Assembly (NCBI GenBank): GCA_029861535.1
Contig: JAOTZC010000010.1
Location: forward strand, 1 to 64,000
Length of the DNA stretch: 64,000 nt
Direction: 5' to 3'
Source of the DNA: Gammaproteobacteria bacterium
GTDB lineage: Bacteria; Pseudomonadota; Gammaproteobacteria; Steroidobacterales; Woeseiaceae
Shown here: in pieces, positions 1 to 64,000 of the stretch
How the letters are laid out: each line of letters begins with the position of its first letter
Position numbering within the stretch: position 1 is the stretch's first letter
Notes under the pieces: model-generated
Databases searched by the model: none
Seen by the model: the letters and a program-made list of their open reading frames with translations, nothing else
Told to the model about the DNA's origin: nothing
Program-made: the position numbers and the translations under genes

Positions 1-3
1 GGT

Positions 4-142
4 CTGGGTTGGCCGGGTTTTTTATAGTCGGAATCCGGGTCGCTACCCCCGACTGGGTTGGCCGGGTTTTTTATAGTCGGAATCCGGGTCGCTGCCACCA
101 ACTGGGTTGGCCGGGTTTTTTATAATCGGAATCCAAGTTTCT
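4..142. repeat. 49-bp tandem repeat, nearly three copies
   Basis: Copies begin at 4, 53 and 102, so the period is exactly 49 bp. Each starts CTGGGTTGGCCGGG, runs into a T6 tract followed by ATA, and continues TCGGAATCC. The first two copies are nearly identical over about 41 bp; the third diverges at its 3' end, where GGGTCGCT becomes AAGTTTCT. The array may continue upstream of the window. It ends about 40 bp before the first gene, whose Shine-Dalgarno GAGGG follows. No function can be assigned. The T-rich tracts are not preceded by a clear hairpin, so I do not call them terminators. Confidence 0.9.
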
Positions 143-182
143 ATTCCGGATCCGCTGGGCCGGGGTCTTAACGTGAGGGAAA

Positions 183-1391
183 ATGTCGACAGCGCTTAAC
201 GGTATCCGCGTCCTCGATTTGTCCCGAATACTTGCCGGTCCATGGGCAAGTCAACTGCTCGGTGATTATGGCGCCGATGTCGTCAAGATCGAACGACCCG
301 GCAGCGGTGACGATACGCGCCAATGGGGCCCGCCATGGCTAGGAGGCGAGGGCGGCGAGTCTGCCTATTTTCTCTCCACGAACCGTAATAAACGTTCCGT
401 CACGGTTGACTTGAAAACAGATGCAGGCGTCGATTTGGTTCGAAAACTCGCGCTCGAGGCAGATGTTGTCATTGAAAATTTCAAAGTGGGTACGCTGGCA
501 CGTTTCGGAATTGCGGCGGAATCTCTAAGAGCCAGCAATCCTCGACTCATTTTTTGTTCAATATCTACCTACGGGCAACATGGCTCGAAGGCACAGATGC
601 CAGGCTACGACGCCATGATTCAAGCATCCGGCGGGCTGATGAGCATGACCGGCGCGCCAAAGGACGAGAACGGCGGTCCGCAGAAGGTCGGCGTCGCAAT
701 AGCGGACATCATGACTGGTATGTATGCGGCAACGGCAATCTTGGCGGCGCTTGCCGCACGGGAACGAAACGGCGCGGGTCAGATTATCGACGTGCCTCTC
801 TACGACAGCCAAGTTGCGTGGCTGGCCAATCAAAATATGAACTACCTGGTTGGCGGAATTGTCCCCCAGCGGCGCGGCACCGCACATCCAAATATTGTGC
901 CCTACCAGATGTTCGCGACGGCGGACGGACACCTAATGCTCGCGGTCGGCAACGATAGCCAATTCCGCTCCTGCGTTGCATGCCTGGGCCTTTCGGAGCT
1001 CGCTGACCAGCCCGAATTCACTAGCAATGCATCACGTGTTCAAAACCGACACATTCTGGTCAACAAGCTTGACACCGCGTTTGCTGCGTGCACGACCGCT
1101 GACTGGCTGAGGGTCTTGACGGATGCCGGCGTGCCGTGTGGTCCGATTAACGATCTTCACGAAGTTTTTACGAGCGACTATGTGATCGAACGACAACTTG
1201 TGCTCAAACAAACTCACCCGCTCGACAACGAATTGCCCGCCGTCGCCAATCCGGTCAAGTTCTCGAAGACTCCGGTTTGCTACGACAAGGCACCACCGTT
1301 ACTCGGTCAACACACGGCAGAAGTATTGCGCGAGTGGTTGGGGTATTCTGCCGAATCAATTGACAGCCTTAGAGACGCCGGCGCGATCTAA
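183..1391 (+). CDS. Class III (CaiB/BaiF family) CoA-transferase
   Basis: The 402-aa product matches family III CoA-transferases, which move CoA between carboxylic acids through an enzyme-bound aspartyl-CoA anhydride. The N-terminus (GIRVLDLSRILAGPW, then GADVVKIERP) is the standard opening of the family. Asp175 in the IADIMTGMYA segment fits the catalytic aspartate. Length is normal at about 400 aa. ATG at 183 follows a GAGGG Shine-Dalgarno. Substrate cannot be read from sequence: dicarboxylyl-CoA transferases such as succinate/glutarate types look alike, and the next gene, an aminotransferase 27 bp downstream, does not fix it. Probably cytoplasmic and possibly cotranscribed with the downstream gene. 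Confidence 0.9.
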   Translation: MSTALNGIRVLDLSRILAGPWASQLLGDYGADVVKIERPGSGDDTRQWGPPWLGGEGGESAYFLSTNRNKRSVTVDLKTDAGVDLVRKLALEADVVIENFKVGTLARFGIAAESLRASNPRLIFCSISTYGQHGSKAQMPGYDAMIQASGGLMSMTGAPKDENGGPQKVGVAIADIMTGMYAATAILAALAARERNGAGQIIDVPLYDSQVAWLANQNMNYLVGGIVPQRRGTAHPNIVPYQMFATADGHLMLAVGNDSQFRSCVACLGLSELADQPEFTSNASRVQNRHILVNKLDTAFAACTTADWLRVLTDAGVPCGPINDLHEVFTSDYVIERQLVLKQTHPLDNELPAVANPVKFSKTPVCYDKAPPLLGQHTAEVLREWLGYSAESIDSLRDAGAI

Positions 1392-1418
1392 GCTAACTGC
1401 CGGCACCGACTCGATCTT

Positions 1419-2633
1419 ATGGACAATGCAATCTCGTGCAGCACAACGCTGCGTGACGTCAAATACGAAATTCGTGGGCAGCTCGCTAATAGGGCGATGG
1501 AGCTCGAAAAACGCGGCTACGAAATAATTTCGCTGAACATTGGCAACCCGGGTCTTTTCGGCTTCCGAACGCCGGAGACGATGCGGCTTGCGATGATTGA
1601 AAACCTTGGCCAGTCGGAGCCATACTGTCACCAGAAAGGAATTTTTCCGGCGCGCGAAGCCGTGGTCATGCAACAGCAGGATCGAGGCGTGCAGGGCGTC
1701 AGCGTCGACGAGGTTTTTATCGGAAACGGTGTCAGTGAGCTGATAGATCTATCATTGCGCGCATTGCTAAATACAGGTGATGAAGTTCTGATTCCAAGCC
1801 CGGACTATCCGCTGTGGTCGGCTGCCGTATCGTTGAACGGTGGCGTACCGCGATATTATGAATGTGCTCCCAAAGCCGGTTTTGTGCCCGATCCGGACGC
1901 TATCGAGGCACTGATCGGGCCGAAAACACGTGCGATCGTCGTTATTAATCCGAACAACCCAAGCGGGGCCGTTTACCCTCGCGACGTGCTAGTGCGCATT
2001 GCCGAAATAGCACAAGCTAATGACCTTGTTTTGCTTAGCGACGAAATTTACGATCAGATGGTTTACGATGACGCCGAATTCGTACCTATCGCAACACTGG
2101 TCGACAATGGTGTTTGCGTGACATATTCGGGCCTGTCCAAAATCTATCGTGCCTGCGGCTATCGCGTTGGCTGGTGCGTGTTTGGGGGCGATCTCGAGCG
2201 CGCGCGTGACTATATTCATAGTATCGAGCTGTTAGCTGCGCTGCGCCTTTGTAGCAACGTCCCTGGACAGTGGGCCGTGCAAACGGCGCTGGGCGGCTTT
2301 CAAAGCATTCGCGACCTGGTCAGCCCCGGTGGCCGACTGTATCAGTCTCGGCAGAGCATTATCGATCGAGTCGAAAAGAGCCCGTATCTAACAATGCATC
2401 CGCCGGCAGGCGCGATGTACGCGTTTATCAAGATCGACGATCGATTCGCCGAGTCTCTCGACGATCAACGCTTCGCGCTCGAACTACTCGAGAACATGCA
2501 TGTTTTGGTTGCGCCCGGCAGCAGCTTCAACACGCCTTATCGGGATCATTTTCGAATTACGACGCTTCCGGATCCGGAAATGTTGCATCTGGTTTTCGAT
2601 CGCATCGACGAACTGTTGGACCAACATCGCTAG
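1419..2633 (+). CDS. alaA: AlaA-type glutamate-pyruvate aminotransferase
   Basis: This 404-aa PLP enzyme of fold type I, class I/II, probably converts pyruvate and glutamate to alanine and 2-oxoglutarate. Family signs include NIGNPGLFGF near the N-terminus, INPNNPSGAVYP around residue 177, and SGLSKIYRACGYRVGW with the Schiff-base lysine at about residue 241. The stretch LRLCSNVPGQWAVQTALGG closely follows the AlaA (YfbQ) pattern rather than AspC. It lies 27 bp after the CoA-transferase and ends 3 bp before the AddB-like start, so the first four genes may form one transcription unit. Confidence 0.85.
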   Translation: MDNAISCSTTLRDVKYEIRGQLANRAMELEKRGYEIISLNIGNPGLFGFRTPETMRLAMIENLGQSEPYCHQKGIFPAREAVVMQQQDRGVQGVSVDEVFIGNGVSELIDLSLRALLNTGDEVLIPSPDYPLWSAAVSLNGGVPRYYECAPKAGFVPDPDAIEALIGPKTRAIVVINPNNPSGAVYPRDVLVRIAEIAQANDLVLLSDEIYDQMVYDDAEFVPIATLVDNGVCVTYSGLSKIYRACGYRVGWCVFGGDLERARDYIHSIELLAALRLCSNVPGQWAVQTALGGFQSIRDLVSPGGRLYQSRQSIIDRVEKSPYLTMHPPAGAMYAFIKIDDRFAESLDDQRFALELLENMHVLVAPGSSFNTPYRDHFRITTLPDPEMLHLVFDRIDELLDQHR

Positions 2634-2636
2634 GCC

Positions 2637-5216
2637 ATGTACGACTGGCTGACCGATGCGCTTGGTGAGAGTTCGTCCCAGGTCGTTACGGCGAATCGCC
2701 GCCTAGCGCGCACGCTCGTCGAGGAATATGGCCAGCATCAGATCAAAGCCGGACTTCGCGCCTGGCGGCGCCCACAAATTCACGCGTGGGGGGAATGGCT
2801 CGCCGTATTGGTGGATGCGGCGCGTCATACGGATCAGCTGCCCGTGCGCATAAATGCCGAGCAGAGTCGGTTGTTGTGGGAGCAAAGTCTTGCCGAGGAT
2901 ATCGATGACCCGCTAATCAACATTGGCGGTCTCGCTCGCCTATGCCGCGATACCTGGTTACGGCTGCATCAATGGCGGGTGCCATTGGCCGAATGTCAAA
3001 ATCGAGCAAGCGGCCAGGATCAACGAATATTCGCGCGCGCAGCGGCGCAATATGCTAGCAAACTTGCCGCAGGCGACTGGATCGACGATGCGCAACTGCC
3101 GGAGGCGCTGATAAAGCTCATCAAAGCGGGCAAAGTCAGCACGCCGAATCACATCGCGCTAGCTGGTTTCGACCGCATGACGCCGCAAGTCGAAGCAATA
3201 GTCGATGCGCTCGTAGCCGCCGGCGCAACGAAACATGTTGCCGAGAATAGTGTTGGTGGTGCCAAGACACTTAAGCAATACGCCAATCAAGATGCGGAAC
3301 TGCGCGCGGCCGGTGCCTGGGCGCGCGCGGAACTCGAACAGGACAGCAACTTAGAGATTGCTATCGTCGTCAGCAATCTTGAGAAAGACGCTGAGCACAG
3401 CGCGCGGCTGCTGCGCGAGGGGCTGATTCCAGGCTGGCAATATGCCGGAGATGAGTATTCAGCGGCACTTGACCTGTCCTATGGCCGACGGCTCACAGAT
3501 TTTCCGGCGATACATGCCGCATTACTGCTGTTGCGTTGGCTGCACCAGGATTTGAAGGGAACTGAAGTCAGCCTGCTTCTGCGTTCGCCATTTTTTGGTT
3601 TACGGAATGCCTTTGGTCGCGGTCGACTCGAACTCAAACTTCGTGATTGGCCCGATCGGCATTGGTCTCGGCAGTTGTTGCTGCGTGCGCTTGTCGGACG
3701 CGACGATAGTGCTGATGCCATCGATTGGCTGGAGCGCGTCGCCAAACTTGACGCAATGCTCAAGCAGGGTCGCTCGCGTCGGCGACCATCCGAATGGGCA
3801 GAGTTTTTTGACGATGTATTGAAGACATTGAATTGGCCTGGCGAGGGCACGCTAACGAGTGCCGATTTTCAACTTGATAATCGCTGGCGAGGTTTACTGA
3901 ATGAGTTTGCCCGACTCGAACTTGTCAGTCCTGTTATGGCCGGGTCTGCAGCCTTATCTCGGCTGGCGTCAATGGCCGGCGATACGATCTTTCAGCCTGA
4001 GGCGGACTCTGCTGTCGTTCGCATAATGGGCCCGCTCGAGGCGGCGGGCATGCAGTTCGATCGCGTCTGGGTTACTGGCCTGGCAGCGGCTGAGTGGCCG
4101 CCACAAGGGCATCCGCTGGTGTTGATGTCGCGTGACCTGCAGCGCGACTATGGAATGCCGGATGCGGATCCTGAAGATACGGCGGTCTATGCGCAACGAG
4201 TGCTGCAACGCCTGAATGCGAGTGCCGGGCATACGATTTTTAGTTATCCGGCGATGATTGGCGATGCGGAGCAAATGCCGACGGCGCTGTTGGCAGACGT
4301 CACCGAGATCGAGGGCAACGACGATCCGGGATGGCACGCGGAGACATTGCGAGGTTCGCTAGCGATTCGGACAGTCGTCGACAAAGTGCCGGCCGTTTCA
4401 TCGAGCGAAACAATCTCGGGCGGAGCGGCGACGATCAATCGTCAATTTACGGACCCATTCTCGGCATTTGCCTTTGGCAGGCTTGGCGTTCGTTGGCTGC
4501 CGGCATTCAAGGTGGGTATCGCTGCAAATGTTCGCGGCAATCTCTTACATGCTGCGCTGTGCACACTCTACAGTGACAAGCCAACGCATGCCGACATTTG
4601 CTCGTGGTCTGACGACGAGGAGCAAAACCGAGTCGACCAAGCGATCGATGCTGCCTTTAAGGCGCATGAACGATATGCGGATAGCGTTCTGCAACAGCTG
4701 TTCATGCTTGAACGTCGTCGCAGCAAAACCTTGCTGAGAGCAGTCGTAAATGTCGATCGTCAGAGGGCCGGATTTTCGATCGGCAGTATTGAAAACGAAA
4801 TTCAAGCAACTTTGGAAAGCATTCACTTGAATCTTCGTTGTGATCGCATTGATCGACTCGATGACGGCCAGCTTATTATCCTCGACTACAAAACGGGGAA
4901 AACGCGCAAATTCTTGACCAGCGGCGAGCCAAATGACTGGCAACTGATCGTCTATGCGTGTGTCGTTGACGCAGAGATTGCGGGACTAGGTTTATTCAAC
5001 GTTGATAGCAAGCACACGATGATCGATGGGGCGGGGCCGGCATTAACGCATATTGAAAACTGGAAGCAGTCGCTACAACGGTGGCAACGGGAGGTTCTCG
5101 CAGCCGCGGCTGATATTGCGGCGGGCGACGTTCGCCTGAATGTGGTGCAGAACAGCCGCGATGCGCGTCCCTTAAGTCTGTTGAGCCGATTTGCGGAGAT
5201 ACGCCGTGAGCCCTGA
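2637..5216 (+). CDS. AddB-like PD-(D/E)XK nuclease, probable DNA repair protein
   Basis: An 859-aa protein of the family annotated as probable DNA repair protein, the partner of an AddA-like helicase. The N-terminal part (NRRLARTLVEEY, then HAWGEWL) belongs to the inactive helicase-like arm. The C-terminal part carries a PD-(D/E)XK nuclease core visible as LDDGQLIILDYKTGKTRKF near residue 745, with Asp and Lys in the expected D-x-K arrangement. The start is 3 bp after alaA. The stop overlaps a short duplicated start-like sequence (5206) that precedes the helicase gene. Inferred role: double-strand-break end processing with the next gene, replacing RecBCD. Confidence 0.85.
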   Translation: MYDWLTDALGESSSQVVTANRRLARTLVEEYGQHQIKAGLRAWRRPQIHAWGEWLAVLVDAARHTDQLPVRINAEQSRLLWEQSLAEDIDDPLINIGGLARLCRDTWLRLHQWRVPLAECQNRASGQDQRIFARAAAQYASKLAAGDWIDDAQLPEALIKLIKAGKVSTPNHIALAGFDRMTPQVEAIVDALVAAGATKHVAENSVGGAKTLKQYANQDAELRAAGAWARAELEQDSNLEIAIVVSNLEKDAEHSARLLREGLIPGWQYAGDEYSAALDLSYGRRLTDFPAIHAALLLLRWLHQDLKGTEVSLLLRSPFFGLRNAFGRGRLELKLRDWPDRHWSRQLLLRALVGRDDSADAIDWLERVAKLDAMLKQGRSRRRPSEWAEFFDDVLKTLNWPGEGTLTSADFQLDNRWRGLLNEFARLELVSPVMAGSAALSRLASMAGDTIFQPEADSAVVRIMGPLEAAGMQFDRVWVTGLAAAEWPPQGHPLVLMSRDLQRDYGMPDADPEDTAVYAQRVLQRLNASAGHTIFSYPAMIGDAEQMPTALLADVTEIEGNDDPGWHAETLRGSLAIRTVVDKVPAVSSSETISGGAATINRQFTDPFSAFAFGRLGVRWLPAFKVGIAANVRGNLLHAALCTLYSDKPTHADICSWSDDEEQNRVDQAIDAAFKAHERYADSVLQQLFMLERRRSKTLLRAVVNVDRQRAGFSIGSIENEIQATLESIHLNLRCDRIDRLDDGQLIILDYKTGKTRKFLTSGEPNDWQLIVYACVVDAEIAGLGLFNVDSKHTMIDGAGPALTHIENWKQSLQRWQREVLAAAADIAAGDVRLNVVQNSRDARPLSLLSRFAEIRREP

Positions 5217-5287
5217 TTCAGCGCGGCTGTCCGCCGATTGCAGGGTTTCATCGTGAGCCTTGATCCTGCGCTGCTGTCAGACGATCG
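5206..5287 (+). repeat. Tandem duplication of the addA-like start region
   Basis: The 35 nt from the GTG at 5206 and the 35 nt from the GTG at 5253 match at 28 positions, offset by 47 bp (both begin GTGAGCC and share TGAT, GCGC and GCTGTC blocks). Translated, the first copy gives MSPDSARLSADCRVSS then stop, and the second gives MSLDPALLSDDRQ, the start of the helicase. Because 47 is not a multiple of three, the first copy is out of frame and terminates at TGA 5254-5256, overlapping GTG 5253 as GTGA. A GGAGA sequence precedes the first copy. Confidence 0.7.
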
Positions 5288-8200
5288 TCAGGCACGCGAG
5301 GACGCCCTCGACGTCAGTCGTTCTTTTATCGTCCAGGCTCCCGCCGGTTCCGGAAAGACAGAACTGCTAATTCAGCGATACTTGCGGTTGCTGGCAACGG
5401 TCGACAAGCCGGAAGAAATTCTTGCGATTACGTTCACGCGTAAGGCCGCTGCGGAGATGCGTCTACGCGTGGTTCAGGCCTTGCAGCGAGCAGAATCGGG
5501 TGAGACGCCGACAAAGCGTCATCTGCAGCGGACTGCGGCTGCCGCAACGGCGGTTCTGGCACGCGATACGGATCGCGGCTGGCAGTTAGTTACGCATTCC
5601 CGACGTATGCGCATCCAGACGCTTGACGCTCTGAACGCGTCTATCGCGCGGATGCAACCGTTGACCCAGACAAGTGCCGGTACCGTCAGCGCGGTTGCCG
5701 AAGAAAGCGATCTAAGCGCGCTTTATGTGGAAGCGGCCGCAGCAACGCTCGATTGGCTTGGCGACAACGGCGATAAAGGCGCAGCCACAGAGGAAGTGTT
5801 GCTGCATGTCGACAACAACACCGGCCGTTACCTCGACTACTTGTCGCGCATGTTAAAGACACGCGACCAATGGCTACCGTTTGTCAGCAGTGGGTTGGCG
5901 ACTGCCGAGGAATCGCAGCGTCTACGTGTGGCACTGGAACAGAGTCTCAAGCATGTGGTCGCGGACCAACTGTCTCTGCTAGGGCAGTCCGTGCCGCTCG
6001 ACGCGGCCGCGGAATTCATGGCGCTGGGCGTCTACGCTGCCCAAAACCTGACGGCGGACGGAAAAGCGGATGATCCGATATGTGCAATTGGCCAGTCGCC
6101 GCAGCTCCCAACCGAAGCGATGCTCAAATCGCCCGACGGAGTTCAGTCTTCGTTAGAAACTTGGCGCGGTATCGCTGAGCTGTTACTAACAAAATCGGGT
6201 GGCGTACGTAAGCAGGTAAACAAGAATCAGGGCTTCCCGCCGGGCGACGCAGGGCAAAAGCAGGCAATGAAAGATCTGCTTCTGTCATTGATCGACGAAA
6301 CCGCCTTCATTGCGCGCTTACAAGACGCAAGGCTGCTGCCACCAGTGTGCTATTCGGACGAACAATGGTCGGTTTTACTCGCGCTGTTTCGCTTGTTGCC
6401 TGTCGCCGTTGCCGAGTTCCGCCGACTATGTCTGTCACGCGGTGTCACCGATCACATCGAGATCGCACTGAGTGCCAGCAAAGCATTGGGGTCCGCCGAG
6501 GCTCCCGGTGACATAGCGCTGTTACTCGATTATCAGGTCCGTCACATTCTCGTTGACGAAATGCAGGACACCTCGAAAGCGCAATACCGAATGTTGGAAG
6601 CGCTTACCGGCGGCTGGCAGCCGGGCGATGGACGGACATTGTTCTGCGTGGGCGATCCAATGCAATCTATTTACCGCTTTCGCAACGCCGAGGTCGCACA
6701 GTTTTTGCTGGCACGCGAAAAGGGTATTGGCTCGGTACGCCTGGAACCACTGTTGCTGCGGCGGAATTTCCGCTCGGGCGAAAAGCTCGTCGCATGGTAC
6801 AACCGAGTGTTTCCGGAGGTTTTGCCGAAGCAAGACGACCCGGTTAACGGCGCCGTTGCGTACTCACAAGCGGTTGCCGTCGAAGAACATCAAGGCGAGG
6901 GGGAATATCACGCCTATCCACTGTTCGGCGGCAGCGTGGACGCAGAGGCGGACACGGGCCGCGATATCATTCGCGATGTGTCGCAACGCCATCCGGATGA
7001 CTCGATTGCTGTGTTGGTGCGGAGTCGGACACAGCTGCCAACGTTGCTGGCAAAGCTCCGAGAGTCCGGCATCGCGTATCAGGCTGTCGACATCGATCGG
7101 TTGAGCGACTTGCCGGAAATAATCGACGTGCTCGCCTTAACACGCGCACTTGCGCATGTTGGCGACAGGGTCGCATGGCTCGGACTGTTGCGATCACCGT
7201 GGGTTGGCCTCGACTGGTCAGATCTGCATCGGCTCGTAAAAGATGCTCCGCACGCCGCGGTGCTCGGCTTGCTGAATGACAAAGTTCGGGTACGGGCGCT
7301 TTCCGATTACGGCAAACACGCCGTCGAGGGTTTCTTATCAGTCATTGAACCGTACTTGTCGATCGACCGATCGAGTCCGTTGCATACGCGCGTTGAGAAA
7401 GCTTGGTTTGCCCTCGGTGGCCCCGTGTTGATGGAAGACATTAACGCGGTTTCACATGTGTACGACTTTATTGAGTCGCTGTCGAAACTGGAAACTGGTG
7501 GCACGATTGCCGATGTCGCTGAACTGATGAACGTGCTTGACGTCGAACGTGTATCGACGAGTGTCGCCGCTCCTGTGCAGATCATGACCATGCACAAAGC
7601 CAAAGGGCTGCAGTTCGATCATGTCGTGCTGTACGGTCTAGGCCGCTATCCGAGCGGTAGCAGAAAATCGGTGCTGAGCTGGTTCGATTTGCCTGACGAA
7701 CACGGCGGCGAAGACAAAATCATCAGCCCAATCGGCCGACAGGATGAGCTTGAATACGATGCTTTGCATCAGTTCATCGAGCGAACGAGAACCGCAAAGG
7801 ACGCGCACGAGAAGGGGCGGCTTCTGTATGTCGCTTGCACGCGCGCAAGAAAGTCGCTGCACCTGATCGGTAATGTCGGAGTAACAGCGGATGGTGATGA
7901 GTTTAGGCCACCGTACAAGAGCAGTTTGTTGAAGCTACTTTGGGCGGTTGTCGAGCCCGAGTATGTGCGTGCATTTGATTCGGCGCAGTTGCATTTCATC
8001 CGCGAAGACGGCGATCCATTCGTCGAGCCGCCACTGCGGCGATTTGTGAAGGAATGGCAGGTTCCCGATGTTCGACCGTTGCCCAATCAGCGTTCCGGAA
8101 ATATTGGAGCAGACGATGGCCAGCGCGTTGACTATGATTGGGTAGGACTGGACGCACGCCTCGCCGGAACCGTAGCGCACCGCTGGCTGCAAATGATTGC

Positions 8201-8660
8201 CGACGGCAGGATCGATCTGGGTCCGGATACGGTTGCCAACACGCGCTCGACGAGCAGGCGTTGGCTTCGTGAACTTGGCGCAGGCGAATCGATTTTGGAT
8301 TCTATTTGTGAACGGGTAGAGAGTGCATTGCTCGGAATTGTTAGTGATGACAAAGGCCGCTGGCTGCTCGGCGGCGATGGAGAGGCCGAATTGCCATTGG
8401 CGGGAGTGGTCGATGGCCGGATTGAGTCGATTATAATCGATCGGGTGCGCATCGACGACGATGGCACCCATTGGATTGTCGATTACAAAACTAGCTCCCA
8501 CGAAGGCGGCAATCTCGAGGGATTCTTGCGCGCCGAAAGCGATCGCTACCGAGGGCAGCTTGGCAAGTACGCGACAATCTATCACGCGTACTCTGGTCAC
8601 TCGGCGCGTTGCGCGTTGTACTTTCCGTTGCTGCAGCGATTTGTTGAGGTAGCAGTCTGA
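5253..8660 (+). CDS. AddA-like UvrD/Rep-family helicase-nuclease
   Basis: Superfamily 1A helicase with a C-terminal nuclease, 1135 aa from GTG 5253. Motifs in order: Walker A APAGSGKTELL, ITFTRKAAAEM (Ia), ILVDEMQDTSKAQY (II), GDPMQSIYRFRNAEV (III), RRNFRS (IV), MTMHKAKGLQFDHVV (V) and LLYVACTRARKSLHL (VI). WIVDYKTSSHE near residue 1080 is a RecB-type nuclease centre, followed by QLGKYATIY. The track opens at TTG 5238, but GTG 5253 has AGGG about 8 nt upstream and overlaps the stop of a 16-codon leader reading frame. With the preceding gene it forms an AddAB-like end-resection complex. Its stop abuts the convergent gspN. Confidence 0.9.
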   Translation: MSLDPALLSDDRQAREDALDVSRSFIVQAPAGSGKTELLIQRYLRLLATVDKPEEILAITFTRKAAAEMRLRVVQALQRAESGETPTKRHLQRTAAAATAVLARDTDRGWQLVTHSRRMRIQTLDALNASIARMQPLTQTSAGTVSAVAEESDLSALYVEAAAATLDWLGDNGDKGAATEEVLLHVDNNTGRYLDYLSRMLKTRDQWLPFVSSGLATAEESQRLRVALEQSLKHVVADQLSLLGQSVPLDAAAEFMALGVYAAQNLTADGKADDPICAIGQSPQLPTEAMLKSPDGVQSSLETWRGIAELLLTKSGGVRKQVNKNQGFPPGDAGQKQAMKDLLLSLIDETAFIARLQDARLLPPVCYSDEQWSVLLALFRLLPVAVAEFRRLCLSRGVTDHIEIALSASKALGSAEAPGDIALLLDYQVRHILVDEMQDTSKAQYRMLEALTGGWQPGDGRTLFCVGDPMQSIYRFRNAEVAQFLLAREKGIGSVRLEPLLLRRNFRSGEKLVAWYNRVFPEVLPKQDDPVNGAVAYSQAVAVEEHQGEGEYHAYPLFGGSVDAEADTGRDIIRDVSQRHPDDSIAVLVRSRTQLPTLLAKLRESGIAYQAVDIDRLSDLPEIIDVLALTRALAHVGDRVAWLGLLRSPWVGLDWSDLHRLVKDAPHAAVLGLLNDKVRVRALSDYGKHAVEGFLSVIEPYLSIDRSSPLHTRVEKAWFALGGPVLMEDINAVSHVYDFIESLSKLETGGTIADVAELMNVLDVERVSTSVAAPVQIMTMHKAKGLQFDHVVLYGLGRYPSGSRKSVLSWFDLPDEHGGEDKIISPIGRQDELEYDALHQFIERTRTAKDAHEKGRLLYVACTRARKSLHLIGNVGVTADGDEFRPPYKSSLLKLLWAVVEPEYVRAFDSAQLHFIREDGDPFVEPPLRRFVKEWQVPDVRPLPNQRSGNIGADDGQRVDYDWVGLDARLAGTVAHRWLQMIADGRIDLGPDTVANTRSTSRRWLRELGAGESILDSICERVESALLGIVSDDKGRWLLGGDGEAELPLAGVVDGRIESIIIDRVRIDDDGTHWIVDYKTSSHEGGNLEGFLRAESDRYRGQLGKYATIYHAYSGHSARCALYFPLLQRFVEVAV

Positions 8661-9398
8661 CTACAACACGCCTTCGAGGCGCAACTCGTATTGACCACGC
8701 TCATCCGCCGAACCCAGAAACTGCAACTGATTTTTAAGTTGCGCTGGTGTATCGGGTTTCGGTGCAAGCTGGCCGAGGAATTCGTAACTGCGATCTTCGC
8801 TGAGCAACAGCCGGCCAGCAAGGTCGATGGCCGCTTCAGTATCCTCGACGCTCGCGACGACGCCGTCCTGCTGCGTAAAAAATTCGGCCTTGAAGCCACC
8901 AATCGGTATCAATGCCGCCAACGGCACAAGTAGATCAGTCACAACGACGCTGCCGACGGCTTCGACCGGAACACCATCTTTCAGCGTCAGGCTTTCGAAT
9001 TCGGCATTTGCAGACCCGCGCAGGCCACGAATTCCGGTTACTTGCTCGAGAGACGCAAGCGATATCGACCCATGCAAATCGTCGATGTGAATATCACCAC
9101 CGATGGAAATCGCGACATCGCTCTCGAGAATTCCGCCGCTGGGACTGGCGTCGATCGCGTAAGATAATTTGCCGGTGAACAGGCGAAGCGGTTGGTTCCG
9201 CCAGCTGATATCGCGGAGATACACACCGGCGGCGCTTGCGTCACTTGCTGATCCGTACCAGATCGTGCCGTGAATGCCACTAAGCGAGACCTCAGGCGGC
9301 GCAAACCATCGATAAGCGACGCGCGCGGGGAAAATAACGATCAAGCCCGTGACAAATACTAGTATGCCGACGACGATCAACCGACGTACTGGGGGCAT
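8661..9398 (-). CDS. gspN: Type II secretion system protein N
   Basis: 245-aa GspN-like protein with one N-terminal membrane segment (RRLIVVGILVFVTGLIVIF). It then shows the typical ARVAYRW opening and a GIHGTIWYGSA motif, followed by a beta-rich periplasmic body. It is the last gene of the gspG-N operon. Its ATG overlaps the gspM stop (TAATG), and its stop lies directly against that of the convergent addA-like gene. GspN is an accessory inner-membrane component missing from some type II systems; its molecular role is not well fixed. Confidence 0.85.
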   Translation of the reverse strand: MPPVRRLIVVGILVFVTGLIVIFPARVAYRWFAPPEVSLSGIHGTIWYGSASDASAAGVYLRDISWRNQPLRLFTGKLSYAIDASPSGGILESDVAISIGGDIHIDDLHGSISLASLEQVTGIRGLRGSANAEFESLTLKDGVPVEAVGSVVVTDLLVPLAALIPIGGFKAEFFTQQDGVVASVEDTEAAIDLAGRLLLSEDRSYEFLGQLAPKPDTPAQLKNQLQFLGSADERGQYELRLEGVL

Positions 9399-9886
9399 TA
9401 AGGCGCACGCTCCAGCGTCAGTGACGCGTTGATACGTCCCGGGCCTGCACGACTCGCGACCGACAAGCTGCCGGCCTGTACTTCCATGGCATATTGGGCA
9501 TTCAAGTCGCCGAGCCAGACGACCAGTTGGTCAAACGCGACGTTTTCAAACTCGACACGGATGCCGTTCGGTGTTGGCTGTTGCCTTTTCACTGTGTTGT
9601 TCAAGCTGCGCTCGCGCAGTGTACGGTCGACGATAACAACGGGTGATTCATTGAGATTGACACGTGCCGACCCCGCGGCGGCATTATCGGACTGCACGTT
9701 TGCACCGATGACGCGCAACTCAGCCAAAGACCGTTGCCAATTATCGACGCTTGCACGCATATCGTCGTGACCTCTATCCAGAGGCAACCAGATTAAGCCC
9801 CATAGAACAATCAACAAAACAACGAACGCGCCGATACCAACGAATAATTGTTCCCGTGCTTCCAAGGCGTCAAACCAGTCCTTCAT
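9398..9886 (-). CDS. gspM: Type II secretion system protein M
   Basis: 162-aa bitopic inner-membrane protein: a short cytoplasmic start (MKDWFDALEAREQLF), one hydrophobic segment (VGIGAFVVLLIVLWGLIWLPL) and a periplasmic ferredoxin-like part. Size and topology fit GspM, which partners GspL in the assembly platform. The start codon overlaps the gspL stop by 4 bp (ATGA), so translation is probably coupled. Sequence similarity within GspM proteins is weak; operon position carries much of the call. Confidence 0.85.
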   Translation of the reverse strand: MKDWFDALEAREQLFVGIGAFVVLLIVLWGLIWLPLDRGHDDMRASVDNWQRSLAELRVIGANVQSDNAAAGSARVNLNESPVVIVDRTLRERSLNNTVKRQQPTPNGIRVEFENVAFDQLVVWLGDLNAQYAMEVQAGSLSVASRAGPGRINASLTLERAP

Positions 9887-11166
9887 GCGCCGGCCTCGCG
9901 AATCTGAATACGACTGTTGACCTGCTCACCACTGCGATCGGCCGATTGCATCGACGCCGTAAATCGGCCCGAGGCGCTGACGGCCTGTACGATCTTGTCG
10001 AGCGTCGGAATATCGGGCGCTATTAAACGCACATCAACCACGCCAGCGCGATACGAAATCGCTTCGATCGTCACTGCTGTGTTGCTGCCGACGGCGCTAG
10101 CAAGTTGCTGTAGCGATGGCAGAAAAACCTGCGGTCCAGCAGCCGTCGTACCCTGGCTCCGACGCAATGAATTGACCGTACCCACAGGATCGACAACCTC
10201 ACGCGTGTCGTTGGGACGAATGCGTCGATATTCTTCCGTGAACTGTGTGATCAGCGCCTGATTTTCGACACTAAGCCGGTAGTAGTTGGCGGCCTTGCCC
10301 GCAAACCCAACGATGCAAAATGCCAGCAAAAAAATCGCGGCGTAACGCCACGGGCGAAACAGCGCTGTAAATTCAGTCTTGGCGCCATAGCGACCTTGCA
10401 ATAAGTTGATGCCGTTACCGCTCGCTACGGTTACCGCAAGCCGTGGCAGCGCGCCATCTGGCAAGAGATTGACATCAACGCTGGACAGTTCATGGCGCAG
10501 CAGTGCCCAGTCTTTTTCGTATTGGTCGGCCAGTGCTGCGTCGCAGTAGACCACAAGGTGTCGTGATGGCGGTTTTTGATTGTCGCCCGATTCGTTGTCC
10601 GAGTTATCGCTTGAGTCGGCATCTAAAATGCCAGTCGCTGCCAGCGCTTCGCTGGGACTAATGTCCGGGATAACGAATTCGACCTTGGCACCATCGTTAA
10701 ACATGACGAGATCGTCGCTAACCAGCATCGATAGCGTATTGGGTGTGCGGGCAAGACCATGATTTTCAGGAGTAATGCGGTCTGCTTCGATACCTGCGTC
10801 TGCCAGCCGAGCGAGCCAATCCGCAAGGATCTTGCGCGTGACGACCGCGACGGGAATTGAGCCGTCTTCACGTCGGCGACCAGCGGCAAAGTGCAGATTC
10901 TCGATGTCGTCGGCAAGCTGATCCTCAAGCGCAAACGGCAATGCAGTCAGCAGACGGGAGCCTTTGGCCGGAATATCAACAAACAGCGTCAAGGCTTCGG
11001 TGGCCGGTACAAGAACGATTACCGAGCGCTCGCGAATCTCCTTTGCGGCGTCCTCGAGCATTCCGCTCCCCGGATGACCCCGGCGGGCGCCGCGGTCATC
11101 GACGGCAATCCAGCTGACCGGATCTTGTGGCGATTCTTGCAGCCGTATTACCAGGAACTCCGCCAT
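9883..11166 (-). CDS. gspL: Type II secretion system protein L
   Basis: 427-aa GspL: an actin-like cytoplasmic domain (to about residue 270) that in the family docks the GspE ATPase, one membrane segment (YAAIFLLAFCIVGFAGKAANYY) and a periplasmic domain related to GspM. An acidic, serine-rich loop (SSDNSDNESGDNQ) interrupts the cytoplasmic domain. It starts 28 bp after gspK and overlaps gspM. No gspE is present in the window, so its ATPase partner must be encoded elsewhere. Confidence 0.9.
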   Translation of the reverse strand: MAEFLVIRLQESPQDPVSWIAVDDRGARRGHPGSGMLEDAAKEIRERSVIVLVPATEALTLFVDIPAKGSRLLTALPFALEDQLADDIENLHFAAGRRREDGSIPVAVVTRKILADWLARLADAGIEADRITPENHGLARTPNTLSMLVSDDLVMFNDGAKVEFVIPDISPSEALAATGILDADSSDNSDNESGDNQKPPSRHLVVYCDAALADQYEKDWALLRHELSSVDVNLLPDGALPRLAVTVASGNGINLLQGRYGAKTEFTALFRPWRYAAIFLLAFCIVGFAGKAANYYRLSVENQALITQFTEEYRRIRPNDTREVVDPVGTVNSLRRSQGTTAAGPQVFLPSLQQLASAVGSNTAVTIEAISYRAGVVDVRLIAPDIPTLDKIVQAVSASGRFTASMQSADRSGEQVNSRIQIREAGA

Positions 11167-11194
11167 CAGTTGTTATTTCCCATTGCCGATTCCA

Positions 11195-12151
11195 TTAGAT
11201 CGTTCCAAAACTACGAACGATCGGTACCGTGGCACCGCCCTGGTTCTCACGGTACAAAACGCTGTAGTAGGTTACCCGAACGGTAGCAATCTGAACGACG
11301 ACCTTCAATTGAAAATAGCTGCTGGTCTCGTCTAGGAACCGGTTAATGACGTCAGGAGGGACAAAAGACGAAAAGTCGTTTTGAAAATCGGCGAAGCCGC
11401 CGTCTTCCCGATCAGCCATCAGGCGCTCCACGTCGGCGACGCTCAAGCTGTCATGCAGTGATTGCAGCACAGGCGCGGTCGCCGTGTTGACGTTTATTTT
11501 GGTCGGTTGGCCACTGCTTGGCTTCGGCAGTGCGGAAATATGCGGGGCCAGCGTATCGAAGCTTGCTTTGTCCATGCCTTCGAGTGCCATCAGCTCGCTC
11601 ACATTCGTTATCGCTTGATTGGCCGCCAGATAGGGCGGGATCATGCCGGTATAAATAGGATCTTCCGCGCCGTCGGGCATTCCGGCCGAATCATCGGCAT
11701 CGATCCAGTCGGCTGCAAGTCCTGCGAAACGCGGATCGAGATCGAGCGCCAACAGCAGGCGCTGAAATTGTTCGTAAGCGACCGGATCGACGGTGCCGTT
11801 CTCATCGATCAGGTTGTTGATATTGAAGCGGCCTTGCAGATCTGTGACATCACCCTGAATAGCACCCTGCACGGTATCACTCTCAATCGGCAAAACTGGA
11901 AACTCGGCCGCCCAGATTTCGCCGAGATGGTCGGTGGTCGAGTCATTAGCATCGTCTCGCAGTATGCTTCGAACCCAATCTTCGGCGCCGTAAACGGCTT
12001 GCACACCTTCGTCATGGTAGAGCATCGTCATCGTGCGACGTACGTCGAGCCCATTATCCCAGGTCAGATTCGCGGCGAGTACTGCCAATAGCGCCATTAT
12101 TAGCATTGCGGTTATTAGGGCGACGCCGGTTTGTAAGCGCCGAGTGATCAA
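11195..12151 (-). CDS. gspK: Type II secretion minor pseudopilin K
   Basis: 318-aa GspK, the largest minor pseudopilin, expected at the pseudopilus tip with GspI and GspJ. The prepilin-like N-terminus TGVALITAMLIMALLAVLAAN lacks the usual glutamate at +5, as is normal for GspK. NVNTATAPVLQSL near residue 220 and ALEGMDKASFDTL belong to the helix-rich GspK head. The start is TTG, overlapping the gspJ stop as TTGA. The protein would be processed by a PilD-type prepilin peptidase, which is not encoded here. Confidence 0.9.
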   Translation of the reverse strand: MITRRLQTGVALITAMLIMALLAVLAANLTWDNGLDVRRTMTMLYHDEGVQAVYGAEDWVRSILRDDANDSTTDHLGEIWAAEFPVLPIESDTVQGAIQGDVTDLQGRFNINNLIDENGTVDPVAYEQFQRLLLALDLDPRFAGLAADWIDADDSAGMPDGAEDPIYTGMIPPYLAANQAITNVSELMALEGMDKASFDTLAPHISALPKPSSGQPTKINVNTATAPVLQSLHDSLSVADVERLMADREDGGFADFQNDFSSFVPPDVINRFLDETSSYFQLKVVVQIATVRVTYYSVLYRENQGGATVPIVRSFGTI

Positions 12152-12762
12152 GGTGCGACCTCAAAAAAGCGCCGAATCTCGCCTTCATCATTTAACGTCA
12201 GCACAATTTCAACAACCTGCGGGCGCATGCGTAGCCCCGGCGAGCCGGTAGCGCCGAATGGCGGCCACTGATTTGTCCAGTCACCGCCCGGTTCCAAATA
12301 GTTAAAAACAATGCTGTCGACGTCGTCGAGCAGCACGGTAACAATCGGTTCGTTACTTATCGTTGGATCAAGCACGTTCCAATGGTATCGGAGCAGCTCA
12401 CCGTCTTCGATCCGGTAGGTGGCCCGTTGCAGAGTGCTGCGTGGCAGCCCTGCCGGATTTGGCCAGCCGCCGCGAGTGACTTCCAGCGCGAACTCGGTGC
12501 CCGGTTCGCTGCGAATTGACGCGATCGTCGAGCCGCCAAGTGCATCGCGGACCGGCCGTGGTGTCGCCTGCATCAAGTCTTTGCCCAGCAGACGCATTGT
12601 CTGTTGAATCGATCGTAAACGATCCATGCGCTCATTCAACAGATCGGCGTTGAACAATGCCTGCCCAAGCGCCTGATAAGCCATTATCGAAAGGATTCCG
12701 AATATCGCGAGTGAGACCAAAACTTCGATCAGCGTGAAGCCGTTAGTGCCGCGCTCCCTCAA
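12148..12762 (-). CDS. gspJ: Type II secretion minor pseudopilin J
   Basis: 204-aa GspJ with the prepilin signal NGFTLIEVLVSLAIFGILS: cleavage after Gly, with Phe+1 and Glu+5. The C-terminal body LRMRPQVVEIVLTLNDEGEIRRFFEV matches GspJ. The reading frame begins with TTG overlapping the gspI stop (TTGA), and no ATG lies between there and the prepilin motif. Predicted to sit in the pseudopilus tip complex with GspI and GspK. Confidence 0.9.
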   Translation of the reverse strand: MRERGTNGFTLIEVLVSLAIFGILSIMAYQALGQALFNADLLNERMDRLRSIQQTMRLLGKDLMQATPRPVRDALGGSTIASIRSEPGTEFALEVTRGGWPNPAGLPRSTLQRATYRIEDGELLRYHWNVLDPTISNEPIVTVLLDDVDSIVFNYLEPGGDWTNQWPPFGATGSPGLRMRPQVVEIVLTLNDEGEIRRFFEVAP

Positions 12763-13217
12763 TTCGTCGCTCCCGGGTTTCCACCGCGCTGCCCCGCGCC
12801 GGCTATCCAGATACGGTTCGCTTGTCCGGGCGCGACCGGTTCACCGGCAAAACCTGTGACTGTTCGAATTTCACCTTCGGCGTCCGGCCAAGATACGGAA
12901 ACGTCAATGCGATAGAAGTTTTCAATACCGGTTTCAGAAATAACGGAACGCCAAGCCCATTCACTGTTCGCAAAGTCGACTTCACCACTCGTCTCACCGG
13001 TTTCAGGAATCGCTCCGGAAGCGCGAATCTCAATGATCTTGTTTTGTGCAATCCAGCTTGCGTACGTGCGTTCGCGCAATGCCGTGGCGTTGTTGAGCAT
13101 GCCGCTCATTGTGACGGCGATGCCGGTCAGCGATAGTGCGATGATGAGGAGCGCGACCATTACCTCAACCAGCGTGAAGCCCCGCTGTTCGCTGTTTCTA
13201 GCGATCGATTTCGTCAT
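12759..13217 (-). CDS. gspI: Type II secretion minor pseudopilin I
   Basis: 152-aa GspI with the prepilin motif QRGFTLVEVMVALLIIALSLTGIA and the family segment ASWIAQNKIIEIRA. The track begins at 13274, but ATG 13217 gives a normal short prepilin leader (MTKSIARNSEQRG). It overlaps the 3' end of gspH by 20 bp in another frame, a usual arrangement for these genes. The extended N-terminus in the track would cover gspH coding sequence and is not needed. Confidence 0.9.
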   Translation of the reverse strand: MTKSIARNSEQRGFTLVEVMVALLIIALSLTGIAVTMSGMLNNATALRERTYASWIAQNKIIEIRASGAIPETGETSGEVDFANSEWAWRSVISETGIENFYRIDVSVSWPDAEGEIRTVTGFAGEPVAPGQANRIWIAGAGQRGGNPGATN

Positions 13218-13758
13218 CAGGCACAAACTCAAGGTTGCCGAGCAGATCGCCCGTGATCGCGACACGCATGTCATCGAGACGTCGTGTCAGATGCAGTTCG
13301 AACGGTGTTGCATCGCCGCTGGAAAAAATCAGCATATGTGGCGCGTATTGCTCGCGCTGTAATCCCGGGTCCTCGTCGTACTCGATCACTTTGGGCTCAG
13401 AATCGAGCAGTATCCTTTTGTCTTCGATAAACAGCGATATCTCGTAGTCTTCCGGCAGCTGCCAAAGCCTGAGCGAATCGTCGAACGGTGGGTCAGCCCA
13501 CTGATTGAGTTCGACATCGTATTCGACAAATCGATACGCGTTGATCGTAAATTCAATACCGAATTCGCGCCCCTGCAGCATCGCATCGTTTTGCGCCACT
13601 TCGAGTAAGGAAATCAGCCGCCGCGCTTCCTGGCGGATTTCTCGATCGTCACCGACTAGCGAAAGCGATAACACGGCAACCGACATAACGATGCCGATGA
13701 TGACTACGGCAACGAGAATTTCGATCAGCGTGAAGCCGCGAGCGCGACTTGGCATCAT
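13198..13758 (-). CDS. gspH: Type II secretion minor pseudopilin H
   Basis: 186-aa GspH: prepilin motif ARGFTLIEILVAVVIIGIVMSVA followed by RQEARRLISLLEVAQNDAMLQGREFGI, characteristic of the GspH/FimT family. ATG 13758 or ATG 13755 are both possible and the track's TTG 13761 is less likely. The gene begins 4 bp after gspG and overlaps gspI. It is expected to link the major pseudopilin to the minor tip complex. Confidence 0.9.
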   Translation of the reverse strand: MMPSRARGFTLIEILVAVVIIGIVMSVAVLSLSLVGDDREIRQEARRLISLLEVAQNDAMLQGREFGIEFTINAYRFVEYDVELNQWADPPFDDSLRLWQLPEDYEISLFIEDKRILLDSEPKVIEYDEDPGLQREQYAPHMLIFSSGDATPFELHLTRRLDDMRVAITGDLLGNLEFVPDDEIDR

Positions 13759-13761
13759 CAA

Positions 13762-14217
13762 CTACTCGGCAATGTTCCAGTTACCAAGGTCGGCGTCGAT
13801 GCCCTCACCACCGGGGCGACCATCGCGACCGAGCGTGTAAACGTCGATTTCGCCATTGTTGCCAGGATTCAGATACAAATAGATGTTGCCCCATGGATCC
13901 TTTGGCACGCGATCGAGATAGCCGCCGGCCTTCCAATTTCGAACACTCGGGTCATTCGGTTTTGAAACCAACGCTTCAAGGCCTTGCTCGGTCGTCGGGT
14001 AGGCAAAGTTGTCAAGCCGATAAAACTTCATGGCCGAATCGATACTACGAACATCGGCCCTGGCTTTTTCAATCTGCGCATCGTCGACACGACCGATCAC
14101 CTGTGGCGCGACAATGGCGGCTAGCAATCCGATGATAATCACAACGACCATGATTTCGATCAGCGTAAATCCGCGTTCGCGCGTCCACGCACGCCGCAGT
14201 CCGGAATTCCAATTCAC
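13762..14217 (-). CDS. gspG: Type II secretion major pseudopilin G
   Basis: Main pseudopilus subunit. The prepilin motif ERGFTLIEIMVVVIIIGLLAAIV is followed by the GspG head with SAMKFYRLDNFAYPTTEQGLEALV, VPKDPWGNIY and DVYTLGRDGRPGGEGIDADLGNW, the calcium-binding C-terminal loop. The track starts at 14298, but GTG 14217 has a GGAG Shine-Dalgarno 7 nt upstream and gives 151 aa, the normal size. It is the first gene of the gspG-N operon, transcribed away from the rhombosortase gene. Confidence 0.9.
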   Translation of the reverse strand: MNWNSGLRRAWTRERGFTLIEIMVVVIIIGLLAAIVAPQVIGRVDDAQIEKARADVRSIDSAMKFYRLDNFAYPTTEQGLEALVSKPNDPSVRNWKAGGYLDRVPKDPWGNIYLYLNPGNNGEIDVYTLGRDGRPGGEGIDADLGNWNIAE

Positions 14218-14300
14218 TGTGTGACTCCAATGCGAGTCAATCGGCCACGGTTTGGTGCCCAAATTGACTCTGTGAAGGTTTAAACGCGAGTATATCAAAC

Positions 14301-14909
14301 ATGGGGTTACGCCAAGACGTACAAATCCGCCATCGAGCGAGCCGCTGGCTGTTGCCGGCGCTACTGGTCATCGTCGTGCTGGCCCTGCAGGCGGGTGGCG
14401 ACACGGCTAGATTGGCGCTGCAGTACGATCGCGAAATGATCGCCGCCGGAGAGGTTTTTCGACTGTTGACTGGCCATATCGTTCATCTCGGCTGGCCGCA
14501 CCTGGTGTTGAATGTTGTTGGTCTGTTGTTGGTCTGGTTTCTCGTCGGCAGCGCTCATGCCTGGTGGCGGTGGCTGGCGATTATCGCGGCGTCAGCGGCG
14601 ATTATCGATATAGGTTTTTGGTATCTAATTCCACGACTTGAGTGGTATGTCGGATTGTCGGGCGTACTGCATGGCGTACTGGCGGCCGGCGTCGTCGGCT
14701 TGTGGTCGTCGCGACGTAACGAAGCGCTGATTTTGGCTATCGCATTGGTATTCAAGCTCTTGTATGAAAGCGTCATCGGTCCGCTACCGGGATCCGAGAA
14801 TACGGCCGGCGGGATTGTCATCACTGAAGCGCATCTCTTCGGCGCCCTTGGCGGCGGCATCAGCGCGCTAATATTTGTGTTCGGCGAGCGCTTGTTCGCC
14901 GAAACTTAG
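14301..14909 (+). CDS. rrtA: Rhombosortase, rhomboid-family serine protease
   Basis: 202-aa membrane protein with about six hydrophobic segments. Rhomboid marks are H-x4-WPHLVLNVVGL in the second segment, the serine in WYVGLSGVLHG (near residue 121) and the histidine in TEAHLFGALGG (near residue 175), giving the Ser-His dyad. Length and pattern fit rhombosortase, which cleaves GlyGly-CTERM tails of proteins exported by type II secretion. It is divergent from gspG with an 83-bp gap, supporting that link. No GlyGly-CTERM substrate was found in this window. Confidence 0.8.
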   Translation: MGLRQDVQIRHRASRWLLPALLVIVVLALQAGGDTARLALQYDREMIAAGEVFRLLTGHIVHLGWPHLVLNVVGLLLVWFLVGSAHAWWRWLAIIAASAAIIDIGFWYLIPRLEWYVGLSGVLHGVLAAGVVGLWSSRRNEALILAIALVFKLLYESVIGPLPGSENTAGGIVITEAHLFGALGGGISALIFVFGERLFAET

Positions 14910-14977
14910 TTAGAGTCCGCCTGTCAGCGCCGATATACTGCAGGCTCTGCACGAAGAACAAGAACGACGGAGAGCGA

Positions 14978-15904
14978 ATGACACTCGCAATGGTTTTCCC
15001 GGGGCAGGGCTCCCAGTCGGTGGGTATGCAAGCTGAGCTGGCGGAGCACTTCGACGAAATCCGGCAAACCTATGCCGAGGCCAGCGATGTTCTCGGTTTC
15101 GATCTTTGGAATCTCGTACAGCTGGGTCCGGCCGAAAAACTGGCGGAGACGACGGTTACACAGCCGGCCATGCTGGCCGCAGGGGTTGCCAGCTACCGGG
15201 CATGGCAGGCATCGGATGGGGCGGCGGCCGAGCAAGTGGCCGGCCACAGCCTTGGCGAATACACCGCGCTTGTCTGCGCCGGCGCCGTCAGTTTTGCTGA
15301 CGCGATGACGGTTGTGAAGCGCCGCTCCGAACTAATGCAAGAAGCGGTACCGGTTGGCATCGGTGCGATGGCCGCCGTAATCGGACTCGATGACGATGTG
15401 ATTATGTCCCTGTGCGATGAAGCGTCGACGATCGGGGTCGCGGAGCCGGTTAACTTCAACTCACCAGGACAGGTCGTTATTGCCGGTCATGTAACGGCCG
15501 TCAATCAAGCCGTAGAGTACGCGAAGGAAAACGGTGCGCGGCGTGCGATCGTGTTGCCCGTTAGCGTGCCGTCTCATTCGTCATTGATGCGAGAGGCCGG
15601 TGCGTCGCTCGTCGATACCCTAAACGACACTGAATTCCGATCGCCCGCGATCACTGTGGTCAGCGCGGCGACGGCAGAACCGTATCTTGACGCGGACGAT
15701 ATTCGTAGCAAATTGTCTACGCAGGTTTACAGCCCTGTGCTTTGGGTCAAAACCGTCAGGGCGATGATCGATGCCGGCGCAAACCGAATAGTGGAATGCG
15801 GTCCCGGCAAGGTCCTCTCCGGGCTCGTGCGCCGCATCGACAAAGGTACTTCGGTCGGTTTCATCGACAATTACGACAGCCTGCAAAAAGCGTTGCAGGG
15901 GTAG
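14978..15904 (+). CDS. fabD: Malonyl-CoA:ACP transacylase
   Basis: 308-aa FabD loads malonate from CoA onto ACP for fatty-acid elongation. It shows FPGQGSQSVGM at the N-terminus, the nucleophile in GHSLGEYTAL (Ser91), and VPSHSSLM with the catalytic histidine near residue 200. C-terminal ECGPGKVLSGL is also typical. ATG 14978 has GGAGAG upstream. It heads fabD-fabG-acpP-fabF. The genes that usually precede it (rpmF, plsX, fabH) are absent, and a rhombosortase gene sits there instead. Confidence 0.97.
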   Translation: MTLAMVFPGQGSQSVGMQAELAEHFDEIRQTYAEASDVLGFDLWNLVQLGPAEKLAETTVTQPAMLAAGVASYRAWQASDGAAAEQVAGHSLGEYTALVCAGAVSFADAMTVVKRRSELMQEAVPVGIGAMAAVIGLDDDVIMSLCDEASTIGVAEPVNFNSPGQVVIAGHVTAVNQAVEYAKENGARRAIVLPVSVPSHSSLMREAGASLVDTLNDTEFRSPAITVVSAATAEPYLDADDIRSKLSTQVYSPVLWVKTVRAMIDAGANRIVECGPGKVLSGLVRRIDKGTSVGFIDNYDSLQKALQG

Positions 15905-15929
15905 TCTGAGGTTTTTACAGGAAGACACT

Positions 15930-16685
15930 ATGAGCGGTATTTTTACGTCTAATGTGCTCGCCGGCGAAATCGCACTGGTGACTGGCGCTTCACGGGGCAT
16001 CGGTGCTGCAATTGCGTCGGTACTGGCGGCTGCTGGAGCGACAGTTGTCGGCACGGCGACAAGCGAGGGTGGTGCGGATGGTATCTCATCCACGCTTGGC
16101 GACTGCGGTCGGGGTGTTGTGCTCGACATTGCTGACGAGGAGTCGGTACAGGCAGCGATCAAGGATATTCAAGGCAGTGAAGGTGCACCGACGATTCTGG
16201 TCAATAACGCGGGCATTACCCGCGATAATTTGCTGATGCGCATGAAAGCCGATGAATGGGATGACGTGCTATCGACAAACCTGACCGGTACGTTTCGGGT
16301 GTGCAAAGCTTGTCTGCGCGGCATGATGAAAGCGAAAAGGGGCCGCATCATCAATATCGCATCGGTCATCGGGGTTACGGGCAACGCCGGCCAGGCAAAC
16401 TATGCGGCGGCGAAAGCCGGAATAATCGGTTTTTCGAAGTCCCTTGCCAAAGAAATAGGCTCTCGCAATATCACCGTCAATGTCGTTGCCCCAGGATTCA
16501 TCGATACGGATATGACGCGGGTGCTGCCGGAGGATCAACGCAATGCGATGCTGGGCCAAATTCCGCTGGGTCGACTGGGAGAGGGCGACGATATCGCCAA
16601 CGGGGTACTGTTTTTGGCGTCCCCGGCCGGCGCCTACATTACCGGGGAAACTCTGCACGTCAATGGCGGCATGCTCATGGACTGA
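15930..16685 (+). CDS. fabG: 3-oxoacyl-ACP reductase
   Basis: 251-aa short-chain dehydrogenase that reduces 3-oxoacyl-ACP with NADPH. Visible are the nucleotide-binding TGASRGIGAAIA, NNAGITRDNL, the catalytic Ser/Tyr/Lys set (IASVIGVTGNAGQANYAAAKAG) and the C-terminal GETLHVNGGM of FabG. The N-terminus has about six extra residues before the Rossmann fold compared with E. coli FabG. It sits 25 bp after fabD with a good AGGA Shine-Dalgarno. Confidence 0.96.
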   Translation: MSGIFTSNVLAGEIALVTGASRGIGAAIASVLAAAGATVVGTATSEGGADGISSTLGDCGRGVVLDIADEESVQAAIKDIQGSEGAPTILVNNAGITRDNLLMRMKADEWDDVLSTNLTGTFRVCKACLRGMMKAKRGRIINIASVIGVTGNAGQANYAAAKAGIIGFSKSLAKEIGSRNITVNVVAPGFIDTDMTRVLPEDQRNAMLGQIPLGRLGEGDDIANGVLFLASPAGAYITGETLHVNGGMLMD

Positions 16686-16821
16686 AACGCACTGAAAATC
16701 AAGCCAAAAGCGTATAGATTGCCAACGGCGTATCACATACAATACGCATCCGCGGTAAGAGTGCACCGTGAGAAATCAAGGACTTACCGGTTTTCAAAGT
16801 CTTCTGAGGAGAAGCAACCCA

Positions 16822-17064
16822 ATGAGCAGTATCGAAGAACAGGTTAAGAGCATCGTCGCTGAGCAGCTCGGCGTCAAAGAAGAAGAAGTTACCAACGATG
16901 CATCTTTTGTCGATGATCTGGGCGCTGACTCGCTCGACACGGTCGAGCTTGTAATGGCCCTCGAAGAGGAATTCGAAACCGAGATTCCAGACGAGGAAGC
17001 TGAAAAAATCACGACCGTCCAGCAGGCGATCGACTTCGTCAACTCTCGCTCAAGCGATAAGTGA
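16822..17064 (+). CDS. acpP: Acyl carrier protein
   Basis: 80-aa ACP. The phosphopantetheine attachment site is [18 protein letters not shown], with Ser37 modified. The acidic composition and the opening [17 protein letters not shown] are standard. The track starts at GTG 16768, but ATG 16822 lies 8-9 nt after GAGGAGA and gives the usual length. The 136-bp gap after fabG may hold a separate promoter, which would fit the high demand for ACP; I did not find a convincing one. Confidence 0.97.
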
Positions 17065-17144
17065 TGCTAGATGGCGCGGCGGCATTCGCCGTGCCACTCT
17101 TTACACTACAACGGCAGTTCTGCCGAAATTTTCCACGGTAACAA

Positions 17145-18386
17145 ATGGGCAATCGACGCGTCGTTATCACCGGGATGGGCATCATCTCACCGGTCGGCGG
17201 TCGCCTGGATGAAGCCTGGCGAAACGTGTGCAACGGCGAGTCGCAAATCGGTATCGTCGACGAATTTGATGTAAGTACGTATTCCACCCAGATTGCAGGA
17301 ACGGCGAAGGATTTCGACGTTGATGAATACCTGTCGAAAAAGGATCAGCGCAAGAATGATCCTTTTATTCACTACGGTGTCGCGGCGAGCGTTGAAGCAA
17401 TTAAGGATTCTGGCTTAGAGATTAGCGAAGAAAACGGCCACCGGATTGGTGTGGCGATGGGGTCCGGTATCGGTGGTATTCGGTTTATCGAGGAGAATCA
17501 TGACAGGATGCTGGCAGGCGGGGCACGCAAGGTCTCGCCATTTTTCATACCGGGAAGCATTATTAACATGACGTCCGGGCAGGTCAGCATACTGCAGCAA
17601 ATCACCGGCCCAAATATTTCTATCGTGACCGCCTGCGCAACCTCGACGCATTGCATCGGTATCGCTGGTCGAAGCATTGCCCACGGAGACGCTGAGGTGA
17701 TGCTAGCCGGTGGATCGGAGCATGCGACGACGCCGCTCGCGATGGGCGGCTTTTGCTCCGCCCGCGCGATGTCGACACGCAATGACGATCCGGCAGCAGC
17801 GAGTCGGCCGTTCGATATCGATCGTGACGGTTTTGTTCTGAGCAATGGTGCCGGTTGTGTCGTGCTCGAGGAACTTGATCATGCGAAAGCACGCGGCGCG
17901 AATATTTATGCCGAATTGATCGGCTTCGGCATGAGTGGCGATGCCTATCACATTACCTTACCGCCAGCTGATGGCGAGGGGGCCCGCAAGTGCATGACGG
18001 CGGCAATCGACGATGCCGGAATCGATCCTACCGATGTCGACTATCTGAACGCGCATGGAACGTCGACGCCTGCCGGCGATATCGGCGAGACCGTTGGCAT
18101 TCGTCGCACTTTCGGTAGTGCGGCGGACACGCTGAGCGTTAGCTCGACGAAATCGACCACCGGCCACATGCTTGGCGCCGCCGGCGTGGTCGAGGCAATA
18201 TTCTCGATCCAGGCGATACAACACCAGGTTGTGCCGCCAACGATAAACCTGGATAACCAGGACCCCGCGTGTGATCTCGATTACACCGCGAACGAGGCAC
18301 GTGACGCGAAAATACAAGTCGTCGTCTCGAACTCGTTCGGCTTTGGTGGCACCAACGGCAGCCTGGTCTTCCGAGCGTTCGACTGA
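17145..18386 (+). CDS. fabF: 3-oxoacyl-ACP synthase II
   Basis: 413-aa condensing enzyme with the Cys-His-His triad: TACATSTHC (Cys164), NAHGTSTPAGD and STTGHMLGAAG. VVITGMGIISPVG at the start and SNSFGFGGTNGSLVF at the end are typical of FabF. It elongates acyl-ACP with malonyl-ACP. It follows acpP by 80 bp. In many gammaproteobacteria pabC comes next; here mltG follows directly. Confidence 0.96.
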   Translation: MGNRRVVITGMGIISPVGGRLDEAWRNVCNGESQIGIVDEFDVSTYSTQIAGTAKDFDVDEYLSKKDQRKNDPFIHYGVAASVEAIKDSGLEISEENGHRIGVAMGSGIGGIRFIEENHDRMLAGGARKVSPFFIPGSIINMTSGQVSILQQITGPNISIVTACATSTHCIGIAGRSIAHGDAEVMLAGGSEHATTPLAMGGFCSARAMSTRNDDPAAASRPFDIDRDGFVLSNGAGCVVLEELDHAKARGANIYAELIGFGMSGDAYHITLPPADGEGARKCMTAAIDDAGIDPTDVDYLNAHGTSTPAGDIGETVGIRRTFGSAADTLSVSSTKSTTGHMLGAAGVVEAIFSIQAIQHQVVPPTINLDNQDPACDLDYTANEARDAKIQVVVSNSFGFGGTNGSLVFRAFD

Positions 18387-18460
18387 ATTGGCTGGCGGCG
18401 TCATGCGACCCGATCGGTGATGGCCGTGCTTGCTTACAATAAAGTGCCGGAGTGTAGCCT

Positions 18461-19486
18461 TTGAATCGTGTGTTAGCCGTACTGGCCGTTGCTGCTCTGG
18501 TTCTGGTCGCTGCCATTGTTGCAGCAGGTGTGCACGCCAAACAGTTCCTGGAGACGCCTCTGACGGTGCCAGAGCAGGGTCTTAGTTTCGAGATTTCTCC
18601 CGGTACGGCGTTTGCGACGGTCAGTCGCGAACTCGAAGACGCCGGTATTGTTACTGATGCTGATTTATTGCGCCTGTATGCGCGTTGGACCAAGCAGGCG
18701 AGTAAGGTGCAGGCCGGTGAGTACCGGATAAAAGCTGGCACTACGCCGGTCGAGCTTTTGCAGCAGTTCACCACTGGCGGCGTGCAGCTGTACTCGTTTA
18801 CGATCATAGAGGGTTGGAATCATCGTGATTTGCTAAAAGCGCTCGAGGATCATCCCGAAGTAACTGCCAGTATGAGCGACGAGGATTGGCCGGCCTTATT
18901 GAGTGAATTGAAGGCAGATGCCACATGGCCAGAAGGTCTGTTCCTGCCGGAAACCTACCGCTTTCCGCGAGGCACCAGCGATCGATCGGTACTTTCGCAG
19001 GCATATCAGCTCATGCAAATGACGCTCGCTGAGGAATGGGATAATCGCGGCCCGGGTACGCCGGTTGCGTCGCCTTATGAAGCGCTCATTCTTGCGTCCA
19101 TTGTCGAAAAAGAAACCGCTCGGGCCGACGAACGTGGGCGAATCGCCGGCGTATTTGCACGCCGCCTCCAAAAAAGGATGCGCCTGCAAACGGATCCGAC
19201 AGTCATTTACGGCATCGGACCCGACTTCAATGGCAATCTGACGCGACGTGATCTTCAGACCGATACACCGTATAACACGTACACGCGAGCAGGCTTGCCG
19301 CCGACACCAATCGCGATGCCCGGACGCGCCGCGATTCACGCGGTGCTGCATCCGGCGTCAGGTGAAGAATTGTATTTTGTGGCAACCGGACTCGGAGATG
19401 GCAGCCACAAATTTTCAACAAGCAAAGAAGAACACGATGATGCTGTTCAGGAATACCTGAAACAGCTTCGTAAACAGCGTAATTAG
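18461..19486 (+). CDS. mltG: Endolytic murein transglycosylase
   Basis: 341-aa MltG/YceG: an N-terminal signal anchor (VLAVLAVAALVLVAAIVAAGV), then the YceG-like domain with LFLPETYRFPRG, ASIVEKETARADERG (catalytic Glu), RLQKRMRLQTDPTVIYG and YNTYTRAGLPPTPIAMPG. It cuts nascent glycan strands and sets their length. The start is TTG 18461, with GGAG 8 nt upstream and no better in-frame start before the membrane segment. Located in the inner membrane facing the periplasm. Confidence 0.93.
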   Translation: MNRVLAVLAVAALVLVAAIVAAGVHAKQFLETPLTVPEQGLSFEISPGTAFATVSRELEDAGIVTDADLLRLYARWTKQASKVQAGEYRIKAGTTPVELLQQFTTGGVQLYSFTIIEGWNHRDLLKALEDHPEVTASMSDEDWPALLSELKADATWPEGLFLPETYRFPRGTSDRSVLSQAYQLMQMTLAEEWDNRGPGTPVASPYEALILASIVEKETARADERGRIAGVFARRLQKRMRLQTDPTVIYGIGPDFNGNLTRRDLQTDTPYNTYTRAGLPPTPIAMPGRAAIHAVLHPASGEELYFVATGLGDGSHKFSTSKEEHDDAVQEYLKQLRKQRN

Positions 19487-19500
19487 AACGGAAAACAAGC

Positions 19501-20130
19501 ATGGATACCGGCAAGTTCATAACCGTCGAAGGCATCGAAGGGGTCGGTAAGTCGACCAACATCGATCGGCTGATGCACAACATTGAGCAGCACGGGCACA
19601 AAGTCATAAAGACCCGCGAGCCCGGCGGCACACCCACTGCTGAAATGATCCGCGGCGTCGTGCTCGGGCACGCGGATGAACCTATCCCGGATATCGCCGA
19701 ATTGCTTTTGATGTTTGCATCGCGTTCGTTGCTGGTTGAGAACGTTATTCGCCCGGCGTTGACTGCAGGTACTTGGGTTGTCAGCGATCGTTTTGTTGAC
19801 GCCAGTAGGGCGTATCAGGGTGGCGGGCGTGGTGTTCCTATGGAACGCGTGAACCTGCTGGCCGACTGGGTGCTCGGAGATTTACGGCCGGACCTAACGA
19901 TTTTACTCGATGCGCCGGTCGAAACGGGGTTGGCTAGGGCGGGCCACCGCGGTGACCCGGACCGGCTCGACGTGGAAAAAGTCGAGTTCTATCATCGTGT
20001 CCGGGAAACCTATCTGGGCCTTGTCGCGGCGGAACCAGAGCGCTTTGTCGTCGTCGATGCGTCTGGCGATCGCGATCAAGTCAAAGTCGCCATCGACGCC
20101 GTTGCGGCCGTGCTCTTAGGTGAGAACTAG
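19501..20130 (+). CDS. tmk: Thymidylate kinase
   Basis: 209-aa dTMP kinase with the P-loop EGIEGVGKSTN and the DRF-type motif VVSDRFVDASRAYQGGGRG, followed by a LID region with GDPDRLDVEKVEF. It phosphorylates dTMP to dTDP. It lies 14 bp after mltG, in the standard mltG-tmk-holB order. Confidence 0.95.
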   Translation: MDTGKFITVEGIEGVGKSTNIDRLMHNIEQHGHKVIKTREPGGTPTAEMIRGVVLGHADEPIPDIAELLLMFASRSLLVENVIRPALTAGTWVVSDRFVDASRAYQGGGRGVPMERVNLLADWVLGDLRPDLTILLDAPVETGLARAGHRGDPDRLDVEKVEFYHRVRETYLGLVAAEPERFVVVDASGDRDQVKVAIDAVAAVLLGEN

Positions 20131-20160
20131 TCGAGAAAGATTTCGTAATAGATTGATATA

Positions 20161-21114
20161 GTGGATATTACTTGGCATTCAGAATTTGCGTCGAACTGGC
20201 TGGCTGCAGCCGAGCAGCGCCGTTTGCCGCACGCCGTGTTGCTTAGCGGGCCAGTTGGTGTCGGCAAGCGAGCTGCGGCAGCCTGGATCGTCGCGCAAAA
20301 GCTCGGCATCGTCACCGAGAATCTCCCTCAATATCCATTCGATCGTCCTGTCCATGCCGATTTGCGCTGGCTGGAGCCGCCAGAGGACAAGGCGGCGATT
20401 CTGATCGACCAGATCAGAACATTGGTCGACGATTTCAGCCTGACGAGTTACGAAGGGCGCGGCAAAGCCGCAGTCATTGAGCCAGCGAATGCGATGACCA
20501 ACAATGCCGCGAACAGTTTACTGAAGACCTTGGAGGAGCCAGCGGGCGACGCGTTGCTGATTCTGGTCGCAGACCGAACCGGGCGCCTCCCGGCGACAAT
20601 ATTTAGCCGCTGCCAGCGCATCGAATTCCGAGTCCCTGCGGCGAATGTGGGTCTCGCTTGGCTCGACAGACTACATCCGGGAGGGCTTTGGGCCGAGCCC
20701 TTACGTTTGGCGGGCCTTGCGCCAATCGCCGCAATCGCCTGTGCTGAGCAAATCGACACGAGTACGGCCATGGCCAGAGATTTCACAGCGTTAGCAGGTG
20801 GCCAGGCTTCCCCGATAGATGTTGCGGCAACCTGGGCGAAAATCGATCCGCCGTTCGTTTTCGAATGGCTGGCCAGGAATGTCCAGGCTGTCGCCCGTGC
20901 CGCCGTTGGCGGGTCACATAGGGTGCAGGGCCTCGGGATTGGCGAATCTGTGCTGCAACGCATGGACAGCAGAAATCTGTTTTGTTATTTAGACATAATT
21001 AACCGGCTTCGCGGCCAGGCCAAAGGCTCCTATAACGTCCAGTTGACGCTCGAGGGCCTGTTGATTGACTGGGCCAGCGGCTTACGCGATCTGAGTCGGC
21101 AAGAACTAAGGTGA
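20161..21114 (+). CDS. holB: DNA polymerase III delta-prime subunit
   Basis: 317-aa clamp-loader subunit. The start resembles HolB: WLAAAEQRRLPHAVLLSGPVGVGKRAAA, a P-loop that often does not hydrolyse ATP in this subunit. SLLKTLEEPAGDALLILVADR and ATIFSRCQRIEF cover the SRC motif (SRCQ). The start codon is GTG 20161. Only 4 bp separate it from pilZ. Expected to act in the DnaX clamp-loader complex. Confidence 0.92.
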   Translation: MDITWHSEFASNWLAAAEQRRLPHAVLLSGPVGVGKRAAAAWIVAQKLGIVTENLPQYPFDRPVHADLRWLEPPEDKAAILIDQIRTLVDDFSLTSYEGRGKAAVIEPANAMTNNAANSLLKTLEEPAGDALLILVADRTGRLPATIFSRCQRIEFRVPAANVGLAWLDRLHPGGLWAEPLRLAGLAPIAAIACAEQIDTSTAMARDFTALAGGQASPIDVAATWAKIDPPFVFEWLARNVQAVARAAVGGSHRVQGLGIGESVLQRMDSRNLFCYLDIINRLRGQAKGSYNVQLTLEGLLIDWASGLRDLSRQELR

Positions 21115-21118
21115 CCGA

Positions 21119-21457
21119 ATGAGCAAACCAGGACTCTTGACATTAACCATCAAAGACAAGAGCGCGTTGTACCTCGCGTATATGCCGTATATCGTCAATG
21201 GTGGCTTGTTCATTCCAACCAACAGTTCCTACCGTCTTGGTGATGAGGTATTCATGCTTCTGAACCTGATGGGCGAGGAAGAAAAGATTCCGGTGGCCGG
21301 TACCGTCATCTGGATGACGCCAAAAGGTGCACAGGGCAAGCGCACGACTGGCATTGGAGTGCAGTTCAGTGACCAGGATCAGGGCAATACGCAAAAGAAA
21401 ATTGAGAATTATCTAGCCGGCGCCTTAGGTGGCGACAAAGCCACCCATACAATGTAA
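21119..21457 (+). CDS. pilZ: Type IV pilus-type PilZ protein
   Basis: 112-aa PilZ-domain protein in the position pilZ holds in Pseudomonas, next to holB. The domain core GGLFIPTNSSYRLGDEVFMLLNL and GTVIWMTPKGAQG...GIGVQFSDQD is visible. The N-terminal RxxxR motif needed for c-di-GMP binding is absent, as in the founding PilZ, so it is unlikely to bind c-di-GMP itself. Likely role: type IV pilus biogenesis through partner proteins. Confidence 0.85.
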   Translation: MSKPGLLTLTIKDKSALYLAYMPYIVNGGLFIPTNSSYRLGDEVFMLLNLMGEEEKIPVAGTVIWMTPKGAQGKRTTGIGVQFSDQDQGNTQKKIENYLAGALGGDKATHTM

Positions 21458-21516
21458 ACGCGCGATCCAACTGCTTGATCAAGGCCTGCTAGTTAGTCGC
21501 GACTTGCCCGTAAAAA

Positions 21517-22566
21517 TTACGCTTGTTCTTTGTTGATTCCGCCGCGCAAAACGTAGGCGTGGTAGCCACGCTCGCTCAGGATGTACGCGCCGGCGGAACT
21601 GCGCCGACCGGTGTCGCAACAAACGATATATTTTCGGTCTTGGTCGAGCGCATTGATTTTCAATCGGATAAAATACAGCGGAATATTGATTGCGCCATCG
21701 AGATGCTGGTTTTCGAATTCGCTCGGCAAGCGAACGTCTAACCACTGGCCACCTTCCTGAATAATTTTGTTTGCCTCGGCAGAATCCACCCAATCGAGCA
21801 TTGGCTCGTTCAACAGAGTTTTGAAATCGTTTTTGCCAAGTCGCATGACGGCACCGTCAGATACCATCGTAACGGTCGCATTGCGTTTCGCATCGGAAAT
21901 CAGCGCTTCCTCGCCGAACGTATCACCGACATTTAGTTCTGCCAATTTGATGCCGTCCTTACTGAGCGGCGTCTCGCGAGTAACCAGCGCAGAACCGCGA
22001 GTCAACACATAAAAATAGTCGCCTTCGGCGCCTTGTTTCAAAATTACGTCGCCTGATTTGTATTGGACCTGCTGCATGCGCATGAAGATGGCCTGAATAT
22101 TCGCCGGCGGAATCTTATGAAACGCCTTCGTCTGCAACAACATCGTCATCCAATCTTCGGCACCGCCAACGTCTTGTTTGCTCTGCAGCTCCGATACCTC
22201 GTAGGTGCCGGTCTGGTCCCAAGTCAGCATGACATCGAGCAGGTCGCTATCGACTGAGATGAATTGCACGCGATCTCGCGCTTTGGCAGAAACGCGCCGT
22301 GGGTACACCGGGGCGACGGGATTTTTGGCATGCGCGCTGCCGCCCTCAACGGTGCCGACAAGCTTGCCCTGATCCTGTAGGTCGAGCAGGCCCGACACGA
22401 CATAGAACGTGCGTTTTTCGGTGTCGCCTTCCTTGAACAGCACTTGCCCTGGAGACAGTTCTCGAACCTGCACCTTGCGAGCAAGGGCCGCAAGATTGTC
22501 GCGCTTGAGTCCGTCAAGCGGCGAAAAGCCCTTGAGCAGGTTAATCGTTGTCTGCTCGTCCGTCAT
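21517..22566 (-). CDS. Double cyclic-nucleotide-binding/rhodanese protein
   Basis: 349 aa in three parts. Two cNMP-binding-like domains are followed by a rhodanese domain. The first (about 15-115) contains LSPGQVLFKEGDTEKRTFYVVSG; the second (about 150-260) contains SGDVILKQGAEGDYFYVLTRG and GDTFGEEALISDAKRNATV. The rhodanese domain (about 265-349) contains WLDVRLPSEFENQHLDGAINIPL and the active-site loop CCDTGRRSSAG, so the catalytic cysteine is present. The second cNMP domain keeps the FGE-A core; the first is degenerate. No helix-turn-helix is seen, so it is probably a cytoplasmic sensor rather than a transcription factor. Ligand unknown. Confidence 0.85.
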   Translation of the reverse strand: MTDEQTTINLLKGFSPLDGLKRDNLAALARKVQVRELSPGQVLFKEGDTEKRTFYVVSGLLDLQDQGKLVGTVEGGSAHAKNPVAPVYPRRVSAKARDRVQFISVDSDLLDVMLTWDQTGTYEVSELQSKQDVGGAEDWMTMLLQTKAFHKIPPANIQAIFMRMQQVQYKSGDVILKQGAEGDYFYVLTRGSALVTRETPLSKDGIKLAELNVGDTFGEEALISDAKRNATVTMVSDGAVMRLGKNDFKTLLNEPMLDWVDSAEANKIIQEGGQWLDVRLPSEFENQHLDGAINIPLYFIRLKINALDQDRKYIVCCDTGRRSSAGAYILSERGYHAYVLRGGINKEQA

Positions 22567-22748
22567 GCTGTTCCAGTTCGCTCCATTTGGCCCGCCGATT
22601 GGGGATACCCGCTTATTATTGCTTGGCTCCTAGGCTGCTGTCGCAACCAGCGCGTATTCTACCTTCAATTCAACAACTTCCGGTACTACCGAGAACACGC
22701 ATCGTGAAGCGGAGCACACTTTAGCTGTGAATCCTTTGAGATTCTCCG

Positions 22749-24764
22749 TTATAGCTCTGACCAGCCCGGATGCGGCGTAAATCGCTCGCCGTAGCTTGCC
22801 GTGAGAGCCCGCAATCGTTCGACAACGGCTGCGATGCCGCGGCTGCGAGCGTATTGCAGCGGGCCACCCCTGAACGGGGCGAATCCGGTGCCGAATATCA
22901 CGCCCGCGTCGAGCAGCTCGGCGTCCGATATGACGCCCTCAGCGAGGCAGGCGACTGCCTCGTTCAGCATTGGCAAGATCAGTCGATCTTCGATATCGGC
23001 TGGCACCTGGCCGTCGCTGGGTGGCTTCACTGACTTACCATCCACCCACTGATAGAAGCCCTGTCCGGATTTGCGGCCGAAATGGCCGGCCTCGACCAAT
23101 TTCTCGAGTTGGGCCGGCACCGGTCGATTCATCGCTGCACCCAAGACCTTGGCTACGTGCATTGCGACGTCGATACCAACACTGTCAACGAGTTCGATCG
23201 GCCCCATCGGCATGCCGAATGTCTCGGCAGCGTTGTCGATTTCCGGCAGTGCGACGCCTTCCTCGGCCAGCATTAGTGCCTCGTTCGTGTAGGGCGCCAA
23301 TATGCGGTTAACGACAAATCCTGGTGAGCTCGCGCACTCCAGTGGCAGCTTGCTGATCTTCTTGACGAAACCGAAGCCGATATCGAGGGCCTCTTGCTGC
23401 GTATCGTCGCAACGGATTACCTCAACCAGCGGCAGTTGCGAAACGGGGTTGAAAAAGTGCAGGCCAATGAAGCGCTGCGGCGCATCGAGTACCTTGCGCA
23501 ATTCTTCGAGACGTATACTCGAGGTATTGGTCGCGAGCAGGGCGCCAGGTTTCATTTTTGCCTGCAGGTCTTTATACAAACTCTGTTTCGCATCGAGGTC
23601 TTCGAAGATAGCCTCAATGATCAGGTCCGCTTGTGCGGCGCCATCGCCGTTTACATCCGCTGTCAAACGCGACACGGTTTCCGCGCGCTTGTGATCGTCG
23701 CGTACGCGTTTGGTAAACAGTCTCTGAGCGCGGTTGAGTGCCGGTTCGACGTATTTGAGCTCACGGTCCTGCAGCGTGACCGTCAACCCCCGATACGCGC
23801 ACCACGACGCGATATCACCGCCCATAACGCCGGCACCGACGACATGTACATGGCGAACCTTGGGCGCATCTTTGCTGCCCTGTCCTTTGAGTTTATTTTG
23901 CAGAAAAAAAACGCGGACCAGGTTTCGCGACGTATCGGTGCACATTAGCTCGGCAAGCGAGCGCGCCTCCGCTTGATAGGCCACATCGCCTTTGGCGCCA
24001 AAGCGCGACCACAGATCGATAATCGCGTATGGCGCCGGGTAGTGTTCTTTGCGTGCTTTACTCCGAACTTGCTTCAGCAAGACATTACGGATAAAGGGCC
24101 GTGCTATCGCGCTGCTCAGAACACGCTCGACAAACGGTGCTTCACGTTTCGGCGGCGCTGTCGACACCAGCTTATTTGCGGCGTCGCGCCAGGATGTCTC
24201 ATCGACCACTTTGTCGATTAGCCCGATCCGACGCCCCTTACTGACGTTGATCGGGTTTCCGGTAAGCATCATCTGCATTGCGGGGCGTACGCCGGCGATG
24301 CGAACCGCACGCACGGTGCCGCCGAAACCCGGGTGTATGCCGAGCTGCACTTCAGGAAATCCCAGTATCCGCTTTTCACTGTCGAGCGCGATGCGGTAAT
24401 CGCAGGCGATTGCCAGCTCGAGGCCGCCACCGAGGGCAAAACCATTGATGACGGCGACGGTCGGGCAGTGCAGTTGTTCAAGGCGATCGAGCGCCTTTTG
24501 AGCGAGGCGAGCTAATTCATACCCCTGATCCGAATTCTCAATCTTTGTGAACTCCTTGATGTCGGCACCCATGATGAAGCCGTTGGACTTGCCGGAGTAA
24601 ACGACCAGCCCCTTCGGCAAATCCGCTTCGAGCGCGTTCAGGTTTTCGTTCAATTCAAGAAGAACAGGCCCAGACAGCACGTTGGCGCCGCCATCCGTCT
24701 TGTCGAGTTTTAGCCAGACGATACTATTGTCGTCTTTGTTTGCAGTCCAATGCTTGTCGCTCAT
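22749..24764 (-). CDS. fadJ: Fatty-acid oxidation multifunctional protein, FadJ/FadB type
   Basis: 671-aa fusion of enoyl-CoA hydratase and 3-hydroxyacyl-CoA dehydrogenase. The hydratase half has FALGGGLELAIACDYRI and FPEVQLGIHPGFGGT, keeping both catalytic glutamates. The dehydrogenase half has the NAD-binding VVGAGVMGGDIASW and LHFFNPVSQLPLVEVI. It performs two beta-oxidation steps. At 671 aa it is a little shorter than E. coli FadJ/FadB (about 715-730). The thiolase partner (fadI/fadA) is not adjacent. FadJ versus FadB cannot be settled from the sequence alone. Confidence 0.88.
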   Translation of the reverse strand: MSDKHWTANKDDNSIVWLKLDKTDGGANVLSGPVLLELNENLNALEADLPKGLVVYSGKSNGFIMGADIKEFTKIENSDQGYELARLAQKALDRLEQLHCPTVAVINGFALGGGLELAIACDYRIALDSEKRILGFPEVQLGIHPGFGGTVRAVRIAGVRPAMQMMLTGNPINVSKGRRIGLIDKVVDETSWRDAANKLVSTAPPKREAPFVERVLSSAIARPFIRNVLLKQVRSKARKEHYPAPYAIIDLWSRFGAKGDVAYQAEARSLAELMCTDTSRNLVRVFFLQNKLKGQGSKDAPKVRHVHVVGAGVMGGDIASWCAYRGLTVTLQDRELKYVEPALNRAQRLFTKRVRDDHKRAETVSRLTADVNGDGAAQADLIIEAIFEDLDAKQSLYKDLQAKMKPGALLATNTSSIRLEELRKVLDAPQRFIGLHFFNPVSQLPLVEVIRCDDTQQEALDIGFGFVKKISKLPLECASSPGFVVNRILAPYTNEALMLAEEGVALPEIDNAAETFGMPMGPIELVDSVGIDVAMHVAKVLGAAMNRPVPAQLEKLVEAGHFGRKSGQGFYQWVDGKSVKPPSDGQVPADIEDRLILPMLNEAVACLAEGVISDAELLDAGVIFGTGFAPFRGGPLQYARSRGIAAVVERLRALTASYGERFTPHPGWSEL

Positions 24765-24796
24765 CGGGTTCCTTATTTATTTGTTAGGTGGAGTAT

Positions 24797-25531
24797 TTAC
24801 AATACGTCGAAGTCACATACCAGCGGCAAATGGTCCGAATGACGAACCTCCGGTATCTGAAAATTTGACACCCTAATTCCATCCTGATGCAAGACGAAAT
24901 CAAGTTCCTTGCGAGGCGCGCGGCTTGGATAGGTAGGCAAACTTTCTCTGTTGGCCGATTGGAGTCCTGCCGCCTTCATGAACAGGTAAATCTCGTTTTC
25001 GCCCCAGAAGGTATTGAAATCACCGGCAACGATAACAGGCTTTTCTGTCACTTCAATCAGATCGTACAAGCGCCGGAGCTGCAGGTGACGATGCCGATAC
25101 TTTAGAGACAGGTGTACCAGAAATACCGCAAATTCCTTCATTTCGAGTTCGATGATCAAGCGCTTGATGCCAGTATCAAAGTAATGAAACGTCTCTCCAT
25201 GCATGCGAGCTGCCGCCATGAACGCGTTGCCCTGTTTTCGCACGATCGGCAATATCTGGTTGATCGACTTTTCGCCGTACTTGGTCTCATAGGATGTGTT
25301 CATGCCCAGATCAGCAGCAATAGACTCCGCCTGATTGACCATGCGGCTGCGAATTGAGCCGGTGTCGACCTCGATTAGTCCGACGATATCGGGATCCACG
25401 GACTTGATGAATCGTGTGATCTCAGGCAGCACATTCTGGTTACCCAGCAGGTAACCGGCGCCCGGCACCGGCATATGCATGCTGGCGCCGCCGCCTACAG
25501 CGTAGCGAATGTTGTACAGGAGTAGTCGCAT
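24797..25531 (-). CDS. Endonuclease/exonuclease/phosphatase-fold protein
   Basis: 244 aa with the EEP fold: MRLLLYNIRYAVGG at the start, DPDIVGLIEVDTGS with the metal-binding glutamate, VIVAGDFNTFWGE (the conserved GDFN motif), and PRKELDFVLHQDG and VRHSDHLPLVCDFD for the closing Asp-His pair. All main catalytic positions are present, so it should be an active metal-dependent phosphoesterase; substrate unknown (nucleic acid, phospholipid or inositide). ATG 25531 is preferred to the track start at 25582, because the fold begins there. No signal peptide. Divergent from the TIR-like gene, 74 bp apart. Confidence 0.82.
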   Translation of the reverse strand: MRLLLYNIRYAVGGGASMHMPVPGAGYLLGNQNVLPEITRFIKSVDPDIVGLIEVDTGSIRSRMVNQAESIAADLGMNTSYETKYGEKSINQILPIVRKQGNAFMAAARMHGETFHYFDTGIKRLIIELEMKEFAVFLVHLSLKYRHRHLQLRRLYDLIEVTEKPVIVAGDFNTFWGENEIYLFMKAAGLQSANRESLPTYPSRAPRKELDFVLHQDGIRVSNFQIPEVRHSDHLPLVCDFDVL

Positions 25532-25605
25532 GCGCGGTATTGTCGTATTAAATTGATAGAATCTCCATCGGGCAGCAACCAAGGCGCCACAAGAAGGAGT
25601 ACAGC

Positions 25606-26082
25606 GTGTCTGAACGAAATCCGATCCGAGTCTTCGTAACCCATGGCTTTAAAGAATCTGATGACTATCTGCGGGTCTTCGAGTTCCTCGAATCCGTGGA
25701 TCGCTTTTATTACCTGAACGTCAGCAAGCCAGACGAGGCGCCAGCCACAGGCGGCATGGAAGCAGTGAAAGACGCGTTGATCCAACAGATCAAAGAATCC
25801 GAAGCCGTATTGCTACTGCCGAGCATGTACGACGCACAGCCAGAATTGGTGAATTATATGATGGATGTGGCCGACGCGAACGAAAAACCCATGATCGTGA
25901 TCCGGCCCTATGGCCATGTCACCGAAACGCCACCGGCGTTAGTCGATCGGGCAAATGAACACATCGAGTGGAACGCCCGTGAGATGGCCGATTCACTGCG
26001 ACGACGAGCGCGTCTCGAGGACACCCAACGCTGGGACGTGGTCGATTTTCCGGGCTTCGACGCCGACGGGGAAATCAAATAA
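25606..26082 (+). CDS. TIR-like domain protein (DUF1863/ThsB type)
   Basis: 158-aa protein matching the TIR-like fold of the MTH538/ThsB type. VFVTHGFKESDDYLRVFEFLES parallels the VFISHSWK-x-DDYDRL opening, and ALIQQIKESEAVLLLPSMY and ANEKPMIVIRPYG parallel the middle strands. At the place where active TIR NADases carry a helix glutamate (YEIDIA-like), this protein reads YMMDVA, so enzymatic activity is doubtful. GTG start with AAGGAG upstream. Ten bp (or 27, from the GTG start) before a glycerophosphodiesterase. Homologues act in Thoeris defence, but no ThsA-like effector lies nearby, so a defence role is not supported. Confidence 0.7.
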   Translation: MSERNPIRVFVTHGFKESDDYLRVFEFLESVDRFYYLNVSKPDEAPATGGMEAVKDALIQQIKESEAVLLLPSMYDAQPELVNYMMDVADANEKPMIVIRPYGHVTETPPALVDRANEHIEWNAREMADSLRRRARLEDTQRWDVVDFPGFDADGEIK

Positions 26083-26109
26083 AACAATAACTTGAGTGTT
26101 ATACTTACG

Positions 26110-27069
26110 GTGAACTCTCAAACCAAGCCCGTCGTCATCGCGCACCGTGGAGCCAGTGGCTATATACCCGAACATACGCTGGCCGCAAAAGCGCTGGCAT
26201 TTGCCATGGGCGCTGATTACCTCGAGCAAGACGTCGTCGCGAGCCGTGATGATGCGCTTGTCGTGCTGCACGACATTCACCTCGATCGGGTAACTGACGT
26301 CGTTCAGGCATTTCCGGACCGAGCTCGGGCGGATGGTCGCTATTACGTACGGGACTTCGATCTGGACGAGCTGCGTTCGCTCTGCGTATGGGAGCGGATG
26401 AATGCGGATGGTTCGTCGGTGTACCCAAAGCGATTTCCGCCGAGAAGCGGGAGCTTTCGAATCCATACACTGGGTGAGGAACTGGAGCTTGTTGCCGCTT
26501 TGAACGCATCCCTCGGCAAGCGTGCGGGGGTGTACCCCGAAATCAAGCGGCCGGCGTGGCACAAACAAGAGGGCGTCGACATCGCACCGCGTATGCTCGA
26601 CGAATTGACGGCATTTGGCTATCGCGACCGCGATGATCCGGCATACGTGCAATGCTTTGATGCCGATGAGCTCGTGAGGCTGCGAAATGAACTCGGCTGC
26701 GAACTTCGGTTAGTGCAGTTGATTGGCGATAATAGCTGGGGCGAATCGGCCTCTGACTATGATGAAATGCGAACGCGGCGTGGCCTGAAAAAGCTCGCAG
26801 CAACCGTCGACGGCGTCGGTCCGTGGGTTGAGCATCTCTATGCACTGGATTCCGGCAGGCCCCGCTCAAGCGGCTTTGTCGAGGCGGCGCAGAGCGAGGG
26901 CCTCGTCGTGCATCCGTTCACGTTTCGGCGTGACAGCTTGCCGAGCGGCTTCGAAAGCTTCGACGCGTTACTGGCATTTGTCTTAGGTGAACTGGGCGCG
27001 GATGGATTGTTTACCGATTTTCCGGATCTGGCGCGCCGCATCATCGACGCGTCACCTTTGCCAAACTGA
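26110..27069 (+). CDS. Glycerophosphodiester phosphodiesterase
   Basis: A GDPD-family TIM barrel that hydrolyses glycerophosphodiesters to glycerol-3-phosphate and an alcohol. VIAHRGASGYIPEHTLAA holds the His-Arg catalytic motif, YLEQDVVASRDDALVVLHD supplies Glu, Asp and His, and GADGLFTDFPDLA closes the barrel. The long insertion between strands resembles GlpQ rather than UgpQ, but no signal peptide is visible, so it is probably cytoplasmic. The track uses TTG 26092; GTG 26110 gives an N-terminus starting just before the fold. Neither has a strong Shine-Dalgarno. Confidence 0.85.
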   Translation: MNSQTKPVVIAHRGASGYIPEHTLAAKALAFAMGADYLEQDVVASRDDALVVLHDIHLDRVTDVVQAFPDRARADGRYYVRDFDLDELRSLCVWERMNADGSSVYPKRFPPRSGSFRIHTLGEELELVAALNASLGKRAGVYPEIKRPAWHKQEGVDIAPRMLDELTAFGYRDRDDPAYVQCFDADELVRLRNELGCELRLVQLIGDNSWGESASDYDEMRTRRGLKKLAATVDGVGPWVEHLYALDSGRPRSSGFVEAAQSEGLVVHPFTFRRDSLPSGFESFDALLAFVLGELGADGLFTDFPDLARRIIDASPLPN

Positions 27070-27227
27070 GTTTAAGGCGAGTGATTAGGTCACTGATTTT
27101 AAAGGAAACATTCGTCTTAGCCATGTCCAAAAAATCACCGAATATGGTCACGATCGACCGCAATGCGGGTATCATTACTGAGAACTCCGTCCTTTCATGA
27201 TCTGTAAATACGAATAATCATTGACAG
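27070..27227. other. 158-bp intergenic region
   Basis: Lies between the glycerophosphodiesterase and a coiled-coil membrane protein. It contains a 25-codon frame, ATG 27123 to TGA 27200, starting MSKKSPNMVTIDR, with no close Shine-Dalgarno. I cannot tell whether it is translated. No terminator hairpin with a T-run was found. Confidence 0.4.
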
Positions 27228-27770
27228 ATGTTTGCCGAGATCCCACAAAATCTAATCCTGATGACCGTTGGGGCGTTTCTGCTCGGTTGGATTCTTGCCT
27301 CGATAAGTGCCAGGTTAAGTTTTCGTTACCGAGCGCTGAAACGCGACGCGCGCGACGATCGCATTCGCTCGCTCGAAGCCGACTTGCGTGTGGCTCATAC
27401 GGACGTTGAGCAGAAGACCGAAAAGGTCGCGGAGCTGGAAGTAAATCTCGACGAAACGACTCAGGGCATCGTCAAGCGCGACAACGTCATATCACATCAG
27501 CAACAAAGCGTGGATGAACTGAGAAAGGACTTGCGAGAGTCGGTGATGAAAACCCGCGAATTGCGCCACGAGCTGTCCGACCGTGCTACGGAAAGCGTCA
27601 GATCAGAGGCAAAGATGCGTGAGATCGAGACCGAACTTTCTGTCGCGCAGGCATCAACGGACCTGCTCGCAACTGGTGTTTTGGATTACTCGGTCGCACC
27701 TGACAACGACTCGGGCGAAGACCAAAAAGAAGACGCCGATTCGGCGGGCCTCCCGAAAACCGCAAGCTGA
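27228..27770 (+). CDS. Membrane-anchored coiled-coil protein of unknown function
   Basis: 180 aa. One hydrophobic segment near the N-terminus (NLILMTVGAFLLGWILASISARLSF) is followed by about 115 charged residues with strong heptad character (RSLEADLRVAHTDVEQKTEKVAELEVNLDE and onward), then an acidic tail (DNDSGEDQKEDADS). No family is recognised. Topology suggests a signal-anchored protein with a long cytoplasmic or periplasmic coiled coil. It lies 58 bp upstream of mbnP and may share its transcript, but no functional link is evident. Confidence 0.75.
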   Translation: MFAEIPQNLILMTVGAFLLGWILASISARLSFRYRALKRDARDDRIRSLEADLRVAHTDVEQKTEKVAELEVNLDETTQGIVKRDNVISHQQQSVDELRKDLRESVMKTRELRHELSDRATESVRSEAKMREIETELSVAQASTDLLATGVLDYSVAPDNDSGEDQKEDADSAGLPKTAS

Positions 27771-27828
27771 ACCCGAGCCACTGCGGCACGTTAGAATATC
27801 CAGACCTTGGTGTTGTGGGGCTACCCGC

Positions 27829-28623
27829 TTGTCGAAGCCGCTGACGATCATTGTCTTTTTCTTCTTCGGCCTGAGCGCATGTAGTCGTCAGGAGGCCACC
27901 GTCTCGATCCCATTTGCGGCGACTATCGGTGGCCAAGCGGTCGGTTGCCAAGGGTTGCACGCAGCGTTTCGAATGACCGATTTACGCTTCTACGTTTATC
28001 AGCCGACGTTACATCGCAATGACGGCACGAGCGTGAGCGTTAGACTCCATGAAAACGGACGCTGGCAGCGCGATGAGCTTGTCCTGATCGATCTTGAAGA
28101 CGGCAGCGGCGACTGTCGAAACGGTACACGTGACACGAATAACGAAATCATCGGTAACGTCCCTGTCGACGAATATCAGGGTCTGACATTTTCGATTGGC
28201 GTTCCATTCGAGCGCAACCACGCCGATCCGTTGACTGCTTCTGCGCCACTCGACGACAGCACGATGCATTGGCACTGGCGATCGGGATACAAGTTCTTGC
28301 GTGCAGGTTTCGAAACAGCGAATGACGGTTTTTGGATTCATCTGGGCAGCGCGGGTTGTCTAGGCACTGTCCAGAACATAAAAAGTTGCCGATTCTCGAA
28401 TCGCTTCGACGTCACGCTCGATGACTTTCAGTTGGGCGACGAAATAACTATCGACTTCACTGCGCTGCTGTCAACGTCGAATTCGATTGACGGTACGCAA
28501 GCGGACTGCTCATCTGGCCCTGCGGAGGAGACGTGCCGTGAACCGTTCACGGTGTTCGGCATCGATTTCGACACCGGCGAACAGGTCAGCGAACAACAGC
28601 TATTTTTTGTAGGCCAGCATTGA
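27829..28623 (+). CDS. mbnP: MbnP-family copper-binding lipoprotein
   Basis: 264-aa lipoprotein of the metallo-mystery-pair, four-Cys family. Signal peptide TIIVFFFFGLSACS carries the lipobox LSAC. The mature part has the FRMTDLRFYV segment, paired cysteines (one early, CRN, GCLGTVQNIKSC, DCS and TCR) and STMHWHWRSGYKFLRAGFE, which contains the conserved tryptophan converted to kynurenine by the partner haem enzyme in characterised MbnP. The track's longer start is unnecessary: TTG 27829 directly precedes the signal peptide and is the only plausible in-frame start there. Its stop overlaps the TTG of mbnH. Confidence 0.85.
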   Translation: MSKPLTIIVFFFFGLSACSRQEATVSIPFAATIGGQAVGCQGLHAAFRMTDLRFYVYQPTLHRNDGTSVSVRLHENGRWQRDELVLIDLEDGSGDCRNGTRDTNNEIIGNVPVDEYQGLTFSIGVPFERNHADPLTASAPLDDSTMHWHWRSGYKFLRAGFETANDGFWIHLGSAGCLGTVQNIKSCRFSNRFDVTLDDFQLGDEITIDFTALLSTSNSIDGTQADCSSGPAEETCREPFTVFGIDFDTGEQVSEQQLFFVGQH

Positions 28624-29741
28624 AACGGCTCATCGGTGCGGTTGCGGCGATTGCGATTCTCGCAATCGCTTTCTGGCTGATGCAAAAAGACAAATTCGAA
28701 TGGCATATCGCGCCGCCGTTGCCGTTGCCCGAGGTACCCATCGACAATCCTATGAGCGATGCTAAGGTCGAACTCGGGAGACGCCTGTTCTACGACTCGC
28801 GCTTATCGATTAACGGAACCATGTCCTGTGCCAGCTGCCACATTCAGTCATTGGCGTTTACGGATGGCAGGGCTCGTTCAATCGGCGCGACTGGTGAGCA
28901 ACATCCGCGCGGTGCAATGTCACTCGTTAACAGTGCCTACGGTAGTCGATTAACCTGGGCTAACAATCTGCTGGATCGTTTGGAAGATCAGGCACTGACG
29001 CCGCTGCTTGGTGACAATCCGATTGAGATGGGTATGGCGGGGCGTGAATCGGAGATTGTCACGATGTTATCGAACGACGCGTTGTATGCCTCATTGATGC
29101 GCGAAGCGTTTCCGGCGGCCAGCAATCCGTACTCAGTACTAAACGTCGTTCGTGCAACCTCGGCGTTTGTGCGTACGATTGTCAGTTTCGATTCGCCCTA
29201 TGATGCGTTTCTACGCGGAGACGTCGACGCTATTGACGCGTCTGCCAAACGCGGCATGGATTTGTTTTTTTCCGAGCGGCTCGAATGTTTCCACTGTCAT
29301 GGCGGATTCAATTTTACGGATAGTAGTACGCATGCGGACGCTAACGTCGATCGTGTCGGATTCCACAATACCGGCCTCTATAACATCGACGGCAACGGCG
29401 CGTATCCGGCGGATAATACTGGTCTGTTTGACATGACTGGCGAGCGACGCGATATGGGTCGCTTTAAAGCGCCGACCCTACGCAATATCGCTGTAACAGC
29501 GCCATATATGCACGATGGCAGCCTATTGTCGTTGCAAGAGGTGATCGCGCACTACTTGCGAGGAGGTCGCGAATTGACCGAAGGCCCGCATGCTGGAGAC
29601 GGTCGCTTGAGCCCATATAAGTCTGAGTTTATTCGCGGCTTCGAATTGAGCGACGAGGAGCACGCTGACCTGTTGGCGTTTTTACACGCGTTGACCGATC
29701 AACGCGTGATTACGGATGCGCGTTGGTCGAACCCGTGGTAA
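28620..29741 (+). CDS. mbnH: MbnH-family di-haem enzyme
   Basis: 373-aa relative of bacterial cytochrome c peroxidases/MauG. After an N-terminal membrane segment (LIGAVAAIAILAIAFWLM) there are two c-type haem sites, CASCH and CFHCH. VELGRRLFYDSRLSINGTMSC and RFKAPTLRNIAVTAPYMHDGSLLSLQEVI follow the family. In the known pair, MbnH oxidises a tryptophan of MbnP to kynurenine to build a copper site. It starts with TTG overlapping the mbnP stop (TTGA), so the two are translationally coupled. Periplasmic, membrane-anchored. Confidence 0.88.
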   Translation: MKRLIGAVAAIAILAIAFWLMQKDKFEWHIAPPLPLPEVPIDNPMSDAKVELGRRLFYDSRLSINGTMSCASCHIQSLAFTDGRARSIGATGEQHPRGAMSLVNSAYGSRLTWANNLLDRLEDQALTPLLGDNPIEMGMAGRESEIVTMLSNDALYASLMREAFPAASNPYSVLNVVRATSAFVRTIVSFDSPYDAFLRGDVDAIDASAKRGMDLFFSERLECFHCHGGFNFTDSSTHADANVDRVGFHNTGLYNIDGNGAYPADNTGLFDMTGERRDMGRFKAPTLRNIAVTAPYMHDGSLLSLQEVIAHYLRGGRELTEGPHAGDGRLSPYKSEFIRGFELSDEEHADLLAFLHALTDQRVITDARWSNPW

Positions 29742-29938
29742 TCCAATCGCAAATACGTGCGTTACCTGGGCGAAAGTTACGACGGAGCGAACCGGTACTA
29801 CATAATCAGTGCACTAAAAAAATTAATTGGCAAATTGCGCGCACTATGCAGGTAGATGAACTATCCTCAAGTATCTACAGTGGTCAATGAGCCGCAATAT
29901 TCCTAGCAAATTGAATGACCGGACTTGGGGGGTCTTTC

Positions 29939-30487
29939 ATGGGAATTATCGAACTTTGGTTACCAATCCTGGTATCTGCAGTTGTCGTAATCGTTATGAG
30001 TGCGTTGGTCTGGACAGTGCTGCCCTGGCACAAGACCGATTTCAAAAAAACGGGTGATGAAGAGGCTGTACGTGCCGCGCTAAAAGGGTCTAAGACTGGG
30101 CTGTATATGGTGCCGTATTGCACCGATCTGTCCGAGTTAAAGAACGAGATCGTCGCGCAAAAGTACATCGACGGTCCGCAGGCCTACATCACAATCGTGC
30201 CAAACGGCATGCCGAACATGGGGCCAAAACTCGCGCTGTCATATGCGTACAACGTGCTGGTCGGTGTGCTGTGTGCCTACATGGTTACGCGGACGCTGGA
30301 ATCGGGCGCATCGTATCTCGAGATTTTTCGAGTTGCCGGAACGACGGCGTTTATCGCGTATAGCGTTGCCTATATCCAGGACAGTATCTGGTTTGGTCGA
30401 CCATGGATGCTGACAATGAAAAACATGTTTGATGCTTTGTTGTACGCGTCGCTGACCGGCGGAGTTTTCGGATGGCTGCTTGGCTAG
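29939..30487 (+). CDS. Membrane protein of unknown function
   Basis: 182 aa from ATG 29939, which has a G-rich Shine-Dalgarno (GGGGGG) about 7 nt upstream; the track's ATG 29915 is less likely. An N-terminal membrane segment (LWLPILVSAVVVIVMSALVWTVLPW) is followed by a soluble part with GLYMVPYCTDLSELK and three further hydrophobic segments (LSYAYNVLVGVLCAYMV, VAGTTAFIAYSVAYI, LLYASLTGGVFGWLLG). I recall similar sequences only as conserved hypothetical proteins. No functional clue in the neighbourhood; the gap to mbnH is about 200 bp. Confidence 0.75.
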   Translation: MGIIELWLPILVSAVVVIVMSALVWTVLPWHKTDFKKTGDEEAVRAALKGSKTGLYMVPYCTDLSELKNEIVAQKYIDGPQAYITIVPNGMPNMGPKLALSYAYNVLVGVLCAYMVTRTLESGASYLEIFRVAGTTAFIAYSVAYIQDSIWFGRPWMLTMKNMFDALLYASLTGGVFGWLLG

Positions 30488-30501
30488 CGCGTACGCGTTT
30501 A

Positions 30502-31119
30502 TTAAAACAAATCGGTACGCGGGCTTGGCTGTATTACCTTGCGGACTGACTTTCCTTGTGACAAATCCGAAATGGTGCGCACAATCATTGCCGGAATCGC
30601 AATGCTTGCATGTATGCCAAGGCTAAGCACTACGTAACTGAAATAAATAATGCGGTCTCTACGTCTAATCGACGTATTCGGTTCGCAGTCGAGTGTGTCC
30701 GCGCGAAGTTCGTCAATCGTGGACCAGGTGCCATCGTCGACCTGACTGCGCCTCTTTGCCGAATACAGATTTCTTGATCGTCGACCCCGACAAAAGGCAG
30801 CCCACATTTTCTGTCGATCGAGCACCCAGCCTGTTGACAATGCAATCAGATTCATCAAGCCCAGGATAGGGGACTTGCGCATCGAGCCAGTGCCCAGCTC
30901 CCAAGCGCTAATTTGGCCCTCACCGATTCTGCCAACGCTATATCCGGTAACTAGGTGGTGCAGGTCGTGATACTTCAGATAGCGGTAGCGGGTTTCGATA
31001 TTTGGTAGCGGCACCAGCAAGCAACCTGTATAGACGCGCACCGTCTTGGGTCGAGCGCCCAAGACGTCGCCGAAGCCGTGTTCACGGTAGAAGTCCTGGA
31101 GGGCAGTGTTGAGAGACAT
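30502..31119 (-). CDS. Coq4-like protein
   Basis: 205 aa from ATG 31119. YHDLHHLVTGYSVGRIGEG gives HDxxH followed by exactly eleven residues and Glu, the zinc-binding motif of the ubiquinone-pathway protein Coq4. The following ISAWELGTG resembles the Coq4 helix after it. The C-terminal third is unlike Coq4 and carries a hydrophobic segment (IIYFSYVVLSLGIHASIAIPAMIV). A role in quinone biosynthesis is therefore only a possibility. Convergent with the preceding membrane-protein gene (14 bp between stops). Confidence 0.6.
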   Translation of the reverse strand: MSLNTALQDFYREHGFGDVLGARPKTVRVYTGCLLVPLPNIETRYRYLKYHDLHHLVTGYSVGRIGEGQISAWELGTGSMRKSPILGLMNLIALSTGWVLDRQKMWAAFCRGRRSRNLYSAKRRSQVDDGTWSTIDELRADTLDCEPNTSIRRRDRIIYFSYVVLSLGIHASIAIPAMIVRTISDLSQGKSVRKVIQPSPRTDLF

Positions 31120-31344
31120 AGGCGCCACTGTAGCCGCATCCGAGCGTCGCCAATGTTACACGGGTCAAGCTTTCAGCATATCGCAGAAAAGGCTTGAAAA
31201 ACCTTACTAATCGGATAGTTGCGTGCCTGTGCTCACAATACACTTCACATAGAGGCAAATCTGACCTACACTGCGGGCAAGCCAAGAAAAATTCCAATCA
31301 GAACAGAGCCTTTCACGGAAAAAGGCCGCAAAGGGGGGGCGACC

Positions 31345-32505
31345 ATGGGTCATCAACCGATCGTGCACACGACGTCCGAGCAATGGGGCCACACGGTGCC
31401 AGCGTTGACGTTGGTTACCGAGCGACATCGCGCCGCACTCGATCAGTTGAACCTCGCTGCGCAACACCAACGTCCGCTGACGGTATTGATCGGCGAGGGC
31501 AAGTTTGAAGCCAATCACGTCGTTAGCGCGTTTCTGTCGGGCCTCGAAGAAGACGCCACGATTGTGCGCCTGACAAAACCCTACGACGATGCGATCGCCG
31601 GGATGCGGGAAATCAACCGTGCACTGGGATTTGAACCCAAAGACCTGAGCCTTACAGATCTCGACAATATTCTCGAGATGTTCTTGGAGTTTCAGCGCAA
31701 GCATCATCGCCGTACGGTGCTCTGCATCGAACAAGCGCATCTTCAGGCCCGTTGGCTGCTTGAACACGTGCGCCGACTGATTGACCTAGAAATGGAGGGC
31801 CGCTACGGGCTCATGGTGGTCTTATCCGGACAGCCAAAACTAGCTGAGTTGATTGAACAAGAACCGCTAGCTGGGGCACGTGTGCATTCAAGCCGAAAAA
31901 TCACGCTCGCACCATTCTCGCTGGCAGAAACAACCGAATTTCTGCGTCGCAGAGTTGAGGCGGCCGGAAGTTCGGATATTAGCGAGCTTTTCGAATTCGA
32001 TGCCATCAGTCGCATACACGAGTTGAGTGGCGGTGTTCCGGATCTGGTTGGCACCTTATGCTTCAAATGCCTGCAAATCGCTAACCAGCAGAAATCGGGA
32101 CAAGTTACAGAGCAACTTGTGATAGACGCCAGCAAGTTGCTATGGCAAAAACCAGCCGTCGAGGCGAAAGCCGAAATTCCCGACATTCCCGATATTGGCC
32201 CAATGTCGACATTTCGAGAGCAGCTCCAAATCAGTTGCAAGGGCCAACAGATTCAGATTTTCCCACTGCGACACGGTCGCTTCCTCGTCGGTCGCGCCGA
32301 TTTCGCCGATATTTGCCTGCCCAACAAGCACGTAAGTCGTCGACACGCGTTGATTGTAAAATCGGCCACTGACGTCAAGATTCTGGATTTGGGCAGCACC
32401 AACGGCACGTTCGTCAACGGGCTACGCTTCACAGGTGATCAACAAATCGAGATTGGCGACGTCATTACGATTGGCGACATCCGCATGGAATTCTCGTTCG
32501 AGTGA
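31345..32505 (+). CDS. ExeA-type AAA protein fused to an FHA domain, degenerate P-loop
   Basis: 386 aa from ATG 31345, with GGGGGG upstream; the track's longer N-terminus lacks domain support. Residues 1-270 match the ExeA/GspA-type AAA ATPase layout: VTERHRAALDQL, Walker B-like RTVLCIEQAHL, GLMVVLSGQPKLAELIEQ, KITLAPFSLAETTEFLRRRVEAAG and SGGVPDLVGTLC. The Walker A position reads LIGEGKFEANHV, lacking GK[ST], so ATP binding is questionable. Residues about 295-386 form an FHA domain (RFLVGRADFADICL, HVSRRHALIV, LDLGSTNGTFVNG), which binds phosphothreonine. Possibly a structural or signalling adaptor. Confidence 0.8.
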   Translation: MGHQPIVHTTSEQWGHTVPALTLVTERHRAALDQLNLAAQHQRPLTVLIGEGKFEANHVVSAFLSGLEEDATIVRLTKPYDDAIAGMREINRALGFEPKDLSLTDLDNILEMFLEFQRKHHRRTVLCIEQAHLQARWLLEHVRRLIDLEMEGRYGLMVVLSGQPKLAELIEQEPLAGARVHSSRKITLAPFSLAETTEFLRRRVEAAGSSDISELFEFDAISRIHELSGGVPDLVGTLCFKCLQIANQQKSGQVTEQLVIDASKLLWQKPAVEAKAEIPDIPDIGPMSTFREQLQISCKGQQIQIFPLRHGRFLVGRADFADICLPNKHVSRRHALIVKSATDVKILDLGSTNGTFVNGLRFTGDQQIEIGDVITIGDIRMEFSFE

Positions 32506-32545
32506 CCGCGTCTCAGTGGAGCCGGTGCGCTGCTAGACCGCAGAC

Positions 32546-33277
32546 TCAGTACAGTGAACTTGCTACCTGTACAAGGTGTTCAAATGCCTCTTTGTCGTCT
32601 CTGGTGATGCATCGCAGGGCCGTTACCGAAAACAGCTTATTTTCGGTATAGAAGATAATACCGGTCATCCCCTTTGTCCCGTCCCTATTCTTCATCGCGG
32701 TGTAAGTTGCTGGATAGCCATTTATGTGAAGATTTCCGGCCGGTTTGTTAACGACGATGCGCGCGTCCGGAATATTTATGTAATTCAATTCATCGATGAC
32801 TACAGTGCCAAGGTCATCGAACTCGAATGCGTACAGCATCTGGTAGCTCAGACCTGCGTCCTCATGCAGCGGTTGCACCGCGACCAGTCGGCCGCCGTCA
32901 AAGGCTGGTGTGTCTAGATTTGCTTTATTGTAGCCATAACGTATCGGCTCCTGACGCTCAGGCTGATGGATCATCGCCGAGATATTGTCGTAACCGGAGT
33001 CGCCCAGGTCCTGGACAACGGCGAAGCCTTTTGACTCTGTGTCATTCACAATCCGACGCAACTTCTTAAGGTGTTTCTTGCGCGATGCCTCCCGTTCCAT
33101 CAACTTTGCTTGGCGCTCTTTGTTATTGGCTATTGATTCCCTCACTTCCGGCGGCATCTCGGAATGATCGATTTTGTCGGTCAGGACAATAGTCTCGAAG
33201 TCGGCAGCCATAATAGTTGACCAATAACAGCTAGTTAAGGGTAACAGCGCCGCAATTATTCGAATCACATTTTTCAT
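32546..33277 (-). CDS. Secreted or lipoprotein of unknown function
   Basis: 243 aa from ATG 33277, with GAGGA 8 nt upstream. The N-terminus NVIRIIAALLPLTSCYW contains LTSC, a possible lipobox, and an alternative signal-peptidase I site follows at MAADFE. A basic helical stretch (NKERQAKLMEREASRKKHLKKLRR) precedes a beta-rich domain with FAFDDLGTVVIDE-type strands and ITRDDKEAFEHLVQVASSLY at the end. No family recognised. It lies 11 bp after the next upstream secreted-protein gene, so the two probably form an operon. Confidence 0.7.
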   Translation of the reverse strand: MKNVIRIIAALLPLTSCYWSTIMAADFETIVLTDKIDHSEMPPEVRESIANNKERQAKLMEREASRKKHLKKLRRIVNDTESKGFAVVQDLGDSGYDNISAMIHQPERQEPIRYGYNKANLDTPAFDGGRLVAVQPLHEDAGLSYQMLYAFEFDDLGTVVIDELNYINIPDARIVVNKPAGNLHINGYPATYTAMKNRDGTKGMTGIIFYTENKLFSVTALRCITRDDKEAFEHLVQVASSLY

Positions 33278-33288
33278 AACCATAGTCC

Positions 33289-33687
33289 TCAGCAATCTTT
33301 TTCGAGGCGTTTTGTGAATTCTCTCTCGAGAAAGCCGTTAAAAAAACAAAGGCGGGAAAAGAATTCGGTCGACATGACTATCTTCATTACGCCGATACCT
33401 TCAGCAGTACTATGACCAACGGAGATTTTATCCGTTTTGAATCCAACAGCCGAAACGGAATGTACATTTTGAATTTCTGCCGCATTATCGACACTCCAAT
33501 GCACTGAGAGTATCGACAATGCGTGGAATGGAAGCTTAGGCTCCGAGAATATGGCGGAGCGCTTAAAAGCGCTACAACCGAGCGCGCTTGATATCACGTT
33601 CATGTTGTTTTCGTAAAATGTCCGGGCGTCGGCGGGCAATGACACCAAGGCCAAGGCCAGCGCCGAGATTAGAAGTCCTTTTCTCAT
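33289..33687 (-). CDS. Small secreted protein of unknown function
   Basis: 132 aa from ATG 33687, which has GGAG 8 nt upstream (the track adds three residues). Signal peptide RKGLLISALALALVSLPADA with a probable cut after ADA. The mature domain has three cysteines (LGCSAF, RLCFF and the C-terminal KDC) and no recognisable motif. First gene of a two-gene minus-strand unit with the probable lipoprotein. Lower GC than neighbouring housekeeping genes. Confidence 0.65.
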   Translation of the reverse strand: MRKGLLISALALALVSLPADARTFYENNMNVISSALGCSAFKRSAIFSEPKLPFHALSILSVHWSVDNAAEIQNVHSVSAVGFKTDKISVGHSTAEGIGVMKIVMSTEFFSRLCFFNGFLEREFTKRLEKDC

Positions 33688-33819
33688 TTCGATCACTCCA
33701 TGTCGATTTACTTCGATTGGACAATATCAGATGCATATTGGTAGCGTCTGCCTGCATTTTTCGGGGTTTTGTCTATATTAAGGAATACAGGTGTCTCTAA
33801 ATAGGAAAAACCAAGGACA

Positions 33820-34209
33820 GTGCTGGATACAGGTTCTCAACTAGTTGTCCTGGCTGTGGCCGTCGCCGTATGCGCGATGGCCACATTGGGAATCTATGCG
33901 CCGCAAAAACTCACTGGGTGGGTGAAAGACACGGTAGACAAGGATTGGGGAATTTACCTTGCCGTTCTTGTAAGACTACTACTTGGGGCGGCGCTAATAA
34001 TTGCTGCGCCAGATTCGCGTTTTCCGCTGGCGTTCCTAGTCTTGGGATGGATTGCGATTGTCGCGGCTGTGGTTGTGGCGATAATGGGTCGGAAACGATT
34101 GCGACTTTTCGTCGGCTGGTGGCTAAAGCAATTTTCTCCCGCCGCCGTTCGTGTCTGGCTTTTGTTTGGATTCGCCTTCGGTGGCTTCTTGATTTACGGC
34201 CTTTATTAG
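33820..34209 (+). CDS. Small polytopic membrane protein of unknown function
   Basis: 129 aa beginning at GTG 33820, with AAGGA upstream. Four hydrophobic segments: LVVLAVAVAVCAMATLGIYA, IYLAVLVRLLLGAALIIAA, PLAFLVLGWIAIVAAVVVAIMG and VWLLFGFAFGGFLIYGLY, with a basic loop (GRKRLRLF) before the last. No family recognised and no partner in the neighbourhood. Confidence 0.7.
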   Translation: MLDTGSQLVVLAVAVAVCAMATLGIYAPQKLTGWVKDTVDKDWGIYLAVLVRLLLGAALIIAAPDSRFPLAFLVLGWIAIVAAVVVAIMGRKRLRLFVGWWLKQFSPAAVRVWLLFGFAFGGFLIYGLY

Positions 34210-34408
34210 CGAATAGGGCAGGAGCCTCCGGCCCCGGAAACTGCGCAATTCGGCGTTGCTATTTGGCATCTGACGCCAAAAAGAGACACATTGTCTATTT
34301 CAGAAATTCCCTAAAAATCAACAAGAAAAAGTAGTTTTTACGAAATCTTCTCAAGAGTTGCCAGGGTTCCTCGACAAGTTTCCAACTCGCCCGTTAACAT
34401 CCGCGCCA

Positions 34409-34435
34409 GTAGACGGCGATCTTCACGCCGTTTAC
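34409..34435 (+). other. Hairpin in the leader of the outer-membrane protein gene
   Basis: GTAGACGGCG and CGCCGTTTAC form a 10-bp stem with one G-T pair and a 7-nt loop, ending 30 bp before ATG 34465. Just after it, GTTTG-GG-CAAAC is a second small dyad next to the GGAGAG Shine-Dalgarno. There is no T-run, so this is more likely a 5' leader structure or operator than a terminator. The rest of the 255-bp gap is AT-rich with no gene. Confidence 0.4.
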
Positions 34436-34464
34436 ACCTGTTTGGGCAAACGGAGAGCAATGCA

Positions 34465-35028
34465 ATGAAGACACTAATACTGGTCGTTGGCCTGTTGGCG
34501 CACGGTGCCGCGCTCGCACAATCGGGCAATGCGCCACGGGCGAACATGAACTACAACTATGGGGAGTTGCGCTACGTTGACACCGACGTCAGTGGTGGTG
34601 ACGGCTTCCGTCTTAATGGTTCGTGGGAACTAAACGGCGACTGGATCCTCGTCGGTGGCATTACGGCGCTCGATTTCAACAACAATGTCGACTCCACGAC
34701 ATTGGAATTCGGCGGTGGATATGTTTGGAACTACACGGACAACTTCGACCTGGTCACTACACTGCGTGTGGTTCGCATCGATGTCGATTCGACATTCGGC
34801 GGCGGTGATGACACCGGGCTCGCAGTCGCTGCGGGTGCTCGCGGCTATCTGGCGCCGCAGTTCGAGTTGCGTGGTTCGATCAATTACGTCAACCTGGATG
34901 ACAGTGACACATATCTAGAAATCGCTGGCGACTATCATTTCAACCGCCAATTCTCGGCAGGCATTAGCTTGGAGTTTGCGGGTGATTTGGATTTGTTTAC
35001 CTTAGGCGCACGCTGGTTTTTCAAGTAG
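34465..35028 (+). CDS. Small outer-membrane beta-barrel protein
   Basis: 187 aa with a clean signal peptide (MKTLILVVGLLAHGAALAQS). The mature protein alternates polar and aromatic residues in strand-sized units: YNYGELRYVDTDV, FRLNGSWELNGDWILVGGI, TLEFGGGYVWNYTDNFDLVTTLRV, AAGARGYLAPQFELRGSINYV and DLFTLGARWFFK. This fits an eight-stranded barrel of the OmpA-like/opacity class. The C-terminus ends in an aromatic patch (WFFK), as needed for BAM recognition. Function unknown. Confidence 0.75.
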   Translation: MKTLILVVGLLAHGAALAQSGNAPRANMNYNYGELRYVDTDVSGGDGFRLNGSWELNGDWILVGGITALDFNNNVDSTTLEFGGGYVWNYTDNFDLVTTLRVVRIDVDSTFGGGDDTGLAVAAGARGYLAPQFELRGSINYVNLDDSDTYLEIAGDYHFNRQFSAGISLEFAGDLDLFTLGARWFFK

Positions 35029-35053
35029 GGCGCAACGCTCGTTCGTAAGCATC

Positions 35054-35073
35054 AGCCCTTGTCTGCAAGGGCT
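35054..35073. terminator. Hairpin between convergent genes
   Basis: AGCCCTTG-TCTG-CAAGGGCT is a perfect 8-bp stem with a 4-nt loop, placed between the convergent 34465 and 35074 genes. The plus-strand flank is TCAAAAT, so no T-run follows in that direction, nor in the other. It may act as a weak bidirectional terminator or as 3'-end protection. Confidence 0.4.
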
Positions 35074-35856
35074 TCAAAATCGACTTGGTATCGACGACCA
35101 GGCTGACGCGTTCGGCTCGCCATTCTCGTTCAGCTCTGTAAGTTGAAACGAATTGTTCGCGCGTAATTCTAAATCTTTTTGAATACGGATCCACGCAGCT
35201 GTCGCCGCATCTTGTTCATAAAAGTCATCTAGCGATAATCCAGATGAATCGACGTTTTCAACGTAGAAAAGAATCATCTCCTTTTTTCGCGCCTGATCCG
35301 CGATTGTCAACGAGCGCCACATCATCCAATGGGCGGGAATGGAATAGCCTTTCGACTGGAGAAACGGGTAGGTAGCAGCTGATTCACTTTTTGGATTGGC
35401 GGCGACAGCCTCAACAATATCGAACGCGTAACCGTTGCTGCGGAAGGGATAATTAGCGACAACCGGGCTTTCGGTCAAGTTGTATCTATAGAAATTGTCG
35501 ATACCGGGTAGGAAGCCCTCAAACTGAACAATGAATAGCCTTAGAATTACGTCGCCCTCCGAATCCACAAAAATGAATCGCTCTCCAGCGGCTACATCTC
35601 GAATAGTGAATGGATGACGGCCCACGAATGTGAACGCATCGTCCACGTCAATGGCCAGTGACGGTTCTTGAAGCGAAATAAGTACGCCATCTTCGAAAAA
35701 TTGATGTTTGCTGGCAGCATTGGCAGCAAGTAGGTTGGTGCTCGAAGACAGTAAAAAACATATCCAGGCAACGACGATAAAAGCCAAAATCGAAGCTTGC
35801 CGCTTCCGATGTTCAAATTTTTCGATTAGATGTCGCATTGTTGTCTTCTGGCTCAT
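35074..35856 (-). CDS. Single-pass membrane or secreted protein of unknown function
   Basis: 260 aa. A basic N-terminus (HLIEKFEHRKRQ) and one hydrophobic segment (ASILAFIVVAWICFLLSS) look like a signal anchor or long signal peptide. The rest is soluble and rich in aromatics, with RFIFVDSEGDVILRLFIVQFEGFLPGIDNFYRY and YSIPAHWMMWRSLTIADQARKKEMILFYVENVD. No family recognised. A probable FNR-type site lies about 37 bp upstream of its start. Confidence 0.65.
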   Translation of the reverse strand: MSQKTTMRHLIEKFEHRKRQASILAFIVVAWICFLLSSSTNLLAANAASKHQFFEDGVLISLQEPSLAIDVDDAFTFVGRHPFTIRDVAAGERFIFVDSEGDVILRLFIVQFEGFLPGIDNFYRYNLTESPVVANYPFRSNGYAFDIVEAVAANPKSESAATYPFLQSKGYSIPAHWMMWRSLTIADQARKKEMILFYVENVDSSGLSLDDFYEQDAATAAWIRIQKDLELRANNSFQLTELNENGEPNASAWSSIPSRF

Positions 35857-36177
35857 TTGTGCGCTCGTAGAATAGCACTAACAGCAATGTGATTGATTTG
35901 AATCACGAGCTTGCAAGAAATCAGGGATTTTCTACTGCACAAGCAAGACTAAGTGGGCTGTGCACGAAGACATCCAGCCGGCGATCTTCGAGCTCAACGA
36001 GTCTATGTCTACGCAATCGACATGTTGAATACATGATTGCGGTTCGGGGCGGCGATTATGTAGAACCAATACCACCCTGATTTTGATGTACTTTTGCATG
36101 TTGTCCTACGCAGGTCGCAGTTCTATCGCCCATGTGTTGACAGCTACTTTCGGATTGTGAAACTCTGCGCCGAGCAA
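35857..36177. other. Gene-poor region before the riboswitch-like leader
   Basis: About 320 bp with no supported gene. The track's 63-aa frame (35889-36080) is serine/arginine-rich and has no Shine-Dalgarno, so I reject it. The region holds a probable FNR-type dyad near its left end and leads into a c-di-GMP-I-like aptamer at its right end. A promoter for the membrane/VWA operon is expected here; TTGACA at 36138-36143 is a possible -35 element, but no good -10 sequence follows at the right spacing. Confidence 0.5.
35893..35906. promoter_or_regulatory. FNR/Anr-type dyad TTGAT-N4-ATCAC
   Basis: The sequence TTGATTTGAATCAC matches the FNR consensus TTGAT-N4-ATCAA at 9 of 10 positions. It lies 37 bp upstream of the minus-strand start at 35856 and about 350 bp before the plus-strand ATG at 36253, so the minus-strand gene is the likelier target. 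A single match in a 64-kb window could be chance. Confidence 0.4.
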
Positions 36178-36252
36178 TGACAAAGGCACACCTTTCGCGA
36201 GGAAGGGTCGCAACGCCACCGGTCTCGGTTCTTGTTAGACAGCAGGGTTACC
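36178..36252 (+). ncRNA. Candidate c-di-GMP-I (GEMM-I) riboswitch, degenerate
   Basis: The segment reads TGACAAAGGCACACC, then a P2 hairpin CCTTTC-GCGA-GGAAGG with a GNRA loop, then GGGTCGCAACGCC. A short P3 (GTCT/AGAC) and AGCAGGGTTACC lead directly into ATG 36253. GGC 36185-36187 pairs with GCC 36215-36217. The spacing between these elements is the same, base for base, as in the clear riboswitch at 62755-62787. Differences from consensus are GGCAAACC to GGCACACC and GACGCAAAGCC to GTCGCAACGCC. The start codon lies at the aptamer 3' end, suggesting translational control. Confidence 0.65.
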
Positions 36253-37674
36253 ATGATGAGTTTTTTCCTGAGCATTACGCCTTGGCCCGTTCTATCCGCA
36301 TTGTTGTGGATCGTTCTGGCTGTCGCAACTTTGTATTTCGCGCGTCCGACGTCGCACCGACTCATAAAGGCCGCGAGCAATTCACTGTACAAGGTGTTTC
36401 GAGCCGCGTCATTGGCGGTGACCAAGGCGGAGAACGGTCTTGCGACGAGAAATCGCGAAGTGCTGTTGGCGGCGGGACGGGAGGCAAAAGAACGCATTGT
36501 CGAACGCGAGTTTGATCGAATCAACGAAACCGTTCGCAAAGATTTGGCGAACTACTCGTCGTTACATCGCGGTCTCAGCGAATCGATCGACCGCATTGAA
36601 AAAGATCATCAAGACGCTGTAGACGTTCCACCCGATCCGCCTGGTTGGGTCAAGGCGGTAGAAGCGGTCGCAAAAATCGAGTCGCGAGACGGACGAGTCG
36701 GCGTCAGTAACATATTGAGTGACATTCACAAATCGCTGGTCCAGGCGCACAAGGAAGCCATGCTCGCGTATCGCGAGGCCAGCAAAGAGCGTCATACGCT
36801 TCTGAGGAAAATGCGACCGGAATGGCGCCGCATTCAGCAAATCCTTGGCAAAGTCGGCAAGAACGTCGACAGTCTGTTGGGCCGATCGGTCACGATTGAT
36901 CGCCATATGCAGGAGTATGAGGATATCGTTAAAGGCGAGGACCACGCGGTGTCGATACTGTCATCTTCGTCGTTGGTCTACTTTTTCGTATCGGCGCTTG
37001 TACTCGTCGTGGCAATTGGCGGCGCCGTGATCAACTTCTCACTGATCGCCCGGCCGATGGCGGAGATGGTCGGGGGCACCAACTTAATCGGTGGGTTCCG
37101 AACGGCCGACATTGCGGCCTTGGTCATCATCATGGTTGAGATATCCATGGGCTTGTTTCTGATGGAGTCTCTGCGCATCACCCGATTGTTTCCGGTTATA
37201 GGTGCGCTACCGGACAAGACCCGCGTGCGCATGATCTGGATTACGTTCACGATCCTGTTCTTACTTGCTAGCGTCGAAGCGGGACTTGCCTATATGCGCG
37301 AGTTACTACTGCATGACGAGCTGGCAACCAGTGCGCTGTTGCGGGGTGACCTCGATATTGCGACAACCAGCGGTTCTATGTGGATTACGACGGCGGCGCA
37401 GATGGGTATGGGTTTCATATTGCCATTTGCGCTGACATTTGTCGCCATTCCGCTGGAAACGTTCGTCCACTCGATGCGCACTGTCATCGGTTTGTTGGCA
37501 ATTGGTACTCTCAGAGTGCTGTCGCTGATATTTCGGCTTGTCGGCAGTACTTGCCGTTATCTCGGCGTACTCATCACTCAGCTGTATGACCTACCGTTAT
37601 TTATCCCTCTATGGTGGGCGGCGCGTGAGAAGGATGTCTCCGACGGCGGCGGATTGCAGGAGTTACGCTCATGA
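36253..37674 (+). CDS. Polytopic membrane protein with a coiled-coil region, riboswitch-associated
   Basis: 473 aa from ATG 36253 (AGGG upstream; the track's TTG is inside the aptamer). An N-terminal membrane segment (PWPVLSALLWIVLAVATLYF) is followed by about 200 charged residues with helical, coiled-coil character. At least four membrane segments come next: LVYFFVSALVLVVAIGGAVI, IAALVIIMVEISMGLFLM, IWITFTILFLLASVEAGLAY and MGMGFILPFALTFVAIPL. No family recognised. Its stop overlaps the ATG of the VWA lipoprotein gene (ATGA), so the two products probably act together at the cell envelope under c-di-GMP control. Confidence 0.8.
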   Translation: MMSFFLSITPWPVLSALLWIVLAVATLYFARPTSHRLIKAASNSLYKVFRAASLAVTKAENGLATRNREVLLAAGREAKERIVEREFDRINETVRKDLANYSSLHRGLSESIDRIEKDHQDAVDVPPDPPGWVKAVEAVAKIESRDGRVGVSNILSDIHKSLVQAHKEAMLAYREASKERHTLLRKMRPEWRRIQQILGKVGKNVDSLLGRSVTIDRHMQEYEDIVKGEDHAVSILSSSSLVYFFVSALVLVVAIGGAVINFSLIARPMAEMVGGTNLIGGFRTADIAALVIIMVEISMGLFLMESLRITRLFPVIGALPDKTRVRMIWITFTILFLLASVEAGLAYMRELLLHDELATSALLRGDLDIATTSGSMWITTAAQMGMGFILPFALTFVAIPLETFVHSMRTVIGLLAIGTLRVLSLIFRLVGSTCRYLGVLITQLYDLPLFIPLWWAAREKDVSDGGGLQELRS

Positions 37675-38306
37675 AATCACTTTCGATTGTTTTCGCATGC
37701 CTATTAATCGTCAGCTGCTCGCAGTCACGGCCTGGAAACATCGGTGTCTACATGCTGGTCGATACCTCAGGCACCTATAGCGAGGAGATTCAAAAGGCCC
37801 AACAGATTATTCGCTATACGTTGTCGCGGCTCGATGCCAAGGACACGTTTGCGGTTGCCCGCATTGATACGGCGAGTTTCAGCGAGAAAGACATCGTCGC
37901 GAAAATTACTTTAGACGATCGCCCTACGACAATGAACCGCCAGAAGCGCTTGTTCGCGGACCAAGTTCAGGTCTTCGTTGACCAGTCACCATCATCTGCG
38001 TACACCGACATAACGGGTGGTTTGCTGCAGGCGGTTGAGTATTTGAACGAAAAACAACCAGCCAAGAAAACCGTGTTCATTTTCTCGGATCTCAAGGAGG
38101 ATCTCGAAGACGGCTACATCCGCGAAATCGACTTCGACCTCGACGGCTTCGAAATCGTCGCGCTGAATGTAACCAAGTTGCGTACTGACAATGTCGATCC
38201 ACGCGAGTACCTAACGAGACTTGATGAGTGGCAAAATAAAGTCGAATCCTCGGGTGGCCGTTGGCGCGTTATCAACGACCTGGATGGCCTAGAACGTTTG
38301 CTGTAG
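37671..38306 (+). CDS. VWA-domain lipoprotein
   Basis: 211 aa. Signal peptide KSLSIVFACLLIVSCSQ with lipobox VSC. A von Willebrand A-like fold follows: IGVYMLVDTSGTYSEEI, where DTSGTYS resembles the DxSxS metal site, then SSAYTDITGGLLQAVEYL supplying the conserved threonine, KTVFIFSDLKEDL for the later aspartate, and FEIVALNVT. The MIDAS appears largely intact. Translationally coupled to the preceding membrane protein. VWA domains bind partners through a metal ion; the coiled-coil membrane protein is the obvious candidate. Confidence 0.82.
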   Translation: MKSLSIVFACLLIVSCSQSRPGNIGVYMLVDTSGTYSEEIQKAQQIIRYTLSRLDAKDTFAVARIDTASFSEKDIVAKITLDDRPTTMNRQKRLFADQVQVFVDQSPSSAYTDITGGLLQAVEYLNEKQPAKKTVFIFSDLKEDLEDGYIREIDFDLDGFEIVALNVTKLRTDNVDPREYLTRLDEWQNKVESSGGRWRVINDLDGLERLL

Positions 38307-38382
38307 ACGCAGAAATTGACCACTCGTAACGCGCGCATGGGGCTCGCGTATATTTTTATGACGCCGTTGTTCCAAATGCCTG

Positions 38383-38401
38383 TCCTATTGTTAAGATAGG
38401 A
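38383..38401. promoter_or_regulatory. Inverted repeat upstream of parB
   Basis: TCCTAT-TGTTAAG-ATAGGA is a perfect 6-bp dyad with a 7-nt centre, 85 bp before the parB start. It does not resemble parS (TGTTTCACGTGAAACA). It may be an operator for parB or the end of the preceding operon. The upstream stretch TATATTTTTATG at about 38349 is AT-rich and could hold a promoter. Confidence 0.3.
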
Positions 38402-38485
38402 ACATGAGGTTTCCGTCGATGTATTCGCAGCATTGGGTGATGCGGTTATTTTGGCGTTCTGGCAGGACAGCGGAGTATTGCTAAT

Positions 38486-39448
38486 ATGGGTTCGCAAAAA
38501 AGATTGGGCCGGGGCCTGGACGTACTGCTGGGCAAGCATGAAGGACAAACATCGTCGAACAAGAGCGCATCGAAGGCGTATGTCGACATGTCCGTTGGCA
38601 CATTGGTGCAGGGCCAATTTCAACCTCGTCAGACGATAGAAGATGAGGCCCTGGCCGAACTGGTCCAGTCGATACAGCAGCAAGGTGTGTTGCAACCCCT
38701 ATTAGTCCGAGCACTGGCAGGCTCAAAAAGGGGTAGCGGTGTCATTTCTCATGAAATCGTTGCCGGGGAGAGACGTTGGCGGGCGGCCAAACTGGCCGGT
38801 TTGAAGACCGTACCAGTGGCCATATGCGACCTCGACGACAAAGCGGCGCTTGCCGTTGCTTTGATCGAAAATTTGCAGCGGGAAGATCTGAATGCCATTG
38901 AAGTCGCGGAATCGTTACTGAAGTTGACCAAAGACTTTGGATTGACACACCAGCAGGCAGCCGAGGCCGTTGGGCGATCACGTTCGTCCGTGAGCAATTA
39001 TCTGAGGCTATTGGAACTTGGGGACGGCGCCCGAGAATGCCTCGCCACCGGAAACATGGACATGGGTCACGCACGTGCCTTGTTGTCACTGGACGTTGAG
39101 CAACAGGATTCTGTTGCGAAAAAGATTCCGGTACAAAAATTATCGGTACGTGAGGTAGAACAGCTTGTGGTGAAACTGCATGCTGGACCAGACACCACTG
39201 TCAAACGAAAAGCCGACATGCAGGCAAGATGGCTACAACGACAACTCGCAAAAGAGCTTGGCGTGAAAGTCGGCATACGCACGCGCAAAGACGGTGGTAA
39301 CGTACTGGGGATCGACTTTGACAACCTGAACCAGCTTCACGGCACGCTGCAAAAGATAGAAAAGCTAGTTGGGCAAGTTATTGATACCGCAGGGCCGCGA
39401 ATCGCCGAACTATCGCGCCAGGACTCGATACCACACGACGCTTCCTGA
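38486..39448 (+). CDS. Orphan ParB/Spo0J-family protein
   Basis: 320 aa. Starts like chromosomal ParB (KRLGRGLDVLLGKHEG). The CTP-binding core is visible as GQFQPRQTIEDEALAELVQSIQQQGVLQPLLVR, EIVAGERRWRAAKLAGL and ALIENLQREDLNAIEVAESL. A helix-turn-helix follows (LTHQQAAEAVGRSRSSVSNYLRLLEL), then a dimerisation tail. All core motifs are present. No parA is adjacent and no parS was found nearby, so it is either a second ParB or separated from ParA. It follows the VWA gene by 180 bp. Confidence 0.88.
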   Translation: MGSQKRLGRGLDVLLGKHEGQTSSNKSASKAYVDMSVGTLVQGQFQPRQTIEDEALAELVQSIQQQGVLQPLLVRALAGSKRGSGVISHEIVAGERRWRAAKLAGLKTVPVAICDLDDKAALAVALIENLQREDLNAIEVAESLLKLTKDFGLTHQQAAEAVGRSRSSVSNYLRLLELGDGARECLATGNMDMGHARALLSLDVEQQDSVAKKIPVQKLSVREVEQLVVKLHAGPDTTVKRKADMQARWLQRQLAKELGVKVGIRTRKDGGNVLGIDFDNLNQLHGTLQKIEKLVGQVIDTAGPRIAELSRQDSIPHDAS

Positions 39449-39531
39449 GTGAACATCGATCATGAATTGTCGTCGAATCGAAATTTGACTCAGTTGTTGT
39501 TTTCAATGCCGATACAGCCGTGCTGCGCCGG

Positions 39532-41289
39532 CTAGTCCGCCTCCCGATCAATATCGCAACAGTGCGGCTTGTCTCGATCTCGTAGCACCTGACCTCGGCG
39601 GGAACCCGTTCGATAGACCGTACAGCCTTTGACGCCCATCGTGTAGGCAGCCTGATACATGGCGGCAACATCATCGACGCTTGCATCGTCGGGCAAGTTC
39701 ACGGTCTTCGAGATTGCGTTATCGACAAACGGTTGAATTTCAGCCTGCATTCGCAGATGCGCATCGCCAGGTAATGCATCGGTAGTTACAAACGTATCCG
39801 GAATTGCGTTTGACGCGTGCCCATTTTCCCGCCACTGCGAATACGCATAGTCACGCACCAAGAAGCGGGGCATCTTCAATTCTCTGTCGCGAACAGCACG
39901 TTCAGCTTCAAGAGAGTAAATAGGCTCGATTCCGCTGGAAATATTGTTGGCAAGCAAACTTACAGTGCCAGTAGGTGCGATTGCCAACAAATGGCTATTC
40001 CGCATTCCATTGCTTGCGATTTCATCTTGCAGCCGGTTCGGCAAACGGCTCACGAATGGGGCCCGCAGGTATTTCTGGGCGTCGAACAACTCGAACCTGC
40101 CTTTCTCCTTGGCCAGGTCAATCGACGATGCGTATGCGACGTCTCTGATAATTCGCATAAGCTGTGCGGCTTTTCGGCGTGCGGCAGCGCTGTCGTAGTG
40201 GAGGCCCAGCATGACGAGCATGTCGGCGAGCCCGGTGATGCCAAGCCCGATTCGGCGAGTGGCGCGCGCTTGTTTCGCCTGTGACGGCAGCGGGTAATGA
40301 CTGATATCGATGACGTTGTCAAGAAATCGGACTGCGATTGCGACAGTCTTGCGCAAGTCGGATTCATCGACGCTCGAACTCTGGGTAAAAGGATCGCGTA
40401 CAAAGGCCGTTAGATTGATTGAACCAAGACAGCAAGCACCATACGGCGGCAACGGTACCTCACCGCAGGGATTCGTGGCACTGATAACCTCGCAGTACGC
40501 GAGGTTGTTTTCGCTATTTATGCGATCGACAAATAAAACACCGGGTTCCGCACAATCGTGGGCGGCGACATTAATTTTTCGCCAAATCTCCCTTGCCGGT
40601 AACGCGCGAATGATCGTGTTGGTGTTGTCGATCTGGTCCGTAGCAGATGGCGACTCAAAGTGCAGCTGCCATTCCGCATCGTCCGCGACCGCTTGCATAA
40701 ACGCATCCGTAATCAGCACGGACAAATTGAAATTTCGCAGCGCGTCTCTACGGCGTTTGACATTGATAAATTGTTCGATGTCGGGATGATCACACCGGAG
40801 CGTCATCATTATCGCACCGCGCCTTGCGCTAGACGCCAACATGGCATCACATATGCTGTCCAGAACGAACATGAACGAAAGTGGGCCGGACGCGGTCATT
40901 CCGCTTCGTAACGCTGCGGTTCCTGACGGTCTTAATGTCGAGAAATCGAATCCTATTCCGCCGCCTTGCTCCATCGTTATGGCTGCTTCTTTGAATGCAT
41001 TGAAAATGCCTTCGATGGAGTCAACAACAGTGCCCATGACGAAACAGTTGAAGAGCGTCACACGATTCTCGGTACCGGCGCCCGCGAGAATGCGGCCACC
41101 CGGCAGGAAACGAAAGTCCTCCAGAATCCGGTAAAATGACCGCTGCCATGCAGTCTGATCGGCTTCAACCTCGGCAACGGCATTAGCCACCCGAGCCCAG
41201 GTATCGGTGATGTCGGCCTCCCGATCATGTTCCGCCGCAACACGATACCGGGATTCCCAAATGTGCTTGGAAAGTGAGGTTTGTTGCAT
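39532..41289 (-). CDS. nrdJ: Adenosylcobalamin-dependent ribonucleotide reductase, class II
   Basis: 585 aa from ATG 41289. Reduces ribonucleotides with a B12-generated thiyl radical and needs no oxygen. FRFLPGGRILAGAG, TLFNCFVMGTV, EQGGGIGFDFSTLRP, SARRGAIMMTLRCDHPDI and ATNPCGEVPLPPYGACCLGSINL hold the active-site Cys, Asn and Glu. IAPTGTVSLLANNISSGIEPIYSLEAERAVRDRE and KGCTVYRTGSRRGQVL are typical of class II. There is no ATP cone, and the tail ends CCDIDREAD with adjacent cysteines, perhaps the reductant-accepting pair. Divergent from ftsH across a 210-bp region with strong dyads. Confidence 0.93.
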   Translation of the reverse strand: MQQTSLSKHIWESRYRVAAEHDREADITDTWARVANAVAEVEADQTAWQRSFYRILEDFRFLPGGRILAGAGTENRVTLFNCFVMGTVVDSIEGIFNAFKEAAITMEQGGGIGFDFSTLRPSGTAALRSGMTASGPLSFMFVLDSICDAMLASSARRGAIMMTLRCDHPDIEQFINVKRRRDALRNFNLSVLITDAFMQAVADDAEWQLHFESPSATDQIDNTNTIIRALPAREIWRKINVAAHDCAEPGVLFVDRINSENNLAYCEVISATNPCGEVPLPPYGACCLGSINLTAFVRDPFTQSSSVDESDLRKTVAIAVRFLDNVIDISHYPLPSQAKQARATRRIGLGITGLADMLVMLGLHYDSAAARRKAAQLMRIIRDVAYASSIDLAKEKGRFELFDAQKYLRAPFVSRLPNRLQDEIASNGMRNSHLLAIAPTGTVSLLANNISSGIEPIYSLEAERAVRDRELKMPRFLVRDYAYSQWRENGHASNAIPDTFVTTDALPGDAHLRMQAEIQPFVDNAISKTVNLPDDASVDDVAAMYQAAYTMGVKGCTVYRTGSRRGQVLRDRDKPHCCDIDREAD

Positions 41290-41321
41290 GAGCAATCGAT
41301 AGCGAAATTGACGTCATGCAA

Positions 41322-41421
41322 CCATTCGGGCTTATACCTAGCTCCACGGTTGATGCGCGACTATCGCGAACCTGGCTTGACGTGAGACGACACGAACGCT
41401 TGTTTCGGTAAGCCCGAATGG
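41322..41421. repeat. 13-bp inverted repeat between nrdJ and ftsH
   Basis: CCATTCGGGCTTA at 41322-41334 and its exact complement TAAGCCCGAATGG at 41409-41421, separated by 74 bp. It lies in the shared upstream region of the divergent nrdJ and ftsH genes. A 13-bp perfect match is unlikely by chance over this distance. It could be a pair of operator sites for one regulator, or a long-range RNA stem. Confidence 0.75.
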
Positions 41422-41429
41422 CGCTGTGT

Positions 41430-41456
41430 GTTCGTCCCCGGCTAATCTGGACGAAC
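41430..41456 (+). promoter_or_regulatory. 8-bp dyad in the ftsH leader
   Basis: GTTCGTCC (41430-41437) and GGACGAAC (41449-41456) form a perfect 8-bp dyad with an 11-nt centre, 43 bp before the ftsH start. It could be a hairpin in the 5' leader or a repressor site. No T-run follows. Confidence 0.55.
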
Positions 41457-41499
41457 GCGTTTAGTAATCAAATCGCCAATTTCGCAACGGTGGATATAA

Positions 41500-43365
41500 T
41501 TGGATAAGAGTCTGCGCATCAATCTTGGGTATGCCCTGATCGCTATTGTCGGCTTCGCCATGTTGCAGCAGTGGTGGTATCAGCGACAGTCAGTCGAGGA
41601 AGTTTCCTACAATCAATTCATTGTATTGCTCGACACCGGACGAATTTCCGATGTACAAGTATCGGAAAACCGCATTCGCGGAAGCATGAAAGGGACGACA
41701 GCCAGCGGTGCAAAATTCGTCGATACGGTGCGCGTTGACACCGATCTCGCCGAAGTTCTGGCCGCATACGATGTTGACTATTCCGGCGTCATTGAGAGCG
41801 ACACTATTTCTAACATCGTCGTTCTAATAATGCCGGCGCTGTTCATTGTCGCAATTTGGCTGTTTGTGATTCGAAAACTAATCGGCAAACAGACCGCCGC
41901 AAGCGGTCTGATGTCAATCGGGAAGAGCAAGGCCAAGGTCTACGTCCAGACCGACATTCAGGTCACGTTTGACGATGTGGCAGGTGTCGATGAGGCCAAG
42001 GAAGAACTGCGCGAGGTCGTAGAGTTCCTAAAGAAGCCGGATGAATACGGTCGCCTGGGCGCTCATGTACCGAAGGGCATTCTCCTCGTCGGGCCACCTG
42101 GTACCGGCAAGACGTTGCTGGCGAAGGCCGTCGCGGGGGAGGCGGCTGTGCCGTTCTTCTCGATCAATGGCTCCGAATTCGTCGAAATGTTTGTTGGCGT
42201 CGGCGCGGCGAGAGTTCGCGATCTCTTTGAGCAAGCGCGGCGTACCGCACCCTGCATAATTTTTATCGACGAACTGGATGCGCTTGGCAGGGCACGTGGC
42301 GCCGGTCCCTTGGGTGGCGGCCACGATGAAAAGGAACAGACGCTCAATCAGTTGCTGAGTGAGTTAGATGGCTTCGATACTAAACAAGGCATTGTCTTAT
42401 TAGCGGCCACCAACCGACCTGAGATTCTTGACCCCGCGCTGCTTCGGGCGGGGCGTTTCGACCGCCAGGTTCTAGTCGACCGTCCGGACAAAAGCGGCCG
42501 CACTGCGATACTCGGGATTCACGTTAGGTCCGTTCGTATTGCTGAAGACGTTGTACTCGATCAGATCGCTGCGCTTACGCCCGGATTTAGTGGTGCAGAT
42601 CTGGCGAATCTGGTCAACGAGGCAGCAATTGTTGCCACACGGCGCTCAGCCAAAGAAGTCACGATGGAGGATTTTACATCCGCAATAGAACGAATTGTGG
42701 CGGGCCTGGAAAAGAAAAGTCGTATTCTCAGCCCCTATGAACGTCAGTTGGTTGCGTACCACGAAACCGGCCACGCGCTCGTCACACTGGCGTTGCAAGG
42801 CACCGAAACCGTACAGAAGATTTCAATCATACCGCGCGGAATAGGCACGCTTGGATACAATATTCAACGGCCGACAGAAGATCGATACCTGATGACGGCC
42901 GATGAACTAAAGGACAAGATGACGTCCTTGCTTGGCGGGCGAGCGGCGGAAGTTTTGGTTTTCGACAAGTTATCGACAGGCGCCGCAGACGATCTTGACA
43001 AAGCGACGAATATCGCGCGCAGCATGGTCGCTCGCTACGGCATGGACGAGACTCTTGGGCTCGCTACCTATGACGACCTGCGATCGCCGTATCTCGGCGA
43101 TACCTTTGGTCCGCGGCTCCCGGGACAACCGTACAGTGAGCAGACTGCGGCCCGGATTGACGACGCGATACGATCGTTGATAAATGAGGCATTCGAACGT
43201 GCGTCAGACATCCTGTCTCAGAATCGACAACTACTCGACAGCATAGCCACAAATCTGCTGGAAAAAGAAACCCTGTCCGGTGCGGAGTTGCCAGTGCCGA
43301 AATGGTCGGGGCAGAAATCACGCGCCAACATACGCCGAATTCAGGAACCTGCGTCGTCTGGCTGA
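41500..43365 (+). CDS. ftsH: FtsH-type ATP-dependent membrane metalloprotease
   Basis: 621 aa. Two N-terminal membrane segments ([18 protein letters not shown] and [19 protein letters not shown]) flank a small periplasmic domain. The AAA module has [30 protein letters not shown] and [23 protein letters not shown]. The protease part has the zinc site HETGH and [13 protein letters not shown]. All catalytic residues are present. The start is TTG 41500, with GGTGGA upstream. It lacks the usual rrmJ-ftsH-folP context and sits among stress genes, so it is probably an extra copy rather than the housekeeping FtsH. Confidence 0.92.
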
Positions 43366-43535
43366 CATAAGTTCAAGGCGATTCACGGCACATCGACAAT
43401 TATGTGAGTCAGCACATCGTTTCTTCCGCAACAGTCGATCTCGGCTACGAATCATATTTCCGGCGCAAGTCTGATGCCGTCCGGGGCCCAATCGCTCGGA
43501 TGCAGAAACAGCCCTATGCCAGCGGCGATCCCGCC

Positions 43536-43550
43536 TACGTTAACTACGTA
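43536..43550. promoter_or_regulatory. Dyad TACGT-N5-ACGTA upstream of the glycine-zipper lipoprotein
   Basis: A perfect 5-bp dyad with a TAACT centre, 50 bp before ATG 43600, directly followed by T7. Read as RNA it could be a weak hairpin plus T-run ending ftsH; read as DNA it could be a regulator site. The rest of the 234-bp gap between ftsH and the lipoprotein gene shows no supported gene. Confidence 0.3.
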
Positions 43551-43599
43551 TTTTTTTGCGTAACGACCGCCCTAAGGTCCCGATATGAGGTATGGAGCG

Positions 43600-44067
43600 A
43601 TGATTGACAGAACCAAGATCTACGTACTGCTGATTTCCACAATGCTGACAGGCATGATTTTCAGTGGGTGCGAGACGACGACGCATGGCCAAGAAGGTGA
43701 GATTCTTGGCGGAGTTATCGGTGGTGTGGTTGGTGCACAAATCGGTGACGGAGACGGCAGAACGGCGGCAATCATATTAGGGACGATAACGGGTGCGATG
43801 ATCGGTCGCCACATTGGCGAGACAATGGACGAAACAGATCGTATGAAAACGGCAATGGTTCTAAACGATTCCCGCAGCGGCAAGGTCACGACCTGGGTTA
43901 ATCCCGATACAGGCAACAAATACGCGGTCATGCCGACTAAAACTTTTGGGCAAGAAAGCGGCCCGTGCCGCGAATTCCAGCTCGATGCGACCGTCGGTGG
44001 TCAGACTAACCAGGAGATTTACGGAACCGCGTGTCTTCAAGCGGACGGTAGTTGGTTGGTACGTTAA
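43600..44067 (+). CDS. Glycine-zipper outer-membrane lipoprotein, 17-kDa antigen type
   Basis: 155 aa from ATG 43600, with GGAG upstream. Signal peptide IYVLLISTMLTGMIFSGC with a lipobox ending SGC. The mature part begins with a glycine-zipper hairpin (ILGGVIGGVVGAQIGDGDGRTAAIILGTITGAMIGRHIG), followed by a domain with TTWVNPDTGNKYAVMPTKTF, GPCREFQLDATVGGQ and YGTACLQADGSWLV, typical of the 17-kDa surface antigen/SmpA-like family. Likely an envelope-stability protein. It follows ftsH on the same strand. Confidence 0.85.
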   Translation: MIDRTKIYVLLISTMLTGMIFSGCETTTHGQEGEILGGVIGGVVGAQIGDGDGRTAAIILGTITGAMIGRHIGETMDETDRMKTAMVLNDSRSGKVTTWVNPDTGNKYAVMPTKTFGQESGPCREFQLDATVGGQTNQEIYGTACLQADGSWLVR

Positions 44068-44122
44068 GTAGTTTGGCTGGGACGGATTATCCCCAAACTT
44101 TGACTCGTCGCGATCAGGCACC

Positions 44123-45061
44123 TCACAACGGCGGCCGGGGTTTTTTCAAACAGAGATCAACGAGGTCGTTGATCGTCGCGACGCCAACACACATAACGGT
44201 GTCTGCGCCGCCCCAGTAAATCTTGACGGTCCCGTCGTCCTCGGCGATAGCGCCGCAGCTAAACACCACATTGTGGACGTAACCCGTTAGCTCCCACGGA
44301 TCTTCCGGTGATAGAATCCAATCGTCGGCAACGCCGAGCACTTTGGCGGGATCTTCCAGGTCATGAAGCGCCACGCCCAGGCGATACACCGAACCATCCA
44401 TTGTCGGAAACACGCCGTGGTATATGTTGAGCCATCCCTTCGCTGTTTTTATCGGCGTCGCGCCAGGACCTATTTTCATTTCGTCCCAATGATAGGTAAC
44501 AGGTTGGATTACCGGCACGGAGTTTCCCCAGTGAACCAGGTCGGGAGACCAGGACAGCCAGATGCACCAGGGATTGATTTCCGAGTGAGGTCGATCGAGC
44601 CGCGCGTAGCGTCCATTAAATGTGTCGGGGAAAATCACAATATTTCGCATGTCTGCCTGACTAATTAGCGACACTCTCTCGACATTCTCGAAATCACGGG
44701 TCTTCGCCAGCCCGATGCGTACGCCGAACCGCGAATACGCGCTGTAAGTAATGAAATGCTCGTCGCCAATCGTACAGATTCGCGGATCCTCGACACCGTA
44801 TTCTTCGTGCACCGCGAATTCCGTTTCATCGGACGGCTCCATGAACGGTTTGGGATCAGCGTGAAACCCGTAACCGTCGTTGCTGCGCGCGATGCCGATG
44901 ATCGATCGTCCGTTACGTAGATGGGACCGGAACATCAGGATGTATTCGCCGTTAAACTTGGTTGCCCCTGCATTGTGAACGGTTTCAACGGGGTAGGGGA
45001 TGTCGTGCTTGGTGAGAATCGGATTACGCTCATAGCGCATCACCAACGGTTTATTGATCAT
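44123..45061 (-). CDS. GH130-family glycoside phosphorylase
   Basis: 312 aa with the five-bladed propeller motifs of family GH130: NAGATKFNGEYILMFRSHLRNGRS, GVEDPRICTIGDEHFITYSAYS, KIGPGATPIKTAKGWLNIYHGV and GYVHNVVFSCGAIAEDDGTVKIYWGGAD. GH130 enzymes mostly phosphorolyse beta-mannosides. The start overlaps the end of the upstream glycosyltransferase gene by 11 bp, so the pair forms an operon. Cytoplasmic, with no signal peptide. Exact substrate unknown. Confidence 0.85.
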   Translation of the reverse strand: MINKPLVMRYERNPILTKHDIPYPVETVHNAGATKFNGEYILMFRSHLRNGRSIIGIARSNDGYGFHADPKPFMEPSDETEFAVHEEYGVEDPRICTIGDEHFITYSAYSRFGVRIGLAKTRDFENVERVSLISQADMRNIVIFPDTFNGRYARLDRPHSEINPWCIWLSWSPDLVHWGNSVPVIQPVTYHWDEMKIGPGATPIKTAKGWLNIYHGVFPTMDGSVYRLGVALHDLEDPAKVLGVADDWILSPEDPWELTGYVHNVVFSCGAIAEDDGTVKIYWGGADTVMCVGVATINDLVDLCLKKPRPPL

Positions 45062-46079
45062 CGCGTGCTTCTCCGTTCAAAATCTCTTGGTATACGCGAA
45101 CATAGTCGCGTGCCATGCGCGTACTGGAAAAGCACTTTTCCACATCGGCACGGCAGAGGGATCTATCAATCGTCCCGATCGTTGCCACCGCATTTATTGC
45201 ACCCTCAATGTCTTTAACAATATAACCGGTTTCGCCGTCTCGGATGATTTCTGGCATTGAACCGCGGTCAAACGCAATGACGGGTGTTCCGCACGCCATA
45301 GCTTCAATCAGACTCAATCCAAAGGGTTCGTCGAAACTGATTAGATGCAACAGTGCGAGCGCGTGGCCCAGTACGTCCGCCCTTTGAGTGGGCCCCACCG
45401 AACCGAGATATTCCACCGTCGTGCCATCAATATGGGGTTCCACCTGGTTTGCGTAATACTCATGATCTTGAATGATGCCGGCGATTACCAGCTTGACTCC
45501 GACGCGTTTTGCCACGTCGATCGCTTCGCGTACCCCTTTCTCCGGATGGATGCGACCAAAGAACAGCAGGTACGCGCCCTTCGTGTCGCAATACGGGAAT
45601 TGAGCGATATCGATTCCATGATGGACGGTCGCAATGTAATCGAGGTCCGGCGACTTATCGGCCTCGCTGATCGCTACATAGTGGCTCCGAGCATTGTATT
45701 TCTGGTAGACCGGCATGATTTTTGGCGAAGAAAATCCGTGAATCGTCGTTAATAGCGGAGTGTCGACCAGTCCGGAGTACGTTAGCGGCAAAAAGTCGAA
45801 ATGATTGTGAATGAGATCGAAATCGGAAGCTCGCTCGAAGACCTCGGAAATGTGCAGACATTCCGCAACTTTCGGATCAACTGAGTGATCCTCCGAATAT
45901 GGGCGCGGACAAACAGCGACAAGCTTGGCGCTGGTTTGCGAATCGCCAGTGGCGAAAAGAGTCACGTCCAGGCCCATATGTACCAGCTCCTCCGTCAGAA
46001 GACTGACCACTGCTTCCCACGGCCCGTAGTGCCGAGGAGGCGTCCGCCATGAAACTGGGCTGAGGACTGCAATATGCAT
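45051..46079 (-). CDS. GT4-family glycosyltransferase
   Basis: 342-aa GT-B fold retaining glycosyltransferase. MHIAVLSPVSWRTPPRHYGPWEAVVSLL contains the PxxYGxxE-type acceptor motif. YLLFFGRIHPEKGVREAI and LIEAMACGTPVIAFDRGSMPEII provide the nucleotide-sugar site with the E-x7-E arrangement (EPFGLSLIE). No signal peptide. Start ATG 46079; the track adds a TTG codon. Operon with the downstream GH130 gene; the second GH130 gene is divergent from it. Confidence 0.88.
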   Translation of the reverse strand: MHIAVLSPVSWRTPPRHYGPWEAVVSLLTEELVHMGLDVTLFATGDSQTSAKLVAVCPRPYSEDHSVDPKVAECLHISEVFERASDFDLIHNHFDFLPLTYSGLVDTPLLTTIHGFSSPKIMPVYQKYNARSHYVAISEADKSPDLDYIATVHHGIDIAQFPYCDTKGAYLLFFGRIHPEKGVREAIDVAKRVGVKLVIAGIIQDHEYYANQVEPHIDGTTVEYLGSVGPTQRADVLGHALALLHLISFDEPFGLSLIEAMACGTPVIAFDRGSMPEIIRDGETGYIVKDIEGAINAVATIGTIDRSLCRADVEKCFSSTRMARDYVRVYQEILNGEARDDQ

Positions 46080-46225
46080 CAATATGCTCGAATCTGGCGA
46101 CTCACAAAAGCGTGACCTTTAACGCAAGCTTCCGGCGGCCAACACGTCTATAATTCGCACGTTGCGAACCGAGGTCGCCGATCCATGATCAATGTTAGTC
46201 GGATTACGTTAGCGCGCAATCGTTA

Positions 46226-47698
46226 ATGAGAGTTATAGAACAACGTAAGCAACTAGTCCAACGGCGCTCAACATTGCTGAACGCCGAGAGTTCACGCGTT
46301 ATTACTCGGCCGCATATTCCAGGAGATAAAGGCCGCATCAAGGTTCTGATCGGTCGGGTCGCAAAGCTAAGCGATGAAGTCGCACAGCACTTGCTAGACG
46401 TTGTCACTCAAGACTTCTCAGCGCGACACCGAAACTTTCGTGAGACCCTGCAGAGGAATTTCGATCGTGTCGCAGAGCACGTTCCCAAACGTGTCTTTTT
46501 GTCAACTGAGAAGCAACTTCTGCTTGGCGCTTACTTCACGGCAGAGTATTCAGTTGAGGCGGCCGCGCTGTTCAATCCCTCTATCGTTCCTCACCCAGAT
46601 CAAAAAGGCGTGGATAAGGGCTCGCAACGATTCGTCATGAGTTTCAGGGCAACGGGCGAAGGTCACGTGTCGTCGGTTGAATTTCGGAGTGGAATCGTCG
46701 ACACAAACAATGACATCTACTTCGACCCGATCAGCCAATATGTGGCCACGCCTGAGATGCACACCGATCCTGTCTATCATCGTCTACACTTTCGACGAAA
46801 ACTCGAGGAGTTGGGGGCGAGCGACCGGGTTACGAATCGCCTGTTGAGGGGACTAAACGAGACGTTTACGTTGGACGAGTTAGAAGCTCAAATTCGGAAA
46901 TTCCGCTCGTCCAAGTTTCGACTGAAGGACAAACATCAAGCGATCGATACAGTGTTGTGGCTGGCGCGGTCCAATTACGAGGTGATTTTTCGGCCCGATG
47001 AACTGATCTCTGAAAGAGTGATCTTCCCGGTGTCAGAAAACGAGAGCGCAGGCATCGAGGATGCCCGGTTTGTGCGTTTCGAGGATGATGATAAGTCCAT
47101 TATGTACTACGCCACTTATACGGCTTACAACGGATTTACGATCCTGCCTCAGATTCTCAAGACAACAGACTTCCTGACATTCGAGATACACACGCTCAGC
47201 GGCAAGTCCGCCCAAAACAAAGGTATGGCGTTATTTCCGCGAAGGATTAATGGAAATTTCGTGATGCTGTCACGCCAAGACGGTGTCAATAATTACATCA
47301 TGTTCTCGGACAACGTTCGCCACTGGGATGATGCGGAACTCCTGCAGGAGCCTGTTCATCCGCTGGAGTTTGTTCAGATTGGGAATTGTGGATCGCCGGT
47401 GGAGACATCTGCGGGGTGGCTTGCGCTGTTTCATGGAGTCGGCCCGATGCGCAGATACAGCGTCTGGGCCGAGCTGTTGGACCTTGACGATCCCTCGCAA
47501 GTTATCGGTCGCTTAGATGAGCCGATATTGACACCGGACGAGCATGAGCGAGACGGCTACGTGCCGAATGTCGTCTATACCTGCGGAAGCATGGTTCACG
47601 GGGATACGTTGATAATTCCGTATGGAATTGCAGACCAAAGATGCCGGGTTGCGACCGTATCCCTTCCAGAGCTGTTATCACGGCTCCAGCGACAATGA
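46226..47698 (+). CDS. Second GH130-family glycoside phosphorylase, extended form
   Basis: 490 aa. The N-terminal 110 residues, helical and charged, precede the GH130 propeller: FNPSIVPHPD, GSQRFVMSFRATGEGHVSSVEFRSGIVD, AGIEDARFVRFEDDDKSIMYYATYTAYNG, QNKGMALFPRRINGNFVMLSRQDG, IGNCGSPVETSAGWLALFHGVGPMRRYSVWAELLDLDDPS and YVPNVVYTCGSMVHGDTLIIPYG. Longer than the neighbouring GH130 protein and from a different subgroup. Its stop is 7 bp from that of the convergent GT4 fusion gene. TATAAT at 46149-46154 could be its -10 element. Confidence 0.85.
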   Translation: MRVIEQRKQLVQRRSTLLNAESSRVITRPHIPGDKGRIKVLIGRVAKLSDEVAQHLLDVVTQDFSARHRNFRETLQRNFDRVAEHVPKRVFLSTEKQLLLGAYFTAEYSVEAAALFNPSIVPHPDQKGVDKGSQRFVMSFRATGEGHVSSVEFRSGIVDTNNDIYFDPISQYVATPEMHTDPVYHRLHFRRKLEELGASDRVTNRLLRGLNETFTLDELEAQIRKFRSSKFRLKDKHQAIDTVLWLARSNYEVIFRPDELISERVIFPVSENESAGIEDARFVRFEDDDKSIMYYATYTAYNGFTILPQILKTTDFLTFEIHTLSGKSAQNKGMALFPRRINGNFVMLSRQDGVNNYIMFSDNVRHWDDAELLQEPVHPLEFVQIGNCGSPVETSAGWLALFHGVGPMRRYSVWAELLDLDDPSQVIGRLDEPILTPDEHERDGYVPNVVYTCGSMVHGDTLIIPYGIADQRCRVATVSLPELLSRLQRQ

Positions 47699-47705
47699 AG
47701 GACTC

Positions 47706-50018
47706 TCACGCAGCATTTGGCTGCCCGGGCAGCAATTTTTCGGCGTCAGATGCCACATGATTGTGACTCGTCGTTAGTCCTCGTAGATTGTAAATGGCGA
47801 GCAGGGAGCTCAGGTAAGACAGCGTTGATTCGGCGCCCTGATTTTCATTGACACCGTCCCGAGTGAGCCCATCGCAACATCCGCCGCTGGCATAATCGTA
47901 AAGTTGGACTTGTTGATCGTTCTTCCCCAGGTACCAATTGAAACAGGCAGATACGAGTTGAACCCATTCTTCGCGTTGCGTGCATTCATAGGCTTCGATA
48001 CCGGCGCCGATCATGGCGGCCGCTTCAAGTGGCTGTTGATCGTAGGGCGCTTTGCTTCCGGATTTTGGAAACCAGCCCTGATTGCCAACGGGGGCGAAAC
48101 ACCCATAGGTGGGACTGACCTGGATGTCTCTTAACCATTCGAGTACATCGATACCGGTTTTCACCATGTCATCGTCGTTGCTAACACGACCACAGGCCAG
48201 CAGCGCTTCGGGTAGGCGCGCATTATCATAGGTCAACTCGGCTTCGTGCCATTGCCAGTCTTGAGTGGCGAATTGCCGGAAACGATCCAACAATCTGTTA
48301 CCCAGCGATTCAAGTAGCCGACGAACCTGGCGATCATTGTTATTCCGACGGAGATACGCCTGCATACCGAGAATTGGGAATGCGATGGCGCGAGAATCTG
48401 AAAAACTGTCTAATGCCGGCAGCGCATCGTGGAAGAGTTTCGTTGCGAGAGCGACTTGACCGGAGTCCTGCCCCGTGCCGGCCGCTACGCCCAGGGCCCA
48501 CAGCGCGCGCCCGTGAGAGTCCTCGGATCCAATAGTTTCCAACCACGTGCGCTCGTACGACATGAAATTTCGAAATCTGCCGGTTCCTGGTTCGAAAGCA
48601 TCATCTAAGAAACTGAGATAAACCGACGATAAATCGATCATTGCAGTATCGCTTCGATTCAAATCGCATACCCTGGTTGCGACTATTAGCGCCCTGGCAT
48701 TGTCGTCCACGCAATATCCGTGGGCTCGGTTGGGCACCGTAAACTTGGCGTGTTGGAGCATGCCTGTGTCATCTGTCATGCGGCGAAGATGATTCAGGTT
48801 GATCTGTGGCAGTCGCTGTTCTTTTTGGCTCAATGTATCGAGTGCCGGGAGATCGCGCGCTCGAGCATGTTGCGCCTTGGCCTGCGAAAACAGAGCGAGA
48901 TAACGGTGGCCCATTTCTTTCATTACCATCGGCCGTGAATAGTCGAAAGCGGCCTGGCGCATCTTGAGACGTTCCTCCGGAACGTCAAGAAGTTGATTGA
49001 TCTGTTGCGACAGCGCCTTGGAGTCTTTAAATGGCACGAATCGGCCGCGCCCATCGGCCAAGATCTCTTGTGCATGCCAATAGGGGGTGGAGACGACGGC
49101 CTTGCCTGCACCCACCGCGTACGCCAGCGTACCGGATACAACCTGAGCCTCGTTAAGATATGGGGTAACGTAGATATCGGCAGCTCGAATAATCTCAAGT
49201 AACTCATCGCGTGCCAGGAACCGGTCATGGAAGACAACATTGTTGCCAACACCCAGTTCCTTTGCCCGGTGATGCAAACTCAAGCGATAGTCCTCACCGC
49301 TTTCGGCCTTGCAGTGCGGATGGGTGGCACCGACCACATAATAGAGTACGTCCGGATGTGAGTTGACGATATCGGGTAGGGCATCGATCATGTATTCGAT
49401 GCCCTTACCTGGTGAGAGCAGGCCGAACGTCAAGATTACAGTCTTATCGCCTGCCCCCAGCTTACTTTTGCATGGATCCGGGTCCAGAAACGGAACATCA
49501 GGAATTCCATGATGAATGAGCGCTATTTTTCGTTCTGGAACCTGATATGTATCACGAAGAAAATCGGCAGCATGCTCGCTCATGACGACTAAGCTGGCAG
49601 AGACTTCCGATAATTTGATGATGATCTTCCTCTCCTCCGCCGATGGTTCTTTCAACACCGTGTGCAGGGTGGTAAAAAGAGGACTCTTCACGTTCTTCGC
49701 GAGTTCGATAATGAAGCTGCCGCGTTGGCCGCCGAATATTCCGTATTCGTGCTGAAGACAAATTACCGCTGGATTCTCCAAATTCAGAAAATCTGCAGCG
49801 AGACGGTATTCATTCAGATCGTCCTGGCTGATCTGGAATTTGACCTCATCCGGATACGCGTAACCGTCCGCGCGATCGTTCATCGCTACGATAGAACAAT
49901 CGATTCTTGGATCGTTCTCGAGAATCGCGTTGGCAAGATCAGCCGTAAAGGTGGCAATGCCACACTGTCTCGGTAGGTACGAGCCGATAAGAGCGACTGA
50001 TTTTATATTCGGTGGCAT
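47706..50018 (-). CDS. GT4 glycosyltransferase fused to a helical (alpha/alpha barrel-like) domain
   Basis: 770 aa from ATG 50018, with AAGGGT 6 nt upstream; the track's 29 extra residues are not needed. Residues 1-390 are a GT-B glycosyltransferase: GSYLPRQCGIATFTADLA, LQHEYGIFGGQRGSFI, ILTFGLLSPGKGIEYMIDAL and VSGTLAYAVGAGKAVVSTPYWHAQEIL. Residues about 430-750 form a mostly helical domain with RMTDDTGMLQHA, RAHGYCVDDNARALIVA and ENQGAESTLSYLSSLLAIY, like the alpha/alpha barrels of some glycan-processing enzymes. Same chemistry cluster as the two GH130 genes and the GT4 gene. Confidence 0.85.
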   Translation of the reverse strand: MPPNIKSVALIGSYLPRQCGIATFTADLANAILENDPRIDCSIVAMNDRADGYAYPDEVKFQISQDDLNEYRLAADFLNLENPAVICLQHEYGIFGGQRGSFIIELAKNVKSPLFTTLHTVLKEPSAEERKIIIKLSEVSASLVVMSEHAADFLRDTYQVPERKIALIHHGIPDVPFLDPDPCKSKLGAGDKTVILTFGLLSPGKGIEYMIDALPDIVNSHPDVLYYVVGATHPHCKAESGEDYRLSLHHRAKELGVGNNVVFHDRFLARDELLEIIRAADIYVTPYLNEAQVVSGTLAYAVGAGKAVVSTPYWHAQEILADGRGRFVPFKDSKALSQQINQLLDVPEERLKMRQAAFDYSRPMVMKEMGHRYLALFSQAKAQHARARDLPALDTLSQKEQRLPQINLNHLRRMTDDTGMLQHAKFTVPNRAHGYCVDDNARALIVATRVCDLNRSDTAMIDLSSVYLSFLDDAFEPGTGRFRNFMSYERTWLETIGSEDSHGRALWALGVAAGTGQDSGQVALATKLFHDALPALDSFSDSRAIAFPILGMQAYLRRNNNDRQVRRLLESLGNRLLDRFRQFATQDWQWHEAELTYDNARLPEALLACGRVSNDDDMVKTGIDVLEWLRDIQVSPTYGCFAPVGNQGWFPKSGSKAPYDQQPLEAAAMIGAGIEAYECTQREEWVQLVSACFNWYLGKNDQQVQLYDYASGGCCDGLTRDGVNENQGAESTLSYLSSLLAIYNLRGLTTSHNHVASDAEKLLPGQPNAA

Positions 50019-50129
50019 GTTGATACCCTTACGATACTCCGCTCCTACGCCGTAAATATAAGTATCAACACTAATATTTGAAAGCCGTTGATTGGCAAGT
50101 TTCAAATCCTCGACTAGTGTTTTCCCTCA

Positions 50130-50156
50130 TTCACACGACACTTGGCCTCGTATAAT
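50130..50156 (+). promoter_or_regulatory. Candidate promoter of ydbH
   Basis: A perfect -10 hexamer TATAAT at 50151-50156 lies 6 bp before ATG 50163. TTCACA at 50130-50135 is a plausible -35 with a short 15-bp spacer. Transcription would start at or next to the ATG, giving a leaderless or nearly leaderless message. No Shine-Dalgarno is visible before ATG 50163, which agrees. Confidence 0.45.
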
Positions 50157-50162
50157 GGCCGC

Positions 50163-52457
50163 ATGAAGCAAGAAACCGCAAGTCCGCGAGTTCCAATTCT
50201 ATCGTCGTTTCTCAAGCTGCTCGGCATTTTCCTCGCCGCGATCGCGTTGCTGACGATCGTCCTATATTCTGCGTCGCCGTGGCTGATCGAACGTATCGCA
50301 CCAAAAGTCGCAGAACGCGTCGGGGTCGAGATAATTGAGGTGCAGGTTGGCTATCCGGGATTGCATAGTGTCCGACTGGATAGCCTGAAGCTCGTTTCTG
50401 ACGCCCTCACCATTGAGGGCCAAAATGGGCGTCTTGGCTATTCACTGCGAAACCTGTTTCAGGGCCAACTAAACGAGCTTGCCATCGAATCAGTGGACAT
50501 GTCAGTCAGCGCGAGCACGTCGACCGCGGATCAAGCTGAATCGATAACAATTGACCAGGCGTTCAACATCATTCCATTCCGACGCGTGGACATAGAGCGA
50601 ATTGTGCTTCGAGTGCCGAATATCGGTTTCGTCGGGGCAGGAAGCGCATCGAAAAGCGAGACCGCCTTGTCGTTTTCGATGGACGGCATCGAACCTGAAC
50701 AAGCAAGTCACTTCGGAGTATCCGCCGATGTATCCGTTGACGAATTCGAGCTGCGTTTTGCTGAGCGCGACGGTGATGCGAGCACGGAATTCTTATCGGC
50801 ACGAGGCGCGATTGCCGCCAGTGAACTGACGGTTGACGGCAACTTCAATCTGAGCGGATATGCGCTGACCTTAGGGAGCGCATTGCTGGGGCTGCCGGCC
50901 GGGCAGGGCACGGTCACAGGCATGTTTCAAACACGCGTGCCATGGCCGCCACCGGATACCTTGTCCTTAGGTGACAGCGCCACGACGTTCCCAGAAATCG
51001 CGGTCGAATGGCAATCCGATGATGGCGATCTCGAACTAAGTTCCGTAGCGGGCTCACTCAGCATAGAGCCGAATAAGATCGATGCCGTGTTGTCCGGAGC
51101 AATTCAAACTCGGACTAACAAAAGTGACATCACGTTGACACTGCCTGAAAACTACGAACTCCATTACGACGCCGGTTCGCTGACCGGAGGCTCCGGATTA
51201 CGCGTGCGAATACAACAACCGACGACCGATATCAAAGCAACGCTTCGATCATTTTCGATAGTGGAGTCGCAGCACATCCGGCTTGAGTTTGATACGGACG
51301 TCGATGCGACATCCGAAACCATCCACGCCGTTGGCAACCTCAATAGTAAACTGACAATTACTCGTGCCGAACCAATGTTAGCGCAAGGGCCACTGCATTT
51401 TACCGGCAACGTCGAAGCCTTCGAGCAGATTCATCAAGCATCGCTTCAGTCTGCTATTAATATCGATGATGACGACTTCCGTATGGATGGCACCGTTACA
51501 TCCGGCATTTTCAATGAGGCGATTGTCAAACTGAACTACGAGCTCGAGTCCGGAGAGGGCGATCTCACGGCTTCAAATAGCGTGACGTTTGGTGCTCCTC
51601 TATTCGCCACATTGGTTCCCGATTGGGACGAAGCTTACGACATCGACGCGGGTCGCATGGAGGTGTCGCTAAACCTCGAGTGGCAATCGACAGACAAAAT
51701 TGCTGCGATCGTTGACATAAACCTTGCGAAGTGTCGGGCGCATTATGACGATTATTTTGCATCGGGACTATCCGGCGAACTGAACCTTCGTTCGGCGGAC
51801 ACGTCCAATGTACTTAATTGGTCACTCGATCCGACCGCGTTGTTTGTCGAAACCGTAGACGTAGGCTTTCCTATCACCGATTTGCATGTAAATCTTTCGT
51901 GGTTTAATGATCAGGTGGACGTTAGCGCCGCGAGGATGTCAATGCTCGGTGGAAAAGCAGCCACCACGCCGTTTATGTATGAGCTTGAGGCAGGCAAAAC
52001 CGCGTTTGACCTTTCCCTTCAAGAGCTCGACCTCGCTCAGATTCTGGCACTCGAGGGCGATGACATTGTCGGGACAGGCACAGTAGACGGAAACCTTCCG
52101 ATCGTAATTAACAACGACAAAGCACGGGTGGAAGGTGGGACGTTGAAGGCGCAACCACCGGGCGGCGTAATACGTCTAACGCCTGCCTTTTCCGAGGTGA
52201 CCGGCCAACCCGGCTTGGACTTCGCCATACTCGCGCTGAAAAATTTCAATTACACCGACCTTAGCAGCGAAATTGACTACGCCGAAAACGGTGATATGAC
52301 GTTGGCCGTGCATCTGATGGGTCGAAATCCTGCGGTTGAGCAGGGAAGGGCGATACAGTACAACCTGAATATCAGTGAGAATATTCCGGTATTGCTTGAA
52401 TCCTTGCGCTTGAAAGACCGGGTCACCGAAAAAGTTGAACTAGGGACCCAAGAGTAA
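50163..52457 (+). CDS. ydbH: YdbH-family AsmA-like intermembrane lipid transport protein
   Basis: 764 aa. One N-terminal membrane segment (LLGIFLAAIALLTIVLYSA) is followed by a long beta-rich periplasmic domain. The C-terminal block is characteristic of YdbH/DUF748-like proteins: ILALEGDDIVGTGTVDGNLPIVI, GTLKAQPPGGVIRLTP and FNYTDLSSEIDYAENGDMTLAVHLMGRNP. YdbH works with TamB and YhdP in phospholipid transport to the outer membrane. The next two genes, ynbE and ydbL, complete the known operon. ATG 50163 is chosen over the track's TTG, which lies before the promoter. Confidence 0.88.
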   Translation: MKQETASPRVPILSSFLKLLGIFLAAIALLTIVLYSASPWLIERIAPKVAERVGVEIIEVQVGYPGLHSVRLDSLKLVSDALTIEGQNGRLGYSLRNLFQGQLNELAIESVDMSVSASTSTADQAESITIDQAFNIIPFRRVDIERIVLRVPNIGFVGAGSASKSETALSFSMDGIEPEQASHFGVSADVSVDEFELRFAERDGDASTEFLSARGAIAASELTVDGNFNLSGYALTLGSALLGLPAGQGTVTGMFQTRVPWPPPDTLSLGDSATTFPEIAVEWQSDDGDLELSSVAGSLSIEPNKIDAVLSGAIQTRTNKSDITLTLPENYELHYDAGSLTGGSGLRVRIQQPTTDIKATLRSFSIVESQHIRLEFDTDVDATSETIHAVGNLNSKLTITRAEPMLAQGPLHFTGNVEAFEQIHQASLQSAINIDDDDFRMDGTVTSGIFNEAIVKLNYELESGEGDLTASNSVTFGAPLFATLVPDWDEAYDIDAGRMEVSLNLEWQSTDKIAAIVDINLAKCRAHYDDYFASGLSGELNLRSADTSNVLNWSLDPTALFVETVDVGFPITDLHVNLSWFNDQVDVSAARMSMLGGKAATTPFMYELEAGKTAFDLSLQELDLAQILALEGDDIVGTGTVDGNLPIVINNDKARVEGGTLKAQPPGGVIRLTPAFSEVTGQPGLDFAILALKNFNYTDLSSEIDYAENGDMTLAVHLMGRNPAVEQGRAIQYNLNISENIPVLLESLRLKDRVTEKVELGTQE

Positions 52458-52516
52458 GTGGCGGGTATCTAAGAACTCCGCTATTCTTCAGTAGAACTCA
52501 GCTGAGACTCGAAACT

Positions 52517-52699
52517 ATGTATTTACGCTTGTTTGTACTGTTCGGATATCTGCTCATTGCCGGCTGCACCCCCACGGTAAAAGTCGCGACGGATGAGCCG
52601 ATCACTATTAACATGAACGTAAACATCAAGCACGAGATCCTGATCAAGGTAGACAGGGAACTCGATGATCTATTCAGCGAAGAAGGGGAATTGTTTTGA
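52517..52699 (+). CDS. ynbE: YnbE-family lipoprotein
   Basis: 60 aa. Short signal peptide with lipobox (LFGYLLIAGCTP), then TPTVKVATDEPITINMNVNIKHEILIKVDRELDDLF, the compact conserved YnbE sequence. In E. coli YnbE is an outer-membrane lipoprotein that caps YdbH by beta-strand augmentation to complete the bridge. It overlaps ydbL by 4 bp (TTGA). Confidence 0.9.
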   Translation: MYLRLFVLFGYLLIAGCTPTVKVATDEPITINMNVNIKHEILIKVDRELDDLFSEEGELF

Positions 52700-53031
52700 C
52701 ACGTAGTAATCGCATTGCGACAACGGCGTTCATGATTCTCGCGTTAGTGAGTACCGCGGTATTTGCGGCAAATTTGGATCAAGCCAAGCGTGATGGGCTT
52801 GTCGGAGAACGAGCCGATGGTTATCTTGGTCTCGTTGTCACATCCGCGCCTGGCGATGTCGTTGAACTCGTCGCTGAAATCAACAAAAAACGTAAAGCTG
52901 AGTACCAACGCATTGCCGCGGCCAACAATCTCACGCTCGAGCAAGTTCAGGCACTGGCTGGCAAGAAGGCGATTGAAAAAACTCGCGCTGGTGACTGGAT
53001 CCTCGTTAACGGCGGCTGGCGGCAAAAGTAG
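52696..53031 (+). CDS. ydbL: YdbL-family periplasmic protein (DUF1318)
   Basis: 111 aa with a signal peptide (IATTAFMILALVSTAVFA) and the DUF1318 body: LDQAKRDGLVGERADGYLGLV, INKKRKAEYQRIAAANNLTLEQVQALAGKKAIEKTRAGDWI. The family is proposed to keep YnbE from multimerising. The start is TTG overlapping the ynbE stop; no ATG lies closer to the signal peptide. Confidence 0.9.
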   Translation: MTRSNRIATTAFMILALVSTAVFAANLDQAKRDGLVGERADGYLGLVVTSAPGDVVELVAEINKKRKAEYQRIAAANNLTLEQVQALAGKKAIEKTRAGDWILVNGGWRQK

Positions 53032-53209
53032 CTGACACCGCAGTGGAGTATTGAAGCGGTACTCTCTCGTGACGCTATTCGCATGCTGATGCGTTCGCTG
53101 CAGACCATGTAGGTAAATCTGCCGATACTCGATAGTCATCCCTTTGCCTAAACTTAATCCTGTATGGCGGCTGCAATGCGAAGATTCCACAGTGCCTGGT
53201 GCAAATGGA

Positions 53210-53620
53210 ATGACTTGGTCCCATTTTTCGCATGACGCTGATCTCGGACTGCGCGGTAGTGGCCGGAGCAAGGCACGGGCTTTCGAACAAATAGCGATGG
53301 CGCTTACCGCTGCGGTCACGGATCCGGATTCGGTGATAGCTGAAAAATCGATCAGCCTCTTTTGCGAGGCGCCGAGCGATGAATTATTGCTGGTCGACTG
53401 GCTCAATACTCTGATTTATGAAATGGCCGTCAGAAAGATGCTATTTCGCGAATTCAGTGTAACGATAACTGCTGGCGTACTGCAGGCGGAAGTCAAGGGC
53501 GAGCCGGTCAACCGCGGAAAACATCATCCTGCCGTCGAGGTTAAAGGTGCCACATACACGGCGCTGGCCGTGGAGCAAACTAATGAAGGGTGGCTTGTAC
53601 AGTGTGTAGTGGATGTTTGA
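53210..53620 (+). CDS. Archease, RtcB activator
   Basis: 136 aa from ATG 53210. The N-terminus WSHFSHDADLGLRGSG matches the archease H-x-ADxG opening, and LLLVDWLNTLIYEMAVRKMLFREF and KGATYTALAVEQTNEGW, with a C-terminal CVVDV, complete the fold and its acidic metal sites (Asp at the motif and at the C-terminal end). Archease speeds RtcB guanylylation and turnover. The track's TTG start at 53144 adds 22 residues without similarity. The gene precedes rtcB, and a hairpin separates the two. Confidence 0.85.
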   Translation: MTWSHFSHDADLGLRGSGRSKARAFEQIAMALTAAVTDPDSVIAEKSISLFCEAPSDELLLVDWLNTLIYEMAVRKMLFREFSVTITAGVLQAEVKGEPVNRGKHHPAVEVKGATYTALAVEQTNEGWLVQCVVDV

Positions 53621-53631
53621 CGAGGCTGTTC

Positions 53632-53651
53632 GCAAACGGGTGACCGTTTGC
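53632..53651 (+). other. GNRA-loop hairpin between archease and rtcB genes
   Basis: GCAAACGG-GTGA-CCGTTTGC, a perfect 8-bp stem closed by a GTGA (GNRA) loop, 12 bp after the archease stop and 24 bp before the rtcB start. No T-run follows. It could be an RNA-processing or attenuation element in the dicistronic message, or a leader structure limiting rtcB translation. Confidence 0.65.
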
Positions 53652-53675
53652 ACCTGCCCATAGCGAGAGCGGCGA

Positions 53676-55106
53676 ATGGATACGAGCAAATTGGAGCGGC
53701 TGGACGAGACCCGGTGGCGCATACCGGCAACGGGTAGCATGCAGGTCCCTGCAGTGATATTCGCGGATCGCGATCTAATCGAGGATATGGACGACAAGGT
53801 CCATGAGCAGATCTGCAACGTCTGCCGGTTACCCGGCATCGTCAAGAGCGCGCTTGTTATGCCTGATGCGCACTGGGGTTATGGCTTCCCGATTGGCGGT
53901 GTGGCGGCGTTCGCCGCGGATGAAGGCGGCGTAATCTCGGCCGGCGGTGTTGGATTCGATATTTCCTGTGGCGTGCGACTGATCGACACTGGCGTGTCGC
54001 GCGAGGCTATTCAGTCCGTGCAAGCCGAGTTGGCACATGAGTTATCTAGAAGCACTCCCGCCGGAGTTGGCAGCACTGGAAGGATTCGCCTCGATGATAC
54101 TGATATGGACAACATGCTAACCGGTGGCGCGAAGTGGGCCGTTGCCGAAGGCTACGGTTTGCCAGACGATCTCGAGCATATCGAGGAATCAGGATGTCAG
54201 GCTGATCCTGATCCGGCTGCCGTGTCCGCACGCGCTAGGCGCCGTCAGCGTAACGAAATGGGTACGCTCGGTTCCGGAAATCATTACCTTGAGGTGCAAT
54301 ATGTCAGCGAAGTATTCAACAATTCGATTGCTGACGCCTACGGGCTGCGCGAAGGGGATGCGGTCATCAGTATTCATTGCGGATCTCGCGGCCTGGGACA
54401 CCAAATCGGCACTGAATTCCTGCGTGAGATGGCAATTTCAGCCGAAAAATACGGCATAAAACTACCCGATCGGGAACTGGCATGCGCGCCGATCAATTCG
54501 GGACTCGGTCAGCGTTACCTTGGTGCCATGCGCGCCGCTGTTAACTGTGCGCTCGCCAACCGGCAGATTCTGACTCACCTGACGCGTACTGCATTCGCGC
54601 AATTCTTTCCCGATACGACGCTCAAACTCGTGTACGACGTTTCGCACAATATTTGCAAGGAAGAGCACCACGTCGTCGATGGAGAGAGCCTACGGCTGCA
54701 CGTACATCGAAAAGGCGCAACGCGAGCGCTGGGCCCGGGCTCCAAAGACGTGCCCGCTGCTTTCAGAAATGTCGGGCAGCCTGTTTTCATTGGTGGTTCT
54801 ATGGGGACCTCGTCATATGTTCTTGCCGGTACGGAGGCCGGCGAGGAGCTTGCATTCAGTTCGGCCTGTCACGGCGCTGGGCGCAAGATGAGCCGACATC
54901 AAGCGCGAAAACGGTGGCGCGGTAGGGAAATCGCAGACGAGCTGGCACAAGACGGCGTTATTGTTCGTAGTCCGTCAAGCCGAGGCATTGCCGAGGAAGC
55001 ACCCGGAGCTTACAAGGATGTCACTGGTGTCGTTGATGCCGCTGATCGGGCGGGCCTGACTACCAAAGTCTGCCGTCTCCGGCCGATGATCTGCATCAAG
55101 GGCTAG
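53676..55106 (+). CDS. rtcB: RNA-splicing ligase RtcB
   Basis: 476-aa GTP- and Mn-dependent 3'-phosphate RNA ligase. Metal and guanylylation motifs are visible: PDAHWGYGFPIGGVAAF, GGVGFDISCGVRL (metal Cys), LGSGNHYLEVQYV, IHCGSRGLGHQIG, DVSHNICKEEHHVVDG, LHVHRKGATRALGPGS, FIGGSMGTSSYVLAG and the guanylylated histidine in SSACHGAGRKMSRHQA. It is longer than E. coli RtcB, in line with archease-dependent RtcB. Role: repair of broken tRNA or rRNA after stress. The rtcA cyclase and RtcR regulator are absent here. Confidence 0.95.
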   Translation: MDTSKLERLDETRWRIPATGSMQVPAVIFADRDLIEDMDDKVHEQICNVCRLPGIVKSALVMPDAHWGYGFPIGGVAAFAADEGGVISAGGVGFDISCGVRLIDTGVSREAIQSVQAELAHELSRSTPAGVGSTGRIRLDDTDMDNMLTGGAKWAVAEGYGLPDDLEHIEESGCQADPDPAAVSARARRRQRNEMGTLGSGNHYLEVQYVSEVFNNSIADAYGLREGDAVISIHCGSRGLGHQIGTEFLREMAISAEKYGIKLPDRELACAPINSGLGQRYLGAMRAAVNCALANRQILTHLTRTAFAQFFPDTTLKLVYDVSHNICKEEHHVVDGESLRLHVHRKGATRALGPGSKDVPAAFRNVGQPVFIGGSMGTSSYVLAGTEAGEELAFSSACHGAGRKMSRHQARKRWRGREIADELAQDGVIVRSPSSRGIAEEAPGAYKDVTGVVDAADRAGLTTKVCRLRPMICIKG

Positions 55107-55138
55107 TTCATGCGCAGCGGGGGCCCCGCGATGTCACA

Positions 55139-55705
55139 TCACGGCGCTGGGTGGTGTTTCCCGATAACAAAGACCGATGTCGCTTGCGGTCCTTTTTCCC
55201 CGGCCTCCTCGACGAAGCGCAATTCCGCACCAATCGCCAGATCGTCAAACTCCGCATTCACCAGGCTGTTGCGATGGAAAAAGATATCTCGACCGTCGGG
55301 CGTCTCCAGTCTCCCGTAGTCTTCCTCCGGCTCCAGCACAGAAACACGCCCGTGGGCCGATGGCTCGTGCGACTTGACCTTGCCGCGTCTTTTGCGAACG
55401 TAGTCTTCCAGTCGACGACGGACGCTGTCGAAAGCATCACGTACGGCGACATAGGGATCCTCGTGAGAATGACGATCATCTGGCGAACGCTTCACGACTA
55501 TCTCACTATTCGGAACCGTTACGTCGACACGCAGGTGATAAAGCTTGCCTTTATGATGGTGTTTGTGGGGCGATTCAATCATGACACGGCAGCCGATAAT
55601 CTCGTCGCAAAATTTTTCCAATTTCTCGGCCCGCTCGCGTACCGCAGCCTCCAGGGCGGGTGACGGTTTCATGTCGCGAAATGTAATTTCAATTGGCTTT
55701 TGCAT
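55139..55705 (-). CDS. HPF/RaiA-family ribosome hibernation protein with cold-shock domain
   Basis: 188 aa. Residues 1-110 resemble the HPF/RaiA S30AE fold: IEITFRDMKPSPALEAAVRERAEKLEKF, CRVMIESPHKHHHKGKLYHLRVDVTVP and DPYVAVRDAFDSVRRRLEDYVRKRRGKVK. Residues about 115-180 are a cold-shock-like OB fold: HGRVSVLEPEEDYGRLETPDGRDIFFHRNSLV and GAELRFVEEAGEKGPQATSV. Together they suggest ribosome inactivation combined with RNA binding. Convergent with rtcB (32 bp between stops), with a CBS-protein gene 32 bp upstream. Confidence 0.88.
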   Translation of the reverse strand: MQKPIEITFRDMKPSPALEAAVRERAEKLEKFCDEIIGCRVMIESPHKHHHKGKLYHLRVDVTVPNSEIVVKRSPDDRHSHEDPYVAVRDAFDSVRRRLEDYVRKRRGKVKSHEPSAHGRVSVLEPEEDYGRLETPDGRDIFFHRNSLVNAEFDDLAIGAELRFVEEAGEKGPQATSVFVIGKHHPAP

Positions 55706-55737
55706 ATCGGTTTTAACCGCTTATGAGAAACCTATCC

Positions 55738-56211
55738 TCAGGCGGCACTATCCCGAGATTTCGTGGGCACCAAGTGTGCCTGTTCGTAGTCGAACTGACG
55801 CGCAAGCATTTGGCTTAGGTTGCCTATTATTTCGGCCATCGCGTCGATGACGTTGTCCAGCGTGACGATGCCAATGATTTCGGAATTCCGAGTGACCAGT
55901 ACACGCCGAACGCCGTGTTTGTTCATTGCCGCAGTGATTTCGGCCAGACCGGCGTCTGCGTCGATCCTGACGGGCTCTCGTGTGCAAAGGTCGGCGACGG
56001 TCAAATCTTCAGGATTCAGATCACAGGCTAACGCATGCACAACAATGTCTCGATCCGTGATCACGCCAACCGAACCGGCTTCCGCCACACCCTTACTAGA
56101 AATCAAGATATCTCCGACGCCTTTTTCACGCATCAATTTGGCGGCATCAAGCAGCGGCGCGGATTCGTCTATGGTGGCTAACATCGGTGGGCTCATGTCA
56201 ATTGCGCGCAT
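55738..56211 (-). CDS. Tandem CBS-domain protein
   Basis: 157 aa consisting of one CBS pair: PPMLATIDESAPLLDAAKLMREKGVGDILISS...GVITDRDIVVHALA and VRIDADAGLAEITAAMNKHGVRRVLVTRNSEIIGIVTLDNVIDAMAEI. Such stand-alone CBS modules sense adenine nucleotides or NAD. No attached effector domain. It probably forms an operon with the hibernation factor gene 32 bp downstream; the gene order fits an energy-stress role. Confidence 0.88.
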   Translation of the reverse strand: MRAIDMSPPMLATIDESAPLLDAAKLMREKGVGDILISSKGVAEAGSVGVITDRDIVVHALACDLNPEDLTVADLCTREPVRIDADAGLAEITAAMNKHGVRRVLVTRNSEIIGIVTLDNVIDAMAEIIGNLSQMLARQFDYEQAHLVPTKSRDSAA

Positions 56212-56530
56212 GGCTAGCTCCTTTTCACATTGGATGAAGTTGCTCGATTAGTGACATTGGCGCGATCACCTGCTTGATATTTATGCACGAGGTATTGCCG
56301 GAAGTGAAGTAGTAGTTATGCCTACTGATGATGAGTGCTGATGTGTCGACCGAGTTGCTCCGTAGAATTCCGTACTGAAATACAGGACCCATGTGTATAG
56401 CATCGTTGGTACGATTTTGTTCGCGATTTATTGCGTGATGCGTGGGAGGGCCGACCAGCAACCTAAGCGCATTGAGTAAGATCATTTACGGGTCGGCAGG
56501 ATGGCCACCACGAGCTAAGCGGTCGCAATT
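56212..56530. other. 319-bp divergent intergenic region with dyad
   Basis: Separates the CBS/hibernation operon from the pncA-pncB pair. At 56311-56326 lies AGTAG-TTATGC-CTACT, a perfect 5-bp dyad that may be a regulator site shared by both units. The track's 86-aa minus-strand frame (56225-56485) shows no Shine-Dalgarno, domain or signal and I do not accept it. No clear promoter hexamers were picked out. Confidence 0.4.
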
Positions 56531-57112
56531 ATGATGCTTAGAGACAATGACGCGTTGCTTGTAGTTGATGCACAGCGGGATTTTCTGCCCGGTGGCGCGC
56601 TTGCCGTGCCCGGTGGAAATAAAGTCGTACCGGTGCTGGCGGCATACATCGAGGCATTCGCCCGTAACGGTCGTCCGATTTTCGCAAGCCGCGACTGGCA
56701 CCCAGCAGATCATTGTTCGTTTCAGACGTCCGGCGGACAATGGCCGCCGCATTGTATTGCCGATAGTCGCGGTGCGATGATTGAACCTGCACTCCAGTTG
56801 CCGGCCAACACGACAATCGTCGACAAAGCCACGTCGACTGATCAAGATGCTTATTCCGCATTCGAGGGTACCGCGCTCGATTCAATGTTGAGAAATCTGG
56901 GCATCCGGCGGCTGTTCATCGGCGGGCTAGCGACAGAGTACTGCGTACTCAATTCGGCGCTGGACGCTCTGCGACTTGGATATGAAGTGGTGTTGCTGAC
57001 GGATGCGATCAGCGCAATCGACGAGGCCGCCGGCGCCCGAGCCATCGAAAAATTGCACCGCGCGCACGCGGAGTTCATGGAAGCCGCGACGGTTCTCAAT
57101 GGTCAGCGCTGA
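56531..57112 (+). CDS. pncA: Nicotinamidase (isochorismatase-family)
   Basis: 193-aa cysteine hydrolase converting nicotinamide to nicotinate. Catalytic Asp13 lies in LLVVDAQRDFLPGG, the lysine in TTIVDKATSTDQDAYSAF and the cysteine in GGLATEYCVLNSALDAL. ASRDWHPADHCSF carries the metal-binding Asp-x-His-x3-His typical of true nicotinamidases rather than isochorismatases. ATG 56531 or 56534. Followed 43 bp later by the enzyme using its product. Confidence 0.92.
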   Translation: MMLRDNDALLVVDAQRDFLPGGALAVPGGNKVVPVLAAYIEAFARNGRPIFASRDWHPADHCSFQTSGGQWPPHCIADSRGAMIEPALQLPANTTIVDKATSTDQDAYSAFEGTALDSMLRNLGIRRLFIGGLATEYCVLNSALDALRLGYEVVLLTDAISAIDEAAGARAIEKLHRAHAEFMEAATVLNGQR

Positions 57113-57155
57113 TATTCGCGCCGCCTTGTCCAGATCCAAAAATGATTGGAGTGCA

Positions 57156-58496
57156 ATGCAGAAATCAAGCGGACTACTGACGGATCTTTATCAGTTGACA
57201 ATGCTGGATGCGTATCTCGAAGCGGACATGCGCGACGAGGCAGTATTTGAATTTTTCGTCCGCCGGCTGCCAAAGAATCGCAGTTTCCTGATGGTCGCCG
57301 GACTGGAGCAGCTGCTCAACTACCTCGAGCGGCTGTCGTTCCGTGCAAATGAGATCGAATGGCTCGAATCAACGGGAAGATTCAGTTCGAAGTTACTGAA
57401 TTATCTCAAGGATTTTCAATTTCTGGGTGAGGTCCGGGCAATGCCGGAGGGCACGCTTTGCTTTGAGAACGAGCCCATCGTGCAGGTCATTGCTGCGCTA
57501 CCGGAGGCGCAACTCATCGAGACCCGACTGATTAATCTCATACATTATCAGACGCTGATTGCGAGCAAAGCAGCACGTTGCGTGCTGGCAGCGCCAGGGA
57601 AGATGTTGGTCGACTTTGGACTTCGACGCGCGCATGGTGCGGAGGCTGGTTTGCTGGCTGCGCGTGCGAGCTACATTGCGGGTTTTACAGGGACGTCGAC
57701 GGTATTGGCCGAAGCTGAATTTGGCATACCTATCTTTGGCACGATGGCGCATTCCTTTATACAGGCACATTCTTCGGAGATTGAGGCATTCGAGCACTTC
57801 GCGCGAACTTATCCTGACGGTTCGGTGCTCCTGATTGACACTTACGACACATTAGCCGCCGCGCGCGCTGTTACGCGCCTGGTCCGGCGGCTGCGTCCGG
57901 AAGGGATTACGGTACGCGCCGTACGACTCGACAGCGGCGACATGCCGGCGCTTGCCGACGAAGTCCGAAAAATCCTGGACGGCAATGGATGCGAGGATAT
58001 TTCCATCTTCTGCAGTGGCAGCCTCGATGAATACGTCCTGGCAACGGAATACACTGATACACCTGTGGATGGCTTCGGCATCGGTACTCACGTCGATGTG
58101 TCCGCCGATGCCCCGTATCTCGATTGTGCATACAAGATTCAGGAATATGCAGGCACCGCGCGTCGCAAAATATCACCTGGCAAAGCAACATGGCCCGGCC
58201 GCAAACAGGTTTATCGGCGGTACGATGCTGATGGCCTCATTCAGGGCGATGCCCTGGTAGAGATCAATGAAACGTGCGAGGGTACTGCGCTCCTTGAGAC
58301 CGTCATGCGTAACGGCGAACGGCTTACGTCTTCGCCGGATCTGACTTCAGTGCGCGACCACGCGGCACGTGAACTGGCCTCTTTGCCGGAAGCCATGCAA
58401 GATCCTTTTGCCGAATCTATCTATCCCGTGAAGATAGCGAAGTCCCTCAAAGCGTCTGCGGCGAAAATCGATCGCTCAGTGCAAACGGCCGACTAG
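57156..58496 (+). CDS. pncB: Nicotinate phosphoribosyltransferase
   Basis: 446 aa from ATG 57156, with GGAG close upstream; the track's 51 extra residues overlap pncA. LLTDLYQLTMLDAYLEADMRDEAVFEFFVRRLP is the family opening, FGLRRAHGAEAGLLAARASYIAGFTGTSTVLA and GTMAHSFIQAH carry the catalytic histidine region, and VRAVRLDSGDMPALADEVRKILD the phosphate site. It makes NaMN from nicotinate and PRPP. With pncA it forms the deamidating NAD salvage route. Confidence 0.92.
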   Translation: MQKSSGLLTDLYQLTMLDAYLEADMRDEAVFEFFVRRLPKNRSFLMVAGLEQLLNYLERLSFRANEIEWLESTGRFSSKLLNYLKDFQFLGEVRAMPEGTLCFENEPIVQVIAALPEAQLIETRLINLIHYQTLIASKAARCVLAAPGKMLVDFGLRRAHGAEAGLLAARASYIAGFTGTSTVLAEAEFGIPIFGTMAHSFIQAHSSEIEAFEHFARTYPDGSVLLIDTYDTLAAARAVTRLVRRLRPEGITVRAVRLDSGDMPALADEVRKILDGNGCEDISIFCSGSLDEYVLATEYTDTPVDGFGIGTHVDVSADAPYLDCAYKIQEYAGTARRKISPGKATWPGRKQVYRRYDADGLIQGDALVEINETCEGTALLETVMRNGERLTSSPDLTSVRDHAARELASLPEAMQDPFAESIYPVKIAKSLKASAAKIDRSVQTAD

Positions 58497-58545
58497 GCGG
58501 CCATGCCGACGCGGCGCGCTCACTCTCGTCCCTAATTCGCGTTGT

Positions 58546-61500
58546 TTACCGGAACCAAAGCTTGATCCGATCACACAAAAAACACATCACAAACGCCACT
58601 AACAGGGCGGCGATCAACGCGGCGATAAGCGCGCACTTGAAATAAGGGCCACACACACTCCACGGTCGCTCGAGCTGTCCGGGGATCTCACTAGGCCCCG
58701 GATCATCGGCATCGGTGCCCCCGAACACAAATGAGAAACTGGCGTATCGTTTAAATGGCTCGCCTCGGCTGGAGGTTCCGTTGGCCTTAACCGAAAACAG
58801 GTACGCACCGGGCAGATCGTGTTCGAAGTACGTGCCATAAATGCCATCACCGGCGGCACCGTCGTGATGGGCGCCGTCGTCATGCAGGATTATCGGCACT
58901 TTGATCCGGTCGGGCCGACGTACCGTGCCACGCACGATGGCCAGATGAATCGGTCTGAAGTCGCCTAGTACGACGCGCAACGGGGTCCCATAGCGGCCCG
59001 GTGTGAGCTCATCAACCTGTGTTGGCCCCGTGCGCATGACAAGCTCGCCGATACCGGAAGCTGCAGCGAAAAATTCGAGATCGGGTTCACGATCTTGTAC
59101 GTAGACGTTGTAGCTCCAAAGGCCGGCTGCAGGATTCACGACGCGATAGATCTGATGCTTGCTGTCGGCGAAAGCCGAGAGCCCCGGCGGTGCCGCACTG
59201 ACGATGCTGCCCGTCGGATCTCTCAGGACGACGCGCGCGCCGTCATCACGGTTCCAGTGAAATGCGACGGTAATGACCTGAAAACCCTCCGCCACCGGAA
59301 TGTACCCGGTCGGGATCGGCGCCGGCAAATGCGTTAGTTCCGTTCCCAGACTCCGCACCTCAGGCGGGATACCCTCGCGGTAATAAAAGCGCTGTTCGTC
59401 ACGTTGGCGTTCGTCGATCTCCTTATAGACGCTGGCAAGACGGCTCATCAAACCGTAGGACCCGCGCCCCTCGAGTAGATCCCAAAATATTCCGCCGGTC
59501 GTGTTGGCGATATCGAAAAGCACGCCCACATCGGCATCCTGGCCAATCGCGACCGTATGCACGCGAACCGACGGGTCGGCCATGTCCAGCTGCGGTTTGA
59601 GCGGGAATTCACCCTCCCGCTCCCAAAACGGTGCGAAGTTCTCACGGCCATCGGAGATTAATACAATCTCCCATTGGTGCGTTGGATCGCCCTGCGCTGG
59701 ATCCCGTAGCATGTCCCAAGCCTCGGTCAGGCCGGCTCCGATCGATGTTTCCAGGGGAAAGCCCTCGCCATCCGGCCGCAGATTGCCGATGATTCGCGCC
59801 GCGGGTTCTCGATTGTTGGTCGTCGCATCGGGTTGGGCCTGGACCATGCGAAAGTCCGTTCTTGCGAGCTCGTCCTGTTCGACCACCTCGTCGCCGTCAT
59901 CACTGTCGCGTTTGAAACTAACTACGCCGATACGGTCCTGATCATTGGAGAGATTGACAAAAAAGCGTCCCGCCGCACGGGCTGCCTCGATCTTTTCATC
60001 GGAAAACGTATCCGTTTCCCGATCGTACTCAATCATACTGTTGGTACGATCGACAGCCACCGCGCGATCCAAGATCTGTGTGTCGCGATAGCACACGCTA
60101 TTTGGCTCCCGATCCCTGATAGCGGGGTCATCGCGCAGTACCGCATCCAGCGCATAACAACCCGACGAGCGGGGCGGGGTCTCCACGAGCATCCAGTATT
60201 CACCGTTGATCGTTGCTTCAGTGATTACGCGCACCACCGGTTCGCCGTCGACACTCAGTGCAACATTGCCCGGACTGAGGTCGATGCCGGCGCTACCGCC
60301 CAACAGACGCACGAGTATGCGATTGCCAACGCTTGAGGAGCCGCCCCACGCAGGCTCGCCTTGTTCCGGGGACAGGATATGCAGCCCAATAACCAAATTT
60401 TCGTAAAACTGATTGGGCACCCGACCCAATCCGACGGGACCGGTGGGCGGCCGCGGCACCACATCCTGCGTGTCGGCACCAGCGAGATACAAATCCAGGT
60501 CGCCGTCACGATCGAAGTCCAGCAGGTCCGCGGATAAGCGTTGATACGGGCCATTACCAGGTAACACCGTCGACGAAGGAGTGGAAATCGGATCCGCGAA
60601 AGTTCCGTCACCGCGGTTCAACCAGATCCAGACATTGCGGTCCGCGTTTCTGCCCCAATCGCTACCGGTGCGTGTGCCGACAATGTCCACCGATCCGTCG
60701 AGATTCAGATCGCCGAGTTCCAGGTCATAGAATGGATCGCCGGGGTGTGTTGGATCGATGCCAGGTAATCGGGTACTGCTGAAGTTGCCGGGCGTGGCCG
60801 CATCGTTGATAAACACCCGCACATCCTCAGCACCGATAACAAAGTCTACGATGCCATCGCCATTGAAGTCCGCCGGCGCGCCGGTGGCGGCGGCGACGGG
60901 GAAATTTTGCGATAGCGAATACTCGGGGCTATCGGCGTCAGCGTTATGCAGAAACAATTGTGATTCCACGGCGGTGCGGCCATCCGATTCCGCCAAATTC
61001 CATTCATTGCAAATTAAAACGTCCTCAAAACCATCGGTATTGGCGTCAAGGAAAAAAGAATCATGAGTGGAAATACTGTCAGGCGCGTTGATCACGATGG
61101 GCGCGATGAATCGACCGTCGCCGGCATTGCGAAATACGCGCGTCTGTGAGGTGCGCTCTGGACAAAAAAATGGCGCCGTGCGCAGTGTTACCAGGAAATC
61201 GAGGTTGCCGTCGTTGTCTATGTCCGCATGATCGAAATCATCAGGACACCAGCCATCAGGAATGGCATCCGACGGCAGTCGCGCTGCCGAGTCCTCAATG
61301 AAACGACCGGGCACGCCGCCATCATTGTTCATGAAGATGCGAATGCGAAAATCACTCATCGTGAAATTATTGGCGGCGGTCTGCACCAGGTCTGGCAGAC
61401 CATCATTATTGATATCCACAAAATCGGCGTCGTAGCTCGCGTGGTCTTCAAAGAAATCACCACCGCTGGGAACTATTGCCGCGAAGCTGCCAGTCTCGCC

Positions 61501-62124
61501 GTCGTTCAGCGGGTCAAACGCCATCGCAGTAAATCGCTTATCAAGGTTATTCAGGCGCAGTACCGAATGACTGGCGTTTCGATCGTTATTGGAGTTGTTA
61601 TCGAAGATATCTTCAAAGCCGTCGCCGTTAACATCGGCCACTTCAGCATCTTTGCTCCGCCCAAGATTCATGTTGGGATCACCGAGAATCATGCTGATGT
61701 CCCGATGGCCGTCGATTTCCGTAAGCTGACGAAAACCGAGTTCATTGAGGGCCGAAGTAATGACCCGGAAGCCCCGGTAGTTAGTCCGGCGCGCGCCGAG
61801 GTCAACTGCGACGAGTAACGGTGTCTTGGGAATTGGCGTGATTGACGTGCCGATACGATTGCCGACCGGCACGCGGATCTGGATGAAATCATCGCGCCAT
61901 AAATAGGCCTTGCCGCTTCTTATCGTGGTCGTCCCGTCGGTGAAGATCACCGCTTGGTCTTCCTGCCTATCGCCGAACCCCGAACCCCGCAGCGTGATCA
62001 GCTCGTGGACTCTCTGCATTGGCGGATCGACTTCAAGAAGCTCGGCGCTACTCGCAGACCGCCAAGGAATAACAACAAGAATGGCAACTAACGCCAACAG
62101 TAATTCAATAGGCGTGTTCGACAT
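58546..62124 (-). CDS. Large FG-GAP/VCBS and VWA surface protein
   Basis: 1192 aa from ATG 62124, with AAGGGTG upstream. A signal peptide (PIELLLALVAILVVIPWRSASSA) is followed by an IPT/TIG-like domain (ITLRGSGFGDRQEDQAVIF). At least seven FG-GAP-type calcium repeats then occur between residues about 150 and 560 (DVNGDGFEDIF, DINNDGLPDLV, DIDNDGNLDFL, DFNGDGIVDFV, DFDRDGDLDLYLAG). A VWA domain spans about 690-900 (RIGVVSFKRDSD, EIVLISDGRENF). Beta-sandwich regions and a C-terminal membrane segment (CALIAALIAALLVAFVMCFLC) ending in Arg follow. Likely a calcium-dependent surface or adhesion protein. Confidence 0.85.
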   Translation of the reverse strand: MSNTPIELLLALVAILVVIPWRSASSAELLEVDPPMQRVHELITLRGSGFGDRQEDQAVIFTDGTTTIRSGKAYLWRDDFIQIRVPVGNRIGTSITPIPKTPLLVAVDLGARRTNYRGFRVITSALNELGFRQLTEIDGHRDISMILGDPNMNLGRSKDAEVADVNGDGFEDIFDNNSNNDRNASHSVLRLNNLDKRFTAMAFDPLNDGETGSFAAIVPSGGDFFEDHASYDADFVDINNDGLPDLVQTAANNFTMSDFRIRIFMNNDGGVPGRFIEDSAARLPSDAIPDGWCPDDFDHADIDNDGNLDFLVTLRTAPFFCPERTSQTRVFRNAGDGRFIAPIVINAPDSISTHDSFFLDANTDGFEDVLICNEWNLAESDGRTAVESQLFLHNADADSPEYSLSQNFPVAAATGAPADFNGDGIVDFVIGAEDVRVFINDAATPGNFSSTRLPGIDPTHPGDPFYDLELGDLNLDGSVDIVGTRTGSDWGRNADRNVWIWLNRGDGTFADPISTPSSTVLPGNGPYQRLSADLLDFDRDGDLDLYLAGADTQDVVPRPPTGPVGLGRVPNQFYENLVIGLHILSPEQGEPAWGGSSSVGNRILVRLLGGSAGIDLSPGNVALSVDGEPVVRVITEATINGEYWMLVETPPRSSGCYALDAVLRDDPAIRDREPNSVCYRDTQILDRAVAVDRTNSMIEYDRETDTFSDEKIEAARAAGRFFVNLSNDQDRIGVVSFKRDSDDGDEVVEQDELARTDFRMVQAQPDATTNNREPAARIIGNLRPDGEGFPLETSIGAGLTEAWDMLRDPAQGDPTHQWEIVLISDGRENFAPFWEREGEFPLKPQLDMADPSVRVHTVAIGQDADVGVLFDIANTTGGIFWDLLEGRGSYGLMSRLASVYKEIDERQRDEQRFYYREGIPPEVRSLGTELTHLPAPIPTGYIPVAEGFQVITVAFHWNRDDGARVVLRDPTGSIVSAAPPGLSAFADSKHQIYRVVNPAAGLWSYNVYVQDREPDLEFFAAASGIGELVMRTGPTQVDELTPGRYGTPLRVVLGDFRPIHLAIVRGTVRRPDRIKVPIILHDDGAHHDGAAGDGIYGTYFEHDLPGAYLFSVKANGTSSRGEPFKRYASFSFVFGGTDADDPGPSEIPGQLERPWSVCGPYFKCALIAALIAALLVAFVMCFLCDRIKLWFR

Positions 62125-62172
62125 ATAAGCACCCTTGTTCGGTAACAAACTATCTACGTCTGGATCGGGTGG

Positions 62173-62565
62173 TTAAAAGAAGTCTAGCACCGATCCGTCG
62201 AACATCGGCTCTCGTAAGATGGTCAGGCGTTCCGTTAAAAGCAGCACAATTGCTAGTCGACGAAGAAAAGTAGGCGCGGTCTCGAGGATAAACGACGCCT
62301 TAGCGTCTGGGCGCCGTGTGGCTACCAATCTGGATCTGAGGCTGAACTGGTTGCCAAACGTATCGAAGCGCCAAAGAATCGTCGCGTCTTGAGCGTTCCC
62401 GACTAGCCTTCCGGGGACGATATCAGAAAGATAGGTGTCGGCATTGAAGAGGTTACAAGTTTGGCCGAGGCTCGAAGATCTTACGACGAAACTTATTTTG
62501 GGCTCCTCGTACTCAATGAATATGGAACCTGGCTTAACTCTCGGGGCCCAAACTACACATTGCAA
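62173..62565 (-). CDS. Uncertain ORF, 130 aa
   Basis: A reading frame with mixed but protein-like composition (KPGSIFIEYEEPKISFVVRSSS, DATILWRFDTFGNQFSLRSRLV). It has no recognisable domain, signal peptide or Shine-Dalgarno, in a low-density region between the giant surface protein and a dispersed repeat. It may be a decayed gene or chance. I list it because the alternative strand is emptier. Confidence 0.25.
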   Translation of the reverse strand: MQCVVWAPRVKPGSIFIEYEEPKISFVVRSSSLGQTCNLFNADTYLSDIVPGRLVGNAQDATILWRFDTFGNQFSLRSRLVATRRPDAKASFILETAPTFLRRLAIVLLLTERLTILREPMFDGSVLDFF

Positions 62566-62616
62566 TTTTCGGACAAATACTACTCGATTGAATGTCTGCG
62601 TAGCGCCCGAAAGCCG

Positions 62617-62667
62617 CCATTCGGGTAATATCGGTGCGAAAGGCCGCTAATGACCCAAAGCGGACGT
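62617..62667. repeat. Dispersed degenerate repeat, copy 1
   Basis: Begins CCGAAAGCCGCCATTC and ends AATGAC-N5-GCGGACGT. The same two blocks in the same order, with 14 of 16 identical bases in the first and longer spacing before the second, recur at 63507-63575. The pair flanks the riboswitch-controlled secreted-protein gene. Sequences of this style are common as scattered repeats in proteobacterial genomes; no mobility gene is attached. Confidence 0.55.
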
Positions 62668-62740
62668 GAATCGAAATACGCTTTCGTACTTCGTCTTGAC
62701 AATTATCATGGCACCCTCGTGTCTCGCGATGTAGTTTTAC

Positions 62741-62858
62741 TACCGTGTGACAAAGGCAAACCTGACCAAAGTCAGGGACGCAAAGCCACGGGTCCTCGCT
62801 TCCTCCGAGAAGCCATAATCGACTCCCCGAAGGACCCAAGATCGCCGGGCTGCCGAGT
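62741..62858 (+). ncRNA. c-di-GMP-I (GEMM-I) riboswitch
   Basis: The core reads GTGACAAAGGCAAACC, P2 CCTGAC-CAAA-GTCAGG, GGGACGCAAAGCC, then P3 GGGTCCT (62790-62796) pairing with AGGACCC (62831-62837), and GCCGGGCTGCCGA. This reproduces the GEMM-I consensus almost letter for letter. By hand alignment to the Vc2 aptamer the G20 and A47 positions are kept, which favours c-di-GMP over cGAMP. It ends about 44 bp before the ATG of a secreted protein, and a dyad lies between. Confidence 0.9.
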
Positions 62859-62872
62859 GATCGTCCGATCAC
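62857..62872 (+). promoter_or_regulatory. Hairpin in the riboswitch expression platform
   Basis: GTGATC-GTCC-GATCAC, which can extend by one G-C pair, directly follows the aptamer and precedes the AGGAGA Shine-Dalgarno at 62889-62894. No T-run follows, so regulation by translation is more likely than by termination. Confidence 0.55.
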
Positions 62873-62901
62873 GATCCAATCAAGCCAAGAGGAGACATGC
62901 C

Positions 62902-63408
62902 ATGAAGCTTCCAGTAGTTATTGCGATATGTGTAGGCCTTATTTTGTCGGGGGCTGCCCAGTCGGGTGAGATTAAGTACAACCAGCGGTTCTCCGGTGTG
63001 GGTTACTCAACCAGCATCGATACGAATGATGATGGGCTCTTCGCCAGTGCCTTCACCTTTCAGTCCAAAGGGAGTCCTGGCAAATCGACGACTCAGTCTG
63101 TGGGAGAGTTCAAACCCATGTTGCCCGGCGCCGGTTGCGACCTCCAATCCGAACTCGTGCAACAGAGCTTTGTCTCGACGTTCAAAGACGGCTCCATGCT
63201 CTTCCACGTAACCACAGCCGCACAAACCTGCATAACCTTCTTGCCCTTCAGTTTTACTGGGCACCTAGAGGGAACCATCACCGGCGGCACCGGACGTTTC
63301 GACGGAGCGACCGGCACGTGGACAACTGAGTTCGAAGCCTGGGCAGTTGGTGAGACTGTGAGTGCCGCGATTGGAACCACCAAAGGGACAATAATCGTTC
63401 CTGATTGA
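62902..63408 (+). CDS. Small secreted protein under c-di-GMP riboswitch control
   Basis: 168 aa from ATG 62902, with AGGAGA 8 nt upstream; the track's earlier start lies upstream of the aptamer. Signal peptide KLPVVIAICVGLILSGAAQSG. The mature domain is beta-rich, with glycine-threonine repeats near its end (GHLEGTITGGTGRFDGATGTWTTEFEAWAVG). This resembles the allene-oxide-cyclase-like barrels seen in some secreted hypothetical proteins, where a G-TGRF motif is common. Two cysteines (GCDLQ, TCITF) may form a disulfide. Possible matrix or adhesion role, given the riboswitch; unproven. Confidence 0.8.
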   Translation: MKLPVVIAICVGLILSGAAQSGEIKYNQRFSGVGYSTSIDTNDDGLFASAFTFQSKGSPGKSTTQSVGEFKPMLPGAGCDLQSELVQQSFVSTFKDGSMLFHVTTAAQTCITFLPFSFTGHLEGTITGGTGRFDGATGTWTTEFEAWAVGETVSAAIGTTKGTIIVPD

Positions 63409-63766
63409 GCGGGCAGAGACGGATAACTTAAATCAGCAACTCGCTTGTGAAGTAAACTCTGAAAAGGCCCGCTCTCGTGACGGCGTCTTTCTATGGCCGC
63501 TTCTGGCCGAAAGCTGCCGTTCGATTTCTGTGATTTTGCGCTGGTTGAATGACGGCTATTAGGGAATGCGGACGTTCGTGTAATGAATATAGAGCGCAGC
63601 TCGGAGTGGGGCGCTCCACACAAGTCGCCAGACGTCTCGATCAGGGTTCAGCCTCAAAACGATGTGTGAGTGTCCCAGTAGACTCCGGCATCTCGCGTCG
63701 AATAAATCTTACGTGTATTGACATAATGTGGAACACGCTGTCTCCACGTTGTCTAAACTTATTGTT
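63409..63766. other. 358-bp intergenic region
   Basis: Contains the second copy of the dispersed repeat (63507-63575) and little else. TTGACA at 63718-63723 is a good -35 hexamer upstream of the last gene, but no matching -10 stands 16-18 bp downstream. The track frames here are short and unsupported. Confidence 0.45.
63507..63575. repeat. Dispersed degenerate repeat, copy 2
   Basis: Begins CCGAAAGCTGCCGTTC, holds AATGAC in the middle and ends GCGGACGT, matching the copy at 62617-62667 in block order and orientation. The two copies lie on either side of the riboswitch and its gene, about 890 bp apart. No target-site duplication could be identified. Confidence 0.55.
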
Positions 63767-64000
63767 ATGTACAGAACGACCGTGTTGGCGATCTTGCTCT
63801 TATCCACCGGGGCTGCGGATGCCTACGGTTCCCTGCGTTGTAAAGGTCGCCTCATCGACGTCGGCGCGAGCGCCGCGGAAGTTATGGCGCTCTGCGGCGA
63901 ACCCGCCAAGCGCTTCGTCACTCAAGTCCCCGTACGCGCCGGCGTACTGAGCGGCTTTACGCGGTTCGCTGGATTCGCGACATCCGAGCAATGGATCTAC
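63767..64000 (+). CDS. DUF2845-like secreted protein, truncated by window end
   Basis: 78 codons open to the window edge, not in the ORF track. Signal peptide YRTTVLAILLLSTGAADAYG is followed by SLRCKGRLIDVGASAAEVMALCGEPAKR and EQWIY, the pattern of DUF2845-type small periplasmic proteins, in which two cysteines and a CGEP-type turn are conserved. The function of the family is unknown. The C-terminus is missing. Confidence 0.65.
   Translation, partial: MYRTTVLAILLLSTGAADAYGSLRCKGRLIDVGASAAEVMALCGEPAKRFVTQVPVRAGVLSGFTRFAGFATSEQWIY

Follow-up and report, generated by a model that had tools for sequence, protein, structure and literature searches.

Does a short RNA element near the end of a Woeseiaceae contig act as a genuine c-di-GMP sensor, to which class of sensor does it belong and which genes does it control? 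The locus lies in a stretch of 64,000 nucleotides (hereafter the window, to which all positions refer), in which the original prediction had placed a c-di-GMP-I riboswitch in front of the gene of a small exported beta-rich protein. A search with the RF01051 (GEMM-I) covariance model, the check proposed at that time, returned a match and not the absence of one, with 62.2 bits for a gathering score of 35, and a cmscan of the whole window recovered the same interval with RF03167 (c-di-GMP-I-GGC) at 66.8 bits for a gathering score of 59 (E 1.3e-13). Since both scores exceed the gathering scores, the aptamer is far above chance, and an ortholog of the downstream gene is preceded by the same switch. 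The element is a true c-di-GMP-I riboswitch aptamer, of a form named here the long subtype, and the prediction of a c-di-GMP-I switch in the leader of this gene is borne out by the covariance models and by the ortholog. Coordinates are collected in Table 1.

Table 1. Features of the riboswitch locus and of its target gene in the window
Feature	Position	Strand	Basis
Upstream box TTGACAATTATCATGGCACCCTCGTGTCT, TTGAC-N4-GTCAA-like, then GG-N-G-Y-CCT-Y-GTG; probable promoter/operator	62696-62724	+	
c-di-GMP-I riboswitch aptamer, long subtype	62746-62858	+	RF03167 66.8 bits; RF01051 62.2 bits; long-type model R1 129.2 bits (window copy inside the R1 training set, score to be read accordingly)
G20-equivalent ligand residue	62755	+	Alignment to RF03167; G in 113 of 121 non-redundant long switches
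P2 hairpin, including GC/GC base, stem CCUGAC/GUCAGG and loop CAAA (62767-62770)	62756-62781	+	Covariation, 49 sequences
A47-equivalent ligand residue	62782	+	Alignment to RF03167 (consensus G there); A in 120 of 121 long switches
P3 5' strand AGCCACGGGUC, partner 62840-62851	62784-62794	+	RF03167 alignment, pair counts
P3b insert: CUCGCU, helix UCCUCCG (62801-62807) / CGAAGGA (62828-62834), variable distal loop, CCCAA	62795-62839	+	
C92-equivalent ligand residue	62853	+	Alignment to RF03167; C in 120 of 121 long switches
Dyad GTGATC-GTCC-GATCAC	62857-62872 (arms 62857-62862 and 62867-62872)	+	Present in the sequence
Shine-Dalgarno AGAGGAG	62888-62894	+	7 nt before the ATG at 62902
168-aa probable exported protein, signal peptide MKLPVVIAICVGLILSGAAQS, two family-wide cysteines, GGTGRFxxATG motif	62902-63408	+	

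The residues that contact the ligand in Vc2 are named G20, A47 and C92 (PMC11218506), and they bear directly on the identity of the ligand. The score of RF03167, a variant family of c-di-GMP-I, is higher than that of RF01051 by 4.6 bits, and 8 of the 121 long switches, all in other genomes, carry an A at the G20 position, a change known to favour 3',3'-cGAMP (PMC6274999); both observations would fit a switch sensing 3',3'-cGAMP or another dinucleotide. The window copy, however, has all three of G20, A47 and C92, and at model position 37 of RF03167, the A47 equivalent for which this family has a consensus G, it carries an A, as do 120 of the 121 long switches. From these residues the window RNA is of c-di-GMP type and c-di-GMP binding is predicted, the sensing of a different dinucleotide being very improbable. 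RF03167 shares the P3 sequence CACGGGUC...CCGGGCUGCC with the window switch and gives its best Rfam score, but differs by its G at position 37 and by a short P3b, which is long here. The eight switches with an A at the G20-equivalent position are L097, L212, L156, L149, L178, L190, L207 and L263, and some of them could reflect shifts in the alignment.

Conservation of the ligand residues also matters for the question of whether the RNA still works. Relic switches behind intact promoter boxes exist in the genus and a degenerate copy (C6, 73 bits) is present in the same genome, so that the window element might itself be the decayed, non-functional remnant of a formerly regulated gene. Against this, it is among the best-scoring copies of all (129 bits, with a model trained on a set that includes it), all its ligand residues are kept and the ortholog also retains its switch; we regard such decay as extremely improbable. 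The window holds a second c-di-GMP-I switch at 36175-36255 (+; 49.4 bits), ending at the start codon of a gene for a probable membrane protein of about 473 aa (ORF from about 36253). Its P3 overlaps the ribosome-binding region, making it a candidate direct-occlusion switch devoid of a separate expression platform.

A search of the genus with RF03167 gave matches in 41 of 41 genomes, and 100 loci retrieved from it, set beside the copies of the own genome, fall into two types. Short switches are mostly 81-89 nt long, with a few up to 102 nt, and long ones mostly 104-115 nt, with one of 92 nt; the window copy belongs to the latter. The alignment of 49 long copies gathered from one Woeseiaceae genus (A1), analysed with RNAalifold, shows the canonical P2 and P3, the former with strong covariation, plus a helix in P3b. 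The two types diverge in the P2 loop and in the receptor. The P2 loop is a GNRA tetraloop in 55 of 56 short switches versus 12 of 47 long ones (Fisher p about 4e-16, for sequences that are related and not independent), the long type having NAAA loops (CAAA, GAAA, AAAA or UAAA) with an A as second base in all but one of the 121 non-redundant long switches. Likewise, most short switches carry one or both halves of the 11-nt receptor CUAAGG...CCUANGA, whereas by pattern neither half was found in 43 of 47 long switches, and both halves in none of the 47. In place of this receptor, long switches carry CACGGGUCCUCGCUUCC...GGACCC(C)AAGAUCGCCGGG, and a near-invariant CUCG(C/U)YUCC...CAAGA insert fills P3b, its ends near-invariant over the 121 sequences and located where short switches have the 11-nt receptor. 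In the 121-sequence set, whose alignment made no use of structure, 81% of the pairs in the P3b helix UCCUCCG/CGAAGGA are standard, versus 39-60% when slid; the helix has 23 double-changed cells and takes forms such as UCCCUCU/AGAGGGA and UCCUUCU/AGAAGGA in Acidobacteriota. For a possible alternative helix, GGGUCCU/AGGACCC, 93% of the pairs are standard, but a shift by one position still leaves 79%, and the double-changed cells number only two. The window element is not the near-consensus GEMM-I switch of the original description but one of the long subtype, with a CAAA loop in P2 and no 11-nt receptor.

Published c-di-GMP-I switches are divided into type I, with a GNRA loop on P2 and a matching tetraloop receptor in P3, and type II, usually with a GYRA loop and no receptor (PMC11218506). 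The long form has the two-hairpin P2/P3 core and the G20/A47/C92 ligand residues of type I (Vc2, Bc1), but the GNRA loop and the P3 receptor of the latter are replaced in the window copy by CAAA and by a conserved P3b insert of about 45 nt. It shares with type II the lack of the GNRA receptor and differs from it by its NAAA loop and by another conserved internal loop. It thus fits neither type and is apparently undescribed. The Mg2+ riboswitch offers a precedent for docking by a CAAA loop (PMC3764141), which makes the docking of an NAAA loop that is not GNRA plausible by analogy; that the P3b internal loop (5' CUCGCU / 3' CCCAA) is its receptor, in replacement of the 11-nt one, is a structural guess. 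What is new here is the long subtype itself and the number of genes that stand behind it.

The distribution of the long form extends beyond the family. Its 25-base core matched at least 112 stretches in GTDB contigs; the matches listed come from Woeseiaceae and Chromatiales, from Acidobacteriota (Thermoanaerobaculia among them), from Gemmatimonadota and from a small number of further taxa. Of 274 class members sampled evenly, three genomes reached scores above 100 bits, the strength of the long type: the one that holds the window, a second of its genus and a third belonging to a different family. Copies from Acidobacteriota and Gemmatimonadota have diverged in P2, in the distal stem of P3b and in the flanks, with insert ends still near-invariant. 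They look genuine, since they are more divergent and since the promoter box of Woeseiaceae (see below) was found in 0 of 15 of them. The single matches in Rubricoccaceae and Acidimicrobiia, which have this box, may be mis-binned. A phage origin of the long switch was rejected, no match to the long-type core being found in viral contigs.

These comparisons weigh on a more conservative explanation, according to which the RNA is an ordinary c-di-GMP-I switch with a longer P3b, the insert serves no particular function and the likeness among copies comes from recent duplication in one lineage. The ligand core is indeed canonical and caught by the Rfam models, and many copies within one family look like duplicates, decayed relics included. 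Yet the insert ends are near-invariant in Acidobacteriota and Gemmatimonadota copies that are otherwise diverged, and switches that lack the 11-nt receptor are also freed from the need for a GNRA loop, so that we consider this explanation unlikely. The alternative that we prefer, a distinct long subtype, is kept in the following.

Downstream of the aptamer, 43 nt separate its end from the start of the 168-aa gene, and the Shine-Dalgarno, start codon and reading frame are as originally described. The ortholog (66% protein identity) agrees in start methionine, frame and signal peptide, and its switch, too, lies directly upstream. A longer frame from 62650 was rejected, because it crosses the riboswitch and the ortholog starts at the same methionine. 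Identity between window and ortholog is 86% for the switch, 71% for the linker and 73% for the coding sequence; the dN/dS of 0.24/0.89 (about 0.27) indicates that the protein is under purifying selection. The window neighbour genes tested were not found beside the ortholog. A dyad had been noted after the aptamer, and is present in the window, but the ortholog linker GATCAACAATCTACGATC keeps GATC and not the 6-bp dyad, and a conserved expression platform at this place was therefore rejected. At 62897-62905, ATGCCATGA forms a mini-ORF of two codons, whose stop and the ATG of the 168-aa gene overlap.

The protein itself fits none of the curated families. Homologs occur in the order, several of them also behind c-di-GMP-I switches, and share two invariant cysteines and a GG-xx-RF-xx-A-x-G motif. 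Of the Gly/Thr-rich repeats reported initially, no tandem repeat was found at the DNA level, and what exists is one motif, ITGGTGRFDGATG. A scan of GTDB contigs with the single 168-aa protein found nothing. With Dirigent (PF03018, threshold 29.1) the window protein reached 13 bits (E 0.088), and four of nine family members matched weakly (best E 0.0049), none at the Pfam cut-off. An hhalign comparison with true Dirigent relatives aligned 26 columns, in the motif region, at 21% probability, and a profile search of the PDB gave one marginal match, the pyocyanin demethylase PodA (5k21, E 0.91). An AlphaFold2 model built from three sequences (pLDDT 37.6) was too poor for a fold search. Dirigent/allene-oxide-cyclase barrels and PodA are likewise small, exported and beta-rich with a GGTGRFxGATG-type motif, but only this motif region can be aligned and no member reaches the Pfam cut-off; such a barrel is a lead, not a result, and the sole hint of ancestry. 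Export of the protein is probable from its signal peptide. The proposal of an extracellular factor, possibly a matrix component, is retained for the switch and the probable export; nothing points to the matrix.

In Woeseiaceae a common promoter box, GTACATCCCAGAATTGAC or a near variant of it with an ATAAT-like -10 behind it, stands before 41 of 49 long switches and 0 of 57 short ones, as scored on its GAATTGAC part. A pattern search found it in 12 of 36 genomes, and the reversed control gave no match. Among 20 more box sites that were read, 3 have intact long switches, several have decayed ones and about half have none, and the box can therefore outlive the RNA or occur on its own. Decayed long switches, reduced to relics of P2 and P3, lie between an intact box and a gene at L273, L274, L277, L280, L282, L287 and L289, and suggest that at these loci the RNA was lost and the promoter kept. 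The window switch has a different box, TTGACAATTATCATGGCACCCTCGTG, common to a paralog on contig C10 and to the ortholog, which has TTGACATTTGTCAAGGTGTCCTCGTGCCT at the corresponding place. With up to three mismatches, this type was found only twice in the own genome, each time ahead of a long switch, and nowhere in 35 relatives, a set outside which the genome of the ortholog lies. No sigma-70 consensus promoter was found upstream of the window switch. A dispersed degenerate intergenic repeat of the GACCCAAAGCGGAC type occupies 62600-62680 and is also present upstream of many long-switch cassettes.

Concerning the output of the switch, no terminator lies between the aptamer and the ATG in the window, and terminator-based control was rejected on this ground. 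The short gap and the lack of a terminator suggest an output at the level of translation or of mRNA stability. By computation, the window leader loses about 10-13 kcal/mol of stability relative to its free ensemble when it adopts the aptamer fold, so that aptamer folding would depend on tertiary contacts and on the ligand. We propose that G20, A47 and C92 would hold c-di-GMP where P1, P2 and P3 meet, that the CAAA loop of P2 probably docks into the P3b internal loop, and that ligand binding would refold the short leader, most likely altering the translation or the stability of the mRNA of the exported protein.

The CU-rich insert UCCUCGCUUCCUCC could alternatively act as an anti-Shine-Dalgarno, base-pairing to the ribosome-binding site in the absence of c-di-GMP, which would make the RNA a translational ON switch with its platform inside the aptamer. 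In the free ensemble, pairing between Shine-Dalgarno and aptamer amounts to 46% in 78 long versus 1.4% in 21 short leaders, enforcing the aptamer raises Shine-Dalgarno accessibility in 31 leaders and lowers it in 8, and the minimum free energy structure of the window pairs GAGGA of the Shine-Dalgarno with UCCUC. Shuffling the insert at constant dinucleotide content nevertheless left this pairing equal (0.456 versus 0.453, p 0.58), and in the window copy the real pairing (0.02) is below the shuffled one (0.30). The computed accessibility of the window Shine-Dalgarno is unchanged when the aptamer is formed (0.59 to 0.58). An anti-Shine-Dalgarno platform inside P3b was rejected as the insert-shuffle control gives it no support, and we judge an anti-Shine-Dalgarno role of the insert decidedly unlikely. 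Because the shuffled insert pairs equally well, the insert is more likely structural. The sign of the response is slightly in favour of ON, by the weak computed trend and by the precedent of Vc1/gbpA in Vibrio cholerae, an ON switch on the gene of a secreted protein which establishes that surface and adhesion genes are placed under c-di-GMP-I switches (PMC4744006). The two systems share a c-di-GMP-I switch on a secreted-protein gene, but gbpA encodes an unrelated chitin-binding adhesin and has a leader of 225 nt.

The window gene would belong to a group of unrelated genes, the majority encoding exported proteins, that stand behind the long RNA and usually have its dedicated box as well. Using a signal-peptide heuristic, 68 of 85 long-type targets (about 80%) were classified as secretory; for short-type targets the count was 21 of 31 and for window genes 8 of 30. 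These figures are indicative only, the heuristic being crude and the ORF picker slightly favouring hydrophobic N-termini. Pfam assignments among 73 long-type target proteins include beta-helix (5), NosD (4), GDSL lipase (3) and OsmC (2), as well as single cases of subtilase, papain-like protease, pectin acetylesterase and CBM; lipoproteins are also among the targets. The median gap from aptamer to ATG is 41 nt for long and 110 nt for short switches. From these gene contents, Woeseiaceae appear to have placed the long switch before many unrelated genes, mostly for exported proteins. Cytoplasmic-looking genes recur behind it in several species (L057 and L077, OsmC; L050, L089 and L092, 77 aa; L051, L060 and L169, 168-171 aa), and the regulon is therefore not composed of exported proteins only. 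Short c-di-GMP-I switches have a recurrent target of their own, located about 95-121 nt before a gene of about 310 aa (MNVVIFGKG..., probably an M23-type peptidase) in many Woeseiaceae genomes (L002, L108, L111, L114, L116, L117, L118, L120, L122, L124, L126, L138, L139, L140, L143 and L147). The next gene in L002 looks like secA, and a conserved c-di-GMP control of an M23-type/secA operon seems possible.

Taken as a whole, the account of a long-subtype aptamer that docks, refolds its leader, acts on translation or mRNA stability and serves a set of mostly exported-protein genes appears likely to us. The broader proposal, in which the NAAA loop with its CUCGCU-CCCAA partner defines a third structural subtype and in Woeseiaceae forms with the box a portable cassette through which each genome subjects many unrelated genes for exported proteins to transcriptional and c-di-GMP control together, is advanced tentatively, with a little less than an even chance of being right. 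Our literature search found no paper mentioning both Woeseiaceae and c-di-GMP. If the structural subtype is true, it would represent a natural swap of the GAAA/11-nt receptor for another loop-receptor pair in the same ligand-binding RNA. The Woeseiaceae, a family of marine sediments represented here by metagenome-assembled genomes only, would then use c-di-GMP switches at a large scale, and dozens of unknown proteins would be tied to one lifestyle decision, namely which exported proteins are made.
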